Source: Chlamydiota bacterium
GTDB lineage: Bacteria; Auribacterota; Tritonobacteria; UBA1439
DNA: 34,751 bases
NCBI GenBank assembly: GCA_012729785.1
Contig: JAAYCL010000044.1
Location: 1-34,751, forward strand
Direction: 5' to 3'
The notes under the pieces were generated by a model. That model saw nothing but the letters and a program-made list of their open reading frames with translations, was not told the origin of the DNA and did no database searches. The translations under genes and the position numbers were made by a program. Below are positions 1-34,751 of the stretch, piece by piece; position 1 is the stretch's first letter; each line of letters begins with the position of its first letter.

Positions 1-404
1 ACATCTACGAGAACCCCCTCGGCATCGTGAACGACAACGGCAATGGCTTCACGGACGGAGGCAGCTATACGCCGGCGCAGGCGGTGGGGGTGTGGGTGGG
101 GCGGGACTCCGAGGACTTCGCCATCCAAGCCGGTGACTACGTGACGGTGACGTACGATGGCGGGTTGACGGCGAACGTCTACTTCCCGGCGATCAGCGGC
201 CAAAGCGACCAGTGGCTATATGTGGGCGCGGACGGGTCGACGTACTGGGACAAGGGAATGTGCGACCTGGCGCAGGCCGCCCCCCCGCTGCTGCTGAAGG
301 TGAACTGCCAGCCCGCCACCTCGTCGATTCCGCTAGGGTTTATCATGGACCCTGGGTGGGAATACGGGAAACACGGTTCGTATGTCTATGGCTGGAAGCC
401 ATAG
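1..404 (+). CDS. C-terminal end of an unrecognised protein (5' truncated by window edge)
   Basis: The reading frame is open from base 3 to the TAG at 402-404 and has no convincing start inside the window. A GTG at 27 is in frame but lacks a ribosome-binding site, and the upstream codons read on as protein, so the gene begins outside. The visible part (about 133 residues) is rich in Gly, Tyr, Trp, Asp and Thr, with alternating hydrophobic residues as in beta-sandwich or secreted repeat proteins. It has no transmembrane segment and ends in GSYVYGWKP. Two cysteines (in DKGMCDL and KVNCQP) could pair if it is exported. I do not recognise the family, and calling it secreted or beta-rich is inference from composition. 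Codon use is less GC-extreme than in the genes that follow. Confidence 0.5.
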   Translation, partial: IYENPLGIVNDNGNGFTDGGSYTPAQAVGVWVGRDSEDFAIQAGDYVTVTYDGGLTANVYFPAISGQSDQWLYVGADGSTYWDKGMCDLAQAAPPLLLKVNCQPATSSIPLGFIMDPGWEYGKHGSYVYGWKP

Positions 405-550
405 CGTACGTGCACGATCGACAGCGCCGAGTGGCGAGGGTACAGGCGAGTTTCTCGGGGATAGCGCCAACGCCCCCGACCCGGCGTTTCTGGCGACTTC
501 CTTTCCGCCGACGATCCCGCGGCGGCGTTCCCCTGTCGTTTTACCCGGGG

Positions 551-579
551 TGTACTATCCCCGGCGAAGGTGCTATAGT
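551..579 (+). promoter_or_regulatory. Possible sigma70-type promoter for def-galE
   Basis: TGTACT (551-556), a 17-base spacer and TATAGT (574-579) lie 57 bases before the def start, in the 232-base gap after the first gene. The -10 is good (5 of 6) and the -35 is weak (3 of 6). A hairpin CCGGGG/CCCCGG (545-550 with 559-564) overlaps the -35 and could be an operator or chance in GC-rich DNA. Upstream, CCGCCG/CGGCGG (505-510 with 520-525) may help terminate the first gene, but no T-run follows. Nothing else recognisable is in this gap. Confidence 0.35.
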
Positions 580-636
580 AGCGTCGTGTTTCGTCCGCGC
601 GCCGGGCGGGGCGCACTTTGACGAGAGGAAACGCGG

Positions 637-1152
637 ATGCTCCGCAATGTCCTGCTGTTCGGCGACGAGATCCTGAGGAGGAAGGCCGCCGAGATCTCCG
701 CGATCACCCCGGAGGTCAGAAGGCTCGCCGCGGATATGCTCGAGACGATGTACTACCACGACGGCCTCGGCCTTGCCGCCCCCCAGGTCGGCGTCCCGTT
801 GCGGTTGTTCGTGATGGATGTCCCGCGCGAGGGGCACGACAAGCTCGTGTGCATCAATCCGGTCGTGGGGGAGCGCGGGCCGATGAGGAGAATGGACGAG
901 GGCTGCCTGAGTTTCCCCGGCGTCACCGGGACCGTCGCGCGGGCCGCCGAGGTGACAATCGAGTTCACCGATCTCTCGGGCGCGCGCAGGTCGCGAAAGG
1001 TCGCCGGGGTGACCGCCCAGGCGGTGCAGCACGAACTCGACCACCTCGACGGGGTGCTCTTCGTCGACAGGCTGAGCGTGGCCAGGAAAGCGGTGCTCGC
1101 CGCCAAACTGCGCGCCGTGCGACAGCGCGGCCGGCGGGGGGAGCACCGGTGA
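637..1152 (+). CDS. def: Peptide deformylase
   Basis: Removes the N-formyl group from the initiator methionine of nascent proteins in the cytoplasm, using a metal-bound water. All three family motifs are present: GLGLAAPQVG (residues 43-52), EGCLSFPG (88-95, metal ligand C90) and HELDH (132-136, ligands H132 and H136, catalytic E133). The length of 171 residues is normal. The ATG at 637 is preceded by a purine-rich GAGAGGAAA at a suitable distance. Its stop overlaps the GTG start of galE by four bases, so the two are translationally coupled. In many bacteria def sits next to fmt. Here fmt lies about 2.3 kb downstream, separated by galE and two small genes, which keeps the formylation/deformylation pair in one neighbourhood. 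Confidence 0.96.
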   Translation: MLRNVLLFGDEILRRKAAEISAITPEVRRLAADMLETMYYHDGLGLAAPQVGVPLRLFVMDVPREGHDKLVCINPVVGERGPMRRMDEGCLSFPGVTGTVARAAEVTIEFTDLSGARRSRKVAGVTAQAVQHELDHLDGVLFVDRLSVARKAVLAAKLRAVRQRGRRGEHR

Positions 1153-2120
1153 GGGTCCTCGTCACGGGAGGGGCGGGCTACATCGGAAGCGTGACGGTCG
1201 CGGCGCTTCTCGAGGGCGGCCACGAGGTCCTCGTCTTCGACAGCCTGGAGCACGGGCACCGCGGGGCGGTCGCGCCGGGCGCGCGCCTGGTCGTCGGGGA
1301 TCTCGCCGACGGCGGCGCGATCGAGAAGGCGCTCCGAACGCATCGCGCGGAGGCGGTCGTGCACTTCGCCGCCTACAGCCTCGTCGGCGAATCGGTGGCG
1401 CAGCCGGCGCGGTATTTTTTGAACAACGTCTCCAACGGCCTCGTGCTCCTCGAGGCGATGCGCCGCACGGGCGTCGGCAGAATCGTCTTCTCCTCCTCGG
1501 CCGCGGTCTACGGCTCGCCGCGGAGGATCCCGATCGCGGAGGACGACCCCGCGGAGCCGATCAACCCCTACGGCGAGTCCAAGCTGTTCCTCGAGCGGGT
1601 GCTCGGCAGGTATCACCGCGCCTACGGGCTGGAGTGCGTCTCCCTCCGCTACTTCAACGCGGCGGGAGCGACGCCGGCATGCGGAGAGGACCATGATCCC
1701 GAGACGCATCTCATCCCGTCGGTGCTGCGGGCGGCCCTCGGGAAGGCGCCCGCGGTGAAGCTGTTCGGGACCGACTACGAAACCCCCGACGGGACCTGCG
1801 TGCGGGACTACGTCGATGTAGGCGACCTCGCCGACGCGCACGTCCTCGCCCTGAACTGCCGGGGGGAACGAACCTACAACCTCGGCGATGGCAGGGGCTT
1901 CTCGGTGCGCGAGGTGCTCGATGCGGCGCGACGCGTCACCGGACTGCCGATACCCGAGGAGGCGGCGCCCCGGAGGCCCGGGGACCCCGCGGTGCTGATC
2001 GCGGGCGCGGAGAGGATACGGCGCGAGCTCGGCTGGACGCCGCGCCGGACCGGCCTCGACGAGATCATCGGCGGCGCGTGGGAGTGGATGCGGCGGAACC
2101 CGGAAGGGTATCGGGACTGA
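1149..2120 (+). CDS. galE: UDP-glucose 4-epimerase (GalE-type SDR epimerase)
   Basis: NAD-dependent interconversion of UDP-glucose and UDP-galactose, supplying UDP-hexose donors for glycan synthesis. The product is 323 residues, normal for GalE. The Rossmann motif GGAGYIG is at 7-13, the SSS of the catalytic Ser region at 115-117 (FSSSAAVYG), and the Tyr/Lys pair at Y141 and K145 (YGESK). The typical RYFNAAGA follows, and TCVRDYVDVGDLADAH and YNLGDGRGFSVREV complete the substrate domain. I chose the GTG at 1149 because it overlaps the def stop as GTGA and the Rossmann fold starts two residues later; the frame is open further upstream but does not look like protein. The enzyme could feed the glycosylation locus at the right of the window, but that link is inference. 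Closely related 4-epimerases with other substrates cannot be excluded. Confidence 0.92.
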   Translation: MRVLVTGGAGYIGSVTVAALLEGGHEVLVFDSLEHGHRGAVAPGARLVVGDLADGGAIEKALRTHRAEAVVHFAAYSLVGESVAQPARYFLNNVSNGLVLLEAMRRTGVGRIVFSSSAAVYGSPRRIPIAEDDPAEPINPYGESKLFLERVLGRYHRAYGLECVSLRYFNAAGATPACGEDHDPETHLIPSVLRAALGKAPAVKLFGTDYETPDGTCVRDYVDVGDLADAHVLALNCRGERTYNLGDGRGFSVREVLDAARRVTGLPIPEEAAPRRPGDPAVLIAGAERIRRELGWTPRRTGLDEIIGGAWEWMRRNPEGYRD

Positions 2121-2158
2121 CGCCCCGATCCCCCGCCGGGGGGGCGAACGATCGGGCG
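2121..2158 (+). terminator. Nested hairpin directly after galE (terminator-like, no T-run)
   Basis: An outer stem CGCCCCGATC/GATCGGGCG (2121-2130 with 2150-2158, one bulged C) encloses an inner hairpin CCCC-GCCGGGG (2131-2141). It begins on the base after the galE stop and ends about 20 bases before the next gene. It could terminate or attenuate the def-galE transcript, or protect its 3' end. The absence of a T-run argues against a classical intrinsic terminator. Confidence 0.4.
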
Positions 2159-2178
2159 TCTCATCGAAAGGCCACTCC

Positions 2179-2967
2179 ATGGCCCGGAGAATCGGCTGTT
2201 TCTTTTCCGACGTCTGGCGGAGCGCGACCGATATGCGCTTCTACGGGACGGCGGCCGCCCTACCGTTCCGCTCCGCCTTCCTCCACCTCGTGAAAGTCTC
2301 CCTCGCGATCGGCTCGATGCTCGCGGTGATGCTCGCTGCGCAGCTCTTCTTCCTGAACAACGTCTGGCGCTGGTGCGCGGACAACCTCCCCGCCGTGACG
2401 GTCCTGAACGGGACGGCGAGCGCCGAGGTCGCCCAGCCGATGGTCATCGAGCACCGGTCGGGCGCGGGCGAGCCGTTCGCGGTGATCATCGACACGACCG
2501 GGGCGACGGAAGGCGTCGATCTGAAGTACCGCGCCGGCGTCCTCGTCAAGAAGCGGGGGGTCGTCTTCAGGGTCGGGGAGACGGTCTTCTCGCGCGACTA
2601 TCTCGCGGACGCCTCGTTCACCATCGACCGCCGCTACTTCGAGAGTCTCGTCGTCCGGCGGCGGTGGATCGCCCTCCTCGCCGCGGGGGTCTATCCGGCC
2701 GCGCTCGCCGCCCTCTTCCTCCAGTCCGCCGCCGCGGCGGCCGTCGGCGTCTTCGCGTCGCGCCTCCGCGGCGCGGGGCTTCCGTTCCGGGCGGTGCTCC
2801 AGATGAGCTTCTACGCCGCCGCCTTGGCGGTCTGTTTCATCCTCGCCATCCTTCTCGTCGGCGTGCGCCTCGACCCGCGCGTCCTCCTCGGCGTCTACGC
2901 ATTCGTGCACGTCGCGTTCCTCGTCGCCGCGGTGGTATCGGCGGAGGGAGGCGCCCGTGCCGCGTGA
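2179..2967 (+). CDS. DUF1189-like integral membrane protein
   Basis: A 262-residue membrane protein of unknown function. One hydrophobic segment at about residues 38-60 is followed by an extracytoplasmic domain with the order typical of DUF1189 proteins as I recall them: a Leu-Pro, an LNGT turn, a hydrophobic strand and an IIDTTG motif (near residue 110). Three or so more membrane segments fill about residues 163-255. The start ATG at 2179 has a weak GAAAGG upstream at 2166-2171. The end overlaps the next gene by 11 bases, suggesting co-expression with the DUF192 lipoprotein and fmt. The family assignment is from pattern memory, not a search, and no enzymatic residue is evident. Confidence 0.7.
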   Translation: MARRIGCFFSDVWRSATDMRFYGTAAALPFRSAFLHLVKVSLAIGSMLAVMLAAQLFFLNNVWRWCADNLPAVTVLNGTASAEVAQPMVIEHRSGAGEPFAVIIDTTGATEGVDLKYRAGVLVKKRGVVFRVGETVFSRDYLADASFTIDRRYFESLVVRRRWIALLAAGVYPAALAALFLQSAAAAAVGVFASRLRGAGLPFRAVLQMSFYAAALAVCFILAILLVGVRLDPRVLLGVYAFVHVAFLVAAVVSAEGGARAA

Positions 2968-3454
2968 TCCCCGGCGCATCCTCATCCTCTGCGCGCTGCC
3001 GCTCCTGATGCAGGCGTGCGGCGGGGAGCCGCCGCGGATACCGCTCCCGGTCGCGACGCTCAGGGTGAGAGGGCGCGAGATCAGGGCCGAGGTCGCCCGC
3101 GCGCCGCGGGAGATGTCGCGCGGCCTGATGTACCGCCGCACACTGGGCAAAGACTCCGGGATGCTCTTCTCGTACGCCTCCCCGCGCCCCCTGAGCTTCT
3201 GGATGAAGAACACGCGCATCCCCCTCGATATCGCGTTCCTCGACGGGGAGGGCAGGATCCTCCAGATCGAGCAGATGCGCCCGTACGACGAGCTCCGGCG
3301 GACCGTCTCGCGGGAGCCCGCCCGGTACGCGCTCGAGATGAACCGCGGCTGGTTCGCGGCGCACGGGGTGGGGGCGGGGGACGTCGTGGAGATCCCCGGC
3401 GAGGCGCGGATCGGCGCGCCCCATGGGGCGTCCTCCCCCGGCGGAATTCGCTAG
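2957..3454 (+). CDS. DUF192 family lipoprotein
   Basis: A 165-residue predicted lipoprotein. A basic N-terminus and a hydrophobic stretch end in the lipobox LMQAC, with C21 as the acylated cysteine. The mature part (about residues 35-150) is a DUF192 domain, recognised by RGLMYR, GMLF, FWMKNTRIPLDIAF and LEMNRGWF. DUF192 proteins are small extracytoplasmic beta-barrel-like proteins of unsettled function. The start is GTG at 2957 inside the end of the DUF1189-like gene, so translation is probably coupled. The Gly/Ser/Pro-rich last 15 residues lie outside the domain. A later start would remove the signal peptide, so I keep 2957. Confidence 0.85.
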   Translation: MPRDPRRILILCALPLLMQACGGEPPRIPLPVATLRVRGREIRAEVARAPREMSRGLMYRRTLGKDSGMLFSYASPRPLSFWMKNTRIPLDIAFLDGEGRILQIEQMRPYDELRRTVSREPARYALEMNRGWFAAHGVGAGDVVEIPGEARIGAPHGASSPGGIR

Positions 3455-3467
3455 GGTGTGCGATGCG

Positions 3468-4409
3468 ATGAGAATCCTTTTCATGGGAACGCCTGGATTC
3501 GCGCTCCCTTCCCTCGACGCCCTCGCGGACGGAGGGCACGAGCTTGTCGCCGTGGCGACGCAGCCGGACCGCCCGCGCGGCAGGGGGCGCCTTGCCGCCG
3601 CGCCGCCGGTTAAGCGGCGCGCGATCGAGCGGGGGCTGCGCCTCCTCCAGCCCGCCTCCCCCGGCGAGGAGCGGTTCCTCGCCGAGGTGCGCGAGGCGGC
3701 CCCCGATCTGATCGCCGTGGTCGCGTACGGGAACTTTTTGCCGCAGGCGCTCTGGGGCCTGCCCCCGCGCGGCGCGATCAATCTGCACCCGTCGCTCCTC
3801 CCGAGATATCGGGGCGCGGCCCCGATACCGCGCGCGATCCTCGCCGGCGAGCGGGAGACCGGGGTGACCGTGCTGTACCTCGGCGAGGGGATGGACGCGG
3901 GGGACATCATCGCGCAGGAGCGGGTGCCGATTGCGCCGGACGACACCGGCGGCACCCTCGCGGAGATCCTCTCCCTGCGCGGGGGCGCCCTCCTCGCGGC
4001 GGCGGTCCGATCGATCGAGCGGGGCACATCCGTCCGGACGCCGCAGGACGAATCGGCGGCGACGTTCGCGCCGAAACTCGCCAAGTCCGACGGCCTCATC
4101 GACTGGCGGGCGCCTGCGGAGGAGATCGCGCTGAGGGTCAGGGCGCTGCAGCCGTGGCCGGGGGCGTACACGTCCGCCGCCGCGGCGGGCGCCCCGAGGA
4201 TGCTCAAGATCCTGGAGGCCTCGGTGTGCGCCGGGGAGTCCGGGGAAACGGGAAGGGTGCTGCGATGCGGAAACGAGGGGATACGGGTGGGCACCGGACG
4301 CGGGGTCCTCGTCATCCGGACGGTGCAGCCGGAGGGGGGAAGAGCGATGACGGCGCCGGAGTTCGCCCGCGGGCACCGCGGGATCGAGGGGACGGTACTC
4401 GGCAGGTGA
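3468..4409 (+). CDS. fmt: Methionyl-tRNA formyltransferase
   Basis: Transfers a formyl group from 10-formyltetrahydrofolate to initiator Met-tRNA in the cytoplasm, the counterpart of Def. The N-terminal formyltransferase domain begins with MRILFMGTPGFALPSL. The catalytic triad is visible as N105 and H107 (INLHPSLLPRYRGAAP) and D143 (GMDAGD). The C-terminal OB-like tRNA-binding domain follows (about residues 205-313), with RALQPWPGAYT. At 313 residues the length is normal. I chose the ATG at 3468 rather than an in-frame ATG at 3423 because the family starts at MRILFMGTP and the earlier start lies inside the DUF192 gene. The stop overlaps the proposed rsmB GTG by four bases; an fmt-rsmB pair is a common arrangement. 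Confidence 0.95.
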   Translation: MRILFMGTPGFALPSLDALADGGHELVAVATQPDRPRGRGRLAAAPPVKRRAIERGLRLLQPASPGEERFLAEVREAAPDLIAVVAYGNFLPQALWGLPPRGAINLHPSLLPRYRGAAPIPRAILAGERETGVTVLYLGEGMDAGDIIAQERVPIAPDDTGGTLAEILSLRGGALLAAAVRSIERGTSVRTPQDESAATFAPKLAKSDGLIDWRAPAEEIALRVRALQPWPGAYTSAAAAGAPRMLKILEASVCAGESGETGRVLRCGNEGIRVGTGRGVLVIRTVQPEGGRAMTAPEFARGHRGIEGTVLGR

Positions 4410-6280
4410 GCCGTGCAAAGACGCCCGCCGGGCGCCCGTGGTATGACCGCGTCCGGGGACGGAAGCCGCGCCCCTCGCGCGGGCGCGGCGGGAAAGGCGG
4501 GGAAGGCGCCCCCGGATACCGCCCGCGGCCGGATGGCGCGCCCGGGGAGGAGACGCGGACGCATCGTGGAGAGGCGGATGCCGCCGGGCGCGTGGAGATA
4601 CAACGCGAACGAGCGCGGAAAGGGTATCGGCCCGGCACGCAGGCCGGCGGGCGGAAGCGCGGCGGGTTCGGATACCGCCCGCGGCCGGAGGGCGCGCCCG
4701 GGGAGGAGACGCGGACGCATCGCGGAGAGGCGGATGCCGCCGGGCGCGTGGAGCAAAAACGCGAACGGGCGCGGAAAGGGTATCGGCCCGGCGGACAGGC
4801 CGGCGGGCGGAAGCGCGGCGGGTTCGGATACCGCCCGCGGTCGGAGGGCGTTCGGAGGGAAAAGGACCCCGCTTCCGGCGCCGCGCCCGCGTCCCGTCAG
4901 TCCGTCCCCGAGGCCCGCGAGAACGTCTCGCCGCGCGAGGGCGCCGCTCCGAAAAGGAGGCCCGCGCGGGAGCGGGTGCTGACCGCGCGCGCCTGCGCGC
5001 TCGCGGTGCTCCGGCGCGCGCTCGGTTCGGGGCTCTTCGTCTCCGAGCTTCTCGACCGCGAATTCAGGGGCGCGCGGATGCGCCCGGACGACCGCGGGCT
5101 CGCCACGGAACTCGTCTTCGGGTGCCTGCGGATGCGGGGCACGCTCGACCGGGCGATCGAACAGTCGGCCGGGAGGCCGATGGGGCGCATCTCGCGGGAA
5201 CTGAGGGACATCCTCCGCCTTGGGATGTACCAGCTGCTGTATCTCGGCAGGATCCCCGCGTACGCGGCCGTGGACGAATCCGTGAAGCTGGCCCTCCGCC
5301 ATGGGCGCAAGGGGGCGGAGAAATTCGTGAACGCGGTGCTGAGGAACGCGCCCAAGGAGGTCGGGCAGGTGCGAATGCCGGACCGCGCAGTCGATCCGGC
5401 GGCGCATATCGCGGCCGCCCGGTCGCATCCGGAATGGCTGGTCCGGCGATGGGCGGATCGAATGGGCGAGGCGGAGGCGGAGGCGCTCTGCCTCGCCGGG
5501 AACGAGGCGCCCCCGCTCACCGCGCGCGTGAATACCGTCCGGGCGACGCGCGAAAGTCTGCTCGCCGCCCTCGCCGCCGAGGGAGTCCGCGCGGTCCCGA
5601 ATCCCGGCCACCCCCTCGCCGTGGATATCGAGGAACTGCCCCGGCCGATCCCGGAACTCGCGGCGTTCAGGAACGGCCTCTTCTGGATACAGGATGTGGC
5701 CGCGATGCGCGTCGCCGACCTCGTCGGCGCCCGGCGCGGCGAGCGGATCGCGGATCTGTGCGCGGGGCCGGGCGGCAAGGCGGCGGCGCTGGCCGCATCG
5801 GCGGGGGACGGGGCGGAGCTGTTCTGCGTGGAACTGAACCCTGCCAAGGCGGAGATGGTGCGCGGGAACGCCGCCCGCCTCGGGCTGCGGTCGATCCGCT
5901 GCGTGGTCGGCGACGCGCGCGAGGCGGGACGCATCCCCGGGCTCGCCCCGGCTGACCGGGCGCTGGTCGACGCGCCGTGCTCGAACACCGGCGTGCTCCG
6001 GCGCAGGCCCGAGGCGCGGTGGCGCCTCCGGCCGGAGGACATACCGCGCCTCGCGGCGGCACAGGGGGCGCTGCTGGCGGCGGCCGCGGACGTCGTGAAA
6101 CCGGGCGGGGTGCTCGTCTACGGCACCTGCAGCATAGAGCCCGATGAAAACGAGCGGGTGGTCGCGGCGTTTCTTCTGGCGCACCCGGCGTATCTGCTCG
6201 ACGAGGAGCTGAGGATGCTCCCCCGCACCGGCGGATGCGACGGGGGGTACGCGGCGCGGATGGTGAAAAGGAACCTGTGA
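4406..6280 (+). CDS. rsmB: 16S rRNA (cytosine-967-C5)-methyltransferase RsmB with a repeat-built N-terminal extension
   Basis: SAM-dependent m5C methyltransferase of 16S rRNA. The core has a NusB-like domain (LGMYQLLY, KFVNAVLRN) and a catalytic domain with the SAM loop DLCAGPGGK (about 5754-5780), DAPCSNTGVLRR (about 5968) and the catalytic-Cys motif GTCSIEPDEN (about 6122). From the GTG at 4976 the core is 434 residues, the usual RsmB size. The frame, however, is open back to a GTG at 4406 that overlaps the fmt stop as GTGA. This adds 190 residues very rich in Arg, Gly, Lys and Pro, including two nearly identical 52-residue repeats. Such a tail could bind RNA. Either start is possible: the internal GTG has an AAGGAGG at 4954-4960, 15 bases upstream, which is long spacing. 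The core assignment is firm; the extension is inferred from the open frame and coupled start. Confidence 0.92.
   Translation: MSRAKTPAGRPWYDRVRGRKPRPSRGRGGKGGEGAPGYRPRPDGAPGEETRTHRGEADAAGRVEIQRERARKGYRPGTQAGGRKRGGFGYRPRPEGAPGEETRTHRGEADAAGRVEQKRERARKGYRPGGQAGGRKRGGFGYRPRSEGVRREKDPASGAAPASRQSVPEARENVSPREGAAPKRRPARERVLTARACALAVLRRALGSGLFVSELLDREFRGARMRPDDRGLATELVFGCLRMRGTLDRAIEQSAGRPMGRISRELRDILRLGMYQLLYLGRIPAYAAVDESVKLALRHGRKGAEKFVNAVLRNAPKEVGQVRMPDRAVDPAAHIAAARSHPEWLVRRWADRMGEAEAEALCLAGNEAPPLTARVNTVRATRESLLAALAAEGVRAVPNPGHPLAVDIEELPRPIPELAAFRNGLFWIQDVAAMRVADLVGARRGERIADLCAGPGGKAAALAASAGDGAELFCVELNPAKAEMVRGNAARLGLRSIRCVVGDAREAGRIPGLAPADRALVDAPCSNTGVLRRRPEARWRLRPEDIPRLAAAQGALLAAAADVVKPGGVLVYGTCSIEPDENERVVAAFLLAHPAYLLDEELRMLPRTGGCDGGYAARMVKRNL
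4514..4850 (+). repeat. 156-bp tandem repeat, about 2.2 copies, inside the rsmB 5' region
   Basis: Unit 1 is 4514-4669, unit 2 is 4670-4825, and a third copy breaks off after about 25 bases (4826-4850). Each unit starts with GGATACCGCCCGCGG and is exactly 156 bases (52 codons), so the rsmB frame is kept. The two full units differ at only a few positions, which suggests recent duplication. Encoded repeats begin GYRPRP and end RKRGGF. Confidence 0.9.
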
Positions 6281-6332
6281 GGAGGGCGGCGCCGGGGGGC
6301 GTCTCCGGGACGCGGCGCGGCGGGGAGGCCGG

Positions 6333-8078
6333 ATGGCCGGCGGGAATACGGCGATGAAGACGGCGACGATGGCCGCGGCGGCGCTGCTGGCCGCCGCAGC
6401 CGCCGCGGCGGACAGCACGGCGCTCTACCGCGGCGGACCGGCGCGCAGGGGCGGTACGGGCGAGATACCCTCCGAAGTCGAGGAGGTCTGGCGGTTCAAG
6501 GCCGGGGGCCCCATCAACCGCGACCCGCTCGCCGCGGACGGCCGGATCTACGTCCCCGCGGCCGACGGCGTGCTCTACTGCCTCGACGCCGAGACCGGGA
6601 AGGCGGCCTGGAAATTCGACGCGCGCTACAAGGATCTGGGAACGCCCGCGATCGAGGGGGGGAAACTTTTCTTCAGCTCCAGTCTCCGCGAGGTGTCGCT
6701 CTCGGAGGAGGAGCTGCTCCTGGAGGACCGCGGGCTGCTCTACTGCCTCGACGCCGGAACCGGGAAGGAGGTCTGGAAGCGCAGATTCCCCGACAGGCTG
6801 CTGGCCCCCCTCGCCGTCTCGGGCGGGCGCATCTACCTCGGGAGGATGGACCGGCGCCTCGACTGCCTCGACGCGGCGGACGGAAAGAGGATCTGGGATT
6901 TCGCCGTGCGCGGGGCAATCCGGTCCTCGCCCGCCCCGGCGGGCGGGACGATCGTCTTCGGCAGCGAGGACGGCAACGTCTACTGCCTCGACCGGGAGGG
7001 CGGGCGGAGGATCTGGAAGGCCGACCTCGCCTCCGCGGTCGCCGCCTCGCCCGCGGTGAGCGGCGGTAGGGTGTTCGTCGGCGCCGCCGACGGGACGATG
7101 CACTGCCTCGATCTCGCCACCGGGGAGCGGCTCTGGAGATCGAAGACCGGAAAGACGATTGCCGCCGCCGCCGCGCTGGACGGGGGGCTGGTCGTCGCCG
7201 GGTCGAGGGACGGGTACCTGTACTGCTGGAACGCGGCCGACGGCGCGCGGCGGTGGAGGTTCAAGGCGGGCGACCAGGTGGTCGGTTCCGCCTGCCTGGC
7301 CGGCGGCAGGGTCGTGGCGGGGAGCCTCGACGGTTCGCTGCACGGCGTCGACGCCGCGACCGGGAAGGGGGTCTGGACATTCGACGCGAAAGGATCCCTC
7401 GTCGCCTCCCCGGTGCTCTCGGGCGAAGCGATCTACATCGGGACCAGGGATCGGCTCCTCTACCGCCTCGGCCGGAAAAGCCCGTCCATGCGGCGGACAC
7501 GCGGCCCCGCGCAGATGACGGACGCGGGGTTCGCCGCGCGGCTCGCCGCCGCGCGCGCCTTCAACGACGCCGGACGTCACGGCGAGGCGGTCGAGGCCGC
7601 CCGCGACCTCGTCGCGGCGCGCCCGGATTCCGCCCCGGCGCGCCTCGAATTCGCGCGCGGCTGGGACGGCGCGGGGGAACCGGGCCTCGCCGGCCGCGAG
7701 TACGGTCTCGCGGTGCAACTGGAGCCGCGCGACGCCGCGTACCGCAACGCCCTGGGAGGCCACTACGCGCGGATGGGGCGCACGAGGGAGGCGCTCGCCC
7801 AGTTCCAGGCGGCGAAACAGTGCGCCCCCTCCGACCCGAGCGCGTATCTGAACACGGGGAAGCTGATGCTCACGCGCGGGGAGAACGAATCCGCCGAGCG
7901 CGAGTTCGTCCTCGCGATGGAGCGCGGCTGCGCGGAGGGGGAGGTGCTCGCCTGCCTGGCGGAGGCGGCCGTTGCGCGGCTGGATTTCGACCGCGCGCGT
8001 CTGCTCCTGGAGCGCCTCCTCGCGGCGGATCCGGCGAACCCGCGGGCGCGTGACCTGCGGGAACGGCTGCGCAGATAG
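6333..8078 (+). CDS. Exported PQQ-like beta-propeller protein with C-terminal TPR repeats
   Basis: A 581-residue protein. After an Ala-rich signal peptide (cleavage likely near AAAADS, about residue 27) come eight PQQ-like repeats to about residue 385. Each has a form such as LYCLDAETGKAAW, enough for one eight-bladed propeller. Then come about five tetratricopeptide repeats (about residues 395-581, e.g. AARDLVAARPDSAPARLEF, YLNTGKLMLTRGENESAE). The propeller resembles BamB and dehydrogenase PQQ folds, but no cofactor-binding dehydrogenase features are seen, so a scaffold or sensor role in the periplasm is inferred. Most blades have Cys where Ala is common (YCLD). ATG 6333 has GGGGAGG four bases upstream; ATG 6354 is an alternative start that keeps the signal peptide. 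A small hairpin (6299-6313) separates it from rsmB. Confidence 0.82.
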   Translation: MAGGNTAMKTATMAAAALLAAAAAAADSTALYRGGPARRGGTGEIPSEVEEVWRFKAGGPINRDPLAADGRIYVPAADGVLYCLDAETGKAAWKFDARYKDLGTPAIEGGKLFFSSSLREVSLSEEELLLEDRGLLYCLDAGTGKEVWKRRFPDRLLAPLAVSGGRIYLGRMDRRLDCLDAADGKRIWDFAVRGAIRSSPAPAGGTIVFGSEDGNVYCLDREGGRRIWKADLASAVAASPAVSGGRVFVGAADGTMHCLDLATGERLWRSKTGKTIAAAAALDGGLVVAGSRDGYLYCWNAADGARRWRFKAGDQVVGSACLAGGRVVAGSLDGSLHGVDAATGKGVWTFDAKGSLVASPVLSGEAIYIGTRDRLLYRLGRKSPSMRRTRGPAQMTDAGFAARLAAARAFNDAGRHGEAVEAARDLVAARPDSAPARLEFARGWDGAGEPGLAGREYGLAVQLEPRDAAYRNALGGHYARMGRTREALAQFQAAKQCAPSDPSAYLNTGKLMLTRGENESAEREFVLAMERGCAEGEVLACLAEAAVARLDFDRARLLLERLLAADPANPRARDLRERLRR

Positions 8079-8107
8079 AAGCGCGGCGCGCCGGGCGGGG
8101 AGGTGAG

Positions 8108-8332
8108 ATGGCGAAGCGCGGCGGATCTTCGTGGGGCAGGACGCTGGCGCGGCTCGCGCTCGTCGCGGCGCTGAGCCTCGTCCTCTGGGCGGGGGCGGCC
8201 GCCGCCCCGTTTGTCCTGGCGCACCTCGTCGTCCTGCGCGGCGCGTCCGCGCGGCTCGCGGCCGCGGCCGCCGTGGCGGCCGCCGGGCTCGGCGTCGTCG
8301 CGTTTCTCTGCTATCTGATGGACCGTGTCTAG
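8108..8332 (+). CDS. Small two-helix membrane protein
   Basis: A 74-residue protein with a basic N-terminus (MAKRGGSSWGRTLAR) and two hydrophobic segments at about residues 15-42 and 48-70, rich in Ala, Leu and Val. I do not recognise a family. A strong ribosome-binding site (GGGGAGGTGAG, 8097-8107) directly precedes the ATG, which supports real translation. It lies 29 bases after the PQQ/TPR gene and 12 bases before uvrB, so it is probably co-transcribed with both. Function unknown. Confidence 0.65.
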   Translation: MAKRGGSSWGRTLARLALVAALSLVLWAGAAAAPFVLAHLVVLRGASARLAAAAAVAAAGLGVVAFLCYLMDRV

Positions 8333-8344
8333 GGACGCATCCCC

Positions 8345-10393
8345 ATGCCCGCCTTCGAACTCGTGACCGACCTCGCCCCGTGCGGGGACCAGCCGGGCGC
8401 CATCGACGCCCTTGTCCGGGGCGTAGAGGAGGGGCGGCGGCGCCAGACGCTCCTCGGGGTGACCGGATCCGGCAAGACGTTCACGATGGCGCAGATCGTC
8501 GCCCGGACCAACCGCCCGACGCTCGTGCTCGCGCCGAACAAGACCCTGGCCGCCCAGCTCTACGCCGAGTTCAAATCGCTTTTCCCCCGCAACGGCGTCG
8601 GCTTCTTCGTGAGCTACTACGACTACTACCAGCCCGAGGCGTACCTGCCGCGGACCGACACCTTCATCGAGAAGGACGCCTCCGTCAACGAGCGGATAGA
8701 CGCCCTGCGGCACGAGGCCACGACGATGCTCTCCGAGCGGCGCGACGTGCTCATCGTGGCGAGCGTGTCGGCGATCTACGGGCTCGGGACCCCCGAGGAC
8801 TACCGCGGGATGCACGTCCGGGCGGAGGAGGGGGCGGCGTTGGATCGCGACCTTTTCCTGCGCCTCCTCGTCAAGATCCAGTACGCGCGCGGGGATTTCG
8901 ACTTCCACCGGGGGACGTTCAGGGTGCGCGGGGACGTCGTCGAGGTGTTCCCGGCGAGCGACGAGGAGCGCGCCGTGCGCGTCCGGTTCGGCGGCGCCGC
9001 GGTCGAGGAGGTCGCGGAGATCGACCCGTTGCGCGGCGCGGTCGTGCGGCGTCTCGGCGCCGTCTCGATCTACCCCGCGAGCCACTACGTCACCCCCGGG
9101 GACCGGATGCGGCGCGCGATCGAGGGGATCAGGGAGGAGCTCGAGCGCCGGCACCGGGAACTGCGCGAGGCGGGAAAGATCGTGGAGGCCCAGCGTGTGC
9201 GGCAGCGGACCGAGTACGACCTCGAGCTGCTGGAGCAGTTCGGCTTCTGCCCGGGGATCGAGAATTTTTCGCGTCACCTCGACGGGCGGATGCCGGGGCA
9301 GCCGCCGGCGACCCTGTTGAGCTACTACCCCGACGACCACCTCCTCTTCATCGACGAGAGCCATGTGACGGTGCCGCAGCTCCGCGGGATGCAGCACGGC
9401 GACCGTTCCCGCAAGGAGACGCTCATCGAGTACGGGTTCAGGCTCCCGTCGGCGATCGACAACCGGCCCCTCTCGTTCGAGGAGTTCGAGGCGGTCTCCG
9501 GACAGACGATCTACGTGTCGGCGACGCCCGGGGAGTTCGAGCGCGCCCGGAGCCAGGGGGCGGTCGTCGAGCAGGTGGTGCGCCCGACCGGGCTGGTGGA
9601 CCCGGAGATCGTCATCCGCGACGCGTCCCTCCAGGTGGATGACCTCCTCTCGGAGATACGCGCGGCGGCGGCACGGGGGGAGCGGACGCTCGTGACCACC
9701 CTCACCAAGCGGAACGCCGAGGACCTCGCCGAGTACCTCGAGGAGCACGGCGTGCGGGTCCGCTACCTCCACTCGGATATCGGCACGCTCGAGCGCACGG
9801 AGATTTTGCGCGACCTCCGCAAAGGCGAATTCGACGCGCTCGTGGGGATCAACCTGCTCCGGGAGGGGCTCGACCTCCCCGAGGTTTCCCTGGTCGCGGT
9901 GCTCGACGCGGACCGGGAGGGGTTCCTCAGGTCGGAGACCGCGCTCATCCAGACGTGCGGACGCGCGGCCCGGAACGTCCACGGGCGCGCCGTTCTCTAC
10001 GCGGGGACGATGACGCGGTCGATCGAGGCGGCGGTGCGGGAGTGCGCGCGGCGCCGGGAGGCGCAGCTGGCCTACAATGCGGCGCACGGCATCACCCCGC
10101 GTTCGGTGCGCAAGGCGGTGCGGGAGCCGATCGGCAGGGTGTGCGAGGCGGACTACGTGACGGTCCCTCTCCGGCGCCCCGACGTTGCGGATCCGAACGA
10201 GGCCGCGAGAACGATCCGGGCGCTGCGGACGCGGATGCGCGAGGCGGCGGCGCGGCTCGATTTCGAAACGGCCGCGGAGCTGCGGGACCGGATCCTCGGG
10301 CTCGAGAGGATCGAGATGGAGCTGCGGGAGCGCCCGTCCGCCCCGTTCCCCGCCGGGCGCCGGCGAACGAAAGGCCGGGGCCGAAAACCGTAA
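8345..10393 (+). CDS. uvrB: Excinuclease ABC subunit B
   Basis: The damage-verifying helicase-like subunit of nucleotide excision repair, which receives DNA from UvrA2 and recruits UvrC. The product is 682 residues, normal length. Visible motifs: Walker A GVTGSGKT (38-45), the beta-hairpin that clamps DNA ([12 protein letters not shown], 91-102), the DESH form of motif II (337-340), helicase motifs V/VI ([27 protein letters not shown]) and the C-terminal UVR domain that contacts UvrC (about residues 617-660). The start ATG matches the family start. uvrC follows after a 92-base spacer filled with degenerate repeats, and no uvrA is in the window. An uvrB-uvrC pair in tandem implies joint expression. 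Confidence 0.97.
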
Positions 10394-10485
10394 TTCGGGA
10401 TCCGAGACCTGGAATTTGAGATTTGAGATCCGATATTTGGAATCTGGGATCTGAGACCCGATCCCCAAAAGCGGAATCTGAAACG
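10392..10485 (+). repeat. Degenerate about 28-bp direct repeats between uvrB and uvrC
   Basis: Copies begin at 10411 (GGAATTTGAGATTTGAGA) and 10439 (GGAATCTGGGATCTGAGA), with a partial copy at 10392-10410 and a shortened one at 10472. The two best copies agree at 20 of 26 positions, and most differences are C/T transitions. The stretch is much less GC-rich than its surroundings. The frame into uvrC is open across it, but the resulting peptide is low-complexity, so I treat it as non-coding spacer. Confidence 0.7.
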
Positions 10486-12336
10486 ATGCGCTCCCCCGAC
10501 AGACTCAAAAAGATCCCCCGGCGCCCCGGCGTCTACCTGATGAAGGGCGCCGACGGCCTCGTGCTCTACGTCGGCAAGGCGGTGGACCTCCGCCGCCGCG
10601 TCGCCTCCTACTTCACGAAGCGCGGCGACGGCCGCCTCGCGATCCCGGCGATGGTGGCGCGGGCCGACGACGTCGACTTCATCGTCACCGGCACCGAGAA
10701 GGAGGCGCTTCTCCTCGAGGAGACGCTCATCAGGGAGCACCGCCCCCCCTACAACCTGGCGCTCAAGGACGCCTCCGCCTGCGCCCACCTGCGCCTCTCA
10801 ACCGACGAGGAGTACCCGCGCCTCGAGGTCGTACGCCGCTTCTGCCGCGACGGGGCGCGCTGGTTCGGGCCGTACTCGTCGGTGGGGGCCGCGCGGCACA
10901 CCGCCCGGTTCCTCCAGCGCGCGTTCCCGCTCAGGGAGTGCGGCGCCGCAACCTTTCAGCGCCGCTCCCGCCCCTGCATCAAGCATCAGATCGGGCGCTG
11001 CGCGGCCCCGTGCTGCGGCCGCGTCTCGAGGCGCGGCTACGCCGCGCTCGTCCGCCGCGTGTCCCTGTTCCTCTCCGGCCGCAGCGGGAGCCTCCTCCGC
11101 GAACTCGAGCGGGAGATGCGCCGCGAGGCCGCGGCGCTCCGTTTCGAGAAGGCGGGCCGGATCCGCGATACGCTCGCGGCGATCCGCACGACGATCGAAC
11201 GGCAGCACTGCGTCGCCCTCGACGGCGCCGACCGCGATGCGGTGGGTGTGGCCCGGGAGGGGGACCGCGCCGAGACGGCTTTGCTCTTCGTGCGCGCCGG
11301 GCGCCTGCTCGGCAGGCGCCTGCTCTCCGTCGACGGGGGGGGCGACGACCCGTCCGTGGTCGCGGAGGCGCTCCGGCGGCACTACCTCGGGGGCGCCTTC
11401 GTGCCCCCGGAGATCCTCGCCCCCTCGACGCCCGCCGGCGCGGCCGGACTTGCCGCGGAGCTTTCCGCCGCCCGCGGCGGGAGCGTCCGGATCGCCGTCC
11501 CGCGCCGCGGCAGGAAGCGGGCACTCATCGACATGGCGGAGGAGAACGCAGCCGCCTCGCTCGCCTCCCGCCTCGAACGCACGCAGGAGGCGTTCGAGGT
11601 GAGCAGGGAGCTGGCGAGGCGGTTCCGCCTCGCCGCCCCGCCGCGCGACATCGAGTGCGTGGACGTGTCGCACCTCGGGGGGGCGTCGCAGACGGGCTCG
11701 ATCGTGGCGTTCCGGGACGGCGCGCCGCGCCCCGAGGGGTATCGCCGGTTCGGGGTGAAGGTCTCGGAGGCCGGGGACGACTGCGGGATGATACACGAGA
11801 TCGTCCGGCGGCGAGCCCGGCGCGCCCGGGACGGGTGGGGGATGCCCGACCTGCTCCTGGTCGACGGGGGGAAGGGGCAGCTCAACGCCGCCCTGCGCGC
11901 GCTCAGGGAGGAGGGCGCGCAAGGTACGGCCGCCATCGCCCTCGCGAAGGAGCGCGGCCTCCCCGGGCGCCGTGCGCCCGAACGGGTATTCCTCCCGGGA
12001 CGGAAAAATCCGATCCCGCTGCGGGCGGGGGACCGGGCCTCCCTCTTCCTCCAGCGCGTCAGGGACGAGGCGCACCGGTTCGCCCTGCGCGGGCATCGCC
12101 GCCTTCGGACACGGCGGCTCCTCGACTCCGCGCTCGACCGGCTGGAGGGGGTGGGGCCGGCGAGGAGGAAAGCGCTCATCCGCGCCTTCGGCGACATCCG
12201 CGGCGTCGCCGCCGCGGACGCCGCCGAGCTCGCGCGGGTGCTCGGGGACGCGGCCCTCGCGGCGCGGGTGCGGGAGCGCCTCTCCGGGGAAAGAGCGGAG
12301 ACCGGCCCCGCCCACGGGACATTCCCCAGTTTGTAG
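10486..12336 (+). CDS. uvrC: Excinuclease ABC subunit C
   Basis: Dual-incision nuclease of nucleotide excision repair. The GIY-YIG domain (GVYLM 15-19, LYVGKA 27-32) makes the 3' cut. Cysteines C152, C164, C172 and C176 show the spacing reported for the UvrC iron-sulfur site. A UVR segment (EMRREAAALRFEKAGRIRDTL) binds UvrB. The RNase H-like domain for the 5' cut has D393 (ECVDVSHLGG) and D460 (LLVDGGKGQL), and the C-terminal tandem helix-hairpin-helix includes LEGVGPARRKALIRAFG. The protein is 616 residues. I chose the ATG at 10486 since upstream frame codes only the repeat; it has no strong ribosome-binding site. The last five codons (TFPSL) come from an inserted element: without it the protein would end TGPAHG, one residue after the shared His. 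Confidence 0.96.
   Translation: MRSPDRLKKIPRRPGVYLMKGADGLVLYVGKAVDLRRRVASYFTKRGDGRLAIPAMVARADDVDFIVTGTEKEALLLEETLIREHRPPYNLALKDASACAHLRLSTDEEYPRLEVVRRFCRDGARWFGPYSSVGAARHTARFLQRAFPLRECGAATFQRRSRPCIKHQIGRCAAPCCGRVSRRGYAALVRRVSLFLSGRSGSLLRELEREMRREAAALRFEKAGRIRDTLAAIRTTIERQHCVALDGADRDAVGVAREGDRAETALLFVRAGRLLGRRLLSVDGGGDDPSVVAEALRRHYLGGAFVPPEILAPSTPAGAAGLAAELSAARGGSVRIAVPRRGRKRALIDMAEENAAASLASRLERTQEAFEVSRELARRFRLAAPPRDIECVDVSHLGGASQTGSIVAFRDGAPRPEGYRRFGVKVSEAGDDCGMIHEIVRRRARRARDGWGMPDLLLVDGGKGQLNAALRALREEGAQGTAAIALAKERGLPGRRAPERVFLPGRKNPIPLRAGDRASLFLQRVRDEAHRFALRGHRRLRTRRLLDSALDRLEGVGPARRKALIRAFGDIRGVAAADAAELARVLGDAALAARVRERLSGERAETGPAHGTFPSL
12304..12317 (+). repeat. Left 14-bp direct repeat of the uvrC-end insertion
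   Basis: GGCCCCGCCCACGG, identical to 12620-12633, lies within the last codons of uvrC (Gly-Pro-Ala-His-Gly). Confidence 0.85.
12322..12336 (+). repeat. Left imperfect terminal inverted repeat
   Basis: TTCCCCAGTTTGTAG pairs with 12599-12613 at 13 of 15 positions; it supplies the present uvrC stop codon (TAG at 12334-12336). Confidence 0.7.
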
Positions 12337-12598
12337 CCGTAGGGAGTCATACCGTGTCGGGTAGATGCTGATTCACAATTTCAAGAAGTGGAATCCGCCA
12401 TTTCTGCATCAAAGCGCGTGCGGTTACACAAGACCGAAACAACGCTGTGTTTCAAGAGTCTTCGAGACGCAGGTTGGGTGGAACGTATCCCATTGTAATG
12501 AGATCGGTTGGAACGTTCATTGCGTGCCAGGCGATTCTCAAGACTGGGGATGGTGTAGCCCCGGTTTCTCAGATCCATGTGCGCGTTTCACCCCGCAT

Positions 12599-12613
12599 CT
12601 ACAAACCAGGGAA
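12599..12613 (-). repeat. Right imperfect terminal inverted repeat
   Basis: CTACAAACCAGGGAA, the inverse partner of 12322-12336, six bases before the right direct repeat. Confidence 0.7.
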
Positions 12614-12619
12614 AGGCCA

Positions 12620-12633
12620 GGCCCCGCCCACGG
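12620..12633 (+). repeat. Right 14-bp direct repeat of the uvrC-end insertion
   Basis: Second copy of GGCCCCGCCCACGG, directly adjoining the -35 box of the next gene; reading on in the ancestral uvrC frame gives a stop at once. Confidence 0.85.
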
Positions 12634-12662
12634 TTGAACCGGAACCGCGGACGGGGTATACT
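12634..12662 (+). promoter_or_regulatory. Strong sigma70-like promoter giving a leaderless mRNA for the HD-GYP regulator
   Basis: TTGAAC (12634-12639), a 17-base spacer and TATACT (12657-12662). The ATG of the regulator is at 12670, only seven bases beyond the -10, which is where transcription would start. There is no ribosome-binding site, so the transcript is probably leaderless. The -35 starts on the base after the right direct repeat, so the insertion left the promoter intact but changed everything upstream. Confidence 0.7.
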
Positions 12663-12669
12663 GCACGAT

Positions 12670-13740
12670 ATGGGGCCGCTTCCCGACAAGGATGACAGGA
12701 CGGTGCTGGTGGTGGACGACGAGCCGAGTGTCCGCGACATCGTCACGCGCGGCCTGGGGCTCCACGGGTACGTCTGCGCCGCCGCGGCGGATTCCCGGGG
12801 GGCGATCGCCCTGATCGAACGCCGTCCGCCAGCGGTGGTCATCAGCGATATCAACATGCCGGACGAGAACGGGTTCTGGCTCCTCTCGAAGATCAAGGAG
12901 CTTTGGCCCGACACCGCCGTCATCATGCTCACCGCCCTCGACGAAACCCAGAGTGCGGTGAACTGTCTGACGCAGGGGGCCGACAACTACATCGTCAAGC
13001 CGATCAACCTGAAGGAGCTCGCCCTCTCGGTCGAGAAGGCGCTCGAGAAGCGCCGGCTGATCATCGAGAACAGGGAGTACCAGCTCAACCTCGAGTCGCT
13101 CGTCGAGGAACGGACGAACGAGCTGAAGAAGACCCTCCAGATGCTGAAGCACTCCTACGACACGACCCTCCAGGCCCTCGTGGCCTCGCTGGACGCACGC
13201 GAGCGGGAGACGGGCAACCATTCCCAGAGGGTGAGCATGTACACCGTCGTCCTCGCCAAGGCGCTGGGGCTGACAAACGCGCGCATCAAGGACCTCTCGA
13301 TTGGGGCGTTGCTGCACGATATCGGCAAGCTCGGGGTCCCCGACAGCGTCCTTCTCAAGCCGGGGAAACTGACGGAGGAGGAGTGGGCGCTGATGAGCCG
13401 CCATCCGGTCATCGGGCAGACCATCCTCAAGGATATCGATTTCCTCGCCCCGGCGCTCGAGATCGTCCACAACCACCACGAGCACTGGGACGGCAGCGGG
13501 TACCCGGCCGGTCTCAAGGGGGAGGCGATACCCGCGGGGGCGAGGATCTTCCTGGTCGTGGACGCCTTCGATACCATCACCACCAATCGGCCGTACCGCG
13601 CCGCGGTCGATTTCGCCACGGCGTTCGAGGAGATCAGGCGCTGCCGAGGCAGCCACTTCGATCCGACGATTGTCGACTGCTTCCTCGACATCCCTCCGAA
13701 GACGTGGCACGAGATACGCCGTTTCACCCTGATCGACTGA
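12670..13740 (+). CDS. Response regulator with C-terminal HD-GYP domain (probable cyclic di-GMP phosphodiesterase)
   Basis: A 356-residue cytoplasmic signalling protein. The receiver domain (about 10-125) has acidic D16 and D17, phospho-acceptor D60 (ISDINMP), T88 and K110. A helical, probably coiled-coil linker (about 130-165) leads into the HD-GYP domain with [12 protein letters not shown], the SRHP His and [14 protein letters not shown], plus [13 protein letters not shown]. The motif set is intact, so activity on cyclic di-GMP is likely by family knowledge. I chose ATG 12670 because the receiver fold starts soon after and a promoter sits immediately upstream; the frame extends further back through the insertion but without protein character. 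No partner kinase is in the window. The DUF6485 gene follows 16 bases later and is likely in the same transcript. Confidence 0.92.
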
Positions 13741-13756
13741 ACAGGGGGTGTTTCCG

Positions 13757-13969
13757 ATGGCCGGGTGCGCGCAGGAACGAAACGCGGCGGGGTGCGGCTG
13801 CTCCTACGAACCGTGCGCGAACAAGGGGCTCTGCTGCGAATGCCTGCGGAGCCACTGGGCCGCCGGTGAGCTGCCCGGATGCCTCTTCCCCCCCGACGTG
13901 GAGAGGACGTACGACCGGAGCGTGGAGCGCTTCGTCAAGACCTTCCGCGAGCGGGGACGGTGGTGGTGA
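13757..13969 (+). CDS. Small Cys-rich DUF6485 family protein
   Basis: A 70-residue protein with seven cysteines in its first 42 residues, including [21 protein letters not shown] followed by [19 protein letters not shown]. This matches the DUF6485 pattern as I know it (CxC, YxxC, KGxCCEC, GELPxCxF, TYDRS). Clustered cysteines suggest metal binding, probably zinc or an iron-sulfur site, but that is inference. ATG 13757 has AGGGGG at about 13743-13748 as ribosome-binding site; an in-frame GTG at 13748 is less likely. It follows the HD-GYP regulator closely. Role unknown. Confidence 0.8.
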
Positions 13970-13971
13970 GA

Positions 13972-13990
13972 CTTCCGCGCAAGGCGGAAG
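13972..13990. terminator. Hairpin between convergent genes (possible bidirectional terminator)
   Basis: A perfect 7-bp stem CTTCCGC/GCGGAAG with loop GCAAG lies two bases after the DUF6485 stop and 24 bases before the end of the opposite-strand radical SAM gene. No T-run follows on either strand. Confidence 0.45.
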
Positions 13991-14014
13991 GGGTGAGGTG
14001 GGAAGAGGGGGGCG

Positions 14015-15505
14015 TCAGCGCGGCCTCTTCATGACGCCGAGCTCCCGGAGTTTCCGCAACGCCTTCCGGGGCGACCGGACCGCCGCCGCGGCGTACCGGG
14101 GGGTGAGGTAGCGCCGGAGCGCCCTCCTCCGGGCGCGCCGCGCCGCGTGCGCCTCCCAGGTCTTCGCCGCCGCGTTCCGCTCCTCGAGGATCTCTTCGGG
14201 GCCGAGGCTCTCTGTCCTCACCACCGCGTGGAAGAAGCCGTCGTACTCCTCCCAGTTCCTGCTGGTGATCTGTTTCCGCGACTCGAGCTCCGCGTAGAAG
14301 CGGCTCCCGGGGAACGGCGTGCTCACGGAGAACTGGACGGTGTCGGGGTCCATCCGCAGGCACCAGTCCACGCTCCTCCTGATCGTTTCCCTCGTCTCTC
14401 CGGGGAGGCCGAAGGTGAAGGTCAGGTGGTACAGGATCCCGAGCCTCCGCGTCTTCCGGATCATCGCCTCGGTCTTTTTCAAGTCCATCTGTTTGCCGCA
14501 GCGGTCGAGGATGCCCTGGTCGATCGACTCGACGCCGTATTTGACGGCGCGGAGCCCCGCTTCCTTGAGCGCGCGGAGCATCTCGCGGTCCATCAGGTCG
14601 GCCCGCGCCATCGCCGCCCACGGGATATCGAGGCGCCGCCTCCGGATCTCGCTGCAGATCGCGAGGATCCGCTCCTTCCCGATATTGAACGTGTCGTCGT
14701 CGAAGTAGACCGATCTGAACCCCTCCTCCCTGACGAGGTGCTCCATCTCGTCGACGACCTTGATCGGGTCGCGCGGGCGGTAGAGGCGGTTCCCGTAGAC
14801 GATCTGCGGCCAGGCGCAGAAGCTGCACCGGAACGGGCAGCCGCGGCTCGCCCACATCTGCACGCTCGGCTCGGGTATCCCCCCGGGCGTGTCGTGGTAG
14901 GCATCCATCGGGAGGAGGTGCCGCGCCGGCCAGGGGAGGGTATCCAGCTCCCGACAGAGGGGGCGCCGCGGGGCGGCCCGCGGGTCCCCTTCCGCGTCGC
15001 GATAGACGAGGCCGGCGATGCCGTCCGCGGAAGTCCCGGAGGCGAGGCGTCGCGCGAGCTCGAGGGCGGTCTGCTCGTATTCCCCTATGAACGAGAAGTC
15101 GACGGCGGGGTTCAGGCGGAGGAATTCCGGCTCGAAGGCGAGGACGTGGAGGCCGCAGACCGCGATCCGCGGCCGGTTCCCGACGCGCCGCCGCACGGCG
15201 TCGACGATGCGGAGGTCCTGCGAGAGCGAGATCGTGGAGATCTCGTGGATCAGGAGGTCGGGGTCGAAGGCGGCGAGCCGGTCGAGATACGCCTCGTCGG
15301 AGATCCGCTCGGCGCAGCCGTCGACCATGCGCACCTCGAAGCCGTCGCGTTCCAGCACCGCCGCCGCGTAGGCGAGGTGGAACGGAAACGGCATGTAGCG
15401 GCTGCTCTGGTGCTCGAAATGGGGCCAGCGGGACCCGGCGCGCACGCCGTAGTAGCCCGGCTTGCGCCACGGGGGGTTGCCGAGGAGCACCTTCATGGCC
15501 GACAT
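14015..15505 (-). CDS. B12-binding-domain radical SAM enzyme
   Basis: A 496-residue protein. Residues about 1-165 form a cobalamin-binding-like domain (KVLLGNPPW, YMPFPFHLAYAAAVLERDGFEV, ISTISLSQD, CGLHVLAFEPEFL, FIGEYEQT). The radical SAM core carries C223, C227 and C230 in RGCPFRCSFC for the [4Fe-4S] cluster. DDDTFNIG, KYGVESIDQ and FTFGLPGET follow, typical of this large class. The C-terminal 110 residues are basic and variable. Members methylate or rearrange unactivated carbons in lipids, antibiotics or cell-surface molecules; the substrate here cannot be told. It lies beside the glycan locus but points away, with no partner in its own direction. ATG 15505 has GATGAGG just upstream; ATG 15496 is an alternative. 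Confidence 0.88.
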   Translation of the reverse strand: MSAMKVLLGNPPWRKPGYYGVRAGSRWPHFEHQSSRYMPFPFHLAYAAAVLERDGFEVRMVDGCAERISDEAYLDRLAAFDPDLLIHEISTISLSQDLRIVDAVRRRVGNRPRIAVCGLHVLAFEPEFLRLNPAVDFSFIGEYEQTALELARRLASGTSADGIAGLVYRDAEGDPRAAPRRPLCRELDTLPWPARHLLPMDAYHDTPGGIPEPSVQMWASRGCPFRCSFCAWPQIVYGNRLYRPRDPIKVVDEMEHLVREEGFRSVYFDDDTFNIGKERILAICSEIRRRRLDIPWAAMARADLMDREMLRALKEAGLRAVKYGVESIDQGILDRCGKQMDLKKTEAMIRKTRRLGILYHLTFTFGLPGETRETIRRSVDWCLRMDPDTVQFSVSTPFPGSRFYAELESRKQITSRNWEEYDGFFHAVVRTESLGPEEILEERNAAAKTWEAHAARRARRRALRRYLTPRYAAAAVRSPRKALRKLRELGVMKRPR

Positions 15506-15627
15506 TCTGCCTCATCCCCGCCCTGTTGTCGAGTGCGACGGCGGAGGGGGCGGGTCGCGGATCCCCGGCGCGACCGCCGCGCGAGGGCCCCCGGCAGGCG
15601 GGGGGGAGGCGGGGCTCCGCGGCGGGC

Positions 15628-15656
15628 TTGACCCGGAGGGGGTTTTCGGACAGAAT
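15628..15656 (+). promoter_or_regulatory. Probable sigma70-like promoter of the YYY operon
   Basis: TTGACC (15628-15633), a 17-base spacer and CAGAAT (15651-15656): 5 of 6 and 4 of 6 to consensus. It is within the 227-base gap between the divergent radical SAM gene and the YYY gene, predicting a leader of about 70 bases that includes the GGAGG ribosome-binding site (15723-15727). I saw no clear promoter for the opposite strand. Confidence 0.45.
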
Positions 15657-15732
15657 AGCGCCTCGCGACGGCATCGAAACGGACGCGCGCCGCGAAGCGG
15701 GGAAACGGAAGCCGGTTCACCCGGAGGCGTCA

Positions 15733-18003
15733 ATGGTCGTCGTGCGCTGGCTGCTGGTCGTCGAACTGCTGGGCGTCGCCTCCTGGCCGCTCTGCCTCGC
15801 CCTCTTCGGCCGCCTCCCCGACGGCGGTTTCGGCGTGGCGAGGCTGCTCGGCCTCCTTCTGGTCGGCTACGCGACCTGGCTCCCGGCCGGCGTGGGCCTC
15901 TTCCCGTTCGACGGCGCCTCGATCACCGCGGTCTTCCTCGTCTTCCTCTCCGCCTCCGCCCTCGCCGCCCGCGGCCGTCGCCGGGAACTGCGGCGCTTCA
16001 TCTCCGAACGGAAGGGGATCCTCGTCTTCGAGGAGCTTTTGTTCCTCTCCGTCTTCGCCGCCGCCGTATTCATCCAGGCGTACAAGCCCGACATCACCCT
16101 CGCCGAGAAGGAGCCGGACATGATGTTTCTCCAGTCCGTGCTCAGGGGGGGGGCGATGCCGCCGGAGGATCTCTGGTTCGCCGGGGAGCCGGTCAACTAC
16201 TACTATCTCGGCTACGCGCTTTTCGCCTGCCTCGTGCGCCTTGCCGCCGCGCGCCCCGAAATCGGCTTCAACCTCGCCGTCGCCACGGTGGTCCCGCTCG
16301 CCGCGCTCGGATCGTTCAGCCTGGCGTACAATCTCATCCGCCGCCGCGGGTGGGCGCTCCTCGCCCCGCTGTTCCTCCTCGGGCTCGGCAATCTCGACGC
16401 GCTCGTCCGCGCCGTCCGGGCCGGCGGGCTCGGGGGGAGGGACTGGTGGATCGAGATGTTCGCTCACGGCTCCCGGGAGATCCTCCCCGGCACCATCCAC
16501 GAGTTCCCCGCCTTCAGTTTCCTGCTCGGCGATCTGCACCCGCACTATATGTTCATGGCGTTCTGTTTCCTTCCCCTCACGCTGCTCCTCGTCCTCATCA
16601 AGGGCGGGGATGCATGCGCGCCCCCTCCCCCCGCCGTTCGCGCCGGGCGCAGGGGCGGCACGGCGAGCCCGCCCCCCGCGCCTGAATCCGCCTCCCCGGG
16701 GCGGGCCGCGGCGCCGGGATGGGGGCTCCCCTCCCTCTTCCTCGCCTTCGCGCTCGGCGCCGTGTTCATGTTCCACACCTGGGACTATCCGACCTACGTC
16801 CTGCTCACGGTCCTCTGCGCGTGCGCCTTCCTGCGTTTGCGCCGTCGCGGCGCGCCGGTGTGGCCGACGGCGGCGTGGCTCCTGCTCGTCGTGGCCGTGA
16901 GCGTCGTCCTGTTCCTGCCGTTCCGCCTCCGGTTCGCGCCCGCCGCGAAGCCGAGCGTCGGCCTGGTCGCGCCCGCCTACCGCTCGGCGCTCGGGCCGTT
17001 CCTGACGGTCAACGGCCTCGCCGCGGCGGCCCTCCTCTCCCTCCTCGCCGCGGAGGCGGCCGTGGCCGCGCGGGCGAAAGAGGGGGGCGGCGGCCTGCGT
17101 CTTCTCCTCCCCGCCGTCGTGGCGGCGGCCGCAGCGTGGCTGCTCACCGGGACGGCGGTCGCGGGCCTCGCGGCGGGCGGCGCCGCCGCCGCGGCGGCGC
17201 TCGCCTTCCCGCGCTCCGGCCCGCCGCCGGAGCGCCGCTTCGTCCTCCTCCTGGCCCTCGTCTGTTTCGCCCTCTTCCTCGGCTGCGAGATCGTCTACCT
17301 CAAGGACTTCTACGGGGAGAGGTTGCAGCGGCAGAACACCGTCTTCAAATACTACTTCCAGGCCTGGATCCTCGCCTCGGTCGTTTTCGCCGCCGGGGGG
17401 TGCGGGGTCGCGGCGTCGCTTTCGGGGGCGTGGCGGGCTGCGTGGCGGGTCCTCCTCGCCGCCCTCGTCGTCCCGTCGCTCATCTACCCGGTGCTCGGGA
17501 CCTGGCACCGGTGCGGGCGTTTCCGCGGCGGGGGGAGGGGGGCGGCCCCGTACCTGCCGACGCTCGACGGCGCCGCCTACATCAGGCACCTGTACCCGGG
17601 CGAGTACCGGGCGCTCGGTTGGGTGCGGGGCTGGGTGCCCCCCGGGGCGGTTGTTTTGGAGGCCACCGGCGACCCGTACAGCTTCCACGGAAGGGTCTCC
17701 ACCTTCACCGGCCGTCCGACGGTGCTCGGCTGGGGGAACCAGGAGTCGCTCTGGCGCGACTGGAGCTGGAAGAAGATCACGGAGCGGAGCGGGGAGATCG
17801 CCCGCATCTACGGTGCGACCGTCAAGCGGGAGGCGCTGCCGCTGCTCCGGAAGCACCGCGTCTCCTACGTCTACGTCGGCACGCTGGAGCGGAAGAAGTA
17901 CCCGCGGGCGGGTCTGGACGCCTTTGCCGGCGCGTTCCCGCTCGTCTACCGGGGGAGGGACGTGCTGATCTACCGCGTCCCGGGGGAGGGGGCCGCCTCG
18001 TGA
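15733..18003 (+). CDS. Stand-alone YYY-motif (DUF2298) integral membrane protein
   Basis: A 756-residue, strongly hydrophobic protein with many membrane segments. It has the signature NYYYLGY (155-161) of the Chlor_Arch_YYY/DUF2298 family. The further conserved blocks HEFP (256-259) and DLHPHY (267-272) fall in a loop after GLGNLDALVRA, and RQNTVFKYYFQAW lies near 17335. The last about 160 residues are an extracytoplasmic-looking domain (GAVVLEATGDPYSFHG, VLGWGNQESLW). Such proteins are thought to act in surface glycosylation alongside GT39/Agl23-like enzymes, but the reaction is not established. ATG 15733 is preceded by GGAGG; the frame upstream to 15526 lacks protein character. A 4-base overlap couples it to the GT2 gene. 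A Pro/Ala-rich insert sits near residues 295-330. Confidence 0.85.
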   Translation: MVVVRWLLVVELLGVASWPLCLALFGRLPDGGFGVARLLGLLLVGYATWLPAGVGLFPFDGASITAVFLVFLSASALAARGRRRELRRFISERKGILVFEELLFLSVFAAAVFIQAYKPDITLAEKEPDMMFLQSVLRGGAMPPEDLWFAGEPVNYYYLGYALFACLVRLAAARPEIGFNLAVATVVPLAALGSFSLAYNLIRRRGWALLAPLFLLGLGNLDALVRAVRAGGLGGRDWWIEMFAHGSREILPGTIHEFPAFSFLLGDLHPHYMFMAFCFLPLTLLLVLIKGGDACAPPPPAVRAGRRGGTASPPPAPESASPGRAAAPGWGLPSLFLAFALGAVFMFHTWDYPTYVLLTVLCACAFLRLRRRGAPVWPTAAWLLLVVAVSVVLFLPFRLRFAPAAKPSVGLVAPAYRSALGPFLTVNGLAAAALLSLLAAEAAVAARAKEGGGGLRLLLPAVVAAAAAWLLTGTAVAGLAAGGAAAAAALAFPRSGPPPERRFVLLLALVCFALFLGCEIVYLKDFYGERLQRQNTVFKYYFQAWILASVVFAAGGCGVAASLSGAWRAAWRVLLAALVVPSLIYPVLGTWHRCGRFRGGGRGAAPYLPTLDGAAYIRHLYPGEYRALGWVRGWVPPGAVVLEATGDPYSFHGRVSTFTGRPTVLGWGNQESLWRDWSWKKITERSGEIARIYGATVKREALPLLRKHRVSYVYVGTLERKKYPRAGLDAFAGAFPLVYRGRDVLIYRVPGEGAAS

Positions 18004-18764
18004 ACGCTTCCGTCCGCCTCTCCGTGGTGATCCCCGCCTACAACGAAGAGGAGCGGCTCGGGCCGACGCTCGGGCGGATCCTCGACTACCTGTCCGGGTG
18101 CGGGTACCCGTTCGAGATCATCGTGGTGGACGACGGCTCCACCGACGGGACCGCGGCGGTGGCGCGGCGCGTTTCGGAAACGCACCGATCCGTGCGGCTC
18201 GTCCCGAACGAGACGAACCGGGGCAAGGGGTACTCGGTCCGCCGGGGGGTGGAGGAGGCGCGAGGGGAGTACATCCTCTTCTCCGACGCCGACCTCTCGA
18301 CCCCGATCGAGGAGCTGCGGCGGCTCTTCCCGCCCCTCCTCGAGGAAGGGTGCGATATCGCCATCGGGTCGCGGGCGGCCCGCGGTTCCGATGTGCGCGT
18401 CCACCAGCCCTGGTACCGCGAGCTGATGGGCAAGATATTCAACAAGATCGTCCGTCTCGTCGCCGTGCGGGGCCTGAGGGACACGCAGTGCGGCTTCAAG
18501 CTCTTCCGCGGCGCGGTCGCCCGGGAGCTCTTCGCCGCCCAGCGGGTCGAGGGCTTCTCGTTCGACGTGGAGACGCTCTACCTTGCGCGCAAGGCGGGCC
18601 GCCGCATCGCGGAGGTGCCGGTGACCTGGTACAATTCCCCCCGCAGCCGCGTGAGTATCGTGGGCGACCCGGCGCGGATGTTCCTCGACGTGCTGCGGAT
18701 ACGGCTCGACGACCTCAGGGGCCGGTACCGGCCGGGCGCCCCCCGGCGGAGGGAACGATCGTGA
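18000..18764 (+). CDS. GT2 glycosyltransferase, dolichyl/polyprenyl-phosphate glucosyltransferase-like
   Basis: A 254-residue GT-A enzyme starting LSVVIPAYNEEERL. The nucleotide-sugar motif VVDDGSTDG has D44 and D45, the metal-binding DxD-type FSDADLS has D96 and D98, and RGKGYSVRRG and DTQCGFKLFRG are typical of ALG5/DPG-synthase-like proteins. No membrane helix is evident at the C-terminus, so it probably works at the inner face. It likely transfers a hexose from UDP- or GDP-sugar to polyprenyl phosphate, making the donor for GT-C/YYY enzymes. The sugar is not predictable; UDP-glucose or UDP-galactose would fit the galE gene. It overlaps both neighbours by four bases (GTGA at 18000-18003 and 18761-18764), a strong sign that all three act together. 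Confidence 0.88.
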   Translation: MNASVRLSVVIPAYNEEERLGPTLGRILDYLSGCGYPFEIIVVDDGSTDGTAAVARRVSETHRSVRLVPNETNRGKGYSVRRGVEEARGEYILFSDADLSTPIEELRRLFPPLLEEGCDIAIGSRAARGSDVRVHQPWYRELMGKIFNKIVRLVAVRGLRDTQCGFKLFRGAVARELFAAQRVEGFSFDVETLYLARKAGRRIAEVPVTWYNSPRSRVSIVGDPARMFLDVLRIRLDDLRGRYRPGAPRRRERS

Positions 18765-21700
18765 CGCGGCACCGCGCGGCGCTCATCGCCGCCCTCGTTT
18801 TCGGCGCTGCGCTCCGTTTCTACGGCCTCGACTGGGGGAGGCCGAACATCTTCCACCCCGATGAGGCGCGCATCTCCTACGCGCTCGGCGACATCGACCG
18901 CCAGGTCAGGGAGATCGAGGCGCGCGCGGGGCGGGGCGAGGCGGTGACGCTTCTCGAGCGTCTCGACGCCCATAACCCGCACTTCTTCGCCTACGGTTCC
19001 CTCCCGCTGCTCATGATGCGCGGCGCGCAGCGCCTCTTCGCGCGCAGCGATCCGTTCCTGGTCGGGCGCGCCCTCTCGGCCGCCTTCGACACGCTCACCA
19101 TCCTCCTCGTCTACCTGCTCGGCGCCCGCCTCTTCTCGCGGCGCGCCGGCTGCCTCGCCGCCCTCTTCTTCTCGTTCGCGGTCCTGCAGATTCAGCTCTC
19201 CCACCTGCTCACGGTGGATGTGATGCTCGCGAGCCTCGTCACCGCCTCGGTCTGGTTTTCGGCGCGGGTGATGGCGGAGGGGAGGTGCAGGGACTACGCC
19301 CTCGCGGCGGCCTCTGCCGGGCTGGCGCTCGCGACGAAGGTGACCGCCCTCCCCGTGCTGCTGCCGCTCCTCTTCGCCCACGGGGCGCTTCTCGTCCGGC
19401 GCGGCCGCCCCTTCTCGGCGGCCGGGTGGGCGAAGCTTTTCGCGGCTCTTCTCGTGACGGCGGCGGTCTTTGCGGCCGCGGAGCCGTTCTTCTTCCGCGA
19501 TCACCGCGAGTTCATGCGTCAGCTCATCGAGCAGAAGAACATGGTCCGGGGGCACTGGGCCCCGCCGTGGACGCTCCAGTACGAGCACACCCTGAAAGGA
19601 TTCTATCAGCTCAAGAACCTCCTCGCCTACGGCCTCGGGGTCCCGGCGGGCGCCCTCCTCCTTTTCGGCGCGGGGTTCCTCGTCGTTCGAACCGTCCGCC
19701 GGCCCGACCGCGGGGTGGTGCTCCTCCTCGCCTGGTTTGTGCCGGTGGCGGCGGCGACCGTCTCCTTCAAGGTGAAGTTCCTCCGCTATCTCGCCCCCCT
19801 CGTCCCGTTCCTCTGCGTGCTCGGCGCGGGCGGGATCTGCCTTCTCGTCGCCGAGGCGCGGCGCCCCCTCGTGCGGCGCCTGCTGGCGTTGGCGGCGGGG
19901 GCCGCGGTCGCCTTCTCCCTCTTCTACGCCGCCGCCTACACGAGCATCTACCGCAGCGAGGACACGCGCATCGAGGCGTCGAACTGGATCTACCGGAACG
20001 TCCCGCCCCGCTCCACCATCCTCGGCGAGACGTGGGAGTTCTGCGTCCTGCCGGCGCACACCCCCGCCGGGGACCCGGGGAGGTTGCGCTACACGGTCAC
20101 CGCGCTCGACATCTACCGGCCCGACGACCGCGCCAAGGTCCGCCTCCTCGCCGCGCAACTCGCCAAGGGCGACGTCATCGCCCTCCCGACGAAGCGGATG
20201 TACGGATCGGTTTTGCGGGTGCCCGATCGGTACCCGTTCAGCGCCAACTACTACCGGCTCCTCTTCGAGGGGCGGCTCGGCTACACGCTCGTCAAGAGCT
20301 TCAGCTCCCGTCCGCGTCTGGCGGGGGTCGTCTTCAACGACGATTTCGCCGACGAGAGCTTCACCGTCTACGACCACCCGAAGGTCCTCATCTTCCGGAA
20401 CACGGGGCGCTATTCCGCCGAGCGGATCGAGCGGCTGATCCGCGCCGAGCCGAAGAGGGACTGGTGGCCGGTGCTCGACGCGGCGCTCGCCGCGGACGAG
20501 ACGAAACCGCCCTGGGGCGGGGCGGAGGCCGGCCCCGCGCCCCCCGACGCCGCCGCGGGGCGCCGGGGGGCCTGGGCGCTCCTCGCCTGGCTTTTCGCGG
20601 CGGAGGCGCTCGGTCTGATCGCCCTGCCGCTGGCCGCCTCCCTCCTCGGCGGGCTGAGGGACCGGGGCGGCGCGTTCGCCAAGACCCTGGGCATCGCCCT
20701 CGTCGGCTGGATCGTCTGGTTCTCCTCGAGCCTGCGGATCGCCCCGTTCTCGCTCCCGTCGATCCTCCTGGCCTGCGGCCTCGTGCTCCTCGCCTCGCTC
20801 GCGCTCGCCGGACGGGGGTGCGGCTGGCGCCGCTTCTCGGGGGGGGCGTACCGGGCGGCGCTCGCCTCCGAGGCGGTCTTTCTCGCCTCGTTTCTCCTCT
20901 TCGCCCTCTTCCGCCTGTACAACCCCGACATATTCTGGAGCGAGAGCTCAATGGACTTCTCGTTCATCAACTCGATCCTCCGCTCCCGCTATCTCCCCCC
21001 GATCGACCCGTGGGCATCCGGCGTCTTCCTGAACTACTACTACTACGGGCACTACCTTGTCGCGATGCTCGCGATGCTCGCCGGCGTCCCGTCGACCGTC
21101 GCCTATCCGCTCGCCTTCTGCCTGATCCCCGCCCTCGTGATCTCGTCCGTCTTCTCGATCGCGCTGACCCTCGCCGGGCGGATCCGGTGGGGGCTGGCGG
21201 GGGCCGCCGCGGCCGGTATCCTCGGAAACCTCGACGGCTTCTTCCTCCTGATCGACGGGTTCCGAGGGCGGGAGGCGTTCTACCGCCTCCTCCGCCTGAG
21301 GATGCCCACGGGGTTCGAGCATTCGTACCGGTTTTTCCGCTGCGCGCACGAGGTGATCCCGAACACGGTCCACGAGTTCCCGTTCTGGAGCTTCATCTTC
21401 GTCGATCTCCACGCGCACCTGATCGCCATGCCGTTCGTCCTCCTCCTCGTTGCCCGCGCGCTGGACCTCGTGCTGCGGCGCCGTCCACCCGACCCGCGCA
21501 CCGGGGAGTCCGGCGCGGCGAATTTCGCCGCGACGGCGATCGCGTTCGGGACGCTCGTGCCGACGAACACCTGGGATTTCCCGACGCTCGGCGGCGTCCT
21601 CGCCCTCGCCCTCTTCCTGCGCGGGCTCATCCGGCGCCGGGAGGAGGCCCGCGGGGTCCCGCTCGCCGCCTACTCGATCTGGTGGGGCTGCGGGTTCGGC

Positions 21701-23908
21701 GGCCGCCTGATCCGTTCCCTGATGAGCGTTATGCGCCTCGAGGGGCCGGTCGGGAGGCCGCTCGGGGCGCTGCTCGACGCCTCCCGCTCGTTCCTCTTCC
21801 TCGCGGCGGCGGCGGTGGCGGCGTTTACGCCGTTTTTTCTCTGGTTCGGCCGCGAGGGGATGGGGATCGGCCTCGTGGGGGGGCTCACGACGCCCGCGGG
21901 GGCGCTGCTCCGCTTCTTCGGGCTCTTCCTGTCCCTGATCGCCGCGTACGTCGCGATGGAGCTTTTCCGGTTCATCGACGGGGGGCGCGGCCTCGTGCGG
22001 CGCTTCGCGTTCGTGCTCCTCCTCTTCCTCGCGGCGTGCCTGCCGTGGGCGGCCGCCGGGCGGACGGGCGCGCCGGACTACGCCTCCCTCTCCCTCGTCC
22101 TCCTGCTGCTCCTGCCCGGCTTCGTTGTCCTCTGGAGGAACCGGCGCGACGCAGGCGCGGTCTTCTCCCTCCTCCTGGTCCTCTACGGTTTGGCGATCGT
22201 GGCCGCCTGTGAGCTGTTCCACATACGCGACTTCCTCCAGGGCGGGGTCTGGAAGAGGATGAACACCATCTTCAAGTTCTACATCCCGGTATGGTTCTTC
22301 TTCTCCATCGGCGGCGCCTACATCCTGAGCCGCGTGGCGGCGCGCGGGCCGCAGCCGCCGGGCCGGATGGCGCGCCTGATCGGCCGCCTGACGCGAACGT
22401 CCTGGTGGACCGTCTTCTCCCTTCTCGTCGCGGCCTCGTCCGTCTTCACCGTGATGGGGCCCCGCGCGCGGACGACCGGGGACGACCTGTACCCGAGGAC
22501 GGGGCTGGAACCGCCCGCCGCGGGCCGCGTCGGCTTCCCGCGCACCCTCCTGCCGCGCCTGCGGATCGACCCGACGCTGGACGGGCTCGCCTGGATGCGC
22601 GAGCGGCTCCCCGACGAGTGCGAGGCGGTCGAGTGGCTTCGCCGGAGCGTCGGCGGGCAGCCGGTGATCGCCGAGGCGACGCTCGAGGACTACCGGTACG
22701 AGTACGCGCGCATCAGCTCCAACACCGGACTCCCCGCGGTCCTCGGCTGGTGGAGCCATGTGGACCAGCGCGGCTACCCGTTCCGCGACATCCGCAGGAA
22801 CGACGTCTCCGCCCTCTACCGCTCCGACGACCCCGAGGAGATCCGAACGCTCGCGGCCAAGTACGGCATCGACTACGTCTGCGTCGGCGCCACGGAGCGC
22901 CGCGCCTACACGCCGGCGCAGCTCGCCAAGTTCGACCGGATGCCGGGGCTGTTCAGGCCGGCGTTCAGGAACAAAACGGTCACCGTGTACCGCCTCGCGC
23001 GCGCGCCGGCGCCGGACGCCGGGGAGGCGCCCGCCGCGGCGGGTCCCGCCCCCGCTTCGACGGCGGCCCCGAAGGCCTCCCTCCGCGGCGCCGGGGAGGG
23101 GGAGGGGCCGGGCGAGTACAGGGAGCCGCGCGGGATCGCCGTGGACGTGAACGGCAACGTCTACGTGGCGGATTTCAGGAATGCGCGGATCCAGAGGTTC
23201 GGCCCCGACGGGCTCTTCATCGGGATGTGGGGGGAGGAGGGGGATCTCCCCGGGCAGTTCAAGGACCCGTGCGACGTCAAGGCGGACGCGAAGGGGGGGA
23301 TCTGGGTTGCGGACACGTTCAACCACCGGATCCAGTCGTTCGTCGCCGACGGGACATTCGTCGCATCGTACGAGGGCGGGCTCTTCGCGCCGCGCGGGAT
23401 CGCGGTGGACGGACGGGGGCGCGTCTGGGTCTCCGACACGGGCAACGGGGCGGTCAAGCTGTTCACGGCGCCCGGCGATCCGCCGCGTCTGATCGGAAGC
23501 AAAGGGACCGGGGACGGGGAGTTCGACATGCCCGTCGGGATCGCGGTGGACCGGGAGGGGCGGGTGTACGTGGCCGACGCGGGCAACCGGCGCGTCCAGG
23601 TGCTCGACCGGGAGGGGAACTACCTTCGCCAGTTCCCGGTCGACGGGTGGCGGGGCGGGGCCTTCAACGAGCCGTACCTCGCGCTGGACGGGCGCGGCGG
23701 CATCTACCTCACCGACCCCCTCGGGCACCGCGTCCTCAAATATTCGAGCCGGGGTGAGCTCCTCGGGACGCTCGAACCGTCCGAGGGGGGAAAACCGCTC
23801 CTCCAGTTCCCGATGGGGATCGCGGTCGGGAACGACGGCGCGACGGTGCTCCTGGTCGACTGCCGGAACCACATGGTGCGCTCCTTCGACGCGCGGGAGT
23901 TCCGCTGA
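18761..23908 (+). CDS. Giant GT39-like / YYY (DUF2298) / NHL-propeller fusion membrane protein
   Basis: A 1715-residue single open frame from a GTG overlapping the GT2 stop; ribosome-binding site GGCGGAGGG lies about nine bases upstream. Domain 1 (about 1-580) resembles PMT/GT39, Agl23-like glycosyltransferases: FHPDEARISYAL with the acidic pair D34/E35, many membrane segments, then an extracytoplasmic part with WIYRNVPPRSTILGETWE. Domain 2 (about 600-1420) is a full YYY protein: NYYYYGHY (758-765), HEFP (871-874), DLHAH (882-886), KRMNTIFKFY, then an outer domain with VLGWWSHVDQRG. After an Ala/Pro linker, six NHL repeats (1453-1715, e.g. PRGIAVDVNGNVYVADFRN) form a six-bladed propeller, presumably outside the cytoplasm. 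It may accept lipid-linked sugars from the GT2 product, with the propeller binding target protein or glycan. PMT plus YYY fusion is plausible from known families; the NHL addition is unfamiliar to me. Confidence 0.85.
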   Translation: MTRHRAALIAALVFGAALRFYGLDWGRPNIFHPDEARISYALGDIDRQVREIEARAGRGEAVTLLERLDAHNPHFFAYGSLPLLMMRGAQRLFARSDPFLVGRALSAAFDTLTILLVYLLGARLFSRRAGCLAALFFSFAVLQIQLSHLLTVDVMLASLVTASVWFSARVMAEGRCRDYALAAASAGLALATKVTALPVLLPLLFAHGALLVRRGRPFSAAGWAKLFAALLVTAAVFAAAEPFFFRDHREFMRQLIEQKNMVRGHWAPPWTLQYEHTLKGFYQLKNLLAYGLGVPAGALLLFGAGFLVVRTVRRPDRGVVLLLAWFVPVAAATVSFKVKFLRYLAPLVPFLCVLGAGGICLLVAEARRPLVRRLLALAAGAAVAFSLFYAAAYTSIYRSEDTRIEASNWIYRNVPPRSTILGETWEFCVLPAHTPAGDPGRLRYTVTALDIYRPDDRAKVRLLAAQLAKGDVIALPTKRMYGSVLRVPDRYPFSANYYRLLFEGRLGYTLVKSFSSRPRLAGVVFNDDFADESFTVYDHPKVLIFRNTGRYSAERIERLIRAEPKRDWWPVLDAALAADETKPPWGGAEAGPAPPDAAAGRRGAWALLAWLFAAEALGLIALPLAASLLGGLRDRGGAFAKTLGIALVGWIVWFSSSLRIAPFSLPSILLACGLVLLASLALAGRGCGWRRFSGGAYRAALASEAVFLASFLLFALFRLYNPDIFWSESSMDFSFINSILRSRYLPPIDPWASGVFLNYYYYGHYLVAMLAMLAGVPSTVAYPLAFCLIPALVISSVFSIALTLAGRIRWGLAGAAAAGILGNLDGFFLLIDGFRGREAFYRLLRLRMPTGFEHSYRFFRCAHEVIPNTVHEFPFWSFIFVDLHAHLIAMPFVLLLVARALDLVLRRRPPDPRTGESGAANFAATAIAFGTLVPTNTWDFPTLGGVLALALFLRGLIRRREEARGVPLAAYSIWWGCGFGGRLIRSLMSVMRLEGPVGRPLGALLDASRSFLFLAAAAVAAFTPFFLWFGREGMGIGLVGGLTTPAGALLRFFGLFLSLIAAYVAMELFRFIDGGRGLVRRFAFVLLLFLAACLPWAAAGRTGAPDYASLSLVLLLLLPGFVVLWRNRRDAGAVFSLLLVLYGLAIVAACELFHIRDFLQGGVWKRMNTIFKFYIPVWFFFSIGGAYILSRVAARGPQPPGRMARLIGRLTRTSWWTVFSLLVAASSVFTVMGPRARTTGDDLYPRTGLEPPAAGRVGFPRTLLPRLRIDPTLDGLAWMRERLPDECEAVEWLRRSVGGQPVIAEATLEDYRYEYARISSNTGLPAVLGWWSHVDQRGYPFRDIRRNDVSALYRSDDPEEIRTLAAKYGIDYVCVGATERRAYTPAQLAKFDRMPGLFRPAFRNKTVTVYRLARAPAPDAGEAPAAAGPAPASTAAPKASLRGAGEGEGPGEYREPRGIAVDVNGNVYVADFRNARIQRFGPDGLFIGMWGEEGDLPGQFKDPCDVKADAKGGIWVADTFNHRIQSFVADGTFVASYEGGLFAPRGIAVDGRGRVWVSDTGNGAVKLFTAPGDPPRLIGSKGTGDGEFDMPVGIAVDREGRVYVADAGNRRVQVLDREGNYLRQFPVDGWRGGAFNEPYLALDGRGGIYLTDPLGHRVLKYSSRGELLGTLEPSEGGKPLLQFPMGIAVGNDGATVLLVDCRNHMVRSFDAREFR

Positions 23909-23933
23909 GGCGGCGGCCTGCCGGCAGGGGACG

Positions 23934-26486
23934 CTACCGCTCCCGCGTCAGGCGTATGTCGTCGAACCAGGCGCACCCCTTCGAGGTCCCCCATCCGCCG
24001 ATGTAGACGGCGAGCGGGTGGCGCTGGTCGTTCTCGATGCGGAACTTCATCTCCCGGTAGGTCCAGTCGTAGGTCCCCGCGGGCCAGACGAGGGATTTGT
24101 CCTCCATCCCCTCCAGCCCCACCAGGGCGCCCTTGCCCCCGGTGGAGAGGCGCTCGGCCTTCGCCCAGCCGCTCAAAAGGTAGGTGCGGCCGGCCTCCAG
24201 GAATACCTGCTGGACGACGCCCCCGTCGCCGCCCTCCGCGCTGCAGATCCTCAAACACCGTTTTCCCTCCCGGGACGGGGTCTCCTCCACGCGCGTCTCT
24301 ACGGACGGCTTGAATGTCTTGGCGCTCCACCCCTCGGGCATCCCCTGGTTGTCCACGAGCTCGAAGCTGGGGTTCTGGAGCGTCGCCGGCCCGCCGGGGG
24401 AGGCAGCCTCCTCCACCGCCGGGCTCGGGGGGGCGCGGCGCGCCGGGGCGGGCCTGATCGCCCCCTTGTCCGTCTTCAGCACCTTGTAGAGGATGAGGTG
24501 GTCGGATTCGTACTCCACGCGGAACAGGGACGGCGGGACGGCGGAAAACCCGGCTTGTTTGAAGAGATTGTCCAGCCCGCGCCTGTTCAGAAGGAGGTAG
24601 TCGGCGCCCAGATGCCCGCTCAAGGTTGCGGCGGTCTGGAAATCCCTCGCCGCGAAGATCTCGTCCCTCGCCCGCATGATCTCGGCGTGGAACGGGGAAT
24701 CGTTCACGTACTCCGGAACGATGTGCGAGACGGAGCCGCGGAAGGAGATCGTCGCGAGCATGGAGGCCAGGTAGTCGAGCGGTTCGTTCGGGGCGACGAT
24801 GAAACTGTCGGGCGGGGTGTGGTCCCGGATCCAGACGAACTCCTCGTGAAGCGTGCACGGCATGGTCAGCGGTCTTGACCGGTGCCGCACCTCGTAGACG
24901 GTGCCGTAGAGCCCGATCGCCAGGCAGGCGAGGAGGGGGAGCAGGAGGCAGAGGCGCGCGCGGATCCCCCTGAACCGTTCCATGAACAGACAGCAGAACC
25001 GGCCGGTGAAGACGCTGAGGGAGATCTGGGCGGGGATGATGCAGCGCATCCCCCAGTCGTTCCAGAGCGCGGACTTCCGCACGCTGATCGCGGCGAACGG
25101 GATCAGCGCGGCGCAATACAGGAAGAGGGGGAGGAACGAGAACTCCTTCCGGCGGAGAGCCCAGCAGATCCCCGCGATCCCCAAAAGATAGGTGGCGCCG
25201 AACTCCAGCGGGTAGGCGACGAACCAGACCGTCGCGTACTGCCAGAAACGGCCGATCTTCAACTGCCATGCGTGCGGGTAAAACGGGGTCAGCGCGTTCG
25301 CCCCCGAGGCGGCCAGGATCTGATCGAGGGAGAGGAGGCCGCCGCAGACGGGAATCAGGATGACGAGGAGGGCCGGGGTCAGCCGGCCGCGGCGGGTAAC
25401 GCCGATCAGGAGCTGCGCCGCTCCCGCCGCGAGCAGGAGCATCCCTCCGATGCCCGCGATGAAGAGACTGTACCCGACCATCGCCCTGAAGAGCACGGCG
25501 GCCAGCAGGGCGTACCTGTACCGGACCGAGGCCCCGGGCGCCTCCTGCATCTCCCGGGTCAGAACGGCGATCAGCAGAAGGACGGCGGCGCCGAACAGGT
25601 GCTGCGGGACCCAGATGAAAAGGGAGTAGAAGGTATTCACCAGCGGGAGCTCGCCCAGCATCCCCATCGTGCCGTTCCATCGGTCGATATGGTGGTGGTC
25701 GAGGATCCCGAAGTGGCGCAGCGGCAGGATATCGAGGCCGTAGGCGACGGTCATGCAGAGCAGCGCGATGAAGACGCCGCACCGGCACCGAAGATACGAC
25801 CGGCTCACCAGGTACGCCATCCCGATGAACAGGAGGCTGGTGACGAGGATCTGGATCCCCCAGCAGGTCGGCAGGCCGAGCGCCCCCCCCGAGAGCGCCT
25901 GGAGCATGGCGACGGGCAGATGGTAGCCGAAGTAGTAGGTCAGCGTCTTCAGGGCGAAGAACGGGTTGGCGGGGGGGTACCCGGTCGAGAGGAGGGCGCC
26001 GGTGAAGGCGAGGTTCTTCTTGAAATCGCCGACCTCCGGCAGATAGGCGATCGCTTTCCCGAGGTGCGGAAAGAAGCAGCAGGCGTAGGGCAGGTAGACG
26101 GCGTAGAGGGTGCCCAGGCACAGGAGGCAGAGGGCGGCGCGCCACGGCGTCGGCCGCGGGAAGGAGATAGACGGGGGGGAGGGGGGGGAGGCGAGGAACA
26201 GCGCCCACGCCGCGGCGGCGAACGCGGCCAGGATCGACGACGGCGCGAACCCGAGGAGGGAGGCGGCGTAGTGCAGGAAGAGGGAGCTCAGGGCGAGGCT
26301 GGTTGTGGCGCAGACGATCGCGTTCCTGACGTTCATGACGGCGTAGTCGTCGCTCACCAGGCGCAGGGCGAGGAAGCCGAACAGGAAGGACGAGAGGGCG
26401 AAGAAGGAGAGCGCCGGGAAGAGATGCACCGCGCCCCAGACGACGAACGCCGCGCCGGCCGCGCGCGCGAGCGAGGAGCGCTTCAT
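23934..26486 (-). CDS. Divergent YYF-motif membrane protein with C-terminal carbohydrate-binding-like domain
   Basis: An 850-residue protein with numerous membrane segments up to about residue 560. It then has an outer globular part (FVWIRDHTPPDSFIVAPNEP) and a terminal domain at 705-850. That domain begins NPSFELVDNQGMPEGWS and ends AWFDDIRLTR, the usual frame of CBM4/9-like jelly-roll modules. The layout echoes YYY proteins: NPFFALKTLTYYFGYHLPVAML sits where the YYY motif would be, WVPQHLFGAA replaces the HEFP/DLHxH block, and WNDWGMRCIIP replaces the NTxFK block. A GT-C-type enzyme or glycan translocation protein is inferred. It starts inside the stop of the upstream GT39-like gene (ATGA), so both are made together. 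A CCTGCCGGCAGG palindrome (23917-23928) lies between it and the convergent fusion gene. Confidence 0.78.
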   Translation of the reverse strand: MKRSSLARAAGAAFVVWGAVHLFPALSFFALSSFLFGFLALRLVSDDYAVMNVRNAIVCATTSLALSSLFLHYAASLLGFAPSSILAAFAAAAWALFLASPPSPPSISFPRPTPWRAALCLLCLGTLYAVYLPYACCFFPHLGKAIAYLPEVGDFKKNLAFTGALLSTGYPPANPFFALKTLTYYFGYHLPVAMLQALSGGALGLPTCWGIQILVTSLLFIGMAYLVSRSYLRCRCGVFIALLCMTVAYGLDILPLRHFGILDHHHIDRWNGTMGMLGELPLVNTFYSLFIWVPQHLFGAAVLLLIAVLTREMQEAPGASVRYRYALLAAVLFRAMVGYSLFIAGIGGMLLLAAGAAQLLIGVTRRGRLTPALLVILIPVCGGLLSLDQILAASGANALTPFYPHAWQLKIGRFWQYATVWFVAYPLEFGATYLLGIAGICWALRRKEFSFLPLFLYCAALIPFAAISVRKSALWNDWGMRCIIPAQISLSVFTGRFCCLFMERFRGIRARLCLLLPLLACLAIGLYGTVYEVRHRSRPLTMPCTLHEEFVWIRDHTPPDSFIVAPNEPLDYLASMLATISFRGSVSHIVPEYVNDSPFHAEIMRARDEIFAARDFQTAATLSGHLGADYLLLNRRGLDNLFKQAGFSAVPPSLFRVEYESDHLILYKVLKTDKGAIRPAPARRAPPSPAVEEAASPGGPATLQNPSFELVDNQGMPEGWSAKTFKPSVETRVEETPSREGKRCLRICSAEGGDGGVVQQVFLEAGRTYLLSGWAKAERLSTGGKGALVGLEGMEDKSLVWPAGTYDWTYREMKFRIENDQRHPLAVYIGGWGTSKGCAWFDDIRLTRER

Positions 26487-28318
26487 CGGGACTCGTCCTC
26501 CATGGACGGCTCCAGCGACGCGCGCGGGATCAGGAAGGAGCAGAACACCTCCCTTCCCCGGGCGTCGCGATGCCGTTCCAGGATCGCGTCGGGATGGTGG
26601 CGCCGCACCAGGCGCGTGACCGTCTCCCGCCGCGACGGGTCGGCGAGGATGAGGCAGGCGTCCTTGCCGTGGGATTCCTTCAGGGGGAGCGCGTCCTCAA
26701 GCCGCGTCTGCTTCAGCTCCCCCAGGAGGTGCGGGGTGATCTCGTGCCTGTGGCCCGGTACCAGCGCGCCGTGCCGGTGGACGATGTAGCTGTTCACGTT
26801 GAAGCCGGGCCCGTCGAAGTAGATGAAGTAGTTGTCCGCCATCCGGGCGGCATAGGCGTACGGCAGGGTGGTGGCCGCGTAGGTGTCCCACGGGTAGAAG
26901 CGCGCGGCCAGCACGTTCCAGTTCTCCCTGCCGAGGAGGAGGAGCGCCGCGGTGAAACAGATTGCCGCCGCGCGGCGGGAGAAGGCGCAGAACGTGCGGT
27001 CGAGCAGGGCCAGCGCGATTCCGGCGAAGATGAAGGTCATGACGGTCGCGCAGACGAGGCGCCTCTCGAACGGCCACGCGAGGAGGCCGGGGATCAGCCC
27101 CGCGAAGAAGGAGACGGTGACCATGTAGTAGGGAAGCTCCCGCAGCCGCGAGAGGCTGTACCCGAGCCCGACGAGGAAGAGGATGCCCACGGTGGGGCTG
27201 AGCAGCGGTACGTTCTCGTAGGGGCGCGGGGTGCCGTACGGGGCGGTGGACCGGTTCCAGGTCTGCAGCAGAAACGGGAGGTTCTTCTTGAACTCCGCCC
27301 AGTCCTTGACCGACGGGTCGACGGTGTAGCCGAGGTGCTTCTTGGTGAGGTAGTAGTCGGGCCAGCGCGCCCAGTCCTTCCCCAGCGGAACGAGGCTGAC
27401 GGCGAGGAACGCCGCGGCCCCCAGCGCGAGGTGCGGGAGGCGGCGGCGGTAAAAGCCGGGGTCGGCCAGGAGGATGTAGGCGAGGATCAGGGCGACGGAG
27501 ACGGGGACGGCCCTGAACGGGGGGTAGCCGAAGAAGCCGAGCGCAAGGCAGGCCCCGCAGAGAAGGAAATGATACCAGCGCCCGGTCCGGTACGAGAGGT
27601 ACAGCAGCCAGAGCACCAGGAGCTGGAACTGCGGGGCGAGGCCGAGGCGCTCCGCGATCTTGCTGATCACGTTGTGCCAGAGCGAGAAGGAGAGGAGGAA
27701 GGTCGCCGCGATCGCGGGGTAGTCGCCGAAGAGCCGCCTCGTGAAGAAGAAAAGCACGACGAGCATCAGCATGCCGTTGACGAGCGAGACGGAGCGGAGG
27801 ACGGGGATGGAGACGCCGAACAGCTTGAACGCCGCGGCCACGAGATAGAAGTAGAACGACTCCCTCAGATGGAAGAACGGGCGGTACGAAAGCGTCCCCT
27901 CGGCGATCTCGATCCCCACCCGCGCCTTCACCGATTCGTCGATGTCGAGGCCGGGGATGGCGTCGGCGTACCGGTAGAGGCGGAGGAAGAGGGAGAGCGC
28001 CATCAGGAGGGCGAAGACCCAGGGCAGGACCGCCCGGGGGATGGATCGGGGCGCCCCCCCCCCGCCGTCCGAGGCGGGGGCGCGCAAAAAGAGGAGCATC
28101 GTGGCGAGGACGGAGGCCGCGAGCAGCCAGGCGCCGAGGACCGGGTGCGACGACGCGGGCGGGTAGACGAGCGACTGGCCGACGGTGGCGCAGGCCAGGA
28201 TGGCCGTAAGCAGGATCGGACGGGGGGAGGCCCTCCCGGAGCCCAGAAGCTGCACCCCCAGGAGAACGGCCTGGATGTACAGGAGCGTGTCAAACGGATG
28301 CGCAGGCAGACTCGGCAT
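26483..28318 (-). CDS. GT39/ArnT-like membrane glycosyltransferase
   Basis: A 611-residue multi-spanning protein of the PMT_2 type. The first outer loop has GLDIDESVKARVG with the Asp-Glu pair expected for GT-C catalysis. LRESFYFYLVAAAFKLFG, RSVSLVNGMLML and a repeated pattern of hydrophobic segments follow, and a soluble C-terminal part contains PFERRLVCATV and YFIYFDGPGFNVNSYIVH. It probably moves a sugar from polyprenyl phosphate to lipid, glycan or protein on the outer face. I chose ATG 28318: the longer frame to 28546 reads a Pro/Arg-rich shadow and would run into the divergent gene's leader. Three extra hydrophobic segments precede the catalytic loop, more than in standard ArnT. It is coupled to the YYF-CBM gene. 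Confidence 0.83.
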   Translation of the reverse strand: MPSLPAHPFDTLLYIQAVLLGVQLLGSGRASPRPILLTAILACATVGQSLVYPPASSHPVLGAWLLAASVLATMLLFLRAPASDGGGGAPRSIPRAVLPWVFALLMALSLFLRLYRYADAIPGLDIDESVKARVGIEIAEGTLSYRPFFHLRESFYFYLVAAAFKLFGVSIPVLRSVSLVNGMLMLVVLFFFTRRLFGDYPAIAATFLLSFSLWHNVISKIAERLGLAPQFQLLVLWLLYLSYRTGRWYHFLLCGACLALGFFGYPPFRAVPVSVALILAYILLADPGFYRRRLPHLALGAAAFLAVSLVPLGKDWARWPDYYLTKKHLGYTVDPSVKDWAEFKKNLPFLLQTWNRSTAPYGTPRPYENVPLLSPTVGILFLVGLGYSLSRLRELPYYMVTVSFFAGLIPGLLAWPFERRLVCATVMTFIFAGIALALLDRTFCAFSRRAAAICFTAALLLLGRENWNVLAARFYPWDTYAATTLPYAYAARMADNYFIYFDGPGFNVNSYIVHRHGALVPGHRHEITPHLLGELKQTRLEDALPLKESHGKDACLILADPSRRETVTRLVRRHHPDAILERHRDARGREVFCSFLIPRASLEPSMEDESR

Positions 28319-28382
28319 TGTCGAGCTCGCGGCGTATGCTACACTTACGCAGTACCATATCGGAAACGCCGCCGCCGCGCAA
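28318..28382. promoter_or_regulatory. Possible overlapping face-to-face promoters with an 18-bp-period dyad
   Basis: In the 127-base gap between divergent genes: + strand TTGTCG (28318-28323), 16 bases, TACACT (28340-28345); - strand TTGCGC (28382-28377), 17 bases, TATGGT (28359-28354). An inverted repeat GTATGCTAC (28334-28342) and GTACCATAT (28352-28360) matches at 7 of 9 and covers both -10 boxes. Individual boxes are only 3-4 of 6 to consensus, so this is tentative. This patch is clearly more AT-rich than its surroundings. Confidence 0.3.
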
Positions 28383-28445
28383 CAACTACCCGGCCGTTCA
28401 ACGTCGGGCGCCGCGGGCGGCGAAGGCGGGGGGGGGGGGCGACGG

Positions 28446-30134
28446 ATGCGGCACAGGACGACCGCGGCGCTTCTCGTCGCGTGCGCCGCGCTGCTGGGGG
28501 CGGGGTTCGCCGTGCGGGCGCTGGTCCCGGTGGAAGGCCTGACCATCGACGAGGCCGACTACCTCTTCTCGACCTTCCGGTACCTCAACGGCGAGCCGCT
28601 CAAACTGCATATCATCAACGGCGGCCTGTCGCTGCGGGCGTTCGCCTTCGCCCCGATCGCCCGGCTCGTGTCCGAGCCGTACAAGATCAACAGGACGATC
28701 TGCGGCATCGAGGCCGCGCTGGGGCAGGCGGCGATCCTGTGCGCGGCGTTCCTGTTGTTCGGCGCCTACGGGCTGTGCGTCGCGGGCCTCACCCTGTGCG
28801 CCTCCCGGATCGGGCTCACCGCGCATATCTTCTGGCACGTCACCTGGCTCCTGCTCCCGATGGGGTTCTTCTTCTTGATCTTCGCCCACCTCTCCGAGTC
28901 GCCCCGGCCGGCCGGCAGGCGCGTGGCGTGTTGCTTCGCGATTTTGGGCGCGGCGATATTCTGGGCGGTCTTCACCTACGCGGGGGGGCGTTCGCTCATC
29001 CTCGCCGCCCCCTTGTTGGCCGCCTATCTCGTTGTGACCCGGAAAACAGGCGTCGGGACCGCGCTCGGCTCCCTCCTCCTCTGCGCCCTAACCGCCTGCG
29101 CGCTCGGATTCGCCTACGCCGGCCTCTGCGCGGACGGGGGCGCGACCTTCGCCGGCCGGCTGCGCGCGGTGGGCGACGTCTACTTCCGCCACACCGGATG
29201 GGGCAGGTACGTGCCGGTGTCCCGCTACCCGCACAACGCCGTCGCCCTGTACCGCCAGTTCTTCGATCCGGCGCAGAACGACTACGCCTCCCCCGCGAAC
29301 GTGATGAGCCCCGTGCGGGCCTCGGCCCTCCCCCCGCACCTGGCGTTCCTGGCCGCGGCGGCGCTCTGCGCGATGCTCGTCGACCTCGGCCGGCTGCTGT
29401 GCATTCGTCCGGCGCCGGCGGAGGCGCGCCGCCGGTTCCTGCGCGACCTGTTCCTTCTGCTCTTATTCCTCGCCGGCGTCTCGCCGGCGATCATGAGCGA
29501 CCAGCCGACGCTGAGGCGTTCCCTGATGGGGATTTCGGCGCTCGTGCTGCTCGGCGCGCGTCCGATCGTCACCGGGGACCGCTTCCCCCGCATGCGAAAG
29601 GCCTGCGCCTGCGCGACCGCGGGGCTGGTGCTCTGGTCGTCGCTGCGCGCGGGCGCCTCCCTGAGGAGCGAATACCTCGCCTACGTCCCGTACCACCGGG
29701 CGGGACCGACCCGGCGGATGCACGAGACGGTCAAATCGCTGACGGGACGGGAGGGGATCGACATCGTGTTCATCCCCGACAGCAACCCGTACAGGTTCTC
29801 CTGCTTCTACGGGGACCCGGCGTTCGCCGCCGCGCTCGACCGGAGGATCGTCGGCTGGGGGGAGATCGTTCGGCACGTGGCCGGCCGGGAGGGCCAAACC
29901 GTCGTGGGGATCATCTGCGAGAACAACGACCTGGCCGAGTTCGAGGAGCGATACGGCATCCCCGGCACAAACGGCTTCGCGCGCCACATAGGCAGGGAGA
30001 TCGACTCGGGAAGGGGCGTCGCGGCGTGGAACGATTTCACCGTGGCGTGCTGGGGAGACCGGTGCGATCTCGTGGAGTCGCTCCTGCCGCGGCCGCGGTC
30101 GGACGCCCGGCTGCCTAACGTCCCCAACATATGA
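28446..30134 (+). CDS. Multi-spanning GT-C-like membrane protein
   Basis: A 562-residue protein with a signal-anchor-like first helix. It has a first outer loop with EGLTIDEADYLFSTFRYLNG, carrying the Asp-Glu typical of GT-C enzymes, and about ten membrane segments to residue about 400. A soluble C-terminal domain follows (MHETVKSLTGREGIDIVFIPDSNPYRF, VVGIICENNDLAEFEERYG). It resembles the PMT/ArnT layout but I cannot place it in a named family, so glycosyltransferase is inference. ATG 28446 follows a G-run rather than a clean ribosome-binding site; the frame further upstream crosses the divergent gene and is not protein-like. The flippase starts 34 bases downstream, so both likely share a transcript. 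Confidence 0.7.
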   Translation: MRHRTTAALLVACAALLGAGFAVRALVPVEGLTIDEADYLFSTFRYLNGEPLKLHIINGGLSLRAFAFAPIARLVSEPYKINRTICGIEAALGQAAILCAAFLLFGAYGLCVAGLTLCASRIGLTAHIFWHVTWLLLPMGFFFLIFAHLSESPRPAGRRVACCFAILGAAIFWAVFTYAGGRSLILAAPLLAAYLVVTRKTGVGTALGSLLLCALTACALGFAYAGLCADGGATFAGRLRAVGDVYFRHTGWGRYVPVSRYPHNAVALYRQFFDPAQNDYASPANVMSPVRASALPPHLAFLAAAALCAMLVDLGRLLCIRPAPAEARRRFLRDLFLLLLFLAGVSPAIMSDQPTLRRSLMGISALVLLGARPIVTGDRFPRMRKACACATAGLVLWSSLRAGASLRSEYLAYVPYHRAGPTRRMHETVKSLTGREGIDIVFIPDSNPYRFSCFYGDPAFAAALDRRIVGWGEIVRHVAGREGQTVVGIICENNDLAEFEERYGIPGTNGFARHIGREIDSGRGVAAWNDFTVACWGDRCDLVESLLPRPRSDARLPNVPNI

Positions 30135-30168
30135 TGAGCGCCCGTCGCGCGCTCCAGGGAGGGCACTG

Positions 30169-31665
30169 ATGTCGATGCGCACCGAAGAGCCACACCCCCC
30201 GGCCTCGACCGCCGGATCGAAGACGCCGGGCGGCGCCTCGGCGGGGCGGGGGGTCGCCTTCCTCTCCCTCTCGAAGGGCTGGTTCATGGTCGCCGGCTAC
30301 GCCGGCGTCTTCGGCCTCACCCGGCTCCTCCCGAAGGAGCAGTACGGCGTCTACGCGGTCGTGGCGGGCATCGTCTCGATCCTCGGCGACGTGCTGATCC
30401 GCGGGACGATACAGGCGGTTTCGCGCTTCGCCGCCGGGGATCCGTCGCGCGCGGAGTCCGTCAAACGGGCGGCGCTCAGGCTTCAGTGCCTCCTCGGGGG
30501 GGGCCTCTTCGCCGCCTACTACCTCCTCTCTCCCCTGATCGCCCGTTTTTTGCACGACCCCTCCCTCGTCGGCCCGCTCCGGGTCTCGTCGCTGATCGTG
30601 CTCTCCTACTCGTTCTACCCGGTCTACGTCGGTTTTCTGAACGGCCTGCGGAGATTTCTCCTCCAGGCGTCTCTGGACATGACCTTCTCCACGATGAAGC
30701 TTGGCCTGATGCTCGTGTTCGCCGCGGCCGGCTTCGGGGCGGCCGGGGCGCTCGGCGGCTTCGGCCTGGCCGCGTTCCTGATCCTCCTCGTCGCGATGGG
30801 ATTCTCCCCCGCCGTGGCGCCGCGCGGCCGGTTCCCCCTCGCGCCGCTCTTCTCGTTCCAGCTCTTCATCGTCGTCTTCACGGTCCTGAGCAACCTGCTG
30901 CTCAAGACGGACCTGCTCCTCCTCAAGCGCCTCTCCTCCCCCGCGGAGGCCAACACGCTCGCCGCCTTCTACGCGGCCGCCCAGCAGCTCGCCTTCATTC
31001 CCTACCAGGCGATCGTCTCGGTCACCTTCGTCATCTTCCCGCTCGTTTCGGGCCTCACCGCGCTCGGGGACGCGGGGCGGGTGCGGGGGTATATACGGGA
31101 GGCGCTCCGGTACAGCCTGATGCTCACCGGTCTCATCGCGGTGCTCTTCTCCGCGAACGCCCCCGCGACCATACGCCTCCTCTTCCCCGCGGGATACGAG
31201 GCAGGCGCCGGGGCGCTCTCCGTGCTCGTCTTCGGCGTGGTCTTCTTCTCCCTCTTCCTCGTGGCGGCGACCGCCATCTCCGGGAGCGGCCGCCCCGGCC
31301 TCTCCGTCCTCGTCGGGCTGGGCACGCTCGCCCTCGACGTCCTGCTCAACGCCTGGCTGATCCCCGTGCACGGCATCCGCGGCGCGGCGGTCGCGACCAC
31401 GCTCGCGATGGCGACGGGGATGTGCGCGGCCTGGGGCTGTCTGCGTCTGCGTTTCGGCCCCTGTCTCCCGATCCTATCCGCCGCGCGCGTGGCGGCCGCG
31501 GGGGCGGCGGTCTATTTTGCCTCGGGGCTGCTGCCCGCCTCGGGGATCTATCTCGCGGGCAGCTTCGCCGCGCTCGCCGCCCTGTACCTCCTCCTGCTTG
31601 TCGCCCTGCGGGAGCTCGGGGCCGCGGACCTCGCCCGGGTGAGGAAGGCGGCCGGGCTGGGGTGA
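30169..31665 (+). CDS. Polysaccharide flippase (Wzx/MATE/MurJ superfamily)
   Basis: A 498-residue protein with a short polar N-terminus and about 12-14 membrane helices. The opening block GVAFLSLSKGWFMVAGYAGVFGLTRLLPKEQYGVYAVV is the usual start of RfbX/Wzx-like polysaccharide exporters (shown here through positions 30250-30360). Later SNLLLKTDLLLLKRLSS, FPAGYEAGAGALSVL and LNAWLIPVHGIRGAAVATT match the same family. It probably moves lipid-linked oligosaccharide across the cytoplasmic membrane. The ATG at 30169 has AGGGAGGG (30156-30163). It lies directly behind the GT-C-like gene. The 150 bases after it hold a CCCCG/CGGGG hairpin (31725-31742) and a small AAGC/GCTT hairpin with T-rich tail (31771-31790), either of which might end the transcript. 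Confidence 0.88.
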   Translation: MSMRTEEPHPPASTAGSKTPGGASAGRGVAFLSLSKGWFMVAGYAGVFGLTRLLPKEQYGVYAVVAGIVSILGDVLIRGTIQAVSRFAAGDPSRAESVKRAALRLQCLLGGGLFAAYYLLSPLIARFLHDPSLVGPLRVSSLIVLSYSFYPVYVGFLNGLRRFLLQASLDMTFSTMKLGLMLVFAAAGFGAAGALGGFGLAAFLILLVAMGFSPAVAPRGRFPLAPLFSFQLFIVVFTVLSNLLLKTDLLLLKRLSSPAEANTLAAFYAAAQQLAFIPYQAIVSVTFVIFPLVSGLTALGDAGRVRGYIREALRYSLMLTGLIAVLFSANAPATIRLLFPAGYEAGAGALSVLVFGVVFFSLFLVAATAISGSGRPGLSVLVGLGTLALDVLLNAWLIPVHGIRGAAVATTLAMATGMCAAWGCLRLRFGPCLPILSAARVAAAGAAVYFASGLLPASGIYLAGSFAALAALYLLLLVALRELGAADLARVRKAAGLG

Positions 31666-31815
31666 GGGCAACCGGGGGATGCGCAGTTCGTCCCGCGCCC
31701 CCTGTTTCGCGCCCGCGGGCGTCTCCCCGGGCCGTCACGGGGTCGCGCTGCGCGCCCCGGAATGGCGGATAAGCAGGCGCTTTTGAATTTTGCACGACAA
31801 CGGGGAAACTCCTGG

Positions 31816-31844
31816 TTGAATCCAGCCTTGCCGTGCGGTATCAT
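31816..31844 (+). promoter_or_regulatory. Sigma70-like promoter giving a leaderless mRNA for the GT2-methyltransferase gene
   Basis: TTGAAT (31816-31821), a 17-base spacer and TATCAT (31839-31844); the ATG at 31851 is six bases past the -10, at the expected transcription start. No ribosome-binding site is present. An AT-rich stretch (31780-31800) upstream could act as an UP-like element. The rest of the 185-base gap after the flippase has only the hairpins noted there. Confidence 0.65.
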
Positions 31845-31850
31845 GCCGCC

Positions 31851-33224
31851 ATGAAGCTCTCCGTGGTGATCCCGGCCTACAACGAGATCTGCACCATCGT
31901 CGAGCTCCTCCGCAGGGTGAAGGCCGTCCCGATCGAAAAGCAGATCGTCGTCGTCGACGACTGCTCCATCGACGGGACGCGAGAGGAGCTCTCCCGCATC
32001 GCCGCGGCCGACCCCTCGATCACCCTCGTGTTGCACGACCGGAACCTCGGCAAGGGCGCGGCCCTGCGGACCGGCTTCAGGCACGCGACGGGGGATATCC
32101 TCATCGTGCAGGACGCCGACCTCGAATACTACCCCGAGGAGTACCCGAAGCTGATCGAACCGATCGTCGGCGGGAAGGCGGACGTGGTCTACGGCTCCCG
32201 CTTCCTCGGCACGCACCGCGTCTTCATGTTCTCCCACTACCTCGGCAACAAGCTGCTGAACCTCTGCACCAACATCCTCTACAACTGCATCTTCACCGAC
32301 ATGGAGACCTGCTACAAGGCGTTCCGCAGGGAGGTCCTGGAGGGGATGCGCCTCCGCTCCGACAGCTTCGGTTTCGAGCCGGAATTCACCGCCAACGTGA
32401 TGAAGCGCGGCTACAAGGTCTACGAGGTCCCGATCTCGTACGACGGCAGGTCGTACACGGAGGGGAAGAAGATCACCTGGCGGGACGGCTTCGTCGCCCT
32501 CTGGTGGCTCATCCGCTGCCGTTTCGAGCCGCTCGACATCGGGCGGGAGACGCTTGTCAGGATGGAGAAGGTGCGGCGCTACAACGACTGGATCCACGAG
32601 CAGGTGCGCCCGTTCCTCGGGCGGCGCATCCTCGAGGCGGGAGCGGGGATCGGCAACATCACGCGCAAGCTCCTCGGCCGCGAGCTGGTGATCGCCTCCG
32701 ACGTCTCGGAGGGCCACCTCCAGACGCTGCGCACCCGCTTCGTCGGGAGCCCCCGCCTGAGGATCATCCCGCTCGACCTCGACCGCTGCGGCGCGGACGC
32801 GCTCGCCGGCGAGAGGATCGACACCGTGCTCTGCCTCAACGTCCTCGAGCATGTCGGGGACGACGCCCGCGCCCTCCGGTTCTTCCGAGAGCTGCTCGTG
32901 CCCGGGGGGCGGCTCGTGCTCCTCGTCCCCGCCTGCCCGTCGCTCTACTCGAGGATCGACGCCGGGCTCGAGCACCACCGGCGCTACGGCCGCGCGGAGC
33001 TCTGCAGCAAAATGGAGGAGGCGGGTTTCCGCGTCGAGCGGATCGGGTTCCTCAACCTCCTCGGGGCGGTCGGGTGGTTCGTGAACGGGAAGATACTGAG
33101 AAGGAAAATGCTGCCGAAGAACCAGCTCGCCTTCTTCGACCTGCTCGTCCCGTTCCTCCGGTTCGAGCGGCGCCTGAGGATCCCGTTCGGCCTCTCCCTG
33201 CTGGCGGTGGGCAGGAAGGAGTAG
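31851..33224 (+). CDS. Bifunctional GT2 glycosyltransferase / SAM-dependent methyltransferase
   Basis: A 457-residue two-domain protein. Residues 1-230 are a GT2 domain of the DPM-synthase-like type: LSVVIPAYNE, VVVDDCSIDG (D36, D37), IVQDADLEYYP (D88, D90), GSRFLG, ETCYKAFRR and SFGFEPEFTA. Residues about 245-457 are a class I methyltransferase: ILEAGAGIGN (260-269), CLNVLEHVGDD (328-338), PGGRLVLLVP and EHHRRYGRAEL. This fusion type is known in bacterial genomes. It probably makes a polyprenyl-linked sugar and methylates a lipid or glycan intermediate; substrates are unknown. The ATG at 31851 is set by the promoter just upstream and by the GT2 start. It ends convergent to the next gene. Confidence 0.9.
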   Translation: MKLSVVIPAYNEICTIVELLRRVKAVPIEKQIVVVDDCSIDGTREELSRIAAADPSITLVLHDRNLGKGAALRTGFRHATGDILIVQDADLEYYPEEYPKLIEPIVGGKADVVYGSRFLGTHRVFMFSHYLGNKLLNLCTNILYNCIFTDMETCYKAFRREVLEGMRLRSDSFGFEPEFTANVMKRGYKVYEVPISYDGRSYTEGKKITWRDGFVALWWLIRCRFEPLDIGRETLVRMEKVRRYNDWIHEQVRPFLGRRILEAGAGIGNITRKLLGRELVIASDVSEGHLQTLRTRFVGSPRLRIIPLDLDRCGADALAGERIDTVLCLNVLEHVGDDARALRFFRELLVPGGRLVLLVPACPSLYSRIDAGLEHHRRYGRAELCSKMEEAGFRVERIGFLNLLGAVGWFVNGKILRRKMLPKNQLAFFDLLVPFLRFERRLRIPFGLSLLAVGRKE

Positions 33225-33226
33225 CG

Positions 33227-33243
33227 AACCCGGATCCGGGGTT
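33227..33243. terminator. Short hairpin between convergent genes
   Basis: AACCC/GGGTT stem with a GGATCCG-type loop, three bases after one stop and including the stop codon of the opposite gene. It could serve both strands, but lacks T-runs. Confidence 0.3.
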
Positions 33244-33958
33244 AGGGGTCCGCCTTCTTCCTCAGCACCAGGATCACAAATCCCGCGAACCGTCTGAGCG
33301 GCCCGTCGCAGCTCCGGCGCTCGAGCGCCTCCAGCGCCCTCCCCAGAAGCGGGACCCGCAGCAGGAACGGGAGGAGGGTCCATATCCGCACGCCCCGCAC
33401 CGCCTCGATCCGGCACCCGGGAGGCGCCATCGAGAGGATCTCCCTCCACCCGTCGTAGCGGGTGTAGACCTCGCGGTCGGTCGTGTCGCGGGCGATCCGG
33501 CGCGCCCCCTTGAGGACCCGCACGAGGTGCCGGAGCGACAAACGGTTGTAGAACTCGGCCAACACGAGCCCGCCCGGGCGCGTGACGCGCGCCATCTCCT
33601 CCATCGCGCGGCGGATCTCCCGCACATGGGCGAGCACCTTGAACGAGTAGACCGCGTCGAAGCTGTCGTTTCGGAACGGCAGGGCGCACAGATCCGCCCG
33701 GGCGACCCTGAACCCGCGGGCGGCCGCCCGGCGCAGCATCCCCTGCGAAAGGTCCGCCCCGAACAGCTCCGCCCCCGCCCCGCCCAGCCGCTCGAGAATG
33801 AGGCCGGTGCCGCAGCCCGCCTCCAGCACGCGTCCCGCCGCGGCGTGCGGGAGGACTGTCTCCGTCTCGAGGGCGTCAATCATCGCGTGGTAGCCGCGGT
33901 CGCGCCCCCGTTCGTAGCCGTCGCTGAAGGCGTCGTAGTAGTCAGCGCTGCGCTTCAT
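33242..33958 (-). CDS. Class I SAM-dependent methyltransferase
   Basis: A 238-residue methyltransferase of the methyltransferase-11 type. Motif I VLEAGCGTG is at 44-52, the acidic residue after strand 2 is in FGADLSQGML, and LPFRNDSFDAVYSFKVLAHV and VTRPGGLVLAEFYN follow. The C-terminal part is hydrophobic (WTLLPFLLRVPLLGRAL), suggesting membrane contact, as would suit a lipid-linked substrate. It starts 17 bases inside the end of the GT4 gene and so is likely co-translated. The initiation ATG follows a GGGAGCTCAGGG stretch. The acceptor cannot be told; O-methylation of a glycan or lipid is an inference from context. Confidence 0.87.
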   Translation of the reverse strand: MKRSADYYDAFSDGYERGRDRGYHAMIDALETETVLPHAAAGRVLEAGCGTGLILERLGGAGAELFGADLSQGMLRRAAARGFRVARADLCALPFRNDSFDAVYSFKVLAHVREIRRAMEEMARVTRPGGLVLAEFYNRLSLRHLVRVLKGARRIARDTTDREVYTRYDGWREILSMAPPGCRIEAVRGVRIWTLLPFLLRVPLLGRALEALERRSCDGPLRRFAGFVILVLRKKADP

Positions 33959-34751
33959 CCCTGAGCTCCCGGTAGAGGTTTCCGTACTCCGCGGCGGCGT
34001 GCCGTACGTCGAACCGCTCCCGCGCGAGCCGCCGCCCCTCCCCGCCCATCAGGCGCAGCCGGTCGCGGTCGCCGAGGATCTCGAGTATCGCGCGGGCGAG
34101 CGCCTCGGCGGAGCCCCGCGGCACGACCATCCCCGCGGGGCGCGAGAGGATCTCCCGGAGGGGGCCGAAATCGGAGAGGACGAGGGGCGTGCCCATCGCC
34201 AGGCAGATGAGCAGCGCGAGCGGGATGTCCATCTTGGCGTAGAGCGACGAGGCGGGGAAGACCGCGATGTCGGAGACCGCGACCAGGGCGGCGAAGTCCG
34301 GGACGTTGTTCACGATCGCCACCGCCCCGCGCGTCCCCGCCGCCTCGAGCTCTTCGATCATCCGCCGCTCGAACTCCCTGTCGTCGGGCACCTTGATCCG
34401 GCAGGCGAGGACGAACCGCGCCGCCGGCTGGCGCTTCAACACCGCGGGGATCGCCGCGATGAGGGCGGGGATCGCCCCCGAGAAGCGATAGTCGCCCGGG
34501 TAGAGGATGACCGGTCCCCCCGAGGCTCCGGCGAGCGCACGGGCGCGCCCGGCGGCGTCGGGCCCCGGCTCCGCGGGGAAGTCGATCCCCGGGTAGATCC
34601 GCCTGATGCCGCGCACCCCGCACGCCTCGAGCCGTTTCTTCGTGTGCTCCGAGTGGACGACGACTCGGTCCCCGAAGATGAGCGGGGCGACATCCACCCC
34701 CTCCTTCGGCTCGCTGGAGACGTTCTGGACGCAGGGCACCCGCCATCGGCG
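33942..34751 (-). CDS. GT4 family glycosyltransferase (5' truncated by window edge)
   Basis: The C-terminal about 270 residues of a GT-B glycosyltransferase. Visible blocks are VVVHSEHTKKRLEACGV, IYPGIDF, the domain-2 start VILYPGDYRFSG, VPDFAALVAVSDIAVFPAS and LAMGTPLVLSDFGPLREIL. The reading frame stays open to the window end, past a GTG at 34739 without ribosome-binding site, so the start is outside. Oddly, the EX7E motif of GT4 enzymes is degenerate: KMDIPLALLICLAMGTP has Ile (codon 34208-34206) where the second, usually conserved Glu of LLEAMA stands. The enzyme could use a changed donor-binding mode or be weakly active. It precedes and overlaps the methyltransferase gene, with which it forms a probable operon. 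Confidence 0.83.
   Translation of the reverse strand, partial: RRWRVPCVQNVSSEPKEGVDVAPLIFGDRVVVHSEHTKKRLEACGVRGIRRIYPGIDFPAEPGPDAAGRARALAGASGGPVILYPGDYRFSGAIPALIAAIPAVLKRQPAARFVLACRIKVPDDREFERRMIEELEAAGTRGAVAIVNNVPDFAALVAVSDIAVFPASSLYAKMDIPLALLICLAMGTPLVLSDFGPLREILSRPAGMVVPRGSAEALARAILEILGDRDRLRLMGGEGRRLARERFDVRHAAAEYGNLYRELRDEAQR

Follow-up and report, generated by a model that had tools for sequence, protein, structure and literature searches.

The window, by which we mean the whole stretch of 34,751 nucleotides analysed, lies in a glycan cluster with genes for a Wzx-like flippase, GT2 and group-1 glycosyltransferases, and PMT_2 proteins. In the window, three genes are translationally coupled on the forward strand (Table 1): a solo YYY/DUF2298 gene, a GT2 gene, and a long gene in which a PMT-like module, a YYY module, and an NHL propeller are joined. 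Both junctions of this trio are 4-nt overlaps (GTGA). The frame containing the solo YYY gene matches PF10060 with 331 bits and TIGR03662 with 475 bits. The fusion begins at a GTG with GGAGGG ahead of it, ends with a stop at 23906–23908, and has 1715 codons without an internal stop. The frame opposing it on the antisense strand (18761–23908, −) has one stop only, and was judged a G+C-rich shadow frame.

A gene for a B12-binding radical SAM protein lies beside the cluster (14015–15505, −) and is 75% identical in G023, a genome of the same family. A 463-aa protein combining GT2 and methyltransferase domains (31833–33224, +) is conserved in another family member, G020. G020 also keeps an 850-aa protein (23934–26486, −) that has a sub-threshold C-terminal CBM_4_9 match; the place of this gene is occupied by GT39-like and NHL genes in G021 and G023.

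Table 1. Coordinates of the coupled genes, the modules of the fusion, and the near-identical propeller DNA of a relative
Feature	Position	Strand	Extent	Basis or remark
Solo YYY/DUF2298 protein	15733..18003	+	756 aa	ATG 15733, upstream GGAGG; first of coupled trio
GT2, dolichyl/undecaprenyl-phosphate sugar synthase type	18000..18764	+		GTG 18000; PF00535, 118 bits
PMT-YYY-NHL fusion	18761..23908	+	1715 aa	Frame and profile searches
GT39/PMT_2-like GT-C module with its own outer domain	18761..20560	+	residues 1-600	PF13231
YYY/DUF2298 module: multi-span membrane part and outer domain	20576..22996	+	residues 606-1412	TIGR03662
Ala/Pro-rich linker	22997..23095	+	residues 1413-1445	Sequence and low model confidence
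Six-bladed NHL propeller	23096..23896	+	residues 1446-1712	PF01436, PDB profiles, Foldseek
Near-identical propeller DNA in G023	L050:522-1335 and 3201-4014	−		Two different genes

The first-pass annotation had read the long frame as a PMT-like domain, a complete YYY/DUF2298 domain, and NHL repeats without interruption, and the profile searches bear this out, with all three domain matches above cut-off. In Pfam, PMT_2 (PF13231) matches residues 90–236 with 55.3 bits against a gathering cut-off of 26.1, DUF2298 (PF10060) is covered over its full model at residues 647–1181 (321.8 bits, E 1e-95), and NHL (PF01436) scores 102 bits. The NCBIfam model TIGR03662 (chlor_Arch_YYY) spans the YYY module with 502.3 bits, against a curated cut-off of 300.25, and profile matches of the propeller to NHL domains of the PDB reach E-values down to 3e-64. 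Hydropathy shows two multi-span blocks followed by a long C-terminal outer part.

In an AlphaFold model of residues 600–1715 (pLDDT 77, pTM 0.69; 12 sequences), many helices make up the membrane part, which is followed by a small outer domain, a linker without order, and six blades, seen as six antiparallel sheets between about residues 1456 and 1710. The earlier count of exactly six NHL repeats thus agrees with the model, against which the propellers of the NHL proteins Thin and TRIM2 reach target TM-scores of 0.84–0.88 (Foldseek, PDB); among the matches listed, all are NHL or designed propellers. A fixed interface between the propeller and the YYY module, for which structure prediction had been proposed, did not emerge: residues 1416–1437 of the Ala/Pro-rich linker are the lowest-confidence stretch of the model (pLDDT ~30).

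A separate model of residues 1–620 (pTM 0.81) matches STT3, AglB, ArnT, ALG12, and Pmt4 in the PDB with a Foldseek probability of 1.00, and ALG9 as well; the target TM-score to ALG12 is 0.58. As modelled, the PMT-like module has a GT-C fold. Directly after its first hydrophobic segment lies an HPDE motif (residues 32–35), of which P33, D34, and E35 are invariant in seven sequences, including one from Gottesmanbacteria, and D34-E35 in alignments A1 and A4. Acidic residues of the GT-C type are thus present in the predicted first outer loop. The YYY module carries its YYYxG motif as YYYYG at 759–763, with Y759–Y761 and G763 invariant in alignment A1, and 11 residues (E728, D749, N823, E872, D882, H884, W938, D939, D1157, N1168, and K1172) are invariant in 21 diverse YYY proteins. 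Searched against the PDB, the YYY profile gave chance-level matches only, mostly to triosephosphate isomerases. In hhalign, it matched the PMT-module profile over 27 columns only. Because profile comparison yields no solved relative and so short a match to PMT, we treat the YYY module as a putative GT-C enzyme and putative transferase.

Conservation of the fusion and of its gene order

Single-frame PMT-YYY-NHL proteins number 18, including that of the window, and come from three little-known phyla, Auribacterota and two others. Within the family, G021, G022, and G023, which are independent MAGs, carry the full protein at 56–59% identity over the whole length, and G020 and G024 have pieces of it at contig ends. 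Candidatus Tritonobacter lacicola (G019), an auribacterote of the same class as the window, has the full architecture at 39% identity. The same domain order in a single frame is found in five genomes of a second phylum, sampled by eight genomes and including G262 and G120, and in eight genomes of a third, sampled by 14. The architecture had first been regarded as unfamiliar, and this survey no longer allows it to be called unique or rare; it is conserved, yet undescribed in the papers we found. Our literature searches found neither a paper describing PMT-YYY-NHL nor anything relevant on combinations of NHL with GT-C. DUF2298 itself is scarcely mentioned in the literature searched, and in one paper it occurs only in a gene list of the appendix. 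A plasmid search for the fusion returned NHL-only or YYY-tail matches, and PADLOC gave a single 19-bit match in the propeller region that was judged to be chance. The NHL regions of the proteins at two loci (L141:5007-10760, +; L143:287-6289, −) are ~460–510 residues long, about twice the usual, and probably hold two tandem propellers.

PMT-YYY proteins without a propeller occur in three other phyla (those of G278 and G140, of G107, and of G103), and in the first of these they are present in four of four genomes. A tree of 38 PMT-YYY proteins places the window clade nearest two propeller-less proteins and has at least two changes between presence and absence of NHL, so that gain of the propeller cannot be separated from loss, and the fusion to NHL may have arisen once or more than once.

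Coupling to the GT2 gene, which had been proposed from the window, extends through the family as well as resting on the two overlaps. In G021, G023, and G024, the GT2 gene likewise stands ahead of the fusion, and in G022 the two share one frame, which encodes a GT2-PMT-YYY-NHL protein of 1953 codons (L051:1224-7085, −), although a single indel error in the MAG may account for this last case. The propeller of this G022 protein is short by ~36 residues. The closest solved relatives of the orthologous GT2 of G021 are the archaeal DPMS 5mlz, ArnC, and sll0501. No such GT2 stands directly ahead of the fusion in G019, G262, or G120, and the coupling is therefore not universal. Homologues of the solo YYY gene stand at the same place in G021, G022, G023, and G019.

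NHL propellers in neighbouring genes

In G023, the fusion and a neighbouring 808-aa NHL gene share propeller DNA that is identical at 803 of 812 positions (99%), in a match that starts and ends with the domain; no DNA match between the two genes was found outside it. The contig name in this MAG gives a coverage of ~5x, and the assembler could have collapsed similar repeats, in which case 99% would be too high a figure. More generally, the fusion propellers of the family fail to separate as a clade from those of neighbouring genes, and a tree constrained to keep the two apart is rejected by the AU test (p-AU 5e-6, in a set including the split G020 row). Judged from these sequences, the identity in G023 likely goes back to a recent event, either gene conversion or a transfer of the domain from one of the two genes to the other. 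Exchange limited to one domain between different genes would point to a shared binding partner, and propellers exchanged at one locus most likely have a single target in common on both proteins. An exchangeable docking role fits this pattern at least as well as target recognition does.

NHL propellers also accompany YYY as separate proteins. In the G107 phylum, we took 20 loci around solo YYY genes, picked from the YYY search alone, and found tandem NHL genes nearby in 15 of the 16 loci with room for them. The one exception is L173; of the others, L179 ends within its first NHL gene, and L132, L176, and L189 end too soon. These NHL genes lie on the same strand as YYY, in most cases directly downstream of it or with a single GT39-like gene in between. 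In the stand-alone NHL proteins, an N-terminus that is Lys-rich or short is followed by a single hydrophobic anchor and this by the propeller, an order that puts the propeller outside under the positive-inside rule. This agrees with the outward-facing propeller suggested earlier for the fusion, where the domain follows the last predicted membrane segment and the YYY outer domain. Several loci of the G103 phylum have GT39-like proteins with C-terminal NHL beside YYY genes; these loci were chosen for having both matches on one contig, and the clustering there is not an unbiased count.

Such PMT_2-NHL proteins (GT39-like, ~800–1100 aa) share with the fusion a GT-C-like membrane part and a C-terminal NHL propeller, which within the family has been exchanged with that of the fusion, and they adjoin YYY genes, but unlike the fusion they have no YYY module. 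One of 950 aa is encoded on the window's own contig beyond the window (L054:3301-6153, +), and its propeller groups with PMT_2-NHL proteins of G262 and G120 and not with the window fusion.

A candidate surface-glycosylation machine and its alternatives

We lean towards reading the fusion as a one-chain cell-surface glycosyltransferase machine that uses polyprenyl-phosphate sugars, with the propeller as an exchangeable docking module. The GT2 would make polyprenyl-phosphate hexose on the inner membrane face. On the outer face, the PMT-like module, which like other GT-C enzymes has a DE pair in its first outer loop, would use the lipid-linked sugar, as the YYY module, in which other acidic residues are conserved, may likewise do, and the two modules would glycosylate an extracytoplasmic acceptor. 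Held outside the membrane on its flexible linker, the propeller would dock a common partner, putatively the acceptor glycan or protein or else sister enzymes of the cluster, and keep it near the active sites. In favour of this machine we count the anatomy of the fusion and its recurrence in three phyla, the coupling to GT2, the GT-C fold seen for the PMT-like module, and the fact that YYY and NHL are genetically linked. Counted against it are that the propeller is dispensable in cis, being absent from the PMT-YYY proteins of three other phyla, and that the coupling to GT2 is not found everywhere. The original proposal of transfer and target recognition combined in one outward-facing enzyme thus stands as regards the fusion, the outward propeller, and the GT2 coupling, while target recognition is one possible role. 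A more tentative extension, which we would not yet bet on, makes the propeller a common receptor passed on by domain-limited gene conversion, so that all enzymes of a modular surface-glycosylation machine would dock to the same target.

To our knowledge, DUF2298/YYY proteins are widespread and uncharacterised, and we know of none with a demonstrated activity. YYY gains a testable role in extracytoplasmic glycosylation from its fusion to PMT-like and NHL domains in three phyla, from the tandem NHL genes beside it in another phylum, and from the coupling to GT2, once as a fusion.

The propeller could instead be a scaffold that gathers the cluster enzymes (PMT-YYY, solo YYY, GT39-like, and GT2) and does not read the acceptor at all. 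The tandem, separately membrane-anchored NHL proteins beside solo YYY, the swapping of propeller sequences between genes, and a linker that appears flexible in the model would all suit such a role, which we think possible if somewhat doubtful, given that RNA is among the ligands that NHL propellers bind, as in the structures of Brat and Lin41, and that the MIR beta-trefoils of other GT-C enzymes bind sugar (PMC7759382).

A role of the PMT-like module as a flippase of lipid-linked sugar, feeding polyprenyl-phosphate hexose to a YYY module that alone performs transfer, is unlikely. The possibility arises because Agl23 of Haloarcula, a putative hexose-P-dolichol flippase, moves lipid-linked oligosaccharide in liposomes when purified (PMC11182771), and a weak match to the Agl23 model TIGR03663 does sit in the right place. 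That match, however, scores 22.3 bits against a cut-off of 126.25, and other PMT-YYY proteins also fall below it, so that an Agl23 label, for which the first-pass annotation had proposed a search, was dropped; moreover, the module retains the DE pair and its model resembles the transferases STT3, ArnT, ALG12, and Pmt4.

An origin of the long frame from separate genes, joined by an assembly or frame error, can be dismissed for the architecture: every genome is a MAG assembly, the propeller frame is broken in G020, and PMT and YYY-NHL lie in two frames in G390, but same-order single frames recur in 18 genomes, in independent MAGs and three phyla, and within the family 56–59% identity runs across every junction.

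Relation to known protein classes

Genes of the haloarchaeal, flippase-associated Agl23 family lie near YYY genes, and the family has an HGP tripeptide. Like the fusion, Agl23 has a PMT-like module with a DE pair, but the fusion has AYGS in place of HGP and lies far below the family cut-off. The eukaryotic GT39 O-mannosyltransferases resemble the fusion in that a GT-C membrane enzyme bears a beta-rich accessory domain on the outer side and is likely supplied with its donor by a DPM-type GT2; the fusion differs in being bacterial, in its C-terminal NHL propeller, and in a second membrane module, YYY, that is unrelated by sequence. The Pfam scan found no MIR family in the fusion, which thus lacks the luminal MIR beta-trefoil of GT39 sensu stricto. 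In eukaryotic PMTs, the MIR domain binds sugar and has an effect on processivity (PMC7759382), and by analogy the propeller may have a comparable role.

The two-copy class of TIGR03662/DUF2298 proteins, with its extra N-terminal region and TPRs, shares with the fusion a YYY domain, a long N-terminal region, and a repeat domain after YYY, but has a second YYY and TPRs where the fusion has one YYY and an NHL propeller. Some proteins of the G103 phylum are PMT-YYY-YYY, to which G374 adds TPRs. Their N-terminal regions score 503–592 bits with a PMT profile rebuilt from PMT-YYY proteins, and those of G374 and G244 exceed 200 bits even with a first profile built from Auribacterota fusions alone, by which the long N-terminal part of such YYY proteins is recognised as PMT-like. 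PMT-YYY-YYY proteins with a PMT-like N-terminus by profile lie at L096:5580-13469 (−), L097:6180-14501 (−), and L098:2890-10716 (+), the first of them with TPRs.
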